From assembly GCF_029919255.1 (NCBI RefSeq), contig NZ_CP123991.1, positions 1,295,110-1,359,109 on the forward strand: a stretch of 64,000 nucleotides of DNA. Direction: 5' to 3'. This stretch comes from a cyanobacterium endosymbiont of Epithemia clementina EcSB (lineage in GTDB: Bacteria > Cyanobacteriota > Cyanobacteriia > Cyanobacteriales > Microcystaceae). Both the position numbers and the translations under genes were made by a program. Shown here piece by piece: positions 1 through 64,000 of the stretch; positions within the stretch are counted from its first letter, which is position 1; each line of letters opens with the position of its first letter. Below the pieces are notes generated by a model. The model was not told where the DNA came from. It did no database searches and was given only the letters and a program-made list of their open reading frames with translations.

Positions 1-677
1 AAATTGTTTAATGCCCAAGAACTTGCTGCCCCTGTACTACAAATCTCTATGATTAGAGTAGGATCAATTCCTTGCTTTTCTGCCATTTTAATCGCTTCAC
101 ATAAAGCCACCATATGTACAGCACAAAGGGTTTGATTACACATTTTTACTCCCTGTCCGCTCCCTACCAAACCACAATGAATAATAGTTTTTCCCATAGC
201 TTCAAAATAGGGTTTACATGCTTTAAAAGCAGTTATTTCACCCCCTACCATAATGGTTAAAGTTCCCTGCTGCGCCCCAAGGTCTCCCCCTGAAATGGGT
301 GCATCTAAAAAGCGAAAATTTTGGTGTTTCAATTGAGTTCCTAAATGACGAGCGGCATCAGTGCCAATGGTACTGAAATCCACCACTAATCCTCCAGGCT
401 TACCATGGTTAATAACTCCCTCTTCTCCTAGAATCACTTCTTCCACACCGGGAACGTCCCCAACACAAGTAAAGACAAAATCAGCTGATTCTATTGCTTT
501 TTTTATTGACGAGACTATTGTTACCCCTGCTTTTTTTGCTATCCTAACACTAGGGCGACTGGGAGTACGATTCCAACCCTTAACAGCAAATCCCTTACGA
601 GCTAAATTAGCGCTCATAGAAGAGCCCATTAAACCCAGTCCCAAGAAAGCAATTTGTTGTGATCGATCATTAGTCAT
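1..677 (-). CDS. NAD(P)-dependent 3-hydroxyisobutyrate/6-phosphogluconate dehydrogenase family, 3-prime end cut by window
   Basis: The reading frame is open on the minus strand from an ATG at 677 to the window edge, giving about 225 of the usual 290 residues. The start reads MTNDRSQQIAFLGLGLMG, with the Rossmann GxGxMG motif. Further in are DAPISGGDLGAQQGTL, the substrate-binding signature of this family, and GSGQGVKMCNQ, which carries the catalytic lysine. Members reduce or oxidise beta-hydroxyacids or short aldehydes such as glyoxylate or succinic semialdehyde with NAD(P)H. The substrate cannot be told from sequence. The frame shows no stops or frameshifts, so the gene appears functional. 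The missing C-terminus is caused by the window boundary. Confidence 0.88.
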   Translation of the reverse strand, partial: MTNDRSQQIAFLGLGLMGSSMSANLARKGFAVKGWNRTPSRPSVRIAKKAGVTIVSSIKKAIESADFVFTCVGDVPGVEEVILGEEGVINHGKPGGLVVDFSTIGTDAARHLGTQLKHQNFRFLDAPISGGDLGAQQGTLTIMVGGEITAFKACKPYFEAMGKTIIHCGLVGSGQGVKMCNQTLCAVHMVALCEAIKMAEKQGIDPTLIIEICSTGAASSWALNN

Positions 678-1342
678 TGGTGATTAACCCAGTATATACA
701 GTCTTATTTTCTTAAACAATCTCCCTCGACTCTCCTCCTTCCCCATTCTATCCTTTATACCAGAACCTCATAAAGAAAAATATCAGAAATTTCTTCAGTA
801 ACTCCTTGCTCTATCTGGAGAGCGATTAAATGATTTTTCGAAGAAAATCTCAATAATCGCAAACATTCCTACAGAAAATTTAGGTGATAATTTCAGGCTT
901 AATTGAATGACAAATTCTCCTTTTCATCACTGTCTCAAGAAAAGCTTCCGCCACGTCTGTCATTTTATCGATAACTTCTGATCGAATGTGATTGCGCAAC
1001 TTTTGATGACATTGTACTTTGACAAAACAAATCTAAAGGAAGTCTTGAATTCGTAGCACCATTAATAGTTTTAGAGGACTATCTAGGCTGAGGTTTTATG
1101 ATTATTCATTTAACTTAATTAAACCAATAAATTCTAAATTTGATAAAAACTTAACATAATCCTAAAAAGGAAGATAGCTATAATAGACACTCTCTAGACT
1201 ATTTTTCCTTAAAAGTTAATTGATTAACGGAAATTTTTATAAAATATTGTCTTATTAGTGAGCTTAAATTAGATAATACAATTAGAATGAGTCTAAAGCC
1301 GTCGTTAAAAACATCAGTATCAAAGTGATTAGAGTGAGGACT
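678..1342. other. Intergenic region, possible short relic
   Basis: No intact gene is visible in this 0.66 kb. On the minus strand near 880-1030 about 45 codons stay open and end in a normal stop (peptide part EVIDKMTDVAEAFLETVMK). It could be a gene relic or chance; I do not recognise it. Confidence 0.4.
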
Positions 1343-1825
1343 ATGATAAACTTAACCTCTGAAAACACCACAGAAAGAACTCTCCCTGATAATTTTGTTA
1401 GTACCACTAGCACCCATCATGAAGTCATTGAAACGGTAATCAGTAGCCTAGCAGAAAATGAAAGTGCGATGGTTTATCATGATGATCAAGGTTATCTTTG
1501 GAAGTTTCAATATGGAAGTGTGGAAGTATATGTTCAGCTTACTGGGGAAACAGATGATGATTTACTAACAGTTTGGGCAGCAGTATTGCAACTTCCTGCT
1601 GAAGATGAAGAAGGGTTGATGCGAAAATTATTAACTATGAATTGGGAGGAAACCTTAGAAACCAGATTTGGAATTATGAAGGATAAAATTGTTGTCTTAA
1701 GCCAACGCTCTGTAGCTGACTTATCCCCAGAAGAAATTTCTCGTGCTATTACTTTATCGGCTACTATTGCTAATGATAATGATGAACTTTTGCGAGAAAA
1801 ATTTGGTGGACGTTCTATTAATTAG
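1343..1825 (+). CDS. YbjN domain-containing protein
   Basis: About 160 residues with the alpha/beta pattern of the YbjN (type III secretion chaperone-like) fold that is widespread in cyanobacteria. A central stretch VYHDDQGYLWKFQYGSVEV is followed by the family's LLTVWAAVLQLP and LLTMNWEETLETRFGI segments. The ATG at 1343 is chosen because GAGTGAGG lies just upstream; a GTG at 1325 would add six residues. No catalytic residues are known for the family, and its role in cyanobacteria is undefined. E. coli YbjN has been linked to stress and motility regulation, which may not apply here. The gene stands alone between long non-coding stretches. Confidence 0.8.
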   Translation: MINLTSENTTERTLPDNFVSTTSTHHEVIETVISSLAENESAMVYHDDQGYLWKFQYGSVEVYVQLTGETDDDLLTVWAAVLQLPAEDEEGLMRKLLTMNWEETLETRFGIMKDKIVVLSQRSVADLSPEEISRAITLSATIANDNDELLREKFGGRSIN

Positions 1826-3413
1826 AATTTTATTTAATCACAAAACATAGTCAAACAAACTACTATTGGTTCTACCGAGATTGTCATGTATAATTATTGA
1901 CGCTAATGTCTTAAAAACTTGATTTAAAAATAGTTTTGGGTTCTAAATAGTTTGCTTGTTATTAACGTTAAACGTTATCGGCAAATCAAACTGTGTTTTG
2001 GTCTGGCAGGTTTTTACTGTCCTAGGTTTGGTAAAGCCCTATTATTTTAATGCCTGCTATTTTCGTGGTGAGTAATATATAAAAGTATTAAAAAGTGAGA
2101 ATAATAACAAATGTCCCCAGTCTATGCTACTTGATTAGATCAAAACAAATAATAGAAGGTCAACTATAGTCTATATTTAACAAATTCGATAATTAAAGAC
2201 TCAGATGACTCATGAGGAATTGGTTTATTTACCAATATGAGGCAGAGGTCGTCATGAACGTTGGCAACATTTTCCACTTATAAAAACACTGATTATTTTC
2301 AATAAAGATAGAGATGATATACTCTTTTATATAGAAAAACAACTTGCCAAACTACTAACTTGACACTACTGACTCTATTGAAAGATTTAAGAGAAGAATG
2401 GAATCTGTGAATCGGTACAGTATAACTATCCAATAGTTATCTAAATATCAGTTATACTCATTGATAATTTTCAAGTTTTCTGAGCTGGTTATAATGCCCT
2501 GTACTTATATAAAACTCGCTCTGAAGTTATTTCTCATAAGAAATAAACAACTAAAGTATGGATGTTGGAAGAATTAAGTGCGAGTTTTTATTACTTAATA
2601 AAGATTAAAAGTTATTCTTAAATAGAGCTCGAAGCATCCCCGATATATAACAGAGTAAAATCAATATTGTTTATCAGATTTTTGGTATATAAATTTTTTT
2701 AAAATTATCGATATAATGATAGTCTAATCAATCTAAATACAAGAAATTATGAGCTAATTACCGAAAGATATTCTAGTTAGAATAAATAAAAGTAAATAAA
2801 TATAACCTACGGAGATTTTAATCTATTTTTAATAGTGATAGAGTCACTATTAAACCTATTAATTTAGCTATTTTTACTGTAAAACAAGTTGTATAACCTG
2901 AGTTATTTTACAAACAAAAAGCTCTATTTTTAGAGCAAGATAATGTTATTAATCATAAGCAATTACTACTATTTTAATCACTTTTAATTCTTTTCATATA
3001 GTATAAATAACATAAAAATTGATCATTTATTGGCAGGATTTTTTATCCAGCCTATGTTTTTTGTACTACTAAAAAATTTTGAAAACAAGTTGAATAGTAT
3101 CTAGTTTACCTTTAATTGTATAATCAAAAACATCAAATATTTATCCATCAATTCCCTTTATACAAACATATTAAATGACTGCAATATAGCCTTTAAATAC
3201 ATCCAAAGGATGATGAGCATAAGTAATAGTAATTATCTGATACTTTAGATATTCAAAGAATTAAATATAAAAAACCTCTGAGATCTCGACATAATATAAA
3301 GTAAACTTAAAGCAAACATTATTTGTTATCAACATCTATCTTTTAAAATTTAATTTTTATTTTTTTTAAAATGTTTCCTCTTCAAAAAGAATTCAGCGGC
3401 TGCTTCCATAAAA

Positions 3414-3445
3414 TTATAGGAATATATTATAGGAATATATTATAG
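3414..3445. repeat. Short tandem repeat
   Basis: Two exact 13-bp copies of TTATAGGAATATA (3414-3426 and 3427-3439) are followed by a partial third copy. The repeat lies in non-coding DNA. It probably reflects slippage and has no evident function. Confidence 0.85.
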
Positions 3446-3920
3446 ATTGTTTATCTAAAATAAACAATCCCTATGCACAATGAACAATTATTATTTTTTA
3501 AATGATTCAAATTTAATTGAATTTTCAATAAGTACTCTATTTGTCACAACAAATCAAGATGATCTTCGTCTAACTTTTCAAAAAAAAACACGACATAATC
3601 TCATTAGAGAATAATCTACCGTGGTTGAATCACAAATAATGGCTCTAAACAACTATTATCATTAAGTCTTCCGTGTCAGTATTAATTATTTTCAGGAGAC
3701 TCAATCAATAAAATTACTAGTGATTACCTAAAAAAAATAGTTTACTAGTCAAGATATTACCTTGGATTATACTTAACAAAAAAATCAATATAAATAACTC
3801 TAAACAAGTAATTATAGTTAATTCTTGGCAAGAGAACGGGCAAGTTCTTACTTTGTAAGAACTTGTAGATTTTTTTACAAATTAAAATCTAGAAAAATAT
3901 ATTTTTACCAAAAAATTCAC

Positions 3921-3990
3921 CTTGACAGTCCACACATCTTACACAAGTTAAGTCTTGACTTAACTTGTGTAAGATGTGTGGACTGTCAAG
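3921..3990 (+). repeat. Perfect inverted repeat, 34-bp arms
   Basis: The left arm 3921-3954 begins CTTGACAGTCCACACATC. It is the exact reverse complement of 3957-3990, with a two-base loop TT. On the plus strand the right arm is followed by TTTTT, so it could terminate transcription. However, no intact gene lies upstream on that strand for two kilobases. It is the longest perfect hairpin I found in the window. Confidence 0.95.
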
Positions 3991-4368
3991 TTTTTAGAGC
4001 AAACTGGGACCGTTCACAGTACTAAAAGCAAGAAATAGAAAGTGCATTTTAACTTTTGATTAGAAATTCTTCTTTTACATCTATTTTGCTAAAAAGTTAG
4101 TTAAAATAATAGAGAGGATATTTCAGTTAAAATTAACATTTTTATGATTAATCCTTCTAAACAAGTTCGACCCTACATAAGTTCTGAATTACGGTAAATA
4201 CTTTTCGATTAAAATTAGACTAGAGCTCATACTTTGACCTCAGTGTTACACCATAAATGTTAGACCATGAGCTATTATCTATAAATTGAGGGTTAACCGT
4301 CAAACCAAAGAAAACTTTATTGTATTCTGGCTATCCTCCGGGAGCCAAAATTCCAACTTATGGACACA

Positions 4369-5319
4369 ATGACTAGCGATAAAATCCGATTACGTAACGA
4401 ATTTATTAATACACAGGTCATCACTCGCAATACAGGTAAAAAGTTAGGTGTTGTCAAGGAAGTCTTAGTAGATATAGACCAACGAGAAGTAATTGCCCTA
4501 GGATTACGAGACAATGTGCTTTCATTGTCGGGAATGCCCCGATATATGTATCTTTCTAGTAGTCATCAGATCGGAGATGTCGTCCTGGTCGAAGATGAAG
4601 ACGTGATTAAAACTGTCGATATTGATGCTCACTCTCGTGTTGTTAACTGCGAAGTAATCACTGAGACAGGAGAACCGTTAGGACGAGTTCGGGACTTCGA
4701 GTTTAATCTTGAAACCGGGAAAGTGTCTTCTATTATTATTGCTTCTCTTGGACTGCCACATATTCCTGACCGATTAATTAGTACTTACGAACTTTCTATT
4801 GAACAAGTAATCAGTAGTGGTCCTAATCGTCTAATTGTTTTTGAAGGGGCAGAAGAGCAATTAGTTCAAATAACTGTAGGAGTTCTGGAAAGGTTAGGCA
4901 TTGGCCGTCCTCCCTGGGAAAAAGAAGAAGAAGATATTTACTATCCTCCCACAACTCGACCGGAGAACCAACTTGGAACCGGAATTCCCGTGCGGACTCA
5001 TACTCCTTTCCAAGAACGACACTCAGTAACGGAAGAACGGTGGGATGAGGATACCTGGGAGCAGCCCATCGCCACTTCCCCCCCAAAAAGACAAACTGAA
5101 TCTATCTGCTACGAAGAATTAGAAGAGGATAACTGGGGAGAAGTCAGGGCAGAACGGACAGCTCGTTACGAACTACCACGGCAAGAAAGAGAGCATGAAT
5201 ACGATGAAGTTCGGAAAGATGTTTGGGACGATGATGTTGAACTCGAACCTTATAACCCTCCTCGTGTCAACATTCCTCAAAAGCAGAAACAACCTGAATA
5301 CTACGAAGAAGAGGCTTAA
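4369..5319 (+). CDS. PRC-barrel domain protein with acidic tail
   Basis: Two PRC-barrel units are visible. The first covers roughly residues 1-80 (RNEFINTQVITRNTGKKLGV, with EVIALGLRDN) and the second about 85-165 (RVVNCEVITETGEPLGRVRD). PRC barrels occur in ribosome maturation factor RimM and in the photosynthetic reaction centre H subunit. In cyanobacteria this stand-alone form is conserved but of unknown function. The C-terminal 130 residues are highly charged and contain three loosely repeated acidic Trp motifs (DEDTWEQ, EEDNWGE, RKDVWDDD) that may serve as a docking tail. An ATG at 4360 is an alternative start three codons earlier. No clear ribosome binding site favours either. Confidence 0.82.
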   Translation: MTSDKIRLRNEFINTQVITRNTGKKLGVVKEVLVDIDQREVIALGLRDNVLSLSGMPRYMYLSSSHQIGDVVLVEDEDVIKTVDIDAHSRVVNCEVITETGEPLGRVRDFEFNLETGKVSSIIIASLGLPHIPDRLISTYELSIEQVISSGPNRLIVFEGAEEQLVQITVGVLERLGIGRPPWEKEEEDIYYPPTTRPENQLGTGIPVRTHTPFQERHSVTEERWDEDTWEQPIATSPPKRQTESICYEELEEDNWGEVRAERTARYELPRQEREHEYDEVRKDVWDDDVELEPYNPPRVNIPQKQKQPEYYEEEA

Positions 5320-5485
5320 GAAAAGTCGGAAGTCAGTAGGGGATCGGCAAACTTATCTATCACTGTTGAAATTCTTTACGTTTTGACAAACTGTGCTAGT
5401 ATTTTTTGTGATCGACTGAAGAATTAAAATTTTTCGTTCTGAAATCTATTTTAAGTCAAAACTTGGTGTAGGAGTGTCCAGGAGA

Positions 5486-6556
5486 ATGTCAGACGCACAA
5501 TTGACCCGAAAAAGACCACGAAATCCCTTTGATTCCATTCGCATCGGTGTGATTGGGGTAGGCAACATGGGTCAACACCATACTCGTGTTTTTAGCTTAC
5601 TCAAAGATGTAGAATTTGTTGGTGTTTCCGATGTCAACGTTGAACGAGGTTTAGATACCGCTAGTAAATATCGAGTTCGTTTTTTTGAAAATTATCATGA
5701 CTTACTGCCCCATGTTGATGCTGTCTGTATTGCCGTGCCGACACGGTTGCATCACTCAGTAGGAATGGACTGTCTCAAAGCCGGGGTTCATACCCTTATT
5801 GAAAAACCCATTGCGGCAAGTATTGCTGAAGCTGAATCGTTAGTTAATGCGGCAGCTGAATCTAATGGGATTCTACAAGTGGGACATATAGAACGATTTA
5901 ACCCAGCCTTCCTAGAGTTAAGTAAAGTCCTTAAAACTGAGGAGTTACTGGCCTTAGAAGCCCATCGCATGAGTCCATATTCTCAACGGGCAAACGATGT
6001 TTCTGTAGTTTTAGATCTGATGATCCACGACATTGACTTGTTACTTGAGCTGGTGGGTGATCGCGTGGTTAAATTAACTGCTAGTGGTAGCCGTGCCGCC
6101 AATTCAGGATATCTAGATTATGTTACCGCCACCTTAGGATTTGCTAATGGCATTGTCGCTACCTTGACTGCTAGCAAAGTAACCCACCGCAAAATTCGCC
6201 GTCTAGCAGCACATTGTGAAAATAGCCTAACAGAAGCGGATTTTCTGAACAATGAAATTCTAATCCATCGTCAGACCACGGCCAATTACACTAGTGATTA
6301 CGGTCAGGTTCTCTATCGTCAAGATGGACTCATCGAAAAAGTCTATACCAGCAATATTGAACCTCTCCATGCAGAGTTGGAGCATTTTGTTCACTGTGTC
6401 AGAGGCGGTGATCAACCTTCTGTGGGGGGAGAGCAGGCTCTCAAGGCTTTGCGTCTAGCAAGTTTAATTGAGCAAATCGCCCTTGATGGTCAAGTGTGGC
6501 AACAATCTGACCAGATCTACCAAGAGTTACATCATTTAGGAATTAGTGTTTCTTAA
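5486..6556 (+). CDS. Gfo/Idh/MocA family oxidoreductase
   Basis: The N-terminal Rossmann domain shows IGVIGVGNMGQHHTRVF (GxGxxG), and the family motif EKP is present in HTLIEKPIA near residue 105. The C-terminal alpha/beta domain contains HDIDLLLELVGD, in which the aspartate and histidine are typical catalytic positions. Enzymes of this family oxidise or reduce sugars and related polyols with NAD(P); bilin reductases also belong to it. The substrate is unknown here. Length (about 356) is normal and the frame is intact. ATG 5486 follows GGAG very closely; GTG at 5474 is an alternative start. An imperfect hairpin and T-rich stretch after the stop (6576-6616) probably ends transcription. Confidence 0.85.
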   Translation: MSDAQLTRKRPRNPFDSIRIGVIGVGNMGQHHTRVFSLLKDVEFVGVSDVNVERGLDTASKYRVRFFENYHDLLPHVDAVCIAVPTRLHHSVGMDCLKAGVHTLIEKPIAASIAEAESLVNAAAESNGILQVGHIERFNPAFLELSKVLKTEELLALEAHRMSPYSQRANDVSVVLDLMIHDIDLLLELVGDRVVKLTASGSRAANSGYLDYVTATLGFANGIVATLTASKVTHRKIRRLAAHCENSLTEADFLNNEILIHRQTTANYTSDYGQVLYRQDGLIEKVYTSNIEPLHAELEHFVHCVRGGDQPSVGGEQALKALRLASLIEQIALDGQVWQQSDQIYQELHHLGISVS

Positions 6557-6575
6557 ATGAGTATTAAGTTACTCA

Positions 6576-6603
6576 GTAGGGGTCAACAACTGTTAACTCC
6601 TAC
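6576..6603 (+). terminator. Probable Rho-independent terminator of the Gfo/Idh/MocA gene
   Basis: GTAGGGGTCAAC pairs with GTTAACTCCTAC with two mismatches, and CTTTTT follows within ten bases. It lies 20 bases after the stop codon. Confidence 0.6.
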
Positions 6604-6655
6604 ATTAGTCTTTTTGCTGATACTTTTATGTAATCGTACCCTATAAAAAATACAG

Positions 6656-7075
6656 TTATTGAACTGTCGATTGAATTTCAAGGAAACTCAAAACAAATAA
6701 ACAATAAGTGCACAGTTGGCCTGTAGCAAACATCAGTGATCTCCCCAAAGGCAAATTGACAATGTAAAAAAAAGAATACAATAAACGTGCTACGACAAAT
6801 GTAATGGCCGCATAACTAGCTAAAGCTGAATCTACTCCCGTTACATAAGCTATTGATGCTGCACTAGCATAAATCATAAAAGTTTCGAAAGCATTCTGAT
6901 GAGCCCAGGTAGCTCGTTGACCATAGGGGGGTAATTTCTCCAGCATAGCACGGGGACTAGAGCGATTATATCCAATTTGGAAGCGGGCATATCCTACCGC
7001 CAAAAAAGGAACATAAATCAAGATTGACGTGACAAAAATTGAATACAGAACAATGGCACCAACTGACCAATTCAT
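6656..7075 (-). CDS. MAPEG family membrane protein
   Basis: 139 residues with four hydrophobic helices. The MAPEG signature is seen in RATWAHQNAFETFMIYASA around residues 54-72. The family includes microsomal glutathione transferases and eicosanoid synthases; bacterial members are small glutathione-linked membrane proteins whose substrates are mostly unknown. The gene starts at ATG 7075 and lies convergent to the oxidoreductase at 5486. Length is normal and there are no disruptions. Confidence 0.85.
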   Translation of the reverse strand: MNWSVGAIVLYSIFVTSILIYVPFLAVGYARFQIGYNRSSPRAMLEKLPPYGQRATWAHQNAFETFMIYASAASIAYVTGVDSALASYAAITFVVARLLYSFFYIVNLPLGRSLMFATGQLCTYCLFVLSFLEIQSTVQ

Positions 7076-7235
7076 AAATTACTCGGAGTTTTGTTTAATT
7101 AATATACCCTGTTGCCGAACCGTTTCGAGAAGATCTTTGTCATAATTTTTAGCCCACTCTAGTCAAATCTTCGCTAACCTATTAGCTAGAGTTACTTTTC
7201 TAACCTGTTCAATTTCAAGCCAGGAGCCAAGTTCA

Positions 7236-7373
7236 ATGTCAGACCTTAATCGCGGCATTATGAAGTTCGACGGAGCCGATAAGCCCGTTCTCGTCGCCAT
7301 TTCTACCTTCTTAGTTCTTGGAGCAATTATAGGATTAATTTTGTGGGCGTTCAAAGTCGCTTATATTGCTTAA
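7236..7373 (+). CDS. Small single-pass membrane protein, 45 residues
   Basis: An ATG at 7236 preceded by AGGAG at good spacing opens a 45-codon frame ending in TAA at 7371. The peptide begins MSDLNRGIMKFDGADKP. One transmembrane helix follows (VLVAISTFLVLGAIIGLILW) with a short FKVAYIA tail. The sequence looks conserved in style: a polar N-terminus rich in G and D, then a single helix, as in small photosystem or cytochrome subunits. I cannot match it to a named subunit. Its GC content is higher than that of the surrounding DNA, as expected of a selected gene. A 63-residue opposite-strand frame here is a shadow. Confidence 0.7.
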   Translation: MSDLNRGIMKFDGADKPVLVAISTFLVLGAIIGLILWAFKVAYIA

Positions 7374-7464
7374 ATTAACCTAAATTAATGACTGGGTTAT
7401 CCATCATTTTTTAAATTGGTCCAAACGACTCTTAAGGTTTTCAGAACATATATACTATTTCTGA

Positions 7465-8619
<1,155 letters not shown>

Positions 8620-8688
8620 ATCAACTTTCTCAGAAAAAAATTGCATATTGAAAATAGCTGTGCTAAAATTCTTAATCGTGGTGCAAAT

Positions 8689-8773
8689 GGGTCGGTGCCC
8701 GAGTGGTTAATGGGGGCGGACTGTAAATCCGCTGGCTATGCCTACGCTGGTTCAAATCCAGCTCGGCCCACCA
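8689..8773 (+). tRNA. tRNA-Tyr (anticodon GTA)
   Basis: The acceptor strand GGGTCGG pairs with TCGGCCC. The anticodon loop CTGTAAA between GCGGA and TCCGC gives GTA. A long variable arm follows, and GGTTCAAATCC is the T-loop. The CCA end is encoded (8771-8773). Confidence 0.95.
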
Positions 8774-8852
8774 CGATGCTTTTCAAGGTTCTCTATTCTG
8801 CACAAACCTTATATAGGGTAGAAAGTAGAGGTTTTTGAACGATTTAAATATT

Positions 8853-8924
8853 GCCTTTGTAGCTCAGTGGTAGAGCACACCCTTGGTAAGGGTGAGGTCA
8901 CGAGTTCAATCCTCGTCAAAGGCT
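8853..8924 (+). tRNA. tRNA-Thr (anticodon GGT)
   Basis: GCCTTTG at the 5-prime end pairs with CAAAGGC. The anticodon stem CACCC/GGGTG encloses TTGGTAA, giving GGT. The T-loop GAGTTCAATCC is present. CCA is not encoded. It sits 79 bases after tRNA-Tyr on the same strand, so the two are probably co-transcribed. Confidence 0.95.
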
Positions 8925-8927
8925 CTT

Positions 8928-9560
8928 AGACTGTCTTGGGCTACAACATAATTTTTAGCTCTTGTCATATCGTGAAACATCTTAAGGGTTAGCAATTTTA
9001 ATAGGAGATGTTCGAATAATTTTTCCTTAAGCATCAGCAATATAATAATGGAAATAGAGAATTTTAAAGAAAGAATAATGATGAAAATGCAATTGTCCCG
9101 TAGCTATCTGATCTGGGATAGGCTGTCGTCGACCGGGTTGTTTGTTCTTTAAAGTCCCATGCCGCTAAAGTGTCTAAAACTTTAGTGCTTTATTTGATAA
9201 GGTAAACCAATTTCATCTAAGGGAAATAGTTTACCACCATGAATAACAATATTAGTATTAGAATAATTTTTAAACTTTAATCCTGATAATTTTTTTTCTC
9301 AAAATATCTAATATGCAAGTCCGCAAGTTTAAATACAGCAATTTTTATAAATAACTTTTCTATTATAGATACCATGTAATATTCCACCTCCTTCTACAGG
9401 AAGGATATAAAACTTAGGTTTAAACCTAGATTTAGGTCTATTACGGACATATATTCCTTTTGATACAAAGTAAATTTTCTCGGCAACGTTTAAGTTACTC
9501 AAATTAACTCCGTTAAATACTAGTGCATTTATTTTCTTTAATTTAAATTGCTCTTGAAAT
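8928..9560 (-). pseudogene. Carotenoid oxygenase (RPE65 family) relic
   Basis: Minus-strand fragments in shifting frames match the N-terminal half of carotenoid cleavage oxygenases in order. GIYVRNRPKSRF corresponds to the family's GxYLRNGPNPxF. LPVEGGGILHGIY corresponds to FDGDGMLHGIY, NTNIVIHGGKLFPLDEIGLP to NTNVVYHxGKLLALWExGxP, and FHYYIADA and MFHDMTRAKNYVV to the later YYVxDA and MMHDFAITENYVV. Several stops and frame changes interrupt it, and the second half is missing because it abuts tRNA-Thr. The parent enzyme cleaves apocarotenoids to retinal-like products. Its loss fits a lineage shedding pigment metabolism. Confidence 0.85.
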
Positions 9561-10571
9561 TAATTTTAATTAAAGTAATATACTAGTTATTTTAGTTTTT
9601 ATATAAATCACATTTTTGAAAAAATTACGTATATATTAATCGCTTTCTATTTATCTTCTTCTAGATTAATAGTCGCTAAGATAAAAGTTCCTCTGATGGC
9701 ATAAAATATTTCATGATAAAAATGGGGGCTAAAAATATTAGATCAAAGAAATTTTAAATAAACAAGAAAATTAAAATTCATCAATAGGATAAAATTTGTC
9801 TTAAAAATCATATAAGTATTTTGTAGGTTTTTCTACTACTTGACAAGTACAAAATACAAACTATTTAATTATTTTACCTTCTTAAGGGTAAATTTATAAT
9901 GAGTTAACAGTAACGAGAAAATATAAAATCTTAATAAGTTAAATGCAGTTAATTAGCACCGAGAGCAGATTTGGAAATCATGAAAGTTAGGATGTACTAA
10001 TTTTTTCTCCAGATAGGATTAATTTTTTTTATTTTTAACTTACATTTAAGAGGCTTCTAAAATACCTATAATGTTGCCAATGATAAAGTTATGACAACAA
10101 AATAAAACTTATTAGTTATATAGTACTAACTATAGTCCAGAAAATTTATCACTTAGTAAAATACTGCATCTAATTTGGTTAGGGCTGTCTGCACATTATA
10201 AATTACTTTAGACTGGGCAACAAGTTACTTTTATAATAGTAGGAATTAAATCTAGATCTAGTCAAGAACGCTTTTAAGATTTAGAAATCTTTAGCAGACA
10301 AATTTAGATAAAGTGAGTATCATAATTTCTTTATATTTAAGATGAATCAGAAACCTATTATTGATTTGAAGAAAATTTAATAGTTTTTTTTGACTGGGAT
10401 GAACTGCTAATTTTTAGAAAAGAAGACTTAGTGACCTTTCCGATAGAAAGGTCTTGTTTTTAGAAAATTCATAGTGACATCAGAAAAAACCTTACCATTT
10501 TCGATAATCGTAAGGTTAGGGCAAATATTATCTGCCTTATTCTGTCGTTAAAATTAAGCAATAATAAAATT
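9561..10571. other. Non-coding region with unidentified relic
   Basis: No intact gene is visible. On the plus strand near 10150-10300 the fragments HLIWLGLSAHYKLL and GQQVTFIIVGIKSRSSQERF are separated by a stop and look like a decayed protein I do not recognise. A strong hairpin at 10433-10453 follows. Confidence 0.45.
10433..10453 (+). terminator. Hairpin with T tract
   Basis: GACCTTTC and GAAAGGTC form an 8-bp stem with a five-base loop, followed by TTGTTTTT. It may have ended the decayed plus-strand gene upstream. Confidence 0.6.
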
Positions 10572-10796
10572 TTACTGTTTTCGATTGAGACTTTGTTGTT
10601 TAAATAAATGAGGAACAAAAATCAAAAAATAAAACCACCATATCAAAATGGGAAGTGAGTTCATAGCCGTCAGCCAAATTCTATGAAATAGTAGCCAACT
10701 TCCCAAAATTATCCCTGTTCCTGTTAAAAGAACTGTCCATGGTTGACACCACCAAGGTTTGTATTTCCAAATATCGGTTGTAGGAGGAATTGACAT
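10572..10796 (-). CDS. Small cyanobacterial membrane protein (DUF6737-like)
   Basis: About 74 residues, starting MSIPPTTDIWKYKPWWCQPW. Two hydrophobic segments follow (WTVLLTGTGIILGSWLLF and SLPILIWWFYFLIFVP) and the tail is basic. The KYKPWWCQPW motif recalls a small uncharacterised cyanobacterial family, which I believe is DUF6737; that name is from memory. ATG 10796 is preferred over an in-frame start six codons earlier. No Shine-Dalgarno is obvious. Function is unknown. Confidence 0.65.
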   Translation of the reverse strand: MSIPPTTDIWKYKPWWCQPWTVLLTGTGIILGSWLLFHRIWLTAMNSLPILIWWFYFLIFVPHLFKQQSLNRKQ

Positions 10797-11421
10797 AAAT
10801 AAAATTTTAGGCAAAAGTTGCGTATAAATTCAATTTTATGTCATATTGTGGGTAATAGAATTCGATCTAATATTTTTTGATATAATCGCTGTTTGGCTAT
10901 ACTATCGCTTTCGATTATGATTTTTATGTCTATTTTTAGCGTCATCACTTTACCCATTTAAGAGTAACAGCAAAACAATAACATCCAAAGTAATCATTAA
11001 TCTACTAGGCATAAACTTACAAGTCTTTTATAAGTTGATAGAGAAAACGATAACTAGTGCTAAGGTAATAGCTAATAGCAGCAAAAAGAAGGATTAGCCC
11101 CAATACTGAGAAAGTAACTGAAAATTAAAACTTATAGTCTATCAATCTCTTTAAAGACGAGGGTAACGTTACTACCAGCCTTGAGATAGCCGACTAATTT
11201 CTCTTCCAAAGAGATACTCGTATAAGTATAAAGTGGAGATAATACCAATGTTGTATTAGGCTTTCTTTTTAGAAAGAAAAATAATGTAAGGTTATTCGGG
11301 ATAAGATTGTCTAGCAAAATTGGACGATCACTTGGCCATGTTCAACCTAGACGGTCTTAAAATAGTTGTTGTGTCTTTGCAACTATTTATTGGAAGTAGT
11401 TGTTTTTAGTAGTTGGATTTA
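10797..11421. other. Intergenic region with possible minus-strand relic
   Basis: A 61-codon minus-strand frame at 11132-11317 ends SLEEKLVGYLKAGSNVTLVF and then a stop. It reads like the C-terminal end of a once longer protein, but I do not recognise the family and see no start signal. The rest appears empty. Confidence 0.4.
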
Positions 11422-11934
11422 ATGTTACCAAATCAACCTATTATTAGTTATCAACAAGCAACTCAACTTTTCATTGAGATTTATATTCAACCGCCAACCA
11501 GGTTTGTTATTGAAAATTACTCGAGATTGTTACCAGAGTATAAATTTTATCCTCAAACAATGGTCATTATTTTATTAGAGGCTGAAATATCTCTAGAAAA
11601 AACTAATCAGCAAGTTCAGCAGGAAAAACAGAGATTAAAAAAAGAATTCTTGAAATTAGGAGAGAACATCCGAGCAGTTGCTCAAAGAGAAAAATGGTTA
11701 ATTGAAGTTATAGATCCTCAAGATGGAAAGCCGATTAATTCTGCCTCAGGTGAAATTACTTTTGATATTGTCTCTGTTGTTCATAATTCATTAGGGTTCA
11801 GGTTTAATAAGACTAATAATAGTTGCAAACTTTTAAATCATCCACTCAAAGAAACAGCAATTTATCCTAATCTTATATTATCTGATATCGACAATAAACA
11901 GATGAATTATCTCATTGAAGAAGCCTTGAGTTAA
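11422..11934 (+). CDS. Methylmalonic aciduria and homocystinuria type D (MMADHC)-like protein
   Basis: 170 residues resembling the cyanobacterial MMADHC-like family. The core runs LLPEYKFYPQTMVIILLEAE, then a charged helix rich in Q, K and E, then EVIDPQDGKPINSASGEITF and the ending TAIYPNLILSDI. In animals MMADHC escorts cobalamin; the cyanobacterial versions belong to the same family but their role is untested. ATG 11422 is the likely start, with a TTG three codons upstream. The gene converges on hpnJ, with a 44-bp palindrome between them. The match is from memory of family features. Confidence 0.7.
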   Translation: MLPNQPIISYQQATQLFIEIYIQPPTRFVIENYSRLLPEYKFYPQTMVIILLEAEISLEKTNQQVQQEKQRLKKEFLKLGENIRAVAQREKWLIEVIDPQDGKPINSASGEITFDIVSVVHNSLGFRFNKTNNSCKLLNHPLKETAIYPNLILSDIDNKQMNYLIEEALS

Positions 11935-12048
11935 TTCGTATAAAGTATGAACTTATTATTCAATATACATGATTTTTATCATCAATTAATATAACAAGTC
12001 TTATAGAATTAAAGGAAAGACGCGCCTACTGGAAGCGCGCCCTTTGCG

Positions 12049-12092
12049 ATCAATGGCACATGGCTTTTAATTAAAAGCCATGTGCCATTGAT
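12049..12092. repeat. Perfect 44-bp palindrome between convergent genes
   Basis: ATCAATGGCACATGGCTTTT is mirrored exactly with no loop, centred at 12070/12071. It starts 115 bases after the MMADHC-like gene and touches the hpnJ stop codon, so it could end transcription from both sides. Confidence 0.92.
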
Positions 12093-13531
12093 TAAGAAGC
12101 GTTAACTAAAGTTCGGTTATGACGTTCATTTAAATAAGCCATAAATTCCCGTCCTTCTCGTAAACGACGCACTAACATCTGGGGATCAACTAACATTTCT
12201 TTAACGATAGGAATAATTGCCCCAGGACGGAAATAAAAACGGCGATACATCTGTTCAACTGCATTTTCAATTTCTGCTGCCGATAGATTAGGATATTGCA
12301 AAGTGGACATTTGAATGCCAGAAGTTGCTACTAAATTTCCATTAGTGAACCAACCATTATCTAAAGCTTGTTGATACAATTCTGTCCCGGGATAGGGCGA
12401 AGCAATAGACACTTGAATCGTGTGGGGACTCACCTCACAAGCAAAGCGAATAGTATCTTCAATGGTTTCCTTGCTTTCATTGGGTAAACCGATAATAAAC
12501 GCCCCATGAACCTTGATTCCAAGTTTATTACAGTTAGCCATAAACTTACGGGCGACTTCAAGTTTAATACCTTTTTTCACTCCATCAAGTACTTTTTGAT
12601 TTCCTGATTCAAAACCGACTAAAAGTAATCTTAATCCGTTGTTTCGCAGAATTTTTAAAGTATCGTAATCTAAGTTAGCACGGGCATTACAACTCCAAGT
12701 TAATTTTAGTCTTTTGAGATATTCACTAATAGCAATTACCCGTTTTTTATCAATGGTAAAAGTATCATCATCAAAGAAATATTCCCGAATAGAATTTCCC
12801 CAAAGAGATTTTGCTAACGCCATTTCTTTTCCTACCGCTTCAGGACTTTTGGCGCGATATTGATGTCCTCCGATAGTTTGGGGCCACAGACAAAACGTAC
12901 ATTTTGCAGGACAACCGCGACCTGTGTACAAAGAAATGTAGGGATTAAGTAAATAACCAACAAAATAGTTTCTAATATCAAGATTATCTGCATAGACAGG
13001 GAAAACACTGGGCATTGAATCCCAATCGTGAATTAATTCCCGTTCTTCAGTATGTTTAATATTTCCTTGTTGATCACGGTAACTGAGTCCCTTAATTTGG
13101 TCGTAGGACTTTCCTTCAGCTAATTCTTGACAAGAGTAATCAAATTCATTGCGACAAACAAAATCAAGAATTGGATTTTCTTCGAGAGTTTTAGTCGGTA
13201 AAACCGCCGCATGTGCCCCTAATAAACCAATTTGAGTGTTAGGATTTTGGGCTTTAATAGCCTGAGCGCATTTTACGTCATTAAGAAGAGTGGGGGTACT
13301 GGTATACATAATAACCAGTTCATAGTCTTTAGCAATTTTAAGAACATCCTCCACCGTTTGATAATGAGCAGGAGCATCTACTAGTTTACTCCCAGGAACC
13401 AATGCTGCCGGTTGTGCTAACCAAGTCGGATACCAAAAAGAGGTAATTTCACGTTTCGCTTGATATCTTGCTCCTGCACCTCCATCAAAACCATTAAAGG
13501 AAGGGGGACTCAGAAAGAGCGTCTTTTGCAT
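12092..13531 (-). CDS. hpnJ: Hopanoid biosynthesis radical SAM protein HpnJ
   Basis: 479 residues. The N-terminal B12-binding domain (about 50-150) follows the family's opening SFNGFDGGAGARYQAKRE and WYPTWLAQPAALVPGSKL. The radical SAM motif GRGCPAKCTFCLWPQ supplies the three cluster cysteines at 207, 211 and 214. HpnJ converts ribosyl-hopane-derived side chains to the cyclitol ether head group of bacteriohopanepolyols in the membrane. The start is ATG 13531, with GAGG nine bases upstream. The gene is full length and undisturbed, which stands out among many dead neighbours and suggests that modified hopanoids remain useful. A related B12/radical SAM enzyme of other specificity is possible but less likely. 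Confidence 0.85.
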   Translation of the reverse strand: MQKTLFLSPPSFNGFDGGAGARYQAKREITSFWYPTWLAQPAALVPGSKLVDAPAHYQTVEDVLKIAKDYELVIMYTSTPTLLNDVKCAQAIKAQNPNTQIGLLGAHAAVLPTKTLEENPILDFVCRNEFDYSCQELAEGKSYDQIKGLSYRDQQGNIKHTEERELIHDWDSMPSVFPVYADNLDIRNYFVGYLLNPYISLYTGRGCPAKCTFCLWPQTIGGHQYRAKSPEAVGKEMALAKSLWGNSIREYFFDDDTFTIDKKRVIAISEYLKRLKLTWSCNARANLDYDTLKILRNNGLRLLLVGFESGNQKVLDGVKKGIKLEVARKFMANCNKLGIKVHGAFIIGLPNESKETIEDTIRFACEVSPHTIQVSIASPYPGTELYQQALDNGWFTNGNLVATSGIQMSTLQYPNLSAAEIENAVEQMYRRFYFRPGAIIPIVKEMLVDPQMLVRRLREGREFMAYLNERHNRTLVNAS

Positions 13532-13688
13532 GTTGTTTCCTCACACTACCACTGAATTAATTATCAATACAATCTAATAATTCTAGTCAATATCAACGAT
13601 AAAAGGTTCCTGAAACTGAAGACATATCTCTCTTAATGCACTACAGTCATTGGTTAGACATAAATAAACAGCACTACATTAATGTATG

Positions 13689-13730
13689 TTAAAGCTGTAA
13701 CTTTTAAAGCTTTAAAAGTTACAGCTTTAA
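13689..13730. repeat. Perfect 42-bp palindrome
   Basis: Arms of 21 bases around an AAGCTT centre, no loop: TTAAAGCTGTAACTTTTAAAG and its exact reverse complement. Non-coding; no T tract typical of a terminator follows. Confidence 0.92.
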
Positions 13731-13798
13731 AAGCAACTACCATAAACAGACCCCAAAGTGTGTCTAAAGAATTAGCCATAAGAACTCTGATTAACTAA

Positions 13799-13843
13799 TT
13801 TCATCTTCTCGTTTAAGAGTATTTCTTAAATGAGAAGATGAAA
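13799..13843. repeat. Near-perfect inverted repeat, 20-bp arms
   Basis: TTTCATCTTCTCGTTTAAGA pairs with 13824-13843 with one mismatch (a G-T pair) and a five-base loop. It lies in non-coding DNA 110 bases from the previous palindrome. Confidence 0.88.
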
Positions 13844-14332
13844 AGAACCTTATTCGGGTTAAACAAAGCTCAACAAGTCCCTTAAAAAAGAAAAGATAGA
13901 GCTAGCATCATTAGACTGTTAGCACTGGGGTAGAAGATAGATAAAATCGTTATTTATCTTTAAAATGGGCTTCCTAGACAGTCCGCCTAAAAACTTATCT
14001 GTGGAACAAACAGGGGAGTTGATTAACTAAAAACTAGATATAAAAGTCTGAATCTTATTCAACTAGGTTAAAAATTAGTGTCAGATTTACGCTAATTAAC
14101 GTCTCTATTGCTTTCGAGCTTCAATTTAAGCTTTTTAAGCTAGGTAATTTTCTGAGATTTTCAGTATGATTAGACAGAATAGTCTATAGTGAGCACTCTA
14201 TTTTTAACTGCTTATCCTATTCTAGACTTATTTAAGTTCATTTACTTAGCAACATAAAATGATTTGTTTTTAACGTTTATTTAAAACTGCATTCTTTTTT
14301 AATGGAGAATGGCTAAGTTAGAGTCAATCTTC

Positions 14333-14411
14333 AAAAGTCTTAATTTTCATAAGGTATTATGGATAATAGTCAAGTTAGACTTAACCACCAAGAGTCTTGA
14401 TTTTCATAAGG
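14333..14411 (+). promoter_or_regulatory. Direct repeat upstream of ado
   Basis: AAAAGTCTTAATTTTCATAAGG (14333-14354) recurs as AGAGTCTTGATTTTCATAAGG (14391-14411), 57 bases apart and 55 bases before the ado start. The two copies could be paired regulator sites or a local duplication. No named operator matches. Confidence 0.5.
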
Positions 14412-14465
14412 ACACCACTTTAACCCGTAAACTCAGTTAATAATCCACAGGAGATAAACTATCTT

Positions 14466-15161
14466 ATGCAAGAGCTTGCCACACGCTCAGAGCTTGAGTT
14501 CAACAGCGAAACCTACAAGGACGCCTACAGCCGCATTAATGCCGTCGTTATCAAAGGCGAAGAAGAGGCGCATCAAAATTATATAGATATAGCTCAAATG
14601 CTACCTGATCACAAAGATGAGTTAATCCGTCTTGCTAAGATGGAAAACCGTCACAAGAAAGGTTTTGAGTCCTGTGGGAAGAATTTGAGCGTTACTCCTG
14701 ATATGGAGTATGCTCAAAAATTTTTTGCCCAACTCAATGGGAATTTTCAACAAGCCAAAGCCCAAGGAAAGATTGTTACTTGCTTGTTAATTCAATCTTT
14801 GATCATCGAAGCTTTTGCTATTGCTGCTTATAATATCTACATTCCTGTTGCTGACCCCTTTGCTCGAAAAATTACCGAAAGAGTGGTTAAAGATGAATAT
14901 GCTCATCTAAATTTTGGTGAGGTCTGGCTTCAAAAGAATTTTGAAACATCAAAAGCGGAATTAGAAGAAGCTAACAAAGGCAATTTACCTATCGTTTGGA
15001 CAATGCTTAATCAAGTTAGAGACGATGCAGAAGTTCTAGGAATGGAAAAAGAAGCATTAATTGAAGACTTCATGATTAGTTATGGAGAGGCATTAAGCAA
15101 CATTGGCTTTAGCACTCGTGACATCATGCAAATGTCTTCCTATGGCTTAAAAGCAGCTTAG
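14466..15161 (+). CDS. ado: Aldehyde deformylating oxygenase (alkane synthesis)
   Basis: 231 residues, the standard length. All six di-iron ligands are in place by family numbering: E32, E60, H63, E115, E144 and H147, within [34 protein letters not shown] and [15 protein letters not shown]. The enzyme turns fatty aldehyde into an alkane plus formate, using reduced ferredoxin and oxygen, giving the C15/C17 hydrocarbons of cyanobacterial membranes. Its partner acyl-ACP reductase usually lies directly downstream. Here the next 1.4 kb holds only a dead cpcE, so the reductase must be elsewhere or lost. Codon use is less AT-rich at the 5-prime end than in neighbours, consistent with strong expression. 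Confidence 0.95.
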
Positions 15162-15296
15162 GACACTTTATTACATATCTGCAAAAGATTCCTAACCAAA
15201 TTATTGGGTTTAAATTATCGCCCTTCTAGGGCGAATTTCTTTGAGCATCCTTTTAGTTGTTGATAGTCCTAGGAGTTCTACAAAAGGTTATCAATC
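15162..15296. other. Spacer after ado
   Basis: A small hairpin-like stretch (CGCCCTTCTAGGGCG near 15220) lies about 60 bases after the ado stop and could be its terminator. Nothing else is seen. Confidence 0.45.
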
Positions 15297-15930
15297 TAAC
15301 CCCGTAATTCTAATGCTGTCGGTAGACTAACCTCTCTGAGAGAAGACTGTTTAGACAGATTGTGTTCCACAAATTTCTCAAAAGCAGGTAATTTCAGTCT
15401 ATTTTCTGCTGAACGTATAGGTATCACCTCAGCTTCTTCCACATAACCAATGGTCCTTGAATCGATTATGGCTGAACAACGTTGCTGTTAATCCTTTCCC
15501 TGTCAAAATCCCTACCAATTTCCTGACATAAATTGCTTTTCACTTTTTAAGTCGCTTCTATTGTGCTGTTTAACAACTTAACTTAGAGATCCACGGCTCT
15601 CTTATCCCCCAGCATTTTTAACACCTGGGCGACAGACTCTCTTAAGTATCATAATTTGAACAATCAAGAGCCTTGATTAATAAGATCATGCCTCTGTGAA
15701 CACCCAATTTTTCTAGAGCTATGGTAGTATTGCCTCTTGGCCGGTAATTATAATTTCCCTCAAGAAAGCGGTCAACAAAGCCTTAACAGCCATCGTGTAA
15801 CTAACCCAAAATTGGCCAATAACCAAGTAGTATAGTAAGGCGCACGGGGTTTGGTAGTTTACGATAAATTCTTTAGCGCTTGTTCCAAGGTATGAGCACG
15901 ATTATCTTTATTATCAGAAAATTTTTCTAC
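15297..15930 (-). pseudogene. cpcE: CpcE (phycocyanobilin lyase alpha subunit) relic
   Basis: Minus-strand pieces in different frames match CpcE from N- to C-terminus. NRAHTLEQALKNLS matches the opening LTVEQAIANLQ, and PRAPYYTTWLLANFGLV matches PSLRYYAAWWLGKFRV. ESVAQVLKMLGDKRAVDL matches the HEAT repeat after YYVREAAAQSLxMLGD. The end IGYVEEAEVIPIRSAENRLK with FVEHN matches IGYxxAAEAI...SAENSFK and LLEHQ. Many stops and an internal deletion make it non-functional. CpcE/CpcF attach phycocyanobilin to phycocyanin, so this marks loss of phycobilisome assembly. Assignment rests on remembered family sequence. Confidence 0.8.
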
Positions 15931-16349
15931 AGAGTGTCATTTAACAATTAGAAATAACAAGACCTTAGGAGTCTAGTTTAGACACTGACTTCTCTACTCA
16001 AACCGTGGTTAATGTTAATCTACCTTAGAGTTTCAAAATACCGACTGGGCGACCAGGTCAAAAGTGCAGTTTATTTCATCGATTCCAGCAACAAGACAGT
16101 CGCGAGTATACTTGTCCTTGTCTCGTTGATTCGCAGCATAGTCAGACTCTTGTATTTGAGTAGTAAAATCGAGTTATAAGTTCTTCCAGAAGAAAGATTG
16201 TCTACTTTTGGATAACTAAGCTGTCCCAATCTATGAAGATCTTAAAAAAGATATAATATTTATTATATTACAGTTATTGCCAAGTTTTTATAGAAAATAT
16301 GAGAATATTTTAAGGATTACTTCAAATATAATCAAAAGGCGTGTTAGTT

Positions 16350-16390
16350 GAGACAACTCAAGAAGGACGATGTCCTTCTTGAGTTGTCTC
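16350..16390. repeat. Perfect inverted repeat, 19-bp arms
   Basis: GAGACAACTCAAGAAGGAC, loop GAT, and the exact reverse complement. It lies about 180 bases beyond the uvrA stop; a TTT follows on the plus strand. Confidence 0.92.
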
Positions 16391-16523
16391 TTTCAATGTA
16401 GAGTCACGCTAAATTAGCTATTAATTGTTACTTGCACTTTTTTCACGAAATAGTTGAATTTAAGCAAAATTTTATTAATTAGCTTTAAGTTAGTTCTATT
16501 GACACAAACGACTAGCTCTTCTA

Positions 16524-16544
16524 GATCTACTACTGTAGTAGATC
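16524..16544 (-). terminator. Short perfect hairpin after uvrA
   Basis: GATCTACTAC and GTAGTAGATC around a single T, 23 bases beyond the uvrA stop codon. It could be the uvrA terminator; no strong T tract follows. Confidence 0.45.
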
Positions 16545-16566
16545 GCATAACTTAAGACTTTCGTAC

Positions 16567-19422
16567 CTAGTATTGTTTTAAAGTTTGTTTTAAATATTTT
16601 CCTGTGTAAGAATTAGAATTACTGGCAACTTGTTCTGGGGTTCCTAGAGCAATGATTTCTCCTCCTTTATCCCCTCCTTCTGGACCCAAATCAATAACCC
16701 AATCCGCACAACGTATCACATCTAAGTTATGCTCAATCACTAATATAGAATTTCCTTTATCTACTAAACGTTGCAACACATTTAATAGATGATGGACATC
16801 ATAGAATGATAATCCTGTCGTTGGTTCGTCAATCAAATAGATGGTTTTTCCAGTTGCCCTTCTGGACAATTCTGAGGCTAATTTTATCCGTTGTGCTTCT
16901 CCTCCCGATAGGGTCGGTGCAGACTGCCCTAGTTTAATATAACCTAACCCAACATCTACTAAGGTTTGTAGCCTTTTCATAGCTTTAGGAATGTTGTGGA
17001 AAACGCCCAACGCTTCTTCAATTGTCATGTTTAAAACATCAGCAACAGAATAATCTTTATACTTAACTTGTAGAGTCTCTCGATTGTATCTTGATCCTTT
17101 GCAAACTTCACATTTAACATAAACATCAGGAAGAAAATTCATCTCAATAACATTAACTCCCTGACCGCCACACATTTCACACCTCCCCCCTTTTATATTG
17201 AAAGAAAATTGACCTTGTTTGTATCCTCTGGCTTTTGCTTCGATGGTTTTGGAAAAAAGCTCTCTAATACTATCAAAAACTCCCGTATAAGTAGCAGGAT
17301 TGGATCGGGGTGTTCTGCCAATGGGAGATTGATCAATAACAATTACTTTGTCTATGGCCTCCAATCCTTTCATCTTACCTAATTGTTTAGGAAAAGGAAC
17401 ATGACGAGTTAAATGATGTTGTAGGGCAGGATATAACAATTCATTAACTAATGTAGATTTTCCTGAGCCTGAAACTCCTGTAATACACACTAATTTGCCT
17501 AAAGGAATTTCAATATCAATATTTTTTAGATTATTTTTTCGACAACTAATTAGTTTTAAATACGCTCCATTTCCAGAGCGACGTTTAGTCGGAGTTTTTA
17601 TGACTTTTCTCCTAGATAGATAATCCGCTGTCAAGGATTTATCGGTTTGAATTAATGTTTCTAAATCGCCCTGGCAGACAATTTGTCCACCATGAATTCC
17701 TGCAAGGGGTCCAATATCAACAAGATGGTCTGCACTGCGAATTGTCTCTTCATCATGTTCAACAACAATCAAGGTATTACCCAAGTCTCGCAGCTTTTTG
17801 AGGGTATTTAATAAACGTCCATTATCCCGTTGGTGTAAACCAATACTAGGTTCATCTAATACGTATAACACTCCTGTCAATCCTGAGCCGATTTGGGTGG
17901 CTAAACGGATACGTTGTGCTTCTCCTCCTGATAAGGTCTTAGTTCCCCGATCTAAGGTTAAATAATCTAATCCCACATCAAGGAGGAATTGTAGGCGATT
18001 TTTGATTTCTTTTAAAGCTAGTTCTCCAATTAACCGTTGTCTTTTAGTCAATTGCAATTGATTAATTCTTTCTAAAGATTTATCAATAGAAACGCTAGTT
18101 AATTCATCAATCATATATTGACCTAACCGGACAGATAAAGATTCAGGTTTCAATCGTTTTCCTTTACAAACTTCACACGTTCTATCAATCAGATATTTTT
18201 CTAGTTTTTGTTTGAAAATATCTGAATTAGTTTCTTGATAATTTCGCTCTAAAATCGCTATAATACCATTAAAAGTACGATAGCAATCTTCACTTTTATC
18301 AGTGCGAGAATCATCTTTAAAAGAGATAGGTTCTTTAGTCCCATAAAGTAAAATTTCTTGTTGCTCCTTAGTTAATTTATTCCAAGGAGTTTGAATATCA
18401 AAACCGTAGGCTTGACCCACACTATAGAAAAAAGAAAGATAGTAAGAATTATCTTTTTCCGACCAAGGTGCGATCGCAGCATACAAAGGGATAGAAGGGT
18501 CAGGAATCACTAAATCAGGGGAAAATTGACGTAAACTTCCTAACCCATGACAGTTTGGACAAGCACCATAGGGAGAATTAAAAGAAAATAAACGGGGGGA
18601 TAATTCTTCGACAACTGCCCCATGTTCTGGACAAGCAAAGTTTTCAGAAAATATAATTTCTGAAAACTTTGCTTGTCCCCAGTTATTATTATCATCTGAA
18701 TCTAAAATATCAATAATTGCTAGTCCGTTTGACTGATGTAAACAGGTACTTAAAGAATCTGTTAGCCGTTCTTCAATACCTTCTTTTTTTATCAGACGAT
18801 CTATCACAATTTCAATATTATGATATTGATTTTTCTTTAATTCAAAAGTATCAGAAAGTTCACGAACTTCCCCATTAATTCGGACTCGAACAAATCCTTG
18901 AGAAGCTAAATTGGACAATAACTTTTTATGAGTTCCTTTTTGTCCCCGTATCACAGGGGACAAAAGTTGAAATTTGGTGCGATCTTTAAGTTCCATGACA
19001 CGATCACACATTTGATCAACGGTTTGTGGTGTGATACTGCGATCACACACTGGACAATGGGGCTCTCCAGCTCTTCCAAACAATAACCGTAAATAATCAT
19101 AAATTTCTGTGACTGTCCCTACTGTAGACCGAGGGTTATGAGATGTTGACTTTTGATCAATGGAAATAGCCGGACTTAACCCGTCGATCGCATCTACATC
19201 TGGCTTATCTAATTGCCCTAAAAACTGTCTTGCATAGGCACTCAAAGACTCCACATAACGCCGTTGTCCCTCTGCAAAGATGGTATCAAAAGCCAAAGAC
19301 GACTTACCAGAACCTGAAACCCCTGTAAAAACAATCAGGTGATCGCGAGGAAGGTCTAGATCAATGTTTTTTAAGTTATGCTGTCTTGCACCCCGAATGC
19401 GGATAGTATTAAAATCGGACAT
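16567..19422 (-). CDS. uvrA: Excinuclease ABC subunit A
   Basis: 951 residues from ATG 19422, which has AAGGAG seven bases upstream; in-frame codons above it are less likely. Both ABC ATPase units are complete. Walker A appears as GVSGSGKSSLAFDTI and GVSGSGKSTLVNEL, signatures as LSGGEAQRI twice, and Walker B/D-loops as VLDEPSIGLHQRDN and LIDEPTTGL. Zinc-binding cysteine pairs are present (CPVC, CPNC, CEVC, CEMC...CEVC). UvrA scans DNA for bulky lesions and loads UvrB in nucleotide excision repair. A perfect 22-bp-arm inverted repeat lies inside the gene at 18629-18678, encoding GQAKFSEIIFSENFACP; see findings. The gene is otherwise normal and probably functional. Confidence 0.97.
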   Translation of the reverse strand: MSDFNTIRIRGARQHNLKNIDLDLPRDHLIVFTGVSGSGKSSLAFDTIFAEGQRRYVESLSAYARQFLGQLDKPDVDAIDGLSPAISIDQKSTSHNPRSTVGTVTEIYDYLRLLFGRAGEPHCPVCDRSITPQTVDQMCDRVMELKDRTKFQLLSPVIRGQKGTHKKLLSNLASQGFVRVRINGEVRELSDTFELKKNQYHNIEIVIDRLIKKEGIEERLTDSLSTCLHQSNGLAIIDILDSDDNNNWGQAKFSEIIFSENFACPEHGAVVEELSPRLFSFNSPYGACPNCHGLGSLRQFSPDLVIPDPSIPLYAAIAPWSEKDNSYYLSFFYSVGQAYGFDIQTPWNKLTKEQQEILLYGTKEPISFKDDSRTDKSEDCYRTFNGIIAILERNYQETNSDIFKQKLEKYLIDRTCEVCKGKRLKPESLSVRLGQYMIDELTSVSIDKSLERINQLQLTKRQRLIGELALKEIKNRLQFLLDVGLDYLTLDRGTKTLSGGEAQRIRLATQIGSGLTGVLYVLDEPSIGLHQRDNGRLLNTLKKLRDLGNTLIVVEHDEETIRSADHLVDIGPLAGIHGGQIVCQGDLETLIQTDKSLTADYLSRRKVIKTPTKRRSGNGAYLKLISCRKNNLKNIDIEIPLGKLVCITGVSGSGKSTLVNELLYPALQHHLTRHVPFPKQLGKMKGLEAIDKVIVIDQSPIGRTPRSNPATYTGVFDSIRELFSKTIEAKARGYKQGQFSFNIKGGRCEMCGGQGVNVIEMNFLPDVYVKCEVCKGSRYNRETLQVKYKDYSVADVLNMTIEEALGVFHNIPKAMKRLQTLVDVGLGYIKLGQSAPTLSGGEAQRIKLASELSRRATGKTIYLIDEPTTGLSFYDVHHLLNVLQRLVDKGNSILVIEHNLDVIRCADWVIDLGPEGGDKGGEIIALGTPEQVASNSNSYTGKYLKQTLKQY
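18629..18678. repeat. Perfect inverted repeat inside uvrA, 22-bp arms
   Basis: GGACAAGCAAAGTTTTCAGA with two further bases, a six-base loop ATATAA, then the exact reverse complement. In the coding direction one arm encodes the conserved SENFACP and the other the non-conserved GQAKFSE, so one arm looks like a mirrored copy of the other. The reading frame is preserved. Confidence 0.95.
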
Positions 19423-20522
19423 TTCATCACTCCTTAACAATCCTTCATAATAATAACGCTATCTTAGCTAGTCGTTTTGAGTTTGTGAAAGAACATAGGT
19501 CGAAACGGCTTTAATCTCATGGAGACTAAGGTGGTCATCATATGTGGACATATTATTTCCCGTGGGTAACTAAATTCGAAATCGCCTCTACAGAGTAGAA
19601 TTTATTTCTTTGTAGAGTTCTAAATTTTAAAATTTTCCCTCAGCTAATATATTTATATTAGGATGACAACCTGCATGTTAAATTTTAAATATTTTTGTCT
19701 TGTTATTATTATCAACTGCTAGAGTATGAATTTGAGAAATAATAAAAAGTACCACGAAAAGCGCAATCATTAATATGAACATTATAGACCCATAATTAAT
19801 ACTAGATTCCCAATAAGTAAGATAGATATCCTGCAATTCTATTTTAGAGTTAATCTAGATTCATTTAAAGTTTTATCTTACCAGTAAGTAGCATGAAGAT
19901 AATTAGTATATTTGTTGCTAACAAAATTCAGTAAAAATTTATTAAGTAGTCGCAGGAATTAGTTTTCAAAAAATCGCTTTTTAAATAAAGTATTTATTTA
20001 AAAAGCGATTTAAATTAACATATCGAGCAATAGAAAATATCAACGTAAATATTTGTACTTTTTTTAGGGAACTATGTTTTTTTCTAAAAGTGTTGATGGA
20101 TATATCTATTATAATGTTCATATCTCTTGGTTGGTAACAGATGACCTAAAAATTAGTGTTAATTTTATTTATTTAGAATGAAATTAAGATTCAACTGGTT
20201 GACTGGGTGTGGATAAGTAAGGATATCATTTATGATATTTAAGTAAATGAGGCTAGGTTTTTGCTCCATCTTAATTTTAAAAAAAATAGAAACCTGCACA
20301 CTCCTAAAGATATTGATCTGAGATAGGTCAAAAACTTCTTTATAGAAAAGATTTAAAATGATAAGTATTTTGCTAAACGTTGTTTAGTGATGTTATGCAA
20401 ATTTTAATATAATAAAGAAATATTGTGTGAATTCATTTGAAGAAAGCTTAATTATATTAAGCTAAGTCTTAGTTTGAGCTGTTGCTAAGGAGTCAACCAT
20501 TATCAACTCATAATTTTAAAAG
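19423..20522. other. 1.1 kb AT-rich intergenic region
   Basis: I see no gene or recognisable relic. One long inverted repeat at 19971-20011 is listed separately. Confidence 0.5.
19971..20011. repeat. Perfect inverted repeat, 19-bp arms
   Basis: AAATCGCTTTTTAAATAAA, loop GTA, and the exact reverse complement, in non-coding DNA. Confidence 0.92.
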
Positions 20523-21131
20523 TTACTCATAATTAAGTGGTTGCCCAGCATTCCCAAAAACACAGTTTTTTGCTAGGGCTTTTTGCAATAAAATCTGATA
20601 CTTTCTAGCACTAACTTTATAAGCTCCAAACCTTTCGAGATGAGGATTTTGTAATTGAGCATCAAACAACACAAAATCTCTTTTTTTAAGATATTCTACT
20701 AACTTAACCATTGCTACTTTAGAGGCATCAGGAACCCGATAAAACATCGATTCTCCAATAAACGTCCCCCGAATAGCAATCCCCAAAATTCCTCCAGCTA
20801 ACTCATTTCCTTGCCAGGTTTCAAAACTATAAGCCCAACCCTGTTGATAGAGGTTGTAGTAAATCTTGATTAGTTGGGGTGAAATCCAAGTCGTTTCTCG
20901 CTCAGCACATCCTCGACAAACCCCTAAAAAATCTCGGTTAATCTCCACTGAAAACCGTTTTTTATTTAAAATGCGTCGTAAAGACTTCGGATAGTGAAAA
21001 CGTTCATCAAGAGGAATTAAAGCCCGTTGACGACTTGAATACCAATCTAGTACACCCATCTCATCGGCCATTACAAAATAACCTTGAGCATATCCTTGTA
21101 TAATAGAATCCGTATCTTCAGCAAACTCCAT
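20523..21131 (-). CDS. aat: Leucyl/phenylalanyl-tRNA-protein transferase
   Basis: 202 residues with the complete Aat pattern. The N-terminal domain shows FHYPKSLRRIL. The catalytic GNAT-like domain has ETTWISPQLIKIYYNLYQQG, YSFETWQGNELAGGILGIAI, GESMFYR and LFDAQLQNPHLERFGA. The enzyme adds Leu or Phe from aminoacyl-tRNA to proteins starting with Lys or Arg, marking them for Clp degradation by the N-end rule. Length is slightly short for the family because the N-terminus is compact, as in other cyanobacteria. It is isolated, with long spacers on both sides. Confidence 0.93.
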   Translation of the reverse strand: MEFAEDTDSIIQGYAQGYFVMADEMGVLDWYSSRQRALIPLDERFHYPKSLRRILNKKRFSVEINRDFLGVCRGCAERETTWISPQLIKIYYNLYQQGWAYSFETWQGNELAGGILGIAIRGTFIGESMFYRVPDASKVAMVKLVEYLKKRDFVLFDAQLQNPHLERFGAYKVSARKYQILLQKALAKNCVFGNAGQPLNYE

Positions 21132-21783
21132 TGCAGCTTTTTGCTATTAACAAATTTTTATGGTCGCTGAACCAATTTCTCTGACTACCCCGCTCCCTCA
21201 ATCATTTTTCTTACCGGAAGGAAAATGGTTGAGGGGGTCCTACAAACTCAGCTTACTCAAGAGTTTATTTCCAAATCGATTAGCTACAACATAGCCTAAC
21301 AAGCAATCGAGATTTTTATTCGCCAGCAACCGGAAGGAGAAAACGACTTAAGTTTTCTCATTATTCTCATTGTAACGGAAATACAAGATTTTTACTTTCG
21401 AGAAACATTTCTTAGCGAGTCCGCTGTGGCTAATGTAATGAGTGATTCAATCCTTGAGAGTTATTGATCGCTTGTGTGTCCGACAATAAAAACCTTTCAA
21501 AGAGAACAGTTTTTGAAATTTATTAAAATTTACCAAATCATGACCACTGCCTAAGAACAGTGCGGAGAAACTCAATAGAATGTTTAACCTATGATCGAGA
21601 ATTATAAAAATAGTAGACAGGACTGAAAGCCTAAATCGAGACTTTTAGAGTTTATTTTGGGAGACGTTTAGCTAAGAAGGTCTCAAAAGACTGGGCTAAC
21701 TTATCTTAGAAACAGGTGAACAATGACCAATCATCATTCACTAATAACTGGTCACTTAATTCCATTGAGCATCCACTTAATGA
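21132..21783. other. Intergenic region with possible plus-strand relic
   Basis: A near-perfect hairpin at 21195-21235 is followed by about 70 plus-strand codons with one stop (21250-21470), reading AIEIFIRQQPEGENDLSFL and ETFLSESAVANVMSDSILES. It looks like a dead gene, but I cannot name the family. Confidence 0.45.
21195..21235. repeat. Near-perfect inverted repeat upstream of aat
   Basis: CCCTCAATCATTTT pairs with AAAATGGTTGAGGG with one G-T pair, spanning a loop of about a dozen bases. It lies 64 bases upstream of the aat start, so it would be in the leader if transcription starts beyond it. Confidence 0.7.
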
Positions 21784-22086
21784 TTACCAACTAGACTTAA
21801 CAACACCAGGTAACAACCCTTCATGTGCCCATTCCCGTAGGACATTACGAGATAGACCAAAATCTCGATAATAAGCTCTAGAACGACCTGTTACCATACA
21901 ACGGTTCCGATGACGACTAGGTGCACTGTTGCGGGGGAGGCGTTGAAGTTGGCGATGAAGATCCATCTTTTCTTCATAAGTCTCAGCAACGCGGAATTCT
22001 TCTTTGAGAGTTGCCCGCTTCTCGGCATACTTTTCTGCCAAGCGAGCGCGCTTTTTCTCTCGCTCAATCATCGATTTTTTAGCCAT
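21784..22086 (-). CDS. rpsN: Small ribosomal subunit protein S14
   Basis: 100 residues, the zinc-free long form of S14 usual in cyanobacteria. It begins [20 protein letters not shown] and carries the signature [21 protein letters not shown], ending [11 protein letters not shown]. It binds 16S rRNA in the head of the 30S subunit. It is encoded alone, as in other cyanobacteria. No alternative copy is visible here. Confidence 0.97.
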
Positions 22087-22411
22087 AAGTTTTTTTGTTC
22101 AGAATTTTTGATAAAGACAACACTCCTCATCATACCGTATTATTGTGAGGACGGGGCATGTTTGTTCAGTGGAGTAGAAATCATTTTTTTTTTAAATAAA
22201 AAATGTTTATGTACTGACTTTAAAGCGGTAATAGACCTCCATAAAATGTTAAAGTTATAGATAAATTGGGAGTATTCGCGGAATTTTATCAGATTATATA
22301 AATATAGGATTGGATAAGTTAAAGGAAGCTCAATGTTATCTATAAACTAGAGACTTGATGAAATTGGTTGAGGTAAAGTCAAACAATCCACTCTTGTTAG
22401 AGTTAAGATAA
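22087..22411. other. Intergenic region
   Basis: AT-rich leader upstream of rpsN and spacer. Nothing recognisable; the 116-codon plus-strand frame across rpsN is a shadow. Confidence 0.5.
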
Positions 22412-22569
22412 CTTCCCAACACGGAAATTGTATTGATTGCTGAAGGGATGAGAAATCGGGAAGATTATCTATCTCTCATAGTAGAGAAAGACATACGTTA
22501 TATACAGGGGGAATATTTCGGTAAACTCGCCGCTAGAATCCTAACCGGGAATAGATTTAGAGTCAGCTA
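22412..22569 (+). pseudogene. EAL-domain (c-di-GMP phosphodiesterase) fragment
   Basis: A 52-codon plus-strand stretch reads EIVLIAEGMRNREDYLSLIV then EKDIRYIQGEYFGKLAA and stops. It resembles the end of EAL domains, where the family pattern is VxAEGVET, a spacer, then GxxYxQGYxFGxP. Upstream the frame is broken by a stop. Only the last sixth of an EAL domain remains, so it cannot be active. Identification is by motif only. Confidence 0.6.
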
Positions 22570-22783
22570 ACCTAAGTTAATAAGAAAAATTAATAAGAAA
22601 AAGTACGGGACAAGCTAAACAGTAACAGGGATTAAGAGGAAAAAATAGATAGGGTAAAAATACTGAAAATTCTTAAGGAAGAAGGAACTTTTCACCAGAA
22701 ACTAACATCCATAATAATGACGACAGATAATTGTTTCACAAGTTTAATGTCATCCAAGGGCGGTTTATGGTGATGAGGTAAAC

Positions 22784-24295
22784 ATGACCGATAGTTTTGA
22801 AAGAATGTCTACAGTAACTGGTCTTCAACAAACACCAGTTCCTAGAAAATTTCCTAAATCTGGCAAATATCTCTATAAGTCAAGAAATACCTCTGCAACC
22901 AAGATTCCTGCTAAAAATCTCCGTTCGCAAAAACTTATCCCTTTTTATCGTGGACTGTTATGGGGGATCACATTTAGTTGTACAGCTGCACTATCGGCTA
23001 CTGTTGGGGCGACCATTACCCTCTTTAGTCCCTTATCAGAAAAGTTAATTCCTTTTGTTGAGCAGATGCAGCTCCCTTGGGAACAAAAAACCCTGACTCC
23101 TAAGACGGACACTTCATCTGCTGTAATACCTCAACCTCAACAAAAGGAAGAGGGAATAGTCTTACAATATCGATTGTCTCGTCCTGTTAATATTTTAGTC
23201 TTAGGAATTGATCGAGTTCCTGATGCCCCACCAGGAAGTTTGGATGCTTTTGGAGGGCGTAGTGACACAATTTTGATATTACGTTTTGATCCCAGCGATT
23301 ATTCAGTAAAAATACTCTCCATTCCCAGGGACAGCCGAGTTAACATCCCAGGGGTAGGATATACCAAGGTTAATGATGCTAACATTTATAGGGGTCCAGC
23401 TTTGACTGCTCGGGTTTTGAGTAACACGCTAAATAATGTCCCTATTGATCGCTATGTTCGAGTTACCACTGATGTTTTTATCAAATTAGTGAACTTGGTA
23501 GGTGGTGTGGAAGTCTTTGTTTCTCATCCCATGAAATATGAAGACAAAACCCAGAACTTAAAAATTGACCTTGAAGCAGGACAGCAAATTCTCAGTGGGG
23601 AACAAGCTGAACATTTTGCTCGTTTTCGCAAAGATAGTTATGGAGATATTGGACGGGTACAACGACAACAAATCCTACTAAAAGCCCTACTAAAACGGCT
23701 GTATGCCCCCACTATTTTGCCTCAAATTCCCAAAGCAATGAGTCTTCTTGAACAGAGCATTGATACTAATCTCACCTGGGAAGAAATGTTAACCTTAGCC
23801 AATTTTGGACGAAAAGTAGAACGGGAAAACGTTCAAATGGTGATGTTACCCGGACGATTTAGTCAGGAAGATGAATTTGATTCTCGTAGCTATTGGGTTC
23901 TTTCTTCAGGGGGAATTGATCAAATTATGCAAGAATACTTTAATGTTACCTCTGAATGGAGACCTCTGCGCCATCGTTCCTCGAACCGGGTCAGAATTGC
24001 CTTACAAAATGCAGCCGATGCTCCCGGGTTAGGAAAACTGATGATGAAATATTTGGCAGATCATGACTTTCATAACGTCTATGTGATTAAAGACTCGCCT
24101 CGACTTTTGAGTGAAACAGAAATTGTCGTGCAGAAAGGAGATATAAAAGCTGCCCAACAGTTGCAAACCCTTCTGGGTCTGGGTAGAGTAGAGGCATCTT
24201 CTACAGGGGATTTAGATTCCCAAATAACCTTACGAATCGGTCTTGATGCCAAGGATTTAGTGTTAGAGGATAGTTTTATCCAAACTAGCGAGTAG
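22784..24295 (+). CDS. LytR-CpsA-Psr (LCP) family protein
   Basis: 503 residues. A basic cytoplasmic tail is followed by one transmembrane helix at about 48-75. The LCP domain (about 125-320) shows VNILVLGIDR, FGGRSDTILILRFDP, ILSIPRDSRVNIPGVG, KVNDANIYRG and FARFRKDSYGDIGRVQRQQ. Its arginines and aspartates bind the pyrophosphate of polyprenyl-linked substrates. A LytR_C-like domain covers the last 110 residues. LCP enzymes attach glycopolymers to peptidoglycan outside the membrane. ATG 22784 has GAGG upstream. Its retention fits the glycosyltransferase cluster near 56-64 kb, which could make such a polymer. No disruption is seen. Confidence 0.92.
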   Translation: MTDSFERMSTVTGLQQTPVPRKFPKSGKYLYKSRNTSATKIPAKNLRSQKLIPFYRGLLWGITFSCTAALSATVGATITLFSPLSEKLIPFVEQMQLPWEQKTLTPKTDTSSAVIPQPQQKEEGIVLQYRLSRPVNILVLGIDRVPDAPPGSLDAFGGRSDTILILRFDPSDYSVKILSIPRDSRVNIPGVGYTKVNDANIYRGPALTARVLSNTLNNVPIDRYVRVTTDVFIKLVNLVGGVEVFVSHPMKYEDKTQNLKIDLEAGQQILSGEQAEHFARFRKDSYGDIGRVQRQQILLKALLKRLYAPTILPQIPKAMSLLEQSIDTNLTWEEMLTLANFGRKVERENVQMVMLPGRFSQEDEFDSRSYWVLSSGGIDQIMQEYFNVTSEWRPLRHRSSNRVRIALQNAADAPGLGKLMMKYLADHDFHNVYVIKDSPRLLSETEIVVQKGDIKAAQQLQTLLGLGRVEASSTGDLDSQITLRIGLDAKDLVLEDSFIQTSE

Positions 24296-24726
24296 TTCAA
24301 TTATAAGGCAGGCTAATTTTGAAGTGTCAAATCTATCTTTATGAGATTTTAATTCAAGGAGTAATGCTCAAAGCGAATTTACGAGGGGTAAATCCGATAA
24401 ACTTCTTGGGCACGTAAATTTGGATTTTGCCGACTTAACCAATGCCATTTTAGTTCATATTATTACTACTCTTACCCGCTTTATTATGATGTAATTATTA
24501 TGAGGGTTAGTTTAGCCAATTTAGTGATTAATAGCTATTAAGTTTTCTTAATGTGTGAGATAGCTGATGGAGTTAACCCTGTTACTGGAGTAAGTGCACG
24601 AGATAGTTTAAACTATTGTTAATACACAACCCTAGGTCAAATTGATCACTACTCAAAATATGAGGATTCTTCATGGTATTTTTAGGTAGGGGCTTCTCCC
24701 GACATTTTCGTTAATTCTTAAGCACC
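24296..24726. other. Intergenic region before dxr
   Basis: No gene or clear relic; it presumably contains the dxr promoter. Confidence 0.5.
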
Positions 24727-25923
24727 GTGAAGAAAATCTCCATCCTTGGTTCCACTGGCTCCATTGGTACGCAAACCCTGGATATTGTTAGCGAATACCC
24801 TGAACGATTTCAGGTTGTTGGATTAGCTGCAAACAATAATGGCCAACTGTTAGCTCAACAAATTAGGCAATTCAGACCTGAAATTGTCGCTATTTGTAAC
24901 GAAAATCAATTAGAGACCCTCAAAGAAACTATTGCTTCTCTTGACTATTCTCCTATTCTCCTTACTGGAGAAGTCGGAGTGACTGAAGTAGCCCGTTACG
25001 GAGACTCAGAAAGTGTAGTTAGCGGAATCGTAGGCTGTGCAGGGTTGTTGCCCACAATAGCAGCCATTGAAGCGGGAAAAGATATCGCCTTAGCTAACAA
25101 AGAGACATTAATTGCGGGAGGACCAGTAGTCCTCCCTTTAGTAGAAAAACATGGGGTTAAATTACTTCCTGCTGACTCAGAACATTCTGCTATTTTCCAA
25201 TGTTTAGAAGGGGTTCCTTCCGAAGGATTGCGCCGCATTATTTTAACGGCTTCTGGGGGAGCTTTTTTAGACTGGCCGGTAGAAAAATTACGCTTTGTCA
25301 CCGTTGACGATGCCATTAAACATCCAAATTGGTCAATGGGACGTAAAATCACGGTAGACTCAGCTACCCTGATGAATAAAGGATTAGAAGTCATCGAAGC
25401 TCATTATTTGTTTGGGTTAGATTACGAAAACATCGATATCGTAATTCATCCTCAAAGTATTATTCATTCCTTGGTTGAATTACAAGATACCTCAGTGTTA
25501 GCCCAATTAGGATGGCCTAATATGTGTCTTCCCTTACTGTATAGTTTATCGTGGCCTGAACGGATTTATACTAATTGGGAACAACTCGATTTAGTTAAAG
25601 CCGGTAGTTTAACCTTTTGGGAACCAGATCATCAAAAATATCCCTGTATTCAGTTGGCCTATGCCGCGGGAAGAGCAGGGGGGGTAATGCCAGCAGTATT
25701 GAATGCAGCTAACGAGCAAGCAGTAGCTTTCTTTTTAGAAAAGAAAATCACCTTTCTTGATATTCCCAAATTAATTGAGATTGTTTGTGATCGCTTTACG
25801 AATAAAAATACTTTAACACCGACTTTAGAAGAGATTTTAGAAACTGATCGCTGGGCTAGACAAGCAGTAGTTCAAGCTTTCCAAGAAGTGGCCAAAGGCG
25901 ACCAAATTATGTCTGTGAAATAA
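24727..25923 (+). CDS. dxr: 1-deoxy-D-xylulose 5-phosphate reductoisomerase
   Basis: 398 residues starting at GTG ([20 protein letters not shown]). NADPH binding is shown by GSTGSIGTQ. The catalytic region has [27 protein letters not shown] (Asp and Glu for metal binding), [19 protein letters not shown] and [12 protein letters not shown]. The enzyme makes 2-C-methylerythritol 4-phosphate, the committed step of the MEP isoprenoid pathway, in the cytosol. A second MEP gene, ispF, lies at 32.7 kb. Isoprenoids remain needed for hopanoids and polyprenyl carriers even if carotenoids are lost. Length and frame are normal. Confidence 0.97.
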
Positions 25924-26522
25924 ATTGAAGTTTCAAAATACTTCACCAAGTTTAATAAAATTAACTATTGCAATAGCGGTGAAGATTGTGTGAGGGACGA
26001 TTCCATACTGATTTTAATAAAAGTTATTATTTATTGTCTATTTTCTGGAGTTGGGTAGAGCATAGCTTATATTTTTAGCCTTTAGTATTGCGTATACCAA
26101 GTTTATATTTATTAAGTACTCGTTCTGCTTCTGGTTCCTATGAAAATTTACTTACCCTTGACGATGCTGTCAATGATGCGTTTGTAATTAAGCTTTCAGA
26201 GTATCAGTTACGCTTAACTCTTGGAAAGAATGAACTTAAACTCTGAAGAGTTAGGCTAAACAAACAAATTGCTTACCCTACCTAATTAATTCAGTCTGCA
26301 AAGGCAGGTTTTTTAAAATAAGGAGTTAGTTTTTTACTAACGATTAATTTAGCATAACTAAATACTATGAATGTAACTGGGACAGGAAAGTTGTATACAA
26401 CGTCTCTACCGACTATCTGTAGTAGACTTAAAAGTGATTGTAGATAACAAGTTATCCAGTTCAATTGATAATTGAAAATTACGATTTTTTTAGTAAAATA
26501 TTTTGGATAAAAATAGTAGTTT
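25924..26522. other. Intergenic region with short unidentified open stretch
   Basis: A plus-strand frame at about 26116-26246 reads SYENLLTLDDAVNDAFVIKL and then LRLTLGKNELKL before a stop. It looks like a protein fragment but is unrecognised. The rest appears empty. Confidence 0.4.
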
Positions 26523-27068
26523 TCATGTTCTATTTTTTGGGGGTTGCCCCTGATTTTGCAATACTTCAATAATTTTAGTATTGGCTTTTGGAAAAGAATA
26601 ACTATTAATTTCATCTAAAGTTACCCAACGAATTTCTTCACATCTGATGAGTTTAGGTTCCCCTGTTAAATAACGACAGCGATGAACAATTAAAGTAACT
26701 TTAAAATGAGTATAAGCATGCTCAAAAGTAATAAGATGTTCTCGTACTCCTATCTCAATATCAATTTCTTCTAAAACCTCTCGTTTGATACAATCTTCAA
26801 CAGTCTCATTGGGTTCAAATTTTCCCCCTGGAAATTCCCATAAACCACCAAGTAATCCTTTTTTAAGACGACGATCAATTAAAATTTGCCCGTCCTCATT
26901 ATAGATAACAGCAACGCCTATTTTTTTATGGGGTAAAGGATTAGGGTTTTCACGCATGGGAAGTTGATTTTTAATTCTTTGATGACAAGCTTGGTAATGT
27001 GATCGCCAGGGATATAGTAAACATTTTGGATGAGTTCGAGTGCCAATAATTGCTTCTAGGTCTATCAA
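26523..27068 (-). CDS. NUDIX domain left from a broken MutY
   Basis: This frame is the C-terminal part of a cyanobacterial MutY. The first 35 residues (GTRTHPKCLLYPWRSHYQAC) are the former 4Fe-4S cluster loop, in which most cluster cysteines have been replaced. The following domain keeps a nearly complete NUDIX box, GGKFEPNETVEDCIKREV then LEEIDI; the usual Gly of the REUxEExGU motif is Asp. Upstream DNA holds the glycosylase half in fragments. Translation could begin at ATG 26957 (MRENPNPLPHKK), giving a stand-alone 144-residue NUDIX protein. It may still hydrolyse oxidised nucleotides or may be drifting; the open frame alone cannot decide. Confidence 0.7.
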   Translation of the reverse strand: MIDLEAIIGTRTHPKCLLYPWRSHYQACHQRIKNQLPMRENPNPLPHKKIGVAVIYNEDGQILIDRRLKKGLLGGLWEFPGGKFEPNETVEDCIKREVLEEIDIEIGVREHLITFEHAYTHFKVTLIVHRCRYLTGEPKLIRCEEIRWVTLDEINSYSFPKANTKIIEVLQNQGQPPKNRT

Positions 27069-27540
27069 CTCTTGATTAAAATCCTAAGGTTTTTTTAGTC
27101 GAGTAAACTGTCTTACATTTGTCAAATCGTATCGCTTTTACAAAGCGAATCATGCAAAGCAGTTAATCTTGATAATACTCACTTAAAGTTCCCATCAAGG
27201 ATAAAAACAGGTTGGACTAAAGGCTCCACTGAGAATTCCTCCAGTAGTAGTTCATCCAATTTCTGTCCATCATGATAGCGCCTGATGTCCTATTAAGATT
27301 CCGAGCGTGTACATAACACCCTAATCATTCCCCAACTTTAAGAACGATTCGTAAAATCGGCTTTGCTTGAGTCCTCAATACTGGAAAGCGCTTCTAACTA
27401 TGAGTTGATAGTAAGGAATACCCGTTTTCTCCCGAGTCTATTGGCACATAGTCCCCGACACCTAAACAAGATAGGGATTCTTAAGGTCTCGTCAATGGAA
27501 ACCTCGACCCTTACTTTCAGCCTAAGATAATCTCTATTAT
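27069..27540 (-). pseudogene. mutY: MutY glycosylase domain relic
   Basis: Read on the minus strand in three frames, this holds the MutY catalytic half in order. The pieces are KNPYLV and VSGTMCQ (family NPYRIWVSEIMLQQT), REKTGIPYYQ (QVKTVIPYYxR), CYVHARNLNRTSG (YYARARNLH), TTTGGILSGAF (GRTTAGGILSxAF), VFILDGNFK (PVAILDGNVKRVL) and DFNQELIDLEAIIGT (DFNQALMDLGATVC). Stops and frameshifts occur throughout. MutY removes adenine opposite 8-oxoguanine, so its loss should raise G-to-T transversions and drive AT bias. The 5-prime end runs into the hairpin at 27512-27555. Confidence 0.85.
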
Positions 27541-27555
27541 CTTAGGCTGAAAGTA
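27512..27555. repeat. Perfect inverted repeat, 20-bp arms, at 5-prime edge of dead mutY
   Basis: TACTTTCAGCCTAAGATAAT, loop CTCT, and the exact reverse complement. It overlaps where the MutY N-terminus would be encoded. Confidence 0.93.
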
Positions 27556-27685
27556 GGTAAACCCGTATTCATTTAGTCACAGATTTTTCAAGCAAAGATA
27601 GCAAAGATTTAATTAGTTAAATTCTTCCCATAGGACTTTTCCTCTGAAAATCTTGCCAAGGAGAACAGTTAAGCAACTTTATAGC

Positions 27686-28024
27686 TCACGGTTTCGTTGT
27701 TTTACTTATTAATTGCAAAGATTTTTCAAATCCCATTCGTTGTTCTACATTCCGTAGAAAATAACCACTCATCATAGCAGAAGCTAATAAACGTCCCAAA
27801 TCTTCTCGACTGGTATTCACGGTAATATCAAAGTGTTCGGATGGCAGATTTCCTAACAGACCAACAATATTCTGTTCCATAAATTGGAATACTTCAGAGG
27901 AGTCTGGCTTTGACAATCTGGCAATAGTTTCTGGACTCAAAGATTGAATGTATCCCCATAAACTTTCCCTATCTTCTCCCTCATTGTCAAAGAAGCGTTG
28001 AGAATATTTAAATTTATTAGTCAC
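27686..28024 (-). CDS. DUF760 domain-containing protein
   Basis: About 112 residues with the DUF760 pattern SLWGYIQSLSPETIARLSKP, FMEQNIVGLLGNLPSEHFDI and TSREDLGRLLASAMMSGYFL. The GTG at 28024 is chosen because AGGAG lies seven bases before it; upstream in-frame codons add a non-family extension. The family is common to cyanobacteria and chloroplasts. Some plant members are linked to chloroplast protein turnover, but the bacterial role is unknown. It is co-directional with sigD, 170 bases downstream of it. Confidence 0.82.
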   Translation of the reverse strand: MTNKFKYSQRFFDNEGEDRESLWGYIQSLSPETIARLSKPDSSEVFQFMEQNIVGLLGNLPSEHFDITVNTSREDLGRLLASAMMSGYFLRNVEQRMGFEKSLQLISKTTKP

Positions 28025-28192
28025 TACTAATCTCCTATAGACTCTACCCAAATTAGAGGGTTATTGACCACAACTAATAGGACAGTATCGATAACCTTCA
28101 TGTTTCACCTTAACAGGTTTAGTTGTTATATTGAGGTCAGTAAAACCGAACTGTTGTTCCGTATTCTCCAACCTCTTAACCTTATAAATTAC

Positions 28193-29149
28193 TTAGCTAG
28201 CCAAATATTCCCTAATATTAGCCTTAAGTTTTCGGAGTTTTGCTAAGGCTTCTCGTTCAATTTGTCTAACCCGTTCACGACTAATACTGAGGATAGTACC
28301 AATCTTGGCTAACGTCAGAGGCTTGCCATCAGCAAGGCCAAATCTTAAAGCTAATACTTCCTTCTGTTGTGGTGTGAGATCTTCCATTAGTTTGTCGAGA
28401 TCCAACTGCAAGGAGGAATAGGTGGCATAATCTTCGGGAGACGGGCCGGTATCCTCTAATAAGTCTCCTAATTCGGTGTCTTGATTATCTCCTACCCTCA
28501 GATCCAAAGAGAGGGGTTGACGAGCGCGTTCCAGGTATTCCCGAACCTGTTTGGGGGTTAACTCCAGTTCTTCAGCTAGTTCTTGAATGGTCGCAGCACG
28601 GCCTTTTTCCTGGGCAAGTTGCCGTTGTGCTTTCTTAATTTTATTGAGTTTTTCGGTGATGTGAATCGGTAAACGAATAGTACGGCTTTTCTCAGCGATC
28701 GCACGGGTGATAGCTTGACGAATCCACCAATAAGCATAGGTTGAAAAACGATACCCTTTAGTGGGATCAAATTTCTCTACCCCACGTTGCATCCCAATAG
28801 TTCCTTCTTGAATCAAGTCTAAGAGATCTAAATTGCGCTTAAGGTATTTTTTGGCCACTGATACGACTAAGCGAAGATTAGCCTCAACCATTTTACGCTT
28901 AGCTGCTTCTCCAGTAGCAATCACTGAACGAAGTTCCTTCTGAGTGATCCTAGCAGTTTTCGCCCATTGAGCTATGGTGGGTTCTTGTCCCAGTTCTTCA
29001 GTTAAAGATTTTTGGATGTTCTCTAGGCTCACTAATCGTTGTACCCGCTTAGCATAAAGGATTTCTTCCTCATGAGTCAGTAAAGGAACACGACCAATTT
29101 CTCTTAGGTAGGCACGAACAGGATCGGGAGAAGTTGTGGAAATTTTCAT
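28193..29149 (-). CDS. sigD: Group 2 RNA polymerase sigma factor, SigD type
   Basis: 318 residues, the length of cyanobacterial SigD. Region 1.2 is [20 protein letters not shown]. Region 2 runs [12 protein letters not shown] through [20 protein letters not shown] and [17 protein letters not shown]. Region 3 and the region 4 helix-turn-helix ([20 protein letters not shown]) are complete. The N-terminal region 1.1 of the principal SigA is absent. Group 2 factors direct RNA polymerase to stress or light-regulated promoters in free-living relatives. Retention in a shrunken genome implies that some conditional regulation remains. Assignment to SigD rather than SigB or SigE rests on length. Confidence 0.88.
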
Positions 29150-29711
29150 AATGTGTAGTCCAGTAGCAGTTTCAGGGTAATTGTAAGGTTATATGAAATA
29201 TTTTCTGATTTTATAAGAGTAACTGAGTAAATCTTATTGAAGTAGATTATGGGTTTCTGTTTTATTCATGGCTTTCGGCTATAGTATTTGGTATTTAGAT
29301 TTAGAACTGATGACTATTCGGGGTGATGTTCTGACAGGTTGGGAAGTTATGGGTTGAGAGTCAGTACTTACACTTTTTGTTCCTTAATAAGGTTACATTG
29401 CTTTGTTAACTTTTATAAGATTTATACATTATTGAGTTAGTCTAGCCTCTTTCCAAAGGATATATTTATCGGGATAGATTACCTAAATTAGCAAAAAACA
29501 AATCCAACCTATGAAACAAAATGTTAAGAACTATTAAAATAGAGTTGTTCATGACTGAAAATATAGACAAATGGCCATAGTTAAGTATCAATTTTTTGAA
29601 TATTTTGTCTTCTCCTATTTTCAACAGCCGTAATGAATGAGGGGAAATAGTGAGATGTAAAATATATTGTGGTAATCTGGTCCCCTACTAAAATAAGCAA
29701 AGCTCAAAAAA
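29150..29711. other. Intergenic region between divergent sigD and trpD
   Basis: No gene is seen. It should contain both promoters; I cannot place them with confidence. Confidence 0.5.
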
Positions 29712-30755
29712 GTGATTCAAGATTCTCCTAATCTCTGGACTGAACTTCTACAACAACTTCTTGAAAAAGAGTCTTTATCTCAATCTCAGGCTTCTGAATT
29801 GATGAAGGGGTGGATATCAGAAGCCATTCCACCTGTAGTTTCCGGGGCAATTTTAGCGGCAATTCAAGCTAAAGGAGTTTCCGGGAAAGAATTAGCAGGG
29901 ATGGCGCAAGTGTTACAGTCCCAATCTTTGCATCGAACTGAGGTAACGATTGGGGAACCTGTCATTGATACTTGTGGGACTGGAGGAGATGGGGCTTCTA
30001 CTTTTAACATTTCCACTGCAGTAGCGTTTGTAGCCGCAGCAGCCGGGGTTAAAGTAGCTAAACACGGCAACCACTCAGCATCGAGTAAAGTGGGTTCTGC
30101 TGACGTTTTAGAGTATTTGGGAGTAAAACTTTGCGCCCCTTCAGAAAAGGTAGAAGAGGCTTTAAATGAGGTGGGAGTTACATTTCTGTTTGCCCCAGGG
30201 TGGCATCCAGCAATGAAACATGTCGCCTCCTTTCGTAAGACCTTGAAAGTTCGTACTATTTTTAATTTATTAGGTCCATTAGTTAATCCGTTACGTCCCA
30301 CGGGACAAGTTATTGGAGTCTATTCCTCCGAATTTATTGTACCAATGGCAGAGGCATTAAATCAATTAGGAATGCCTAAAGCTATTATTTTACATGGGCG
30401 AGAAAAACTCGATGAAGCAGGGTTACAAGATGCTACCGATTTAGCCTTATTACGAGATAAAACTCTTGATTATAGTCATATAACTCCCTCAAAATTAGGA
30501 TTGACTTCTGCTCCTTTATCGGCGTTGAAAGGGGGAGACGTAGAAAAGAATGCCACTATTTTAAAGAATGTTTTACAGGGTAAGGGAACTATTGCTCAAG
30601 AAGAGGTGGTGGCGTTGAATGCTTCTTTAGCTTTACAAGTAGGAGGAATTACTCCTTGGGAAGAGCATAATGAAGGAATTACGAGGGCTAAAGAAATTTT
30701 AAAAAGTGGGGCTGCCTGGGAAAAATTAGAGGCTTTAGTTAAGTTTTTAGGATAA
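29712..30755 (+). CDS. trpD: Anthranilate phosphoribosyltransferase
   Basis: 347 residues from a GTG start. The PRPP-binding [14 protein letters not shown] and the conserved [20 protein letters not shown] are intact, as are [20 protein letters not shown] and [20 protein letters not shown]. The enzyme joins anthranilate to PRPP in tryptophan synthesis, in the cytosol. It stands apart from other trp genes, as is common in cyanobacteria. A hairpin follows at 30767-30812. The tryptophan pathway is apparently kept. Confidence 0.96.
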
Positions 30756-31134
30756 CTTTAGTCAATTTTCTTAAGAAGATATTGCGTAAGCAATATTTAA
30801 AAAATTAAGAAAGTATTTCTTCAATTATTTAAGATAAAATTTACGTTTTTTGCATTTAAAATTAATCAATATTTAATTGAATTTAAATGAGACATTCTAA
30901 AGGTAATTGCTTGTCTTAGCCATAACAAATATTTTCTCACAGGAGTGTTGACTATTATCAATCTTCCTTAGCTACAAATATTTAACAAAAGTAATTATAG
31001 AATCTATTGTTTGATTCTCCTTTCAAAGAAAGAAATTGAGTCTATCGTTATGCTCGTTGCCGTAAATTTTTGTAATCATTTCAGTTTGTCCATTATTCGC
31101 TAACGCAGAAATGGTAGGGTAAAAATGGTTAGGT
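30756..31134. other. Intergenic region after trpD
   Basis: No gene seen apart from the hairpin at 30767-30812. Confidence 0.5.
30767..30812 (+). terminator. Possible trpD terminator hairpin
   Basis: An inner stem ATATTGC/GCAATAT and an outer stem TTTCTTAA/TTAAGAAA, separated by unpaired bases, begin 12 bases after the stop codon. The T tract is poor. Confidence 0.45.
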
Positions 31135-31449
31135 TTTCTAGACAAGGGAACTCCTAATACTCAAAGTCTTTATGCTGTTTTTTCCTTTTTAGCAAGGTTT
31201 TGGCAACAGAATTATGCTAAGGATATTAAATCTATTCAAAAATCAACTTTAGTTGTATTTGGAGAACAAGCTTCTAGTCTTAGTCAAGAAAGAAGAACAG
31301 AAACGCCAGATTAACGATTGGAACCTTGTTTAAAATATATTGTTAATAGTCAAGGTGGTAAAATTTTGGGACGTAATGTAATGCCTAATTAATCTTCAAA
31401 TGAGTTTATTTCAGTCATAACAAATTTCATCAATAATCTTGATTTTTAA
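31135..31449 (+). pseudogene. Alpha/beta hydrolase C-terminal relic
   Basis: The plus-strand frame reads LYAVFSFLARFWQQNYAKDI, STLVVFGEQASSLSQERRTE, a stop, then GGKILGRNVMPN, a second stop and FISVITNFINNL. The pattern of a lid helix, TLVVFG strand, RNVMP loop and final helix is that of alpha/beta fold hydrolases. The nucleophile half is not recognisable upstream. At least two in-frame stops make it dead. Confidence 0.65.
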
Positions 31450-32701
31450 AAAAGTAAATGACGATCAGCAAAAATCATATAAATCGCTTATTTTTATAAG
31501 AACTATTCTAACTAAAATAAACAGATATTGATAAATAGTCCAAGGTTTTCATAAGAAAATCTTTCAGAAATCCGCCATATCCTTTTTAGGGAATGGGTTG
31601 ATAGTAATATTTAAGTGCTTAAACTAGGAATGAATGACAATAAAACTCGATTAATTAGCTATTGCTCCAACCACTTATATTTTATGAATTAACACTTTAG
31701 GCATTTTATCGAAAAAAGCTTATCTAATTATTTTAGCTAAAAAATAATTAGATAAGCTGCTCGGAATTTCAGGGGCCAATTAGTTGCTGATAATGTACTT
31801 CTATTAAGAAACTTGTGTCACTACGGGGCAAGATTATCTCTTCACAGGAAGGCCTACTATTATCAACCATAGGGAGATATTTTATTTGTGATTTAATGCT
31901 ATATTCATAACGGTAAATAGATCCAGCTCTGATATTTAGGTTATTCTACATCACAAACTGTTTTTATTAGAACTTATAAAGTAGGGGATATAATCCTTAC
32001 TTTTTTAAGAAGTACCGGAAAAACTTAGGTTGTACTACTCCTAAAAAATCTAACAATTAATGATTTTGAACGTGTATCTATTTAGTGCTAAAAATCAAAT
32101 TTTACTTCTGGTAATGCTAGATGGTAAGTAAGACTAACACACCAAAATAAAAGTTTAGTTTGTGAAATAGTTGGGACTTATAACTATCTATATTTTAGAA
32201 TATTTTGTGCCAAATAATTGAACTCAAATAAAAAAGAAAGTAAATCTTTTAAAGAAAAAACTTGAGTATCATCACTAACAATAATCTCTACTTGTAGGAC
32301 TAATTCAGCAATCCGTTAGCGACAAGCCCCGCGGGGTATGATAGGAGAAAGATCCTCGGTATTTTTTCTGTTAACAGAAGCAATAGCTATTGCCAATGGA
32401 GAAAGTTAACCAAAAACTAACATTTTTGATGTTGGTTCTAACATAAGTTTTGTGTACTCCTAAAATAGCTGCTCTTACCCTAAACTTGGAATAAGGTATA
32501 TAAGCTAAATTGTGAATAGCTTTACCAAAGGTTTGTTTTTCTTGTTAAGATAAAGCTATAACTAAAGCAAAAGATAAATACTAAAAAAGAGACATTGGGT
32601 AAATAAAATCAAAATAATAACTGTAAACAACTACATAGTTTTACTATTTTCCTAAAGCTAGTTTAGACTTAATTATTAATATCTACAAGAAGGCTACTAA
32701 G
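31450..32701. other. 1.25 kb non-coding region
   Basis: No intact gene. Around 31800-32060 short plus-strand fragments (CHYGARLSLHRKAYYYQP, TVFIRTYKVGDIILTFLRS) may be a decayed gene that I cannot name. A long hairpin at 31717-31758 is listed separately. Confidence 0.4.
31717..31758. repeat. Perfect inverted repeat, 18-bp arms
   Basis: AGCTTATCTAATTATTTT, six-base loop AGCTAA, and the exact reverse complement, in non-coding DNA. Confidence 0.92.
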
Positions 32702-33184
32702 ATGAACGTTCGTATTGGTAATGGATATGATATCCATCGTTTGGTTCAAAGTCGTCCTTTAATTCTAGGAGGAATTAAGATTCCTCATACTGTCGGTTTG
32801 TTGGGACACAGTGATGCCGATGTGTTAACACATGCTATTATGGACGCTATATTAGGGGCGTTAAGTCTAGGAGACATTGGTCATTATTTCCCTCCTTCTG
32901 ACCCTCAATGGAAAGGGGCAAATAGTGTTGCATTACTTGAACAAGTCAATAAATTGATGCGATCACAAGGGTGGCAGATTGGTAATATTGACTCAGTTAT
33001 TATTGCTGAACGTCCAAAAATCAAACCTTATATCTTAGACATGAGAGAAAAGTTAGCTGAAATTTTAGATATTGAATATGATCAGATCGGAATTAAAGCA
33101 ACAACAAATGAAAAACTAGGACCGACTGGACGTGAAGAAGGTATCTCAGTTTATACAGTGGCTTTATTAGTAAAAGATGAATAA
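32702..33184 (+). CDS. ispF: 2-C-methyl-D-erythritol 2,4-cyclodiphosphate synthase
   Basis: 160 residues, standard length. Zinc ligands lie in [10 protein letters not shown] (Asp8, His10) and [18 protein letters not shown] (His42 by family numbering). The substrate loop has [14 protein letters not shown], and the end has [15 protein letters not shown]. The trimeric enzyme forms the cyclodiphosphate of the MEP pathway. It stands 130 bases upstream of asnS on the same strand, and the two could be co-transcribed. Confidence 0.97.
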
Positions 33185-33316
33185 GCTCGAGAGATACTCT
33201 ATTTCTGTCAATGTGTCAAGTATTTTACTCTATTTCTCGGAGAGATTAACTCGTTCTAAGTGCTACAGTGTTAGTATGAGAGAGGTTTGAGCCTGAACAG
33301 ATCCTAAGACATAAAT

Positions 33317-34708
33317 ATGCCAACACAATGTATTAGAGACATTTTACGAAACGGTCAACCCAATGATACAGTTACGGTTCAAGGTTGGGTACGAACCAAA
33401 CGAGAATTGAAAGAATTCACTTTTATGGAGGTCAATGATGGTTCCTCCATGACTAGTGTTCAAGTGGTTCTTGATGCTACCGTCGTTAACTATAAAGATG
33501 TCCTTAGATGTTTGAATACCGGTGCTTCTGTTGAGGTAATAGGAACCTTAGTTCTCTCCCCAGGAAAAGGGCAACGTATTGAGGTTAAAGCATCATATAT
33601 AAAAGTTTATGGGGGCTCCGATCCTGAAACCTATCCCCTCCAGAAAAAACGCCACTCCTTTGAGTTTTTGCGTACGATTGGACATTTGCGAGCACGCACT
33701 AATACCATGGGCGCTGTTATGCGGGTTCGAAACGCCTGTTCAAATGCAATTCACCGTTTTTTCCAAGAAAGAGATTTTATCTGGGTTCATACCCCTATTA
33801 TTACGCCTAGTGACTGCGAAGGAGCGGGGGAGTTGTTTACTGTCACTAATTTGGACTTAAATAAAGTTCTCAACAATGAAGAAAAAAGTATAGATTACAG
33901 TCAAGATTTTTTTGGCAAGCGAGCATATTTAACTGTTAGTGGTCAATTGGAAGCAGAAGTGATGGCCATGGCTTTTAAAAATGTGTATACTTTTGGTCCA
34001 ACATTCCGAGCAGAAAATTCTAATACTTCCCGCCATTTAGCTGAGTTTTGGATGGTAGAACCTGAAATGGCTTTTTGTAATCTTGAAGGTAATCAAGACT
34101 TAGCTGAAGCATTCCTCAAATACATTTTTAAATCTGTTTTAGAAACTTGTCCAGAAGACATAGATTTTTTTGACAAACGCATTGATAAAACTGTTTTAGA
34201 AACAGCCAATAACATCATAGATAATGATTTTGAACGAATTACCTATACTGAAGCTATTAAACTTTTAGAAAGAGCAGAACAAAAGTTTGAATATCCTGTA
34301 GAGTGGGGTATTAACTTACAGTCGGAACATGAACAATATTTAGCAGAGAAATTAGTTAAAAAGCCGTTAATTGTAACTAATTATCCTGAGAAAATTAAAG
34401 CTTTTTATATGCGGTTGAATGATGATGGTAAAACCGTAGCGGCGATGGATGTTTTAGTTCCAAAAATTGGTGAAATTATTGGAGGTTCCCAACGGGAAGA
34501 AAGGTTAGATATGTTGCAAAAAAGAACTAGTGAATTAGGTCTTTTAGAAGAAGAAATTTGGTGGTATTTAGATTTACATCGTTATGGTACCGTTCCCCAT
34601 TCAGGGTTTGGTTTGGGATTTGAAAGATTGGTGCAATTTATAACAGGAATGGGTAATATTCGAGATGTTATTCCCTTTCCAAGAACTCCTTTTAGTGCTG
34701 AATTTTAG
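33317..34708 (+). CDS. asnS: Asparaginyl-tRNA synthetase
   Basis: 463 residues. The N-terminal OB-fold ([18 protein letters not shown], then [20 protein letters not shown]) reads the anticodon. The class II catalytic core shows motif 2 in [20 protein letters not shown] and motif 3 in [15 protein letters not shown]. It charges tRNA-Asn with asparagine in the cytosol. Full length with no lesions. A perfect 13-bp hairpin begins five bases after its stop codon. Confidence 0.97.
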
Positions 34709-34713
34709 TCACT

Positions 34714-34743
34714 AATCTTTGTCACCAATAGGTGACAAAGATT
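34714..34743. terminator. Terminator hairpin between asnS and the convergent small gene
   Basis: AATCTTTGTCACC, loop AATA, and the exact reverse complement. It sits between two convergent genes and can serve both. Confidence 0.8.
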
Positions 34744-34756
34744 CACCGTTAACTAT

Positions 34757-34972
34757 TTACCTATTAAGTAATTCTTGGATTATTTTGGGAAAACTAAGAA
34801 TTTGATCCCATAGTTGTTGAGGAGAAATTCCTAAAGTAATTTGTAAAGCCATAACAATTACGATAATAATAAAGGCAGTTTTAACACTGGCTTTTATAAC
34901 TTCCGTTGTCCAGTTGAAAACTAACCAAGTAATCAATAAGGAGGCCACTAGGACAATTAAATTAATTGGCAT
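34757..34972 (-). CDS. Small conserved cyanobacterial membrane protein
   Basis: 71 residues starting MPINLIVLVASLLITWLVFN. Two hydrophobic segments, at about 3-20 and 28-47, flank a short polar hinge (NWTTEVIKASVKT), and the tail is amphipathic (GISPQQLWDQILSFPKIIQE). No catalytic motif is visible and the function is unknown. It is preserved next to msrB on the same strand and converges on asnS. The frame and a clean start argue for a real gene. Confidence 0.7.
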   Translation of the reverse strand: MPINLIVLVASLLITWLVFNWTTEVIKASVKTAFIIIVIVMALQITLGISPQQLWDQILSFPKIIQELLNR

Positions 34973-35029
34973 TACCCTTAGATTTAAAAGTATTAAAATA
35001 ACTAACTATCAGTAAGGTTGGCTATGCCA

Positions 35030-35069
35030 ACCGTCTTTTTTGAACAACCGTTTGTTCAGAAAAGACGGT
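35030..35069. terminator. Hairpin downstream of msrB
   Basis: ACCGTCTTTTTTGAACA pairs with 35053-35069 with one mismatch and a six-base loop. It starts six bases beyond the msrB stop, so it is probably its terminator. Confidence 0.75.
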
Positions 35070-35074
35070 AAAAT

Positions 35075-35491
35075 CTAAATATCTTCTTTAGGAAAAAACT
35101 TCAACGATACCCCATTGATACAGTAACGTAGTCCGGTTGGGGCTGGACCATCACTAAAAACATGGCCTAAATGACCGCCACAGCGACTACAATGGACTTC
35201 CTTACGGGTCATGAATAAAGACTGATCAACCGAAGTAGCGATTGCCCCTTTAATAGAATCATAAAAACTAGGCCAACCTGTTCCACTATTGTATTTAATA
35301 TCTGAAGTAAATAAGGGATATCCACAACCACCACAGACATAAGTTCCTGTCCTATATTGTTTATTGAAGGGGCTAGTTCCAGCAATTTCAGTTCCATGTT
35401 TGCGTAAGACATCAAATTGTTCTGGTCTTAAGATTTCCTGCCATTCTTGGTCAGATTTGACGATTTCAAAATTATCTTTTGAAGTTTTCAT
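35075..35491 (-). CDS. msrB: Peptide-methionine (R)-S-oxide reductase
   Basis: 138 residues. Two CxxC zinc pairs (YVCGGCGYPLF and VHCSRCGGHLGHVF) and the catalytic RYCINGVSL are present, with NSGTGWPSF typical of MsrB. It repairs R-methionine sulfoxide in proteins with thioredoxin. This enzyme would be useful in an organism facing oxygen stress. It is separated by only 29 bases from the downstream end of the GST-like gene on the same strand, suggesting one transcript. Confidence 0.96.
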   Translation of the reverse strand: MKTSKDNFEIVKSDQEWQEILRPEQFDVLRKHGTEIAGTSPFNKQYRTGTYVCGGCGYPLFTSDIKYNSGTGWPSFYDSIKGAIATSVDQSLFMTRKEVHCSRCGGHLGHVFSDGPAPTGLRYCINGVSLKFFPKEDI

Positions 35492-35520
35492 TAGTTTATA
35501 AGTTTAGTAATTTAGTGCAA

Positions 35521-36312
35521 TTAATCAATCGTGATCTGTGTAGGGTTACTTTGACCTGAATTTGTTTTTCTTTGAGGTTTGCGATAATCAGTGTAGAAGC
35601 GATCTCGCCACAGGAAAAAAGTGTCATAAGTAGTATTATCCGTCAACTCAGGAATTCCCTTTCCTTTTAATTGATTAGGAATATCGAGGTAATCTCCGGC
35701 AGGAAACTTCAAAATCATACTTAACCCCGCTACGGTCAAATCCGCGAGGGTGGGTTCTTCCGTCACTAAATAAGGACGATGCTGTAAAATCAAGCTTAAA
35801 GCTTCTAAATCCTGTTTAAGGCCAATATGAGCAGATTTGATTGCCTCTGGACCTAATCCAATTCCTGTTCCTAAAACTGTGAGTAAATCCCCAGGAACTG
35901 CCTCGATAAAAGTTTTGAGGAAGTCGGGGACCTCTCGAGGCAAAATAGAGGTACGAAAATTAGGATTTTTATTCAAAGCCCCAATTAATGCAGTACGTCC
36001 TTTAATGCCAATGGATTCATCGGCCCATTCTTCAATCAATAAGCACTGTCCCCTCGCCAAGGGATCGGTGGGAATGATGGGTTTTTCAGGATATTTACGG
36101 TCTAAATAAAAGGCAATTTTAGTTGAATCAGCGATAATAGTTTCGCCATCCTTTAAAACAGGAACTTGTCGCTGTCCGGACAGTTTAAACAGTTTAAGCT
36201 GTCCAACTCCTGGAGTTACTTCGATTTTGCGGTAATCCAATCCCTTGTAGTCAAGAATTAGCCGTACCTTTTCAGAATATTGAGACAACTCAAATTGATA
36301 TAACTCTAACAT
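35521..36312 (-). CDS. Glutathione S-transferase family protein
   Basis: About 263 residues. The N-terminal thioredoxin-like domain reads MLELYQFELSQYSEKVRLIL with the cis-proline motif GQRQVPVLKDG and DSTKIAFYLD. An all-helical C-terminal domain follows (about 85-240), including TLADLTVAGLSMIL. The start ATG 36312 has AAGGAG five bases upstream; a longer frame exists but lacks this. GST-like proteins conjugate or reduce electrophiles with glutathione; the substrate is unknown. It lies upstream of msrB and is probably co-transcribed, so both may serve oxidative stress. Confidence 0.85.
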   Translation of the reverse strand: MLELYQFELSQYSEKVRLILDYKGLDYRKIEVTPGVGQLKLFKLSGQRQVPVLKDGETIIADSTKIAFYLDRKYPEKPIIPTDPLARGQCLLIEEWADESIGIKGRTALIGALNKNPNFRTSILPREVPDFLKTFIEAVPGDLLTVLGTGIGLGPEAIKSAHIGLKQDLEALSLILQHRPYLVTEEPTLADLTVAGLSMILKFPAGDYLDIPNQLKGKGIPELTDNTTYDTFFLWRDRFYTDYRKPQRKTNSGQSNPTQITID

Positions 36313-36492
36313 GGAGGCTCCTTTATCCAAAGTTACAAAGTCAATATTTAATGTAACGTTCTTTTACTAAATTTGCGATTAGAAGAGTTTTTTTACCTCG
36401 AAATATAACCAGTGTGTTATTTAGATTATCTGAAAACTTATTTGAGACACAATCTTAGTTCTAGCTTATAATTAGAGTCTTCAATAATTTTT

Positions 36493-37263
36493 TTAAAAAT
36501 AGTTAAACTTTGATAAAATTTCTTGAAAAATAGAATTCAATTGCTCAATAGTTTCTGGGCGTAACTTATTACTATGATCTCCTGGTATTATTTTTCGTTT
36601 ATGGACTAAATTTTCTGCTCTAGGTTTGAACTCCCTATGGTACTTCATATAATATTTTTGAATTAAGAATGATGCTACAAGTTGATTGAATTGAAAGGAC
36701 TTAATAATTTTAGAAAGCCAACTGCTATAGTTTGTGACCATTTCTTCATATTTAACAATAATAATTTTTCTATTTTCTAAGGTTGATAAATTTAATAGTG
36801 GTTGATATCTAGTTTTTAAGGGTTGATCTCCGAAAGTAAATAGTTTTTCGGACGCTTCTACAACATATGTATCAATAGAGTTTTCTTGTACCCATTTCCT
36901 TAATTTTTTTCTTTCTTGACTCCATTGACTATCAGGATGAGTCCAACCTAACGAAAAATATTCAGACACTAAAATATCTCTAGGATCTCTTATTTGTATA
37001 ATATGAGTTATATTTTTAACATTTTTGAAAATGTACTCTTCTAAGTTAAAATTTCGCTCTGGACATAAACAAAAATCAATGTTAGTATCTTGTTTTAAAT
37101 GTTGGTAGTCAGGGGGGTTATTATTGCGTGAAAAATACTTAATTCTTTTTTCTATAGATAAATCTTTAAAAAATTTATGTAAAAACATAGTACCACTTTT
37201 ATGTAATGAATGAACAATAAATCCTTGATTTTCTATCAAAAAATTATCGATTTTATTTTTCAT
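36493..37263 (-). CDS. Sulfotransferase family protein
   Basis: 256 residues. The 5-prime phosphosulfate loop is seen in VHSLHKSGTMFLHKFF (family pattern xPKSGTTxL). The 3-prime phosphate motif is seen in IIQIRDPRDILVSEYFSLGW (RDPRDxxVSxY). Such enzymes move sulfate from PAPS onto a sugar, lipid or protein; the acceptor cannot be read from sequence. Codon use is very AT-rich, more so than its neighbours, and homologues are patchy in cyanobacteria, so transfer is possible. With the glycan genes at 56-64 kb it may decorate a surface polymer. The frame is intact. Confidence 0.82.
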   Translation of the reverse strand: MKNKIDNFLIENQGFIVHSLHKSGTMFLHKFFKDLSIEKRIKYFSRNNNPPDYQHLKQDTNIDFCLCPERNFNLEEYIFKNVKNITHIIQIRDPRDILVSEYFSLGWTHPDSQWSQERKKLRKWVQENSIDTYVVEASEKLFTFGDQPLKTRYQPLLNLSTLENRKIIIVKYEEMVTNYSSWLSKIIKSFQFNQLVASFLIQKYYMKYHREFKPRAENLVHKRKIIPGDHSNKLRPETIEQLNSIFQEILSKFNYF

Positions 37264-37437
37264 TGGTTTAAATGCTAATTAGCAGTTTTTTATTAATTTT
37301 TTATGTTTATTTATTTTTTTAAAAAAATCTAAACCTTATTAATAATAATGATTAATTGTTGATCAACTTAATTGAGTTCATCATTGCGTTTAAAATATTT
37401 TAATTGTAAATTAAATATCGAAGTTAAACCACTACAA

Positions 37438-39573
37438 TCATCCCTTGATGATAGCTCCAAAATCCGATAAAACTCTTCCATGGTTTCGAAGTATTCCTAA
37501 TAAGTTTAAGCGATTTGTTCTAACTTTAAGATCTTTATCCATCACTAAAACACTATCGTCTCCATCAAAAAAATCACTTACTATCGGAGTAATTTTAACT
37601 AAACCTTCCACCAACAATTGATAGTTACGTTGAGATTTTGCAGACAAAGTTTTGGGGAGTAAATCTACTAACTCTTCATAAAATGACATCTCTGAATTCT
37701 GTTGAAAAAGTTTAGGAATAACAACTTTTCTAGGATCAAGTTCAAGAAAGTCTAAGTTTCCTTGGGAAGCAAGACGAGTCGAACGATTAACCGTTTTATA
37801 GATAGCATCTAAGCGACCATTATTGCGTATTTTCTGTAAGAATTGAGCGCGATCACGGACATCTAATAAATTATGTAAAGCGCGTTCCCGAAATTCAGGA
37901 TCATCTTCTCCTAGTACTGCATTGACTAAATCATAATCAATCTTTAATTCCTCTTGGAGGAGAGTTTGAAGGCGTTGAATAAAGAAGTATTCTAATCTTA
38001 CTAGAGGAGATTTTTTATCACTATGAATCGCTACAAAATCTTGACTTCCTTGGTCCAATAATTTTGCTAAATTAATCTCTAATTGCGCTTTCCAAATAAT
38101 ATTAATAACTCCATTAGCTGCCCGTCTTAAGGCAAAAGGATCAGATGATCCAGTAGGTATCAGACCTAACCCAAAAATGCCTACCAAAGTGTCCAGGCGA
38201 TCAGCAAGTCCTACCACTTGACCAGTTAAGGACTGTGGCATAATATCATCAGCCCCACGGGGCAAGTAATGCTCAAAAATTCCTTGAGCCACTGCTTCCG
38301 ACTCTCCGCTAACCAGGGCATATTTTTGTCCCATAATTCCTTGTAATTCAGGAAATTCATATACCATTTGGGTGACAAGATCTGCTTTACACAGCATGGC
38401 TGTACTTTCAATCTCTTCATATTTTTGTTGTGTTAACTCCAATTGTTGGGCAATTTGTTGGGATAACGTCATAATACGGTCAATTTTGTCCTTCATAGTT
38501 CCCAATTCTTCTTGAAAGATAATGGTTTCGAGTTGGGGAAGAAAACTATCTAAGGGTTTACTACAGTCTGCGTGGTAGAAAAATTGGGCGTCTGCTAGAC
38601 GAGCTCGGATCACCCGTGCATTTCCTGTAGCTATGATTTCAGATTTTATGGGATCACCATTAGAAATGATAATAAAGTTAGATAATAGTGACCCTTGGGA
38701 ATTTTTAACCGCAAAATAACGCTGATGAGTCATCATCACGGTAGTGATGACTTCGGTGGGAAGTTCAAGAAATTCTTCATCAAATTTTCCAGTAATTGCC
38801 GTGGGATATTCTACTAAGTTGGTTACTTCCGTTAACAAATCAAGGGGAATATCTGAGGTTCCTTTTAGGTTTTTGGCCATCGTATTGACTTCTTTTTGAA
38901 TGGTTGTACGACGGTAAGCCTGATCCACTTCAACAAATACAGTTTGTAAGGTTTCCCTATATTGAGATGCGTGGGGGATGCTAATAGGAGCGGGATGAAG
39001 AATACGATGACCATAGGAAATACGATCACTAATTAAGGTGTTTTCTGCATTAACTAATTGCAAAGGGAGGACTTGATCATCACACAGGATCACTAACCAG
39101 CGAATGGGACGGGGAAAGCGTAAGTCCCCATTCCCCCACCGCATAAACCTTCTTCCTTCTAATTTTGTAATCCAGGTGGGGATTAATTCTTGTAAAATCT
39201 CAGATGTAGGTTGTCCTTTAATCTTTTTGTCAATAAACACAAAGTCCCCTTTTTCCGTAGGGCGAATTTCTAGATCAGCGATGTCTACCTTTTGTTTACG
39301 AGAGAATCCTTCTGCTGATTTAGTTGGTTTTCCGTCTTTAAATGCTGCTTGTGCTGATGGCCCTTTGATAGTTGTAGTGCGATCTTCTTGTTGATTGGGG
39401 AGTCCAGCAATTAAGACTGCTAAGCGACGGGGTGTCCCATAAACGGTAATGGACTCCGGAGTGAGGAATTCTTCTTCTAGACTAGAGGGGATGCGTTGTT
39501 CCCATTGGGCGATTGCACTATCAATAAAATCTGCGGGCAATTCTTCTGTTCCGACTTCTAATAAAAAGAACAT
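37438..39573 (-). CDS. glyS: Glycyl-tRNA synthetase beta subunit
   Basis: About 711 residues from ATG 39573, where the family's opening [20 protein letters not shown] begins. A longer in-frame extension upstream lacks homology and ribosome-binding signals. Internal landmarks include [61 protein letters not shown] and [15 protein letters not shown]. The beta subunit binds tRNA-Gly and works with GlyQ, which is not in this window. No disruptions are seen. Confidence 0.96.
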
Positions 39574-39958
39574 ATTCACTGACGATGGTAAATTTAAGAC
39601 TAAAGGATTATGATGCCACGTTAAAGTCAAAAGTAAAAAAGCTGATTATACAAAGATCTCAGCAATGTTATTTAACCAAACTTTGTAAATACTGATGGCG
39701 CATACTGTTGTAAAATTTATCCTATCTGATAATACCTTGTTAGCATTAGTTATCGCTTTATTATATTTATAATTGGTTTGATTTAGCTTTACTCTTTAAT
39801 TGGTTTCAGTTTTGATGATGAGTCAATTTGGAATCATAGTTTTTTTATTTTGTGCAGAGAAGGGACAGAGATAATTTTAAAAATTGGAACTGAGAATTTT
39901 AGGTGTTTTTTAAAAAAAGTAGATGAGCTTAAATAAGTCTAAAATATGAAAGTTTTAA

Positions 39959-40207
39959 ATGATAGTGATCACTAGAGGTCAGCTTGCTCTTCTAATTCTG
40001 TTAGCTGAATTGGAAGAGCAAGAACTATCAAAGTTGACTCGCAACTTAAAAACTTACTACAGAATAAGAATGAGAGTGGTAGTTTTATCCTTAAATCCAA
40101 GAGAGTGGAAAGTTAAGGACATTTTAGAGGGGATAAATATATGGCATTACACAGAAATGTTAAGACAATTTTCTGGGCAAAAAATAAGTAGTTTAATGCT
40201 GGAATAA
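39959..40207 (+). pseudogene. Helix-turn-helix (IS630-type transposase-like) N-terminal remnant
   Basis: 82 codons: ELEEQELSKLTRNLKTYYRI, RMRVVVLSLNPREWKVKDIL and TEMLRQFSGQKISSLMLE. The order is a helical lead, an R-x-R-x-x-x-L segment, a helix-turn-helix and a W/F-x-x-x-G-type end. It resembles the DNA-binding head of IS630-like transposases. The catalytic DDE part is absent downstream. It may alternatively be a small unrelated HTH protein. Confidence 0.4.
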
Positions 40208-40484
40208 GTGCGATCAGTAGTTTTCAACAAGAAGATACATAGTTAATTATGTTAGCGCTTTTTTAAAAAAAACTATTTAAACTATTAAGGAAGGTTTTAG
40301 AATAAACTTATTTCAAGTTTTTTATAAGCTAAAAAAATAGTAATATAGTCTAATAGACTAAATGTAAACAATAGTATATTTTACCTAACTCTTCAGATTT
40401 TAAAACTCCCGATATTTTTTAATTTTTTGTAAAAACCTAACTCAAATAAATGTTATCTAAACTTGAAATAGTTAGAGAATCTAT

Positions 40485-40531
40485 AGACGCTGCTTTCAAG
40501 AATATTGAAATAATTCTTGAAAGCAGCGTCT
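40485..40531. repeat. Perfect inverted repeat, 19-bp arms
   Basis: AGACGCTGCTTTCAAGAAT, nine-base loop, and the exact reverse complement. It is GC-richer than its surroundings. Confidence 0.92.
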
Positions 40532-40600
40532 GGCATAACATATAATTATACAAATAATTAATTTATTAATTATTTAAAGAGAAGAACAATTATAGAATTT

Positions 40601-40650
40601 TTTAACTAGTGAAATCATACCATACTGATGGTATGATTTCACTAGTTAAA
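40601..40650. repeat. Perfect inverted repeat, 23-bp arms
   Basis: TTTAACTAGTGAAATCATAC with CAT, loop ACTG, and the exact reverse complement, 70 bases from the previous hairpin. Confidence 0.93.
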
Positions 40651-41374
40651 TTTAAATTTAAATTTAATAATTTTTTAGATTTAGATTTGACGAATTTTCT
40701 AAATCTATGAGCCCTACTTTTAATTGACTTCAATATATTCTTAACACCTTATACTGATTCCTAATTTATTTCTTGATTAAAATAGACAATATTTTCTCTG
40801 GTCCAACAACTAGACCAACTACAACACATATTTTTGTCCATAAAGAATTAGTTTTTTAAAACATTAATTGACCAATTTAAATAGTTATAATAATTAGTCT
40901 ATTTTTAAAAAAAATGACATTTTACTGGACATAACAGTCAATTTATACACTAGTTTAATTAAGCCTTTAGTTTTTTACTTAAAACTGATAAGATTTTTCC
41001 TTTTAATTAGCACCTTAAGTTTTTTATTTGAATGTATTAATATAATTAAACATTCAAATATTGAATTCTAATACATAAGATTCTCCGATGCCACTCAAGA
41101 TTTTTCAATATCTATATTAATATTTTATATCTTGATAAGTTTTTTAAACTTAAACTTATAGATGTGTTGTTTTTATAATTATTGTATTAATTTTTTTTAT
41201 AAAAAATTAATTGCTAGCTGTTTCAGTCTCTAATAGTTCTTGAGTGATGGCTTTTAAAGTAAAATTAGAAGATTATTTCTATTTTTTGTTAATTTATTTG
41301 GTCGTTTTTATTGTTCTTTATAAGCTCATTTTTTAAAATCTAAATATTTTTAGTGTCTTAAACTAAAAAACTCT

Positions 41375-41408
41375 ATTATTAGATGTAATTTACATTACAT
41401 CTAATAAT
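41375..41408. repeat. Perfect inverted repeat, 15-bp arms
   Basis: ATTATTAGATGTAAT, loop TTAC, and the exact reverse complement, in non-coding DNA. Confidence 0.9.
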
Positions 41409-41903
41409 TAGCATTTAAATAGAAAAAATTTTAATTTAAAATTAAATACTTTTTATGTATTTACTTTTGAATAGTATTTATTATGTCTTAACAATTAAGA
41501 GTTTAAGTTAATTCAAAGTCTACTTGCATAAAAAATATTGATGTTATATATTGAGTTTAGTATTATGGTTATATATAAATTAAATTGACATGCTGGGTAA
41601 GACACCATTTTATAGTAAATAAAATTTACTATGTACAAATAATAATTTTTAATAGAGTATTTATCAAGAACTATTATTTGTTTTTATTTTTTATATAAAA
41701 GATTTGGTAAAACTAAATTTATCAAAATATTGTCCTAATTAAGCAACTATATACAACAGTTATAGAAATTGCTCAATTCAAATAATTTTCAGGATTTAAG
41801 TCACTTTTTTTAAAAAATTAGACTATAAAACTTTCTACGTTTTTCTCGCTAAAGTATGTCATGATGAGAACGTAGTTTTTCCTATAAAAGTTGAGAAGTA
41901 CTA

Positions 41904-42695
41904 ATGGTTATCTCTACTGAGCCCCGAATCCTAGCTCTGGATTTTGATGGCGTTATTTGTGATGGTTTATTGGAATATTTCCAAACAACTAAATTGACCT
42001 ATATTCAAGTTTGGACTGAACATTCTTTAGATTTTCTTGATAATTTTTCTCATAGTTTTTATCGATTACGCTCCGTGATTGAAACTGGGTGGGAAATGCC
42101 TATTTTATTAAGAGCTTTGGTTCTGGGTTTTGATCAGAATCAGATGCAAGATGATTGGTCTAACCTTTGTCAAAAAATTATTAAATTAGATAACTTAAAC
42201 AAACAAACTCTTATAACTAAACTAGACGAGGTCAGAGATAATTGGATTAATTCTGATTTAGAAAGCTGGTTAAAACTACATCGATTTTATCCTGGAGTGA
42301 TCGAAAAAATTGGTAAAGTCACTAGCTCTTCTACTCTATTATATATTGTTACTACAAAAGAAGGAAGGTTTGTTCAACAATTATTAGGAAAAGAGGGAGT
42401 AGAATTGCCAAAAAAAAACATTTTAGGCAAGGAAATAAGACAACAAAAACATGAAATTTTGAGAGAATTAATCCTAAAAAATTCCCAATGTTCTAGCCAA
42501 TTGTGGTTTGTTGAAGACTTATTAAAAACCTTGTGTAAAGTTCAAGAACAATCAGATTTAAAAAAGGTTAAATTATTTTTAGCTAACTGGGGATTTAATA
42601 CGTCTAAAAATCATAATTTAGCTAAAAGCAATTCAGGTATCCATGTACTTTCCTTAGAACAGTTCAATGATAATTATTTATCTTGGCTTAGCTAA
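41904..42695 (+). CDS. HAD family hydrolase
   Basis: 263 residues. Motif I is LALDFDGVICDG near the N-terminus, with the nucleophile and acid aspartates. An all-helical cap spans about residues 20-135. Motif II is LLYIVTTKEGR, and motif IV is probably LWFVEDLLKTL. The protein is probably a small-molecule phosphatase; the substrate is unknown. The motif IV arginine common in this cyanobacterial group seems replaced by leucine. It is followed 47 bases later by a RibD-like gene and then by a COG3146 gene, all co-directional and likely one operon. Confidence 0.85.
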   Translation: MVISTEPRILALDFDGVICDGLLEYFQTTKLTYIQVWTEHSLDFLDNFSHSFYRLRSVIETGWEMPILLRALVLGFDQNQMQDDWSNLCQKIIKLDNLNKQTLITKLDEVRDNWINSDLESWLKLHRFYPGVIEKIGKVTSSSTLLYIVTTKEGRFVQQLLGKEGVELPKKNILGKEIRQQKHEILRELILKNSQCSSQLWFVEDLLKTLCKVQEQSDLKKVKLFLANWGFNTSKNHNLAKSNSGIHVLSLEQFNDNYLSWLS

Positions 42696-42742
42696 TTGTG
42701 ATTATTTAACTCCTTATTGTGTTTAATGTAATTTTGTGAAAA

Positions 42743-43435
42743 ATGTTAGAAAAACGACCCCAGACAACGGTTATTCTAGCCATGACAGCCGATGGCAAAA
42801 TTGCGGATTCCCAACGCAACCCTTCACGATTTGGTTCTCAGGCGGATAAAGCCCATTTAGAGGAGCAAATCTCCTTAATGGATGGAGTTCTCTTTGGTGC
42901 AGAAACTTTAAGAGCTTATGGAACAACTTTATCAATTACAAACTCTTTCTTATTAGAGACTCGAAAGCAAAAAAATAAACCGCTACAACCCGTACAAATC
43001 GTAGTCTCGGGCTCTGGGAAAATAGATCCTAATATACCCTTTTTTTCTCAATTAATTCCTCGTTGGCTAATAACGACAATAGAAGGGGCTAATACCTGGA
43101 ATAAAAAATGTCATCAGGGATTTGAAAAGTTAGTTATTTCTAATGTAGCTCAAGGGAGACAAATAGATTGGCAGAATGTGTTTGAACGGTTATATCAATT
43201 AGAACTAAGTAAATTAGCAATTTTAGGAGGAGGAAACCTGATTGCTTCTCTTTTAGAAGCTAATTTGATTGATAACTTATGGCTAACTATTTGTCCTCTT
43301 CTGCTCGGTGGGGTGACATCTCCTACCCCGGTTGAAGGAATGGGTTTTCTGTCTCATCAAGCTAAACCCTTACAATTGTTGACAGTCAAGCAAGTTGAAC
43401 AAGAAATTTTCCTCCATTATCGGCTGCATCCTTAG
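42743..43435 (+). CDS. RibD C-terminal domain (dihydrofolate reductase-like) protein
   Basis: 230 residues with the RibD_C/DHFR fold. It starts VILAMTADGKIADSQRNPSR, then DGVLFGAETLRAYGTTLS, and AILGGGNLIASLLEANLID for NADPH binding, ending with LLLGGVTSPTPVEG. In riboflavin synthesis this domain reduces the ribosyl side chain. Stand-alone cyanobacterial versions are annotated as RibD-like reductases but are unproven. No deaminase domain is present. It is the middle gene of the probable three-gene operon. Confidence 0.85.
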   Translation: MLEKRPQTTVILAMTADGKIADSQRNPSRFGSQADKAHLEEQISLMDGVLFGAETLRAYGTTLSITNSFLLETRKQKNKPLQPVQIVVSGSGKIDPNIPFFSQLIPRWLITTIEGANTWNKKCHQGFEKLVISNVAQGRQIDWQNVFERLYQLELSKLAILGGGNLIASLLEANLIDNLWLTICPLLLGGVTSPTPVEGMGFLSHQAKPLQLLTVKQVEQEIFLHYRLHP

Positions 43436-43489
43436 AAAATATTGATTACTCTATAAAAGATAACCATCCTCCTATTCACGCGATCACTC

Positions 43490-44662
43490 ATGGTTGAACA
43501 AATTAAACCCCAATATTCCATCGCTTGGATTAAAAAAATTGCCGAAATTCCGAAAGCTGCCTGGGATGAACTTGCTCAAACCTTAAAAACACCATTTTTG
43601 GAGTGGGAGTGGCTCAATAATATTGAAATATCCCAAAGTGCTATTCCAGGCACTGGATGGCAACCGAATCATCTCACAATATGGCGAGATAAACAACTTA
43701 TTGGGGCAGCGCCTCTCTATATTAAAAGTCATAGTTACGGAGAATTTGTCTTTGATCATCAATGGGTAAATTTATTCCATCGCTTAGGTGTTCCTTATTA
43801 TCCTAAATTGTTAGGGATGACTCCTTTTACTCCAGCAGTAGGATATCGTTTTTTAATTGCTCCAAAGGAAGATGAAACAGAAATTACCCAATTAATGATG
43901 ACTGCGATTGACCATTTTTGCGATCGCAACCGACTGTCAGGGTGTCATTTCTTATTTGTTGACCCTGACTGGCGGCAATTGATGGAAAATAATGGATTTA
44001 GTTCTTGGCTTCATCATAGTTATATTTGGTCTAATAAAGGGTTTAATAGTTTTGATGATTATCTAGCCGTTTTTAACGCTAATCAACGCCGTAATATTAA
44101 GCGAGAGCGGAAGGCAGTTATTAAAGCAGGTTTAGAAGTAAAAACCTTTATAGGAGAAGACATTCCCCATAATCTATTTCCTTTAATTTATAAATTTTAT
44201 AGCAGTACTTGTGAGAAATTTTATTGGGGAAGTCAGTATTTAACCAGCAAGTTTTTTGAACAGCTTTATCCCCATTATCGTCATCGAATAGTTTTGGTGG
44301 CTGCTTATACTGAAGATAATAATCAATGTCCTGTGGCAATGTCTTTTTGTCTACGAAAAGGAGAAAATTTATATGGGCGTTATTGGGGTTGTTTAGAGGA
44401 ATATGACTGTCTTCATTTTGAAACTTGTTACTATCAACCCATTCAATGGGCAATTCAAGAAAAAATCTCCATGTTCGATCCCGGTGCAGGAGGACTACAT
44501 AAGCAGCGCAGAGGCTTTGCGGCAACTCCTAACCACAGTTTACACCGCTTTTACGATCGAAAAATGAGTCAAATCCTTAGACACTATATTGGAGAAGTCA
44601 ATGAGATGGAACAGGAAGAAATTGACACGATTAACCAAAACTTACCCTTCAGTAAACACTAA
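43490..44662 (+). CDS. GNAT-fold peptidogalycan biosynthesis protein (COG3146)
   Basis: 390 residues. Typical segments are PFLEWEWLNNIEIS, TPFTPAVGYRFLI, HFLFVDPDWRQLMENNGF, FNANQRRNIKRERKAVIKAG and LYGRYWGCLEEYDCLHFETC, with GLHKQRRGFAATPNHSLH near the end. The fold is a double GNAT domain related to FemX-type transferases, suggesting acyl or aminoacyl transfer to a cell-envelope precursor; direct evidence is lacking. It is full length, and the last gene of the HAD/RibD-like cluster. Confidence 0.85.
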   Translation: MVEQIKPQYSIAWIKKIAEIPKAAWDELAQTLKTPFLEWEWLNNIEISQSAIPGTGWQPNHLTIWRDKQLIGAAPLYIKSHSYGEFVFDHQWVNLFHRLGVPYYPKLLGMTPFTPAVGYRFLIAPKEDETEITQLMMTAIDHFCDRNRLSGCHFLFVDPDWRQLMENNGFSSWLHHSYIWSNKGFNSFDDYLAVFNANQRRNIKRERKAVIKAGLEVKTFIGEDIPHNLFPLIYKFYSSTCEKFYWGSQYLTSKFFEQLYPHYRHRIVLVAAYTEDNNQCPVAMSFCLRKGENLYGRYWGCLEEYDCLHFETCYYQPIQWAIQEKISMFDPGAGGLHKQRRGFAATPNHSLHRFYDRKMSQILRHYIGEVNEMEQEEIDTINQNLPFSKH

Positions 44663-45038
44663 ATTTAGTTTAAGGTCTAAAACACGAACAGCTCTACCCA
44701 GATTAAAAGTCTTGTCAGATGGGTAAAGTTTCAATAATACACTTTTACTCGAGATAACTCTCTTGATTTGCTTATTTACAGCAACTATTTTACAGTAAAA
44801 TTTAACCGTTGTTTATCCCCAATTCTTTGGCTTGAGGTCTTTCCCATAAATGATAGTTTATGAGTTAGGAAAGTTTTCTAGTAAAAAAGGTCAGTAACTT
44901 TTGATACATAATCTTTAAACCTGATCCTAGAAAAAAAACTCGCTATGATGAGAAATAGTAAGATTTATCCAAATCTTAGGTACTTAAATAACCATTTACT
45001 TCAGATCAAAATCACGTAGATTTGCAGCATATACTATT
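44663..45038. other. Intergenic region
   Basis: No gene or clear relic is seen in these 376 bases. Confidence 0.5.
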
Positions 45039-45320
45039 ATGATTGAATCATCTGTCACTACCCTTGACGAAATACAGTTGACCCGTGAAGAACGAGTTAT
45101 CGAAATTCAGAATCTCATAGAAACTCTCCGCATTGCTGATGAAATCTCTAACAGAGGGTACTTAATTACTAGCTCAGAATTAGCTGATTTAATGGATGTT
45201 AATGCTAGTGCTGTGACCAGTCGGGGCGATCATTGGTCTTGGCGTAATTGGGTTGTATCACGAGTAAGAAGAGAGGGGAATCAAATTCTCTGGCAACTTG
45301 AACGAATTGATTTGGAGTAA
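45039..45320 (+). CDS. Small conserved cyanobacterial protein with HTH-like segment
   Basis: 93 residues. The helical core LITSSELADLMDVNASAVTS resembles a helix-turn-helix. It is followed by a tryptophan-rich strand region RGDHWSWRNWVVSRVRREGN ending ILWQLERIDLE. The pattern suggests a small DNA- or RNA-binding protein. I recognise it as a conserved cyanobacterial type but cannot give a name. The start ATG is at 45039. A near-perfect hairpin at 45442-45465 follows at some distance. Confidence 0.65.
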   Translation: MIESSVTTLDEIQLTREERVIEIQNLIETLRIADEISNRGYLITSSELADLMDVNASAVTSRGDHWSWRNWVVSRVRREGNQILWQLERIDLE

Positions 45321-45441
45321 GGGCAGATCTTACTCAACATTAAGGACTTAGAAGTAACCAAATCATTATTAATTCCCTAACTATATTTGATTTGACCCCT
45401 ATTTGATGATTGAAAAAATTAAATTTGCGTCTTAATTACTG

Positions 45442-45465
45442 AGCGACGGTTTAAACAACCGTTGC
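45442..45465 (+). terminator. Possible terminator hairpin
   Basis: AGCGACGGTT pairs with AACCGTTGCT with one mismatch around TAAAC, followed by TTC. Confidence 0.5.
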
Positions 45466-45538
45466 TTTCAATCATTTATTGATAACCTTCTATTGATTAG
45501 AATATAAATTAGTTGTCTTTATTGAAGCAAATTAATTA

Positions 45539-47635
45539 ATGTTAAAAGTCTTTGTTGATCGAGGTGGAACTTTTACCGATGTAGTTGTGGTAACTGACAA
45601 TCAAAAAATTATAGATAATATTTCAACACAAGACAAACGGTTTTGTTTCTTTAAAATTTCTAGTACAAAGTGAATTATTTTATATAAAATTCTATCAGAA
45701 AATCCGAGTAAATATCAAAATGCTGTTATTCAAGGTATCCGAGATATTATGGGAGTTAATACTTATGAATTGTTAGATACCAAACAACTAGAAGTAATCA
45801 AGATGGGTGCCACTGTGGCAACCAATGCTTTACTCGAAAGAAAAGGTACTCACACAGTTTTACTAATTACCAAAGGGTTTAAAGATGCTCTAAGAATTGG
45901 CTACCAAAATCGCCCGAATCTTTTTGCACTTAATATAATTTTACCTTCAATGTTATATAAAGATGTTATTGAGGTTGACGAAAGATATGATGTTCAGGGT
46001 CATGAATTAAAAGCAATTAGCCATAAAGAAGTATATCAAGATTTAAAACAAGTTTACGACCAAGGAATTAGAAGCTGTGCCATTGTTTTTATGCACAGTT
46101 TTCGTTTTCCTTACCATGAAAATCAAGTTAGTCAAATCGCTAAAGAAATTGGCTTTACTCAAGTTTCAGTTTCCCATCAAGTTAGTCCTCTAATGAAACT
46201 GGTAGCGAGAGGAGACACTACGGTTGTTGATGCTTATTTATCACCTATTTTACGTCGATATATAGACCGAGTTTTAAGTCAGTTACCTGATGTCAGATTG
46301 ATGTTTATGAAATCAGATGGAGGATTGGTTGATGCTAATCAATTTCATGGAAAAGACAGTATTCTATCAGGTCCTGCAGGAGGAATTGTTGGGGCAGTTA
46401 AAACTAGCTTAAGGGCAGGCTTTAAAAAGATAATTACTTTCGATATGGGGGGAACTTCTACTGATGTTGCTCACTTCAATGGAGAATATGAAAGACAGAT
46501 TGATAATAAAATTGCGGGGATCAGAATTCGAGTTCCTATGTTAAGTATTCACACGGTGGCTGCTGGTGGTAGTTCTATACTATTTTTTGATGGGTTTAGC
46601 TTTCGTGTGGGTCCAGAGTCTGCTGGGGCAAATCCTGGACCTGCTTGTTATCGTCGCGGTGGACCATTAACAGTAACGGATGCTAATGTTATGGTAGGGA
46701 AAATTAGTCCTAGTTATTTTCCCGCTATCTTTGGAACTCAAGAAAATTTGCCTTTAGACAGAGAAATTGTTAATCAAAAGTTTACTCAACTGACACAAAA
46801 ATTTTGTTGTGCTACAGGTAATTTAACTAACCCAGAGAAAGTCGCCGATGGCTTTATTTTAATTGCAGTTCAAAATATGGCCAATGCAATTAAACAAGTA
46901 TCTCTACAAAAAGGCTTTGATGTTACAAAATACACTCTGACTAGTTTTGGCGGTGCAGGAGGACAAGTTTGCTGTTTAATTGCCGATACTTTAGGTATCA
47001 CAACAATTTTCCTTCATCCTTATGCAGGAGTTTTAAGTGCTTATGGAATGGGTTTAGCAGATCTTTGTGTGATTCAAGAAAAATCTGTTGAAGAGTTGTT
47101 AACTCAAGAATTAGTTTCTCAATTAAATACATTGGGTAATGAGTTAGAAATCGAAGGTAATAATAAACTTAATTCTCAGACTTTAGAAGTAAAAAATAAA
47201 GTAAAGAAAAAAGTTAACTTAAAATATCAAGGTACAGACTCAACCTTATTAATTAATCTTTTAGATACGTCAGAAACGATGGTTAAATTATTTGAGGAGG
47301 AGCATCAATCGCGCTACGGTTTTATTCAATCAAACAAACCTTTAATTGTAGAATCAATTTCTATCGAAGTAATTCAACAAATGGAAACTCCAGAAGAGCC
47401 TTTTATTGATCGTATTCGCCCCCTTAATGAGTCTCCTAAATACTTAGAAATTGTTCAAATATTTACCCATGACAGTTGGCACGATACTCCTATTTATCGA
47501 CGAGAAGACTTACAACCTCAAGATAATATTAAAGGACCTGCAATTATCGTTGAAAAAATCAGTACCATTATTGTTGAACCTAACTGGAAAGCGATATTAA
47601 CTGAGTATAATCATCTTATTCTGCAACGATATTAA
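45539..47635 (+). pseudogene. 5-oxoprolinase/hydantoinase A half, disrupted near the N-terminus
   Basis: ATG 45539 opens KVFVDRGGTFTDVVVVTDN, the normal start of the HyuA/5-oxoprolinase ATPase domain. It is interrupted by non-family residues and a TGA at 45671-45673. The frame then continues unbroken from LSENPSKYQ through VIKMGATVATNALLERKGTH, AGGIVGAVKT, ITFDMGGTSTDVAH, FRVGPESAGANPGPACYRRG and LTSFGGAGGQVCCLIADTLG. So 628 codons (45749-47635) remain open downstream of the stop. The family hydrolyses 5-oxoproline to glutamate with ATP. Without the first 70 residues the actin-like nucleotide site is incomplete, so the protein is probably inactive. Confidence 0.85.
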
Positions 47636-47833
47636 TTTACTGAGTTTAGTTTAAAAATGAGATTTAAATATATAGTTGTATAAGAATTTCTTGGAATCTT
47701 TAAATCTAATTTAGAATACTTAAAAAGTATTTATTTTTTATAGTCATTTCTATAACTAATGCTCAGTATATTATAAAAATCAATAAAAGTTCAGTAGAAA
47801 AATTTCACTTAAACCTTAGAAACAAATTAAATA

Positions 47834-49380
47834 ATGTGTCATAAATCTCAACCCAATCCTATTTATCTCGAAATTTTTAACAATCTCTATCAGTTCATTG
47901 CTGAACAGATGGGAATCACCCTACGAAATACAGCATCTTCAGTAAATATCAAAGAACGTCTTGATTTTTCTTGTGCAATCTTTAATAAACAAGGGTTATT
48001 GGTAGCTCATGCGCCCCATATTCCCGTGCATTTAGGAAGTATGAGTGAAAGTGTCAAAAGCTTAATTAAAGACAAAGAAAATTACTTTAAATTTGGCGAT
48101 GTTTATATTTCTAATAACCCCTATAATGGAGGAACTCATTAACCTGATGTAACCGTTATAACACCTGTCTTTGCAAATTCTAATACTCCTAAACTTATCT
48201 TTTATGTAGCGTCCCGTGGTCATCAAGCGGATATTGGGGGAATTACTCCAGGATCAATGCCTCCTCATTCTAAATCCATCTTAGAAGAAGGGATTTTATT
48301 TGATAATTGTCTTTTAGTGGAATCAGGAATTTTTAAAGAAGAAGATATTAGAAATATTTTACGGAATAATCCCTATCCTGCGCGCAATCCGGAACAAAAT
48401 ATTATGGACTTTAAGTCCCAAATTGCAGCTAATAAAACAGGGGTAAAAGAATTACATCACATGATTGAACAATATGGACTCGATACCGTCCATAATTATA
48501 TGGAGTTTGTTCAAGATAATGCCGAAGAATGTGTTAGGAAAGCAATTGTAATTTTGAAAGATGGAGATTTTACCTATACCTTGGATCAAGGGTCAAAAAT
48601 TAAAGTAAAAGTCAAAATAGACCAAGAAAGTCGTTGTGCAACTATTGATTTTACTGGAACTTCTATCCAAAAAAATGATAATTTTAATGCCCCAAAATCA
48701 GTTACTCAGGCAGCTATTCTATATGTTTTTAGAACTTTAGTAAAAGATAATATTCCGCTCAATAATGGATGCCTAAAACCACTTAATTTAATCATTCCTG
48801 AAGGTTGTCTATTAAACCCAAATTATCCAGCTGGAGTTGTTGCTGGAAATGTGGAGACTTCTCAATCAATTGTTGATGCTTTATATGGTGCATTGAAAGT
48901 CCTAGCAGCTTCCCAAGGAACGATGAACAACTTCACCTTTGGTAACGAGAAATATCAGTATTATGAAACAATCTGTGGAGGATCTGGAGCGGGTTATAAT
49001 TTTGATGGAACCGATGCTGTTCATACCCATATGACTAACTCTTGTTTAACTGATCCAGAAGTTTTAGAATGGCGATTTCCTGTCATATTAGAAGATTTTA
49101 GGATTTGCCCTAATAGTGGTGGTCAAGGATTATATAAAGGGGTAATGGGGTAATTCGTCGTCTAAAATTTTTAGAATCAATGACAGCCACTATTCTATCG
49201 AGTCATCGTATTATTCCTCCCTTTGGTTTACTAGGAGGAAAACCAGGAATAGTGGGTAAAAACTATGTAATTAGAAAAAATGGAATACTTGAAGAATTAG
49301 CTGGTACAGCCATGACTGAAATGAACCCAGAAGAAATTTTTGTTATTGAAACCCCTGGAGGAGGTGGATATGGAAATTAA
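47834..49380 (+). pseudogene. 5-oxoprolinase/hydantoinase B half with stop and frameshift
   Basis: Three open pieces make up the HyuB half. 47834-48142 (IAEQMGITLRNTASSVNIKE, ISNNPYNGGTH) ends at a TAA where the family has leucine in GGTHLPD. 48257-49153 (SRGHQADIGGITPGSMPPHS lies just before and across its start) ends with NSGGQGLYKGVMG after loss of one G in the run at 49140-49144. 49180-49380 (LESMTATILSSHRIIPPFG, ending ETPGGGGYGN) restores the proper frame. The remaining sequence is very well conserved, so the damage is recent. With the broken A half, 5-oxoproline recycling is lost unless another copy exists. Confidence 0.88.
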
Positions 49381-49472
49381 GAATTGAGAATATAGAATAA
49401 CAAATTTTTATTATTAAAATAATTTAAGTAGATAAAATGGTAAAATACTAAACCAATTTAGCTGGCTTTCTT

Positions 49473-49814
49473 ATGAGTGAAACAATTTTTGCCAAAATTA
49501 TTTGTAAAGAAATTCCTGCGGACATTGTCTATGAAGATGATATATCCTTAGCGTTTAAAGATATTAATCCCCAAGCACCTGTTCATATTCTAGTTATTCC
49601 CAAAAAGCCAATTGCTAACTTAGAGGAAGGAACTGAAGAGGACAAAACTTTATTAGGACATTTATTACTAATAGTTAAAAAAATAGCTATAGAAATGGGA
49701 TTAGATAATGGCTATCGAGTCGTCATTAATAATGGTAATGATGGTGGGCAGACAGTCAATCATCTACACTTACATATTCTAGGAAAACGTCAGATGACCT
49801 GGCCACCAGGTTGA
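49473..49814 (+). CDS. HIT family protein (HINT-type)
   Basis: 113 residues. The start [20 protein letters not shown] and the central [15 protein letters not shown] are followed by the histidine triad [22 protein letters not shown] proteins hydrolyse adenosine phosphoramidates and aminoacyl-adenylates; the cellular role is often regulatory. Size and ending match the family. Two long hairpins lie downstream before the convergent aarF relic. Confidence 0.94.
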
Positions 49815-49827
49815 TTCCAAATCAAAG

Positions 49828-49874
49828 CAATTTCTCAAGTAGGGTGGGTATTATCCACCCTACTTGGGAAATTG
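49828..49874. repeat. Near-perfect inverted repeat after the HIT gene, 20-bp arms
   Basis: CAATTTCTCAAGTAGGGTGG, loop GTATTAT, and the reverse complement with one mismatch. It begins 14 bases after the HIT stop, so it is a candidate terminator, although no T tract follows. Confidence 0.88.
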
Positions 49875-50064
49875 TAATGCGTTCAAATCGATTGCTTTAG
49901 AACTGTTAGTCTTTAATCGTTGTAAGACTTTTTTAAATTAAATTTAAACTAAAGCAGCGATAAAAACAGTTAGCGGCAAGAAGAGACTATAGCATATCCA
50001 AAGATTAAAAAGAAATATTTCTAGCTTAGATACGAAAAATACCCAAATTTATACCTAAATTTCT

Positions 50065-50115
50065 AAAAACTGTAGATAAAATACTTAATTATTAAGTATT
50101 TTATCTACAGTTTTT
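50065..50115. terminator. Perfect inverted repeat with T tract, 25-bp arms
   Basis: AAAAACTGTAGATAAAATAC with TTAAT, a single-base loop, and the exact reverse complement running into TTTTTTTT. It touches the stop codon region of the minus-strand aarF relic and could terminate both directions. Confidence 0.88.
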
Positions 50116-50116
50116 T

Positions 50117-52000
50117 TTAACCATTTTTTACCTGAGACTTAATGGTTGCTTCAAAAGCAATACCATAAGCTAATCCAATAAACAAACCAGCAAAGATCAA
50201 AAAATAAGGCAGTTTAGGTACATAATACAAAAAGAACAGTCAGTAATTATTTTTTTTAGCAATTAATAATCATCAATCCAGCTTATTTTTACATTGCCAG
50301 AAGGAATAGCGACAACGCCCACATTAGCTAATTTTAAAAAGTTTAAGAGCAGTATCGAGTAAATTTTAAGGCTTTAAATCATCATTTAAATAATTCCAAA
50401 ATGCGTTGCACTTTCTCTATATGTAGCTGGTCATCTTCAGTTATTATTAATAATAATTAATGGCGTAAATAGCATCCTTCATCCGAAAAAATAAATTAAA
50501 ATCCTAATTGTCCCATTGGCAGCAAATCTGGTTATTCATCAGGACTAGTGATAACAATCATATTTTCTAATAATTGCCATTGGCATTTACTATTTTTAAA
50601 AATAATTTCCGATAACTGCCGATACAGTTGGAGATATTCTTCCGTTAATAATCTTCGGAAAACAGGAGGATCAACCACTTAAATAATTTTGAAATCATCC
50701 ACGAAGACTTAAGGCTAACTCTTCGTGGATGATTAAAGACCGAATAATCAAGGCAAATTTAGCCGGAACTCAGAAAGGATATTAATATACTAAAATCTAA
50801 AAATTATCAGTAATAGTTTTGAAGTTCAAATTACCTATACTTTGATTGACCAATTGCATTGTCTAGAACCTTTTCCAAAGCTAGAATAATTAGCGTAATA
50901 TCCGTATTAGGAGTTAAAAACCCTAGAGGAAGAAAGTATTTAGCCCAGGCATTGTAATCCCAATTTATTAAATTAACCACAAAACTTGCAATAGTTTCTT
51001 TAGTCTCTTTGAGCCATTATGCCAAAGTCAATAAATGCTATGCGTCTATCAAAGGTAGCAAATAAATTCTTTGGATAAAGATCGGCATAAAAAAACATGT
51101 TCTAGAAGTTGGAGTGACCCTGATACTACCCCAATTTTAACAATGACATAAGGATTAAGCTCGGTTGTTTTATTTTTTTTGTGTCTGTCACTTTAACCCA
51201 TTGATCCAATCTAGAGTAAAAACTTATTTATTAGTATTTTGCCAATAAATACAGATAATTTTGATATCAAGGTCATTGCCAAAATTCAAGAAAAATTTTT
51301 TGGCTTTTTTCCTTCATTTATGTACTCAATCTTTTGAAAAAACTTAACGCCAAATTTATCAACAATTGAGCTGAGATCTTAATCTGAATTAATGGTAAAC
51401 TACCGAAAAAACTGACAGGTAGCCCATCGGATTAAAAAGAGATCGCAGGTGAAGGTAGAATGTAAATTAGTCTGTTGTACTTTAACAGTTACTTCTTCTC
51501 CCGTTTGTAGAACTGGCTAATAAACTTATCCTAAACTAGCTGTAACTACGGTAGAAGGAGAAATTACTCGGTAAGCTTCACCTATAGTACGACCTAGGCA
51601 TTTTGCAATAATGACAAAAGCTTCCTCATTTTTGTAAAAATAAAGTTGATCTTGGAATTTGATTAATTCTTCGAGCAAATCTGGACGAATTAAATCTGGT
51701 CTAGTTGAGAGTGCCTGACCTACTTTAATAGAGGTCGAGCCAAGATAGGTGAGAATTTATTGTAATTCCCTAGCATATTTCTGTTTATTAAGTTGATCAT
51801 CATGGAACCATTGTTTCCACTGGGGATGGATGAGAAATCAGACAAACAACCAGATGATGATTATAGCTCGCTGAATGACCTCCCAAGGTCAGACGCAATA
51901 ATAGTCTGCGATTATATTGGGAGCATAACGCCGGATCTGTTTAATATCTGAACTTGAATCAGATGAATGTTGTTGCTGCCAACTATAAGCTGGATTTATA
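50117..52000 (-). pseudogene. AarF/ABC1 family kinase (UbiB-like) relic
   Basis: Minus-strand pieces read in order as an ABC1 kinase. N-terminal pieces are IKQIRRYAPNIIADYY and WFHDDQLNKQKYARELQ. The family signature GSTSIKVGQALSTRPDLIRP and DLLEELIKFQDQL follow, then RTIGEAYRVISPSTVVTASL for the A-rich loop. Later pieces are AKFALIIRSLIIHEELALSL and the membrane tail FAGLFIGLAYGIAFEATIKS with a normal stop at 50117-50119. More than twenty stops and frame changes interrupt it. Family members support quinone or lipid metabolism. The hairpin 50693-50734 lies within it. Confidence 0.88.
50693..50734. repeat. Perfect inverted repeat inside the aarF relic, 15-bp arms
   Basis: AATCATCCACGAAGA, 12-base loop, and the exact reverse complement. 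In the relic's reading direction one arm encodes IIHEE. The other sits where the family has a loop like NPDF, suggesting that the original bases were overwritten by a mirrored copy. Confidence 0.88.
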
Positions 52001-53445
52001 TTTTTTAACTTAAACTCTAAATAAAATAGAGGTTTAAAAATTGCATATAAAAATCCAAATATTTTAAATCTTGATTATTGTTGATCTGTTGATCTTTGTA
52101 ATTTGTATGATATAAATCAATATAGAGTGTAAAGTCTTATTTATGACGACAAATCTATCTAACTTCTAGCAAAAAACTCTTGGGTAATTACTTTATATGT
52201 TTCTTCTAAACTGTTGATAGTTTATTGTTACTATTGTCAATTCTACATTTTTTAATATACGAATAAACATTACTCAACTTCACTGAAAAAGTTAGACTAT
52301 TTTGAACTCCTTTAAATATGAATTATGCCAAATATATTTTTAATTTATCTTAAATAAAGAGAAATTTTGATTGTCAAGAATTAGCTCTAAAAAATTGTGT
52401 ATTACGTCTGGATTAAAATCCGCTAAATTTGACACAAGAATAATTAAATTTATCAAAAAAATACATCTAATAACAACTTAGCTTCATAGTAATTTAAGTA
52501 CAAAAAAGTATACTTAGAATAATTTAATAGTCATTAAAATATGTACCTTAGCTTAAAAAATACCTATTTAATTATTAATTAATATTGCACTAATTTTAAT
52601 TAAGATAAAAACAGATTTACAGACAATTAAAATTTCTAACAAATAAGAAGTAATGAACTCCAAAAAATAAATAGAAGACAAAAATAATATTTTTTATTAA
52701 TAGATAGTAGGGCAGCTAAATACTTGAATTAAATAGTTTTGTATCAAAATAAAAAAATCAGCATTTGCCTTGAAAAAATATAAAAAAAATGAGTATTTAT
52801 TAAACTTATGACCTAAAGCAATAGCAAATATATTTTATTGCATAAAATAATTAAATACTCAATTGGACAGTCAAAGAAAAACTATCAAGCGAGAAGCTAA
52901 ACAACTTAAAAAGTTTAGTTAAAAACAAAAGACTATGTCTCTGTTAAATAAGAGTAAGTACGTGTTACGTTTCTAAAACGATCTGAACAAAGAACAAGTA
53001 AATAGTAAAATTAAATCAGGTGGACAAAACTCTGGTTTATTTCTTTTGCTTAAGCTCTTTTATGCCTAAGTTCTTTTAAACGACTAAATGTGTGATAAGT
53101 AAACGAGTTTCTGAGAAAAAGAAAGTATTCTCGAACATGTATTCAATCTTGTTTTTAGGGAACTGGATATGTAAAAAATCACTAAACCTCTTTTTCTAAA
53201 TCAAGTCAAGGAGAAAGATTAGAACTTTCCTCCGATGAATGACAGTAAAGATGAATGGCAGTAAACTCTAAATTAGACAGATTTAACAGTTAATGTGACC
53301 GACCGTAACTTAAAGTAGCAATTAGTCAATTAATTCAAAAGTCATCGAAACTAGCACCAAACTTAGGACAATAAATCGTTATTCTCGTTATTATAGAGAC
53401 TGGAAAGCTTGTAGAACTTATAGCTTTTAGGAGTCACCATCACCG
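52001..53445. other. 1.4 kb AT-rich non-coding region
   Basis: I see no gene, relic or notable repeat; only the final 100 bases look like a promoter and leader for the following Fe-S gene. Confidence 0.5.
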
Positions 53446-53802
53446 ATGACACAAGCCACTCAAACCCAATCCAAAGGAATTCAACTTACAGAAACTGCTC
53501 TAAAGCATGTTCTGATGTTGCGCGAACAACAAGGGACAGACCTTTGTTTGCGCGTCGGCGTCCGTCAAGGAGGATGTTCAGGAATGTCCTATATGATGGA
53601 TTTTGAAGACGAAAGCAAAATTACTGAACACGATGAAGTGTTTGATTACGAAGGATTTAAAATTGTCTGTGATGGCAAAAGCATCCTCTACCTATATGGA
53701 CTTGTTCTCGACTATAGTAATGCCATGATTGGTGGTGGGTTTCAATTTACTAACCCCAATGCCAGTCAGACCTGTGGTTGCGGCACCTCTTTTGCAGTTT
53801 AA
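53446..53802 (+). CDS. A-type iron-sulfur cluster assembly protein (SufA/IscA)
   Basis: 118 residues. The three conserved cysteines are in place: Cys44 in RQGGCSGMSYMMDF and Cys110/Cys112 in SQTCGCGTSF. The protein holds or passes Fe-S clusters to apo-enzymes. In a nitrogen-fixing cyanobacterium such targets include nitrogenase and radical SAM enzymes such as HpnJ; that link is inference. Frame and length are normal. A GC-rich imperfect hairpin follows at 53837-53880. Confidence 0.93.
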   Translation: MTQATQTQSKGIQLTETALKHVLMLREQQGTDLCLRVGVRQGGCSGMSYMMDFEDESKITEHDEVFDYEGFKIVCDGKSILYLYGLVLDYSNAMIGGGFQFTNPNASQTCGCGTSFAV

Positions 53803-53836
53803 AAACATCGCCTTTTAGACGTTGTTTCTTTAACGA

Positions 53837-53880
53837 GGAAGAGATCGGGACAGACCAAAAGTGTCTGTCTCGGTTCTTCC
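53837..53880 (+). terminator. Imperfect hairpin after the SufA/IscA gene
   Basis: GGAAGAGATCGGGACAGAC pairs with GTCTGTCTCGGTTCTTCC with a few mismatches and a seven-base loop, 35 bases after the stop codon. Confidence 0.6.
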
Positions 53881-53923
53881 CTAGTATTTATACTATCCAT
53901 AAATTTATCTACCATAAATTTTG

Positions 53924-54349
53924 ATGACTGACTCTCTTGAAACTGCTTTTGAACAAGGATTGGAACGTTATAAGCAAGGGGAATCTCCCGAAACGCTAAT
54001 CCCTTGTTTTAAACATATTTGTGATCGCGCGCCAAAAAACAGCACCGCCTGGACCTGTTTAGCTTGGCTTTACCTTCTCGTTGATAGACCTCAAAGCGCT
54101 CTCAAAGCCGCTAACAAAAGTATTAAAATAGATGACAGGCCTCCCCAAGCAAGGATCAACTTAGCCCTCGCCATGCTAGACATTGGAGCTAAAGGGGTTC
54201 GTGGTCATATTGAAGCGGCTAAACGAATGATCTCTCTCGATGAGGGCATTCGTCAAGATATTAGAGAAAATATTGAAGATGGCTTAACCCGTAAACCTGA
54301 CTGGAAAAATCTACAACGAGTTAAAAATTGGTTGTTTCCTATAGAATAA
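53924..54349 (+). CDS. TPR-repeat protein
   Basis: 141 residues of helical repeats: TAFEQGLERYKQGESPETLI, CDRAPKNSTAWTCLAWLYLL and PQSALKAANKSIKIDDRPPQ, typical of tetratricopeptide repeats. No signal peptide is seen. ATG 53924 (MTDSLETAFEQG) is the likely start. It ends one base before the M48 protease gene begins, so the two are one transcription unit and perhaps act together. TPR units usually mediate protein contacts; the partner is unknown. Confidence 0.82.
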   Translation: MTDSLETAFEQGLERYKQGESPETLIPCFKHICDRAPKNSTAWTCLAWLYLLVDRPQSALKAANKSIKIDDRPPQARINLALAMLDIGAKGVRGHIEAAKRMISLDEGIRQDIRENIEDGLTRKPDWKNLQRVKNWLFPIE

Positions 54350-54350
54350 T

Positions 54351-55226
54351 ATGGATTTATCAAAAAATCTTTTAATTGGTCTGAAAGCCGACGATTTCCG
54401 TCATCCCCTCGATCTACAAGCTACCACTGCCCTCAAACAACTCCCTGGACTCGACATAGTAGTACGCAATTTACTGGGGTCAGTGGCTGAACAGTTTTTT
54501 TACCTGAATAACATTGCTTCAAGTGTTCGTGTCAGTGATAGGCAACTTCCTGCTCTCCACAATCTGTTGATAGAAGCTTGTCGTATCCTTGATTTAGAAC
54601 CGCCTCAACTCTACATACAACAAAATTCCGTTCCTAACGCTTATACCTTTGCCATGCAAGGAAAACAGCCTTTTATGGTAATTCACACTTCTTTGATTGA
54701 AATTTTGACCCTTGAAGAAATTCAAGGGGTGATGGCCCATGAATTAGGACACCTCAAGTGTGAGCATGGGGTTTATTTGACCTTGGCTAACATTATGGTG
54801 TTGGCGGCAAAGTTATTGCCTAATTGGGGAGTAGCTATTGCTCAATTTTTACAAAGTCAGATTTTGGAATGGTTGCGCTGTGCAGAATTTAGTTGTGATC
54901 GCGCCGCTTTGTTAGCAACTCAAAACCCTAAAGTGGTGATGTCAGTGTTAATGAAATTGGCTGGTGGCTCTCCGACTATTGCCCCTCAATTAAATCTAGA
55001 TGCGTTTATTGAACAAGCCAGAGACTATGAAGGCATTAACGATACCTTTTTAGGAGAAATGCTCAAAAAGGCGCAAACTGAGCAACTAACCCATCCTGTA
55101 CCCGTATTACGGGCCAAAGAGCTCGATCGTTGGGCGAGTTCCCATGAATATCAGCAATTGTTAGAAACTGGTAAAACACAGTATAATCGGAAGTATAGTT
55201 CCAAGGGCGGATGGCGAAATTGGTAG
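54351..55226 (+). CDS. M48 family zinc metalloprotease, 3-prime end inside a tRNA gene
   Basis: 291 residues. The zinc site HELGHLKCEHG is intact in VMAHELGHLK, with the third ligand in the downstream CAEFSCDRAALLATQ. A weakly hydrophobic stretch (LTLANIMVLAAKLLP) follows the zinc motif. M48 proteases of the HtpX/Ste24 type degrade or process membrane proteins; this form lacks multiple strong membrane helices. The last seven codons and the stop (KGGWRNW then TAG) are read from the first 22 bases of tRNA-Leu, an unusual overlap on the same strand. The original stop was probably lost. Confidence 0.9.
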   Translation: MDLSKNLLIGLKADDFRHPLDLQATTALKQLPGLDIVVRNLLGSVAEQFFYLNNIASSVRVSDRQLPALHNLLIEACRILDLEPPQLYIQQNSVPNAYTFAMQGKQPFMVIHTSLIEILTLEEIQGVMAHELGHLKCEHGVYLTLANIMVLAAKLLPNWGVAIAQFLQSQILEWLRCAEFSCDRAALLATQNPKVVMSVLMKLAGGSPTIAPQLNLDAFIEQARDYEGINDTFLGEMLKKAQTEQLTHPVPVLRAKELDRWASSHEYQQLLETGKTQYNRKYSSKGGWRNW

Positions 55227-55286
55227 ACGCACCACACTCAAAATGTGGCGACTTCGGTTGTGGGGGTTCGAGTCCCCCTCTGCCCA
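55205..55286 (+). tRNA. tRNA-Leu (anticodon CAA)
   Basis: GGGCGGA pairs with TCTGCCC. The anticodon stem CCACA/TGTGG encloses CTCAAAA, giving CAA. A long variable arm and GGTTCGAGTCC are present, as in class II tRNAs. CCA is not encoded. Its first 22 bases overlap the protease gene. Confidence 0.95.
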
Positions 55287-55444
55287 CTCAGAGGTTAAGA
55301 GAATTATGAACTTAAATCCTAAAGGGTTTAACTGTGCGATTAGGTTAGGTTAAGTTTAAGTTAGGGAAGAGGTTGATTTCGATAGGGGAGTAAAGGGTAA
55401 TAAGTTTTCACCCGCACTATTATCTATCGAGTTATGCTTTGTAA

Positions 55445-56653
55445 TTAAACTTCAGAAGGATTGACGGGAAAATAGAACTCCGTTCCTTGGTCAATAAGGT
55501 GTTGATTGTTTGCCAAAATCTCTTTTTTGAAGTTCCAGGCTAACACATAGTAAATATCAGGGAGTTCTGTTAATTCTTTCTCTAGGATAAGGGGAATATG
55601 CATTCCTGGGGAGTAGAGTCCTCGTCGTAGCTCGTTCTTTTCAACTAAATAATCAAGATATTGGGTTCCAATTCCAAAGTAATTTAACATAGTGTTTCCT
55701 TTAACCGGTGCGCCAAATCCCCAGACTCGCTTACCTTCTTTTTTAGCTTTTTCAAGATAAGTTAAGTTATCTACTTTCATTTGTTCGATGCGCTTAGCAA
55801 AATCTAAATAGGTAGATAATTCATTACTTTTTTCATTCACTTCTGCTTTCCTCATTTCGAGGAGGCGATCACTGGGTTTTTTAGTTCCTTCATGAGTGAC
55901 AAATCCGATAATTGAACCGCCGTGAATAGGAGATAAATAAGCATCAAACATGGAGAGTCCATGACGGTTAAGTAATACTTCAATAGTGTTGAGATTATAG
56001 TAAAGTAAATGTTCGTGATAAATCTGATCAAAAGCTAGATTATCAATAATACGTTTCATATAGAGAAACTGCACGATAAACACCCCATCTTCATGTAATG
56101 CTTCTCGAATTCCTTCAGTAACTGAATGGAGTTCCTCAAGATGGAAAAATACCCCGGCTGCGTTAATAGCATGAAACTTACGATCAAGACGTTTAACCAC
56201 TTCTAAATTAAAGAAATCATTGAGGGTAGGAACTTCTGCATTATTAGCAATTTTAGCTGTAGTTTTCGATGATTCTACTCCTAGAACATCATAACCAAGA
56301 GTTTGAAAATGTTTTAATTGTGTCCCATCATTAGAACCAATATCTAAGACGGATTTGTTAGGAGTTTTTTTAAAAAAGCGACTATCAACTTCATAAGCAA
56401 CTTTTCTAAAGTGTTCACTTAAGGACTTTGTTACTCCAGATAAATAAGTATGATTTCCAAACATGATTTCTTTTTTAACGGTGTAATCAAGTTGGACGGT
56501 TCCACAGTCATGACAATAGAGAACTCGTAAGGGGTAGAAGGGTTCTGTTCCGACTTCTTCAGATTTTAAAAAATGATTACACCAAGGTTGATTTCCTAAG
56601 TCAATCGCTAATTCTAAATTACTAGAGTCACAGACACGACAGATAGTATTCAA
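55445..56653 (-). CDS. Class I SAM-dependent C-methyltransferase (TylC3/NovU type)
   Basis: 402 residues with three parts. The N-terminal zinc-binding motif has CRVCDSSNLE and RVLYCHDCGTVQLDY. A SAM-binding domain shows NKSVLDIGSNDGTQLKHFQ and VESSKTTAKIANN. A C-terminal domain shows VWGFGAPVKGNTMLNYFGIG. This architecture is that of sugar C-methyltransferases acting on NDP-deoxyketohexoses. It could make a branched or methylated sugar for a surface glycan. The gene is undamaged and precedes the glycosyltransferase-like genes on the same strand. The substrate is not predictable. Confidence 0.88.
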   Translation of the reverse strand: MNTICRVCDSSNLELAIDLGNQPWCNHFLKSEEVGTEPFYPLRVLYCHDCGTVQLDYTVKKEIMFGNHTYLSGVTKSLSEHFRKVAYEVDSRFFKKTPNKSVLDIGSNDGTQLKHFQTLGYDVLGVESSKTTAKIANNAEVPTLNDFFNLEVVKRLDRKFHAINAAGVFFHLEELHSVTEGIREALHEDGVFIVQFLYMKRIIDNLAFDQIYHEHLLYYNLNTIEVLLNRHGLSMFDAYLSPIHGGSIIGFVTHEGTKKPSDRLLEMRKAEVNEKSNELSTYLDFAKRIEQMKVDNLTYLEKAKKEGKRVWGFGAPVKGNTMLNYFGIGTQYLDYLVEKNELRRGLYSPGMHIPLILEKELTELPDIYYVLAWNFKKEILANNQHLIDQGTEFYFPVNPSEV

Positions 56654-56730
56654 GTTAGTTTTCTCTCCTAAGTTAATCTAGTAAACAATGATAGTTTATA
56701 TTAAAGGTTGGCAACTAAGTTAATCAACAA

Positions 56731-57170
56731 CTAAATTATTTTTTTGTATATTAATTTTATCCACTTTTGATAACTTTTCTCTATATGAGAGAACCATAAA
56801 TAACTTACTCCTAGCCAAAGATTTCTATCTTTTTTCCAGTTTTGGATGTTTGAAGAAACGCCGTTTCTAATTAAGAAAAAAATGGATCTACCTGAAACCA
56901 AGATTTTAACTAGATTAGCAGCTATTAATAAATAGACGCCTAATATACCTTGTTCGTTCCAATACCAATTCTTAAACTCATTACTGTAATCGCAACAAAG
57001 CATAATATCATGGATTTCAATAACTACACTAGACTTTAGCATAGGTAAAATACTCATCATAAAAACGGCAAGATCAGAGTTCATAAAAGAGCGGTGACTA
57101 CCATCGATAAAGAGAAAATTTATTAATTTTTTGGGGTAAAAATAGATAAGTCACAAGTTTTTAAGCCTTT
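56731..57170 (-). pseudogene. SAM methyltransferase (Methyltransf_24-like) C-terminal relic
   Basis: The open stretch 56731-57084 continues upstream in frame to INFLFIDGSHRSFMNSDLAV before a stop at about 57155. FIDGSHRS, then VVIEIHDIMLCCDYSNEFKN and WYWNEQGILGVYLLIAANLV, match the second half of this methyltransferase family, whose pattern is DGSHxxxxVxxDL, HDIFLPxDYP, then EQYLLxxxL. The SAM-binding N-terminal half is gone. It is probably a pseudogene and not a short working protein. Confidence 0.75.
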
Positions 57171-57619
57171 ACGGACCCCTGATTACAGACAATATCAACT
57201 TCTACATGGATATTAAGATCAATGGAGAAAATTGAGGTCTCTAAATTATGATCATTAATGAATCCAGCAGTAAATAATATACTAAATTAGCATCAAAAGC
57301 ATTGGTTTTACAATGCTTATCGAAGTTATTATAATAAATTTTACTTATCCTCTAAATGAGGAGGATAGGTATAACTCCAACAAGATTTATTATCCCTAGA
57401 TACTGAATATTTTAAAGCCATGTAATCTATTTACAAATAGTAATTAAATATAGTAATTATTTCTTTTGGAGAAGATAAAAGCGTTTTTTTTGAAAAAAAT
57501 CAACGATATAACTTCGTTGTTGTATGATCTAGTCTTTAACTAGTGAACTGAATGTAGGAGTTAATTATTAGACTGTTGACTCATATTAATGAGCTACTGC
57601 ATGTAGACATTCTTTTCAC

Positions 57620-57653
57620 TGATAGGGTTTTTATATTTATAAAAACCCTATCA
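57620..57653. repeat. Perfect inverted repeat with T tract, 16-bp arms
   Basis: TGATAGGGTTTTTATA, loop TT, and the exact reverse complement followed by TTTTTT. It has terminator form, but no plus-strand gene lies just upstream. Confidence 0.88.
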
Positions 57654-57812
57654 TTTTTTATAGAAAATTTTTAAAGAATAAGTTTATAATGATAACTATC
57701 ATCTTTAAAGTTATTATTTAAATAAACAATAAATGGTAAAGCAAATGTTTTATGAATATCAATCTTAATTAGTAATTTCATTCGATAATTTAGCATTTAC
57801 AGAATTTAAGAT

Positions 57813-57853
57813 AGCGAAATCAGACTAAAATTATATTTTAGTCTGATTTTGCT
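57813..57853. repeat. Near-perfect inverted repeat, 19-bp arms
   Basis: AGCGAAATCAGACTAAAAT, loop TAT, and the reverse complement with one mismatch. It lies about 125 bases beyond the stop of the large membrane protein gene. Confidence 0.9.
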
Positions 57854-57979
57854 TATAAAAATTTTGACAACAAGTAAATTGTTATAAGTTTGGATAATTT
57901 CTCAATCAGGCTTTCAAAAGTAAATATTAATCATCTTACATGACAAGTTCAATATAACCAAAATTCACCTCACTTGATT

Positions 57980-59905
57980 CTAATATCTTGATGCTAATTT
58001 ATCTAGAGAGTCATAAAAATCTTCGAAAAATTTTTTTAATCCTTGAGGATCTTTATGACTTATATAAGGAACTTTAATTAAAGTAGTTTTTTCTGGATTA
58101 ATATCTAGGTATTTTTCATATTGTTCCTGATTGACTTTTTGCATAATTACTGTTTTATCTGCCAATGATAAAACTATTTTATTATCTCGATCATAATGTT
58201 CAACTTGATATCCTTCAAGTTTAAGGTAAAAAGTAGTAAATGTCCAAATCCAAACTTCTGTAGCGAAACTATCAGATTTATCTAAATAAATTAGAGTGAC
58301 ATTTTTATCTATTTTTTGGATAACTTCTGCCATTTTACGAGCAAATTTAATAGGTCTATGAGAACTATTGATTTGTGCTTTTTTTACTTCATTATATCCC
58401 TTTAAATATCCTCCAGGGACTCTGATTCCGTCATGAGTATATATAAAATTAGGATTAGCTGTGATTTCTATAAAAGGAATTCTAGGAACCAACTGTATGG
58501 CAACTATTTGTAGAAATAAACTTAAGGTAATAAAACTAAAGACTAAAGATTGAAATTGATTTTTATCTAGTTTAGATTTAATTTTTAAAGTGGTTGAAGC
58601 ACAGAAGAAAGGTAAAAAAATAATTCCAGGCATTAAATACTTAGGACTAGTTAAACTTGGTAGAGAATAAAATAAAGGTAGAACACATAAAATAAGTAAA
58701 ACTAACTTCCAGTCTTTGTTTTTAATCTTTGTAAGAGTAAGACAAATTAAGCTTATTATTAAAATAATCCATATTACTAAATTGGTGACACTAAATAAGT
58801 TAGTTAACGATTGTTGAATTGTCCAAGTGTTAACTCCTTCATGATGACTGGTAGTAATATAGATAATTTTTGTGAGGTTGAGAATATCAGTGAAAGAGAA
58901 AATTGCCAATAAACTAAAACTAGTTAAAATATAAATAAAATAAAATTTTAATCTTTGTTCTATTTTCTGTTCTAACGAATCATCAAACAACATTAAATAC
59001 CATAACAAAGGCAGAGAAAGTAAAAAATCAAGTCGAAAAAATACTGCTATAGTTGAAGTTATACCAATTGCAAAATAGCGAAAATAATTCCATATTTTTT
59101 TTGCTTTAATAGGACTTTCTGTCCAAAATAGAAGCAAGATAGTTATGGACATAGGAAACATAGCAAAAACGGTCGAATTATAGTATAAGCTACAAAATAG
59201 AATTTCTGGAAAAATAATCAAAAAGCAAAAACATAAAATTAAATTTAGACGTCTCCCAGAGAAAATGTAGACAGCCATTAATAGAATAGAAATATTAGCT
59301 GCACCAATTATTTGAGGAATAAAAAAAAGCAATCTGGGATGTTTTAGCCAAGAATTAAGCCAAAGATTTAGTTGATAGGTTAAAGGCTGCCAGTAATAGC
59401 GATAAACTAAGTTTTTTCCTTTATAAGAAAAGTTGATAATTCCATCAAGCTGATCAATATCATCCCCTTCCCAACCGACGCGATCACCAAAAAATAAAAA
59501 GAATAACAAGATTATAATATAAAAAATAACAATTCCTAAGAAGGGATAAGTTTTTGACAACCATTTTTTACTTATTAAAAAATTAATAGTGAGAAATGGT
59601 AAAGGAAATGTTTTTTTTGTAAGTTGAAAACTTTGAACCAAAAGTAAGCTCAGATAATACCCACTTCCAGCAATTAGAAAAAATCGTATTGTTCTTAAAA
59701 GAGAAGGATGAATATAATCGAACTGTCCAATTATTCCTAATATTAGACTTAGAGAACAAGAACTAAAACTAGCAAGAAAAAGTTTATTTTTCCTTAGTTT
59801 AAAAGTTAAATTAATCCCTCTAAAAAGAGAATAATCTTGATACACTAAAATAGTAAAAATTAATAATATAATTCCAAAAATTAAACTTAATATAGGAATT
59901 GACAT
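57980..59905 (-). CDS. Large multi-pass membrane protein, probable glycosyltransferase (GT39/PMT-like)
   Basis: 641 residues with about 13 hydrophobic helices across the first 480. A loop with FGDRVGWEGDDIDQLDGIIN contains an acidic pair, as in the first loop of polyprenyl-phosphate-sugar-dependent GT-C enzymes. The C-terminal 150 residues are soluble and probably outside the membrane. The gene is very AT-rich. GT-C enzymes transfer sugars from lipid carriers to glycans on the periplasmic face. I infer this class from topology and neighbours; no family-specific motif is decisive. It ends 34 bases before the FAD oxidoreductase gene in the same direction. Confidence 0.6.
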   Translation of the reverse strand: MSIPILSLIFGIILLIFTILVYQDYSLFRGINLTFKLRKNKLFLASFSSCSLSLILGIIGQFDYIHPSLLRTIRFFLIAGSGYYLSLLLVQSFQLTKKTFPLPFLTINFLISKKWLSKTYPFLGIVIFYIIILLFFLFFGDRVGWEGDDIDQLDGIINFSYKGKNLVYRYYWQPLTYQLNLWLNSWLKHPRLLFFIPQIIGAANISILLMAVYIFSGRRLNLILCFCFLIIFPEILFCSLYYNSTVFAMFPMSITILLLFWTESPIKAKKIWNYFRYFAIGITSTIAVFFRLDFLLSLPLLWYLMLFDDSLEQKIEQRLKFYFIYILTSFSLLAIFSFTDILNLTKIIYITTSHHEGVNTWTIQQSLTNLFSVTNLVIWIILIISLICLTLTKIKNKDWKLVLLILCVLPLFYSLPSLTSPKYLMPGIIFLPFFCASTTLKIKSKLDKNQFQSLVFSFITLSLFLQIVAIQLVPRIPFIEITANPNFIYTHDGIRVPGGYLKGYNEVKKAQINSSHRPIKFARKMAEVIQKIDKNVTLIYLDKSDSFATEVWIWTFTTFYLKLEGYQVEHYDRDNKIVLSLADKTVIMQKVNQEQYEKYLDINPEKTTLIKVPYISHKDPQGLKKFFEDFYDSLDKLASRY

Positions 59906-59939
59906 AATCTCTAAAAGAACTATTAATAGTCATTAATAC

Positions 59940-61322
59940 TTAATTATTTAGCTTGATAGACTGTATTTGTTTTCCAACAAAAGATCCTATTTTTCTACCT
60001 TCACGAATCGCATAATTAGTTCCCCTATCTTCAGGATAAATTTGAGACATTGTACAAATATAGAAGTTTTTCAAGGGAGTTGTTGTCTCAGGAATCAATT
60101 GACTATAGTGATTCAAAACAATTGGTTGTGAGTATCGTGCTTTCCAGAAATGATAGTCAATAATCCAGTCACGACTGAATTCAGGAAACATTTTTGTTAA
60201 ATAAGGAATTGAGTAATTCAAAGCTTCTTCGTCATTGATTTGATAAAGGTCTTCTGTCTCTAGTAAATATTTAGATAAATAGATAATATGTCGTCCGCCA
60301 TAGGTTTCTTGGGATTCGAAGTTAGTATGTTCAATTACTCCCACAAAAGGAAAATTAGGGTCATTGACATTAAGCCAATAGGTTTTAGATAAACTGCGAT
60401 TTAATTCTAATACCAAACAGACATTAGCTAAATATTGAATTTGTCGAAGTTGGTCAACATATTCAGAATTAACGTGAGGAGCAAGCAGATCAGCAATAAT
60501 CGGTAAAGCAGGAGTCGCAATCACTGCATCAGCATTAATGAGTCCCTGTGAGGTTTTAATTGCCACTACGTGGTCGCCTTCTACTATTAATCCTTTCACA
60601 GTTGTATTAGTCTTTATTTCACCACCGCTGAGAGAAATTTCAGTCTCTAAACGTTCAGCTAAAGCAGCAAATCCTCCGCGATAATAAGCCAACATTTCCC
60701 CACCATCTTTATTGCGACTTCCTCCTCGTAACTTAACTTTATTCCAAAACCAAACCGCAGAGATACTCTCAGCAAACATGCCAAATTTTCCTTTTAGTAA
60801 AGGTTCCCACACTACCTGATAAACTTGTTTTCCACAAATTTTTAATAACCATTCCTGAGCATTAATTGATTCTAATTTTTTCCAATTTTTAATACGACGA
60901 ACCCAGAGAACAAAAATTCCTAAACGAATTCGGTTAAATAAGTGTAAAGGCTTAAATGTTAATAAATCCCAGGGAGAACTTAGTTTAAAAAAATTGTTAG
61001 CGTAGTAAATTCCTGTGTGAGTAGATCGATAAGTAACTTGATCTTCAACATTTAGTTCTTTGACTAATTCCATAATATATTTATCATTAGTAAACCAATG
61101 GTGGTAAAATTTCTCTAGTTTTTCTCCATTGACTTCAAAACTTCCTGCTAATCCGCCTATTTCTTCATCTTTTTCTAGAACGGTTACTCTATATCCTTGA
61201 CGAGTTAATTGGTAAGCGGCCGTTAATCCAGTAAATCCTCCGCCAATGATGGCAATATGGGAAGAAATTTTATTGCGATTGTTGGAGAAATGGTGATGGT
61301 CAATAGATGAGTTATCTAACAT
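59940..61322 (-). CDS. NAD(P)/FAD-dependent oxidoreductase (amine oxidase/protoporphyrinogen-oxidase-like)
   Basis: 460 residues from ATG 61322. The dinucleotide motif IAIIGGGFTGLTAAYQLTRQ is followed by VLEKDEEIGGLAGSFEVNG. The C-terminal FAD-contact segment is ICTMSQIYPEDRGTNYAIRE. The fold is that of the flavin amine oxidase/UDP-galactopyranose mutase group. Members beside glycosyltransferases often act on polyprenyl or sugar substrates. A longer in-frame start at 61382 would add 20 residues, encoded within a perfect hairpin (61369-61420), and is less likely. It lies between GtrB-like and GT-C-like genes, so a glycan role is probable but unproven. Confidence 0.82.
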   Translation of the reverse strand: MLDNSSIDHHHFSNNRNKISSHIAIIGGGFTGLTAAYQLTRQGYRVTVLEKDEEIGGLAGSFEVNGEKLEKFYHHWFTNDKYIMELVKELNVEDQVTYRSTHTGIYYANNFFKLSSPWDLLTFKPLHLFNRIRLGIFVLWVRRIKNWKKLESINAQEWLLKICGKQVYQVVWEPLLKGKFGMFAESISAVWFWNKVKLRGGSRNKDGGEMLAYYRGGFAALAERLETEISLSGGEIKTNTTVKGLIVEGDHVVAIKTSQGLINADAVIATPALPIIADLLAPHVNSEYVDQLRQIQYLANVCLVLELNRSLSKTYWLNVNDPNFPFVGVIEHTNFESQETYGGRHIIYLSKYLLETEDLYQINDEEALNYSIPYLTKMFPEFSRDWIIDYHFWKARYSQPIVLNHYSQLIPETTTPLKNFYICTMSQIYPEDRGTNYAIREGRKIGSFVGKQIQSIKLNN

Positions 61323-61368
61323 AAAAAATTGAAAAAGGTCATAAATGAGTTTTTTAGTTAGTTTTAAT

Positions 61369-61420
61369 ATAGCTTCTCTCATAAAACTGAAATAAATTTC
61401 AGTTTTATGAGAGAAGCTAT
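61369..61420. repeat. Perfect inverted repeat upstream of the FAD gene, 25-bp arms
   Basis: ATAGCTTCTCTCATAAAACT with GAAAT, loop AA, and the exact reverse complement. It lies in the gap between the GtrB-like gene and the FAD oxidoreductase and covers an alternative upstream start codon (61382). Confidence 0.94.
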
Positions 61421-61543
61421 GTTTTCTAACACTAAAAAGTAGTGTATCCTAAGAAAGTGGGAACTGTCATATAGTACTTAAACTTGAAATACAACTAGTA
61501 AAATAGCCTAGAACGTTGTTATAACATTCCAATGTTTACTAAA

Positions 61544-62515
61544 TTAAATACAATTACTATCGGTAGTTTTTATGATTCGGTGATTTTTTTTTTCAAAACC
61601 TAATCGTTCTCGAACTAAGTATAAAGGACGTTGTTTACTTTCTCGATAAATGCGACCAATATATTCACCAATCACTCCTAAGAAAACCAATTGAATTCCT
61701 CCAATAAATAACACAGAGATAAAAAGCAATGTCCACCCTGGAACCCAAATTGAAGTAAACAAACGAAGAACTAAAGCATAAATAATACCAATTAAAGAGA
61801 ATCCAAAGGTAAAAATACCAGTCCAAATAGCCATTCTTAAGGGAACTAAGGAGAAAGAAAGAATACCATCAGCGGCAAAACGAATCATTTTCCACAAAGA
61901 ATACTTACTTACACCCGCCAGTCGAGGAGATCTTTGGTAAGGAATGGCAATTTGTTGAAAACCAATCCAACTAACCATTCCCCTCAAAAAGCGATCACGT
62001 TCGGGCATTATTTTTAAAGCTTCAACTACTTGGCGATCCATTAAACGAAAATCTCCAGTATCAAGGGGGATTTGAACATCCGATAGGCAATTAATAAGTC
62101 GATAGAAGACTTTTGCAGTCCAACGTTTAAAGACAGTTTCTCCTGTCCTTTCCGTTCGGACTCCATAGGCAACATGATACCCTTGACTCCATTGGTAGAC
62201 CATTTCTTCAATCACTTCAGGAGGATCTTGTAAATCTGCATCAATTAAGACAATAGCATCTCCGGCTGCATGGTCTAAACCCGCAGTCACAGCCATTTGG
62301 TGTCCAAAATTGCGGGATAATAGAATGGCGTGTACTCTTGGATCAGCTTGTTGTAATTGACGCAGCAAATGGGGAGTTTGATCATGACTACCATCATCAA
62401 CATAAATTAATTCAAATTGGGGAGTGAGATGTTCAATAACACTTACTAAGCGATGATTAGTTTCGTTGATGACTTCTTCTTCGTTATAGCAGGGAATAAT
62501 TACTGAAATAAACAA
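61544..62515 (-). CDS. GtrB-type polyprenyl-phosphate glycosyltransferase (GT2)
   Basis: 323 residues from a TTG start with AAGGAGG seven bases upstream, a strong signal that supports the rare codon. The GT2 domain shows VIIPCYNEEEVI, YVDDGSHDQT and VLIDADLQDPPEVIEEMV. Two C-terminal transmembrane helices are present (about 225-255 and 265-292). Such enzymes load a sugar onto undecaprenyl phosphate at the inner face, for use by GT-C enzymes outside. The two multi-pass proteins on either side are suitable acceptors of that sugar. The gene is full length. Confidence 0.9.
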   Translation of the reverse strand: MFISVIIPCYNEEEVINETNHRLVSVIEHLTPQFELIYVDDGSHDQTPHLLRQLQQADPRVHAILLSRNFGHQMAVTAGLDHAAGDAIVLIDADLQDPPEVIEEMVYQWSQGYHVAYGVRTERTGETVFKRWTAKVFYRLINCLSDVQIPLDTGDFRLMDRQVVEALKIMPERDRFLRGMVSWIGFQQIAIPYQRSPRLAGVSKYSLWKMIRFAADGILSFSLVPLRMAIWTGIFTFGFSLIGIIYALVLRLFTSIWVPGWTLLFISVLFIGGIQLVFLGVIGEYIGRIYRESKQRPLYLVRERLGFEKKNHRIIKTTDSNCI

Positions 62516-62836
62516 ATCTAGTTCCTCCTTGAGGTGATAAGGCGTTTTGTTTTAAACAAAAAGCTTCAACTCCCAACAACCCTGATTTTCTAGTTCTAAT
62601 GTTTTCATCAAAATTAAGACAACCTTTTTAGTTAGCTAAACTTAATTAAGTCTTTCTCTAAAATTTTTCAGGATAAGATCAGCAAACTGACCTGCCACTT
62701 CACTCTAAGTTGACTTAATTGAGGATCCATTCAATCTTAATGTACAAAATAATTCAGGCAATGGGCAACACGAGTTCGTATTTTATGATTGTTTTTGAGA
62801 CCCTAGCTAAGTCATTACTTTCATCTCATTACTTTT
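62516..62836. other. Divergent intergenic region
   Basis: 320 bases between the GtrB-like gene (minus) and the membrane protein gene (plus). It must hold promoters for both, though none is obvious. A short palindrome, TTTTGTTTTAAACAAAA, lies close to the GtrB side. Confidence 0.5.
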
Positions 62837-64000
62837 ATGAATTTTAAAGAAGTAAACTTATATTCTTTATCCAACAGGTTAATTTTTATAGCGTTGGTAT
62901 TAGTATATTTTATATTAGGGATTTATCTAATTAGTCAAACTTCTATTACGTCTGACGAGCCTGCTTATATTGGAGCAGCTTATGCTTATACTCAAGGATT
63001 GGGTTTGAATCAAGAGCATCCCCTTTTTTTTAAATTAGTTACTTCTCTAATTATTAACCTATTTTTTTCTGATTATCAGATAGTAGTTCCTCCTATAAAT
63101 GTTATTAGTGGAGAAGAAAACAGGGAAGTCCGTCTAGCTGCTTTCAATCTTGGTTATAGTTTCTTACTAGAACATCCAGAAAATTTTAAAAAAATAATTT
63201 TTATTTTAAGATTTTGTTATTTATTTATTAATAGCATATTTTTGCTCTGGGTGTATTTTTTTACTTTTTGTCTCCCACAAATACCGACTTATGTCTCTAT
63301 TTTTTTTACCATATTATATGTATTTTCTCCTAGTTTTTACAGCCATAATTTTTTAATATCTTTTGATGTACCTGTTAGTATTTATGCCTTATCATCTCTC
63401 TGGACAACAATCATCATAATTCGTCAATTAGAACTATTTAGAAAATCTGAATTGATCACTTGTTTTATTGTTCTAAATTTTGTTTTTTTTCTTGCGATTA
63501 ATGCTAAATTTAGCAATCTTATTTTAGTCCCAATAATTCTATCTGCTTACTCAATCAGTTTAATCTATCTTTTAAAAAAAAATCTTAATATTTTAGCTAT
63601 TAAATTCAGTGTTTTAGGATTTATTAGTTTATTGATACAGCCGATATTAATTATTTTCATGTACTGCTATGCTTTTCGTAATTTACCTAATCAATCAATC
63701 ATTCATAATATACAGCGTTATATACAAGGAATTCAAATGAATTTGAGTACAGCAGGTGGAATTCGCGAACCTTTTGTATATGAAAATTTTGTTAATATAA
63801 CTTCCTTAGAATATCTAAATAAAATTTTTTGGTTTAAAGAAAATCCTGCCCTTTTTATTGTCACTATATCTATAATTATTATTATATTTAAAAAAATATT
63901 AATTGAACGAATTTATGCCAAAAATTGGCTTCAAAAGTTGATAATTTTAAGAAAAAATAGATGGCAGCTATATTTATGTTGTTTAGGAGCATCTTATCCG
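62837..64000 (+). CDS. PMT/GT39-like membrane glycosyltransferase, 3-prime end cut by window
   Basis: The frame is open from ATG 62837 to the window end (388 codons). After a first membrane helix comes SITSDEPAYIGAAYAYTQGL then GLNQEHPLFFKLV. This matches the PMT_2/ArnT pattern, in which an Asp-Glu pair binds the lipid-linked sugar and a HP motif follows. At least eight further hydrophobic helices are visible. Such enzymes transfer sugars from polyprenyl phosphate carriers, made here by the adjacent GtrB-like enzyme, to proteins, lipids or glycans. Codon use is very AT-rich but no stops occur. Confidence 0.8.
   Translation, partial: MNFKEVNLYSLSNRLIFIALVLVYFILGIYLISQTSITSDEPAYIGAAYAYTQGLGLNQEHPLFFKLVTSLIINLFFSDYQIVVPPINVISGEENREVRLAAFNLGYSFLLEHPENFKKIIFILRFCYLFINSIFLLWVYFFTFCLPQIPTYVSIFFTILYVFSPSFYSHNFLISFDVPVSIYALSSLWTTIIIIRQLELFRKSELITCFIVLNFVFFLAINAKFSNLILVPIILSAYSISLIYLLKKNLNILAIKFSVLGFISLLIQPILIIFMYCYAFRNLPNQSIIHNIQRYIQGIQMNLSTAGGIREPFVYENFVNITSLEYLNKIFWFKENPALFIVTISIIIIIFKKILIERIYAKNWLQKLIILRKNRWQLYLCCLGASYP

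What the first reader, a model, noticed from the sequence alone, without database searches (positions are those of the whole stretch)
14466..15161. Aldehyde deformylating oxygenase kept intact without its partner nearby
All di-iron ligands are conserved, so the enzyme is under selection. No acyl-ACP reductase follows. Either the partner moved, or the enzyme uses aldehydes from another source. Membrane alkanes may matter for thick internal membranes or for limiting oxygen.
Basis: partly seen in the sequence, partly recalled or inferred. Interest (0 to 1): 0.5.

Follow-up and report, generated by a model that had tools for sequence, protein, structure and literature searches.

The report
Complete alkane pathway in non-photosynthetic endosymbiont
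The oxygenase is real and intact, but its partner enzyme is also intact about a million bases away; what is notable is that this cyanobacterium, of a kind that lives inside diatoms, has lost its photosystem genes yet still keeps the whole two-enzyme route to membrane alkanes.

Summary
The gene at 14466-15161 is a true aldehyde deformylating oxygenase (ADO): 231 aa, TIGR04059 405.7 bits against a cut-off of 222.65, all six iron ligands present. It is not an orphan: the same one-contig genome holds an intact acyl-ACP reductase (AAR) 1.08 Mb away (648.2 bits, cut-off 449.7), with active Cys294. In a phylum sample 133 of 291 genomes have ADO, and the same 133 have AAR. The genes are apart in 13 of those 133, and the split predates the symbiosis: free-living congeners G001 and G006 share it.

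What stands out is the genome. It is of the diatom spheroid-body (diazoplast) kind: its PSI and PSII core genes are stop-ridden fragments, yet ado and aar are intact and under purifying selection in 4 of 4 diazoplasts. In the phylum sample the only 3 pathway genomes with no PSI match or a broken one are diazoplasts. The ado leader is conserved and carries a 57-bp tandem duplication seen only in diazoplasts. The pathway therefore seems to have a role that does not need photosynthesis, perhaps in respiratory membranes; that role is inferred.

The parts
14466..15161 (+). ado, aldehyde deformylating oxygenase, 231 aa
14296..14465 (+). conserved ado promoter/leader region (170 bp): 90-93% identical between this genome and each of three other diazoplasts (G003 against G002 and G005: 87-88%); its last 110 bp 84% in G001, 73% in G004 and 72% in G006
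14302..14354 (+). copy 1 of a 57-bp tandem duplication within the leader (53-bp core), found in 4 of 4 diazoplasts
14359..14411 (+). copy 2 of the duplication; this copy is the one present singly in congeners G001, G004 and G006; a TATTAT box just before it (TATAAT in G004 and G006) is a candidate -10 element, read by eye and not reported by the scan
15218..15234 (+). possible intrinsic terminator of ado (7-bp stem, 5 G-C pairs); one such site is about what shuffled sequence gives (mean 0.9)
12092..13531 (-). divergent upstream neighbour: HpnJ-family radical SAM protein (hopanoid-associated); same arrangement in G001 and 4 of 4 diazoplasts; context only

Best explanation
This is the second half of an ordinary, complete cyanobacterial alkane pathway whose two genes sit at separate loci, in the reduced genome of a diatom endosymbiont (spheroid body or diazoplast) that has lost its photosystem genes. 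AAR (elsewhere on the chromosome) reduces fatty acyl-ACP with NADPH to a fatty aldehyde. ADO, using O2 and electrons from NADPH via PetH and ferredoxin, cuts it to a C(n-1) alkane plus formate. The alkane goes into the retained internal (respiratory) membranes. SHOWN here: both genes intact, catalytic residues present, purifying selection on both, conserved ado leader, intact PetH reductase domain, broken photosystem core genes. INFERRED: that both enzymes are made and active, that the products are C15/C17 alkanes, and that the selected role is a membrane-physical or growth role that does not need photosynthesis.
For: AAR intact in the same genome; Cys294 and all three glycines of GXXGXXG at 162, 165 and 168 present. 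ADO and AAR genome sets identical, 133 and 133 of 291. Observed amino-acid changes below all 500 neutral replicates in 24 of 24 comparisons (6 diazoplast pairs x 2 genes x 2 kappa values, not independent). NG86 dN/dS among diazoplasts 0.105-0.327 for ado and 0.059-0.100 for aar. Each diazoplast breaks 1-2 family-invariant ADO sites and 1-2 AAR sites, inside the leave-one-out range of the other relatives (0-2 and 0-3). The longest PsaA/B stretch in G000 carries 19 stops, while ado and aar carry none. PetH is 297 aa, 601.5 bits against a cut-off of 600, although its N-terminal part is gone. Published: diazoplast genomes imply complete fatty-acid and phospholipid synthesis (passage of PMC12903740), and thylakoids are seen in E. 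clementina diazoplasts despite loss of photosystems (passages of PMC11070190). PspA/IM30-family proteins are kept in 7 of 7 genus members, but that family also matched 9 of 14 control genomes, most of them not cyanobacteria, so this is weak.
Against: No transcript, protein or hydrocarbon data were seen. ado is less tightly constrained in diazoplasts than in free-living congeners (NG86 0.105-0.327 against 0.043-0.072). YN00 gives higher values for near ado pairs (up to 0.667 for G005-G002, where dS is only 0.079; one ado pair failed). Diazoplast tips are longer (ADO root-to-tip 0.183-0.239 against 0.065-0.130; AAR 0.113-0.163 against 0.033-0.075). ADO position 30, Glu in 41 of 41 other relatives and two residues from ligand E32, is Lys in 3 of 4 diazoplasts. 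PMC8661006 notes that hydrocarbons are not essential in any tested laboratory condition (passage). The membrane role is not tested here.
Confidence: 0.8

Rival explanations
1. Orphan ADO: the reductase is lost and ADO takes aldehydes from another source, such as the host, lipid peroxidation or apocarotenals.
For: No AAR beside ado.
Against: Intact AAR in the same genome, and AAR in 6 of 6 congeners searched (in G004 it is in two pieces around an N stretch). No genome of the 133 has one without the other (one AAR, G080, is partial and one, G231, has a stop inside). A survey of 181 genomes also found none (section 11 of PMC4094844).
Confidence: 0.02
2. Neutral relic: both genes are merely not yet lost after a recent loss of photosynthesis.
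For: ado dN/dS is raised relative to free-living congeners, and the trees show longer diazoplast branches.
Against: Amino-acid changes are below all 500 neutral replicates in 24 of 24 comparisons. Zero stop codons occurred in only 1-21 of 500 replicates for aar and 4-13 of 500 for the ado pairs that include G003; closer ado pairs are less telling (37-93 of 500). Photosystem core genes in the same genomes are already broken or not found. The ado leader is 90-93% identical between G000 and the other three, while most of the rest of the spacer does not align with G003.
Confidence: 0.05
3. The pathway is kept for its reaction rather than its alkane: O2 consumption near nitrogenase, formate supply, or use of the AAR aldehyde in another branch such as oxidation to a fatty acid.
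For: ADO uses O2 and makes formate (established chemistry; passages of PMC5356278, and PMC4094844). Klahn et al. speculate on other aldehyde branches (passage). Diazoplasts must protect nitrogenase from oxygen (passages of PMC11070190).
Against: ADO is a very slow enzyme (kcat below 1 per minute, start of abstract of PMC5356278 in the listing), so its O2 removal should be small beside respiration; ADO itself is conserved, which an aldehyde-only role would not need.
Confidence: 0.12
4. Diazoplast ADO has a shifted activity or specificity, signalled by Lys30 beside the iron ligand and by AAR Lys/Arg52.
For: ADO K30 in 3 of 4 and AAR K/R52 in 4 of 4 diazoplasts, against E in 41 of 41 and G in 40 of 40 other relatives.
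Against: One diazoplast (G005) keeps E30; all ligands are intact; the number of odd sites is within the range of the other relatives.
Confidence: 0.1

Closest known systems
Cyanobacterial AAR/ADO alkane pathway (sll0209/sll0208 of Synechocystis 6803; Schirmer et al. 2010, known here through PMC4094844)
   Same: Both enzymes, full length, catalytic residues, one copy each, PetH electron donor
   Different: Genes at separate loci (as in a minority of strains); genome without intact photosystem core genes; duplicated leader block
   Same: Same split ado and aar, same rSAM neighbour, same duplication, PSI and PSII core genes broken or not found
   Different: ado position 30 is Glu in G005; spacer lengths differ
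UCYN-A-sized genomes G013 and G021 (contigs of 1,443,806 and 1,491,611 bp; the name is recalled from size)
   Same: Reduced relatives, no PSII reaction-centre match (0 of 2; G014 and G018 matched in the same), both pathway genes kept
   Different: ado and aar are adjacent. PSI retention is recalled from the literature and was not tested for these two

Membership tests
Aldehyde deformylating oxygenase (TIGR04059 / PF11266) | Score over the curated cut-off across the whole profile | tested here: met
   405.7 bits against 222.65, profile 1-219 of 220
Aldehyde deformylating oxygenase (TIGR04059 / PF11266) | Six di-iron ligands (E32, E60, H63, E115, E144, H147) | tested here: met
   Five of the six are named as ligands in passages of PMC5356278; H63 is recalled, and is His in 41 of 41 relatives. 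That passage also lists Glu44 as coordinating; position 44 is Gln here and variable in relatives (E in 18 of 41), so I do not count it as a ligand
Aldehyde deformylating oxygenase (TIGR04059 / PF11266) | Makes alkane plus formate from fatty aldehyde | not testable with these tools
   needs enzyme assay or GC-MS
AAR/ADO alkane pathway | Acyl-ACP reductase in the same genome | tested here: met
   G000:C1:225987-227000, 648.2 bits against cut-off 449.7, no stops; C294, G162, G165 and G168 present
AAR/ADO alkane pathway | Reducing system: ferredoxin-NADP reductase | tested here: met
   PetH 297 aa, 601.5 bits against 600, profile 113-411 of 411; ferredoxin itself not searched
AAR/ADO alkane pathway | ado and aar adjacent | tested here: not met
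   1,083,615 bp apart; not a defining feature, since 13 of 133 pathway genomes lack it (one of the 13, G171, looks like an assembly break)
Photosynthesis-less spheroid body (diazoplast) | Broken or missing PSI and PSII core genes | tested here: met
   PsaA/B fragments with 19 stops in the longest, Photo_RC fragments with 2-5 stops each
Photosynthesis-less spheroid body (diazoplast) | Groups with named spheroid bodies | tested here: met
Photosynthesis-less spheroid body (diazoplast) | Lives inside a diatom and fixes nitrogen | not tested

The most novel reading that the evidence does not exclude
Alkane synthesis is near-universal in photosynthetic cyanobacteria and its purpose is unresolved. 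Diazoplasts are a natural knockout of photosynthesis in which the pathway survived under selection, with its ado leader conserved and tandemly duplicated. If so, the core role of cyanobacterial alkanes is not PSI cyclic electron flow or phycobilisome handling. It would lie in the mechanics of internal (respiratory) membranes or cell division, and diazoplasts make that testable.
Probability: 0.5. Interest if true: 0.6.

Novelty: new member of a known kind. Interest (0 to 1): 0.38.

Why it matters
Why cyanobacteria make alkanes is an open question: proposals include PSI cyclic electron flow (PMC4602277, passages) and thylakoid curvature and cell division (Lea-Smith et al. 2016, seen only as cited in passages of PMC8661006 and PMC9118987). 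The literature ties the pathway to photosynthetic cyanobacteria (abstract of PMC8661006; passages of PMC4094844). Four genomes without intact photosystem core genes that keep both enzymes under selection separate the pathway from photosynthesis and favour a membrane or division role. As a bare "orphan ADO" the finding is ordinary.

Tried and rejected
Orphan ADO: rejected by the genome search. Loss of adjacency as a symbiosis event: rejected, because free-living G001 and G006 also have the genes apart. Horizontal replacement: not supported; ADO and AAR trees both group the four diazoplasts, with G001 as sister (support of the wider clade 0.842 and 0.938). Neutral relic: opposed. A sigma-70 scan of 13532-15500 found no site at the leader and fewer sites than shuffles (3 against a mean of 6.5), so the -10 box is only read by eye from the alignment. 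I left G004's AAR out of dN/dS and of the AAR site test, because its contig has an N stretch and the match is in two pieces; hence n = 40 for AAR and 41 for ADO. The site test used 40 fetched genomes chosen by me with ado and aar adjacent, plus the genus, not all 133; calling them free-living in the script was a working label, as most are unnamed. In the phylum sample 158 genomes lack ADO, of which 138 are unlisted rows, so I rely on the tool's tally. The PSI match list was truncated, so I did not check every PSI-bearing genome for stops; G274 showed a weaker best match (4.1e-133) than the rest. Olefin synthase, the alternative pathway, was not searched in the 8 PSI-bearing genomes without ado. 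PetH, ferredoxin and nif genes were not searched in the other diazoplasts. Structure prediction was not run, so the place of residue 30 in the fold was not read.

Print searches for the pathway in photosynthesis-less or diatom-endosymbiont cyanobacteria: searches (18 of 18 papers listed; 15 of 1,084 listed; 15 of 142 listed; 15 of 18 listed), plus term look-ups in PMC11070190, PMC12903740, PMC11131595, PMC5638926 and PMC11221429. None of those five texts held "hydrocarbon" in the look-ups, and one search counted no "alkane" in them; PMC12903740 does cite aldehyde dehydrogenase work. Main texts only; supplements were not open to me, and the EtSB genome paper (PNAS 2014) is not held, so a mention in a gene table may exist.

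Full report
WHAT IS THERE. The frame at 14466-15161 (+) encodes 231 aa, is ADO by the curated NCBIfam model (405.7 bits, cut-off 222.65) and by Pfam PF11266, and aligns over residues 1-229 with a solved ADO (4z5s). All six di-iron ligands are present.

THE PARTNER. The window lies at C1:1295110-1359109 of a one-contig genome, G000, of 3,072,807 bp, 99.78% complete. That genome also holds one intact AAR, C1:225987-227000 minus strand, 648.2 bits against a cut-off of 449.7 and no internal stop, 1,083,615 bp from ado. It has Cys294, the residue that carries the acyl group in the S. elongatus enzyme (passages of PMC9743570), and the three glycines of the NADPH motif, and matches solved AAR 6jzu at E 1.5e-155. 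The orphan reading is therefore wrong for the genome, though right for the window.

HOW UNUSUAL IS THE SPLIT. In a phylum sample of 291 genomes (at least 90% completeness asked for), 133 have ADO and exactly the same 133 have AAR. One of these AARs (G080) is partial and below the cut-off, and one (G231) has a stop inside the matched stretch. In 13 of 133 the two genes lie more than 5 kb apart or on different contigs; one of those, G171, has both genes near contig ends and is probably an assembly break, and two more (G143, G213) are 2.1-2.3 kb apart start to start. A survey of 181 genomes reports both genes in 163, adjacency in 138, none with only one, and separate loci in a few strains (section 11 of PMC4094844, read). 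In this genus the split is shared by the free-living members G001 and G006, so it predates the symbiosis. In G004 the genes are on different, short contigs, so its state is open.

WHAT THE ORGANISM IS. PSI core genes in G000 survive only as fragments, the longest with 19 stop codons, and PSII reaction-centre genes as three short fragments with 2 to 5 stops each. G002 and G003 have no PSI match and G005 has broken ones; G003 and G005 have no PSII match and G002 has short fragments. G001, G004 and G006 have intact copies (in G004 some are split over contigs). Contig lengths and record titles identify G002 as EtSB (2,794,318 bp), G003 as uoEpiScrs1 (2,483,960 bp), G001 as strain SU2 and G004 as the metagenome assembly UBA12306. 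G005 (3,020,309 bp) and the main contig of G006 (4,679,413 bp) match RgSB and Rippkaea orientalis PCC 8801 in Table 1 of PMC11131595 (section read). G000 matches no size in that table; its place among the other three makes it, by inference, a spheroid body (diazoplast) of a rhopalodiacean diatom. E. clementina diazoplasts keep thylakoid membranes, interpreted as respiratory (passages of PMC11070190).

THE REAL POINT. In the same 291 genomes, 140 have a PSI core match. Two of these are the broken ones of G000 and G005, leaving 138, of which 130 have ado and aar and 8 do not. Of the 153 others, 3 have ado and aar: G000, G002 and G005, all diazoplasts (the match list was truncated, so stops were not checked in every one of the 138). 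With G003, which was not in that sample, 4 of 4 diazoplasts examined keep both genes. Two UCYN-A-sized genomes with no PSII reaction-centre match also keep both, adjacent.

SELECTION. NG86 dN/dS over six diazoplast pairs is 0.105-0.327 for ado and 0.059-0.100 for aar. For comparison: uvrA 0.108-0.203, glgC 0.051-0.099, the neighbouring radical SAM gene 0.052-0.107. Among the congeners G001, G004 and G006, ado is 0.043-0.072 (3 pairs) and aar 0.051 (1 pair, G004 left out). YN00 gives higher figures for near ado pairs (0.477 for G000-G002, 0.667 for G005-G002) with very low dS, and failed for one ado pair. In simple neutral simulations the observed amino-acid changes were below all 500 replicates in 24 of 24 comparisons, that is 6 non-independent pairs, 2 genes, 2 kappa values. 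At family-invariant sites each diazoplast departs at 1-2 ADO columns and 1-2 AAR columns, within the leave-one-out range of the other relatives (0-2 and 0-3). Branches to diazoplasts are longer than to the other congeners. The reading is purifying selection, relaxed in ado relative to free-living congeners.

DEPARTURES. ADO residue 30 is Lys in G000, G002 and G003 and Glu in G005, in 2 of 2 UCYN-A-sized genomes and in 41 of 41 other relatives. AAR residue 52 is Lys or Arg in 4 of 4 diazoplasts and Gly in 40 of 40. G005 also has N79 and S149 in ADO, and G002 has A3 in AAR. None is a ligand. Whether they change activity is unknown.

LEADER. The 170 bp before ado are 90-93% identical between G000 and the other three diazoplasts, 87-88% between G003 and G002 or G005. 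The last 110 bp reach 84% in G001, 73% in G004 and 72% in G006 (the genome-wide search listed no match in G004). Most of the remaining spacer does not align with G003, apart from some 230-360 bp at the radical SAM end, 70-71% alike, in G002 and G005. Inside the leader lies a 57-bp tandem duplication: two copies in 4 of 4 diazoplasts, one in G001, G004 and G006. Of 13 named relatives tested, the two diazoplasts have two copies, SU2 and UBA12306 one, and 9 gave no match at E 0.05. A TATTAT box precedes copy 2, where G004 and G006 have TATAAT (sequences), so the duplication may carry a second promoter. This is by eye; the consensus scan found no promoter there.

ELECTRON SUPPLY. PetH is present, 297 aa, just over its family cut-off (601.5 against 600 bits), matching profile positions 113-411 of 411. 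The missing N-terminal part corresponds to the CpcD-like linker domain (the domain is in the NF058510 model title; its phycobilisome role is recalled). It looks as if the light-harvesting part went while the reductase that feeds ADO stayed. Two PetH isoforms from two transcript starts are reported in Synechocystis (passage of PMC4094844), so this may be loss of the longer form only.

MECHANISM AND CONFIDENCE. Acyl-ACP to aldehyde to alkane plus formate follows from the established chemistry of the two families (passages of PMC9743570, and PMC5356278). Activity in this organism, product lengths and membrane role are inference. That alkanes enhance thylakoid curvature and that their loss gives division and growth defects is reported by Lea-Smith et al. 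2016 as cited in PMC8661006 and PMC9118987 (passages). The PSI cyclic-flow proposal (PMC4602277, passages) cannot be the reason for retention in genomes without intact PSI genes. PMC8661006 also notes that hydrocarbons are not essential in any tested laboratory condition, which cuts against a simple essential role.

NOVELTY. Enzymes, pathway and split arrangement are known. I found no mention of the pathway in diazoplasts in the searches and papers listed under Tried and rejected, with the limits stated there.

Noticed in passing
14302-14411: 57-bp tandem duplication in the ado leader, in 4 of 4 diazoplasts and single in three congeners; the two copies are 94% alike in G002 but 79% in G000 and 78% in G003, which suggests later homogenisation in G002.
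   Followed up: partly
12092-13531: HpnJ-family radical SAM gene (789.6 bits, cut-off 577.6) divergent from ado in G001 and all four diazoplasts; a second membrane-lipid-associated gene kept beside ado.
   Followed up: partly
13532-14465: The rSAM-ado spacer is 411 bp in SU2 but 934-1918 bp in diazoplasts, although their genomes are smaller; origin of the added DNA not determined. It includes a perfect 42-bp palindrome at 13689-13730.
   Followed up: no
L162:1399-2292: PetH in G000 is 297 aa and lacks the first 112 profile positions (linker domain); not checked in the other diazoplasts.
   Followed up: partly
L028:2764-3645: The gene just downstream of aar is a PF02113 D-Ala-D-Ala carboxypeptidase-family protein (tested in G000 only); a similar-looking frame lies next to aar in the six congeners (by eye).
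   Followed up: no
45749-47635 and 48257-49153: Two long frames that look like hydantoinase/oxoprolinase subunits (by eye, no search run), the second apparently truncated; possible decaying gene.
   Followed up: no
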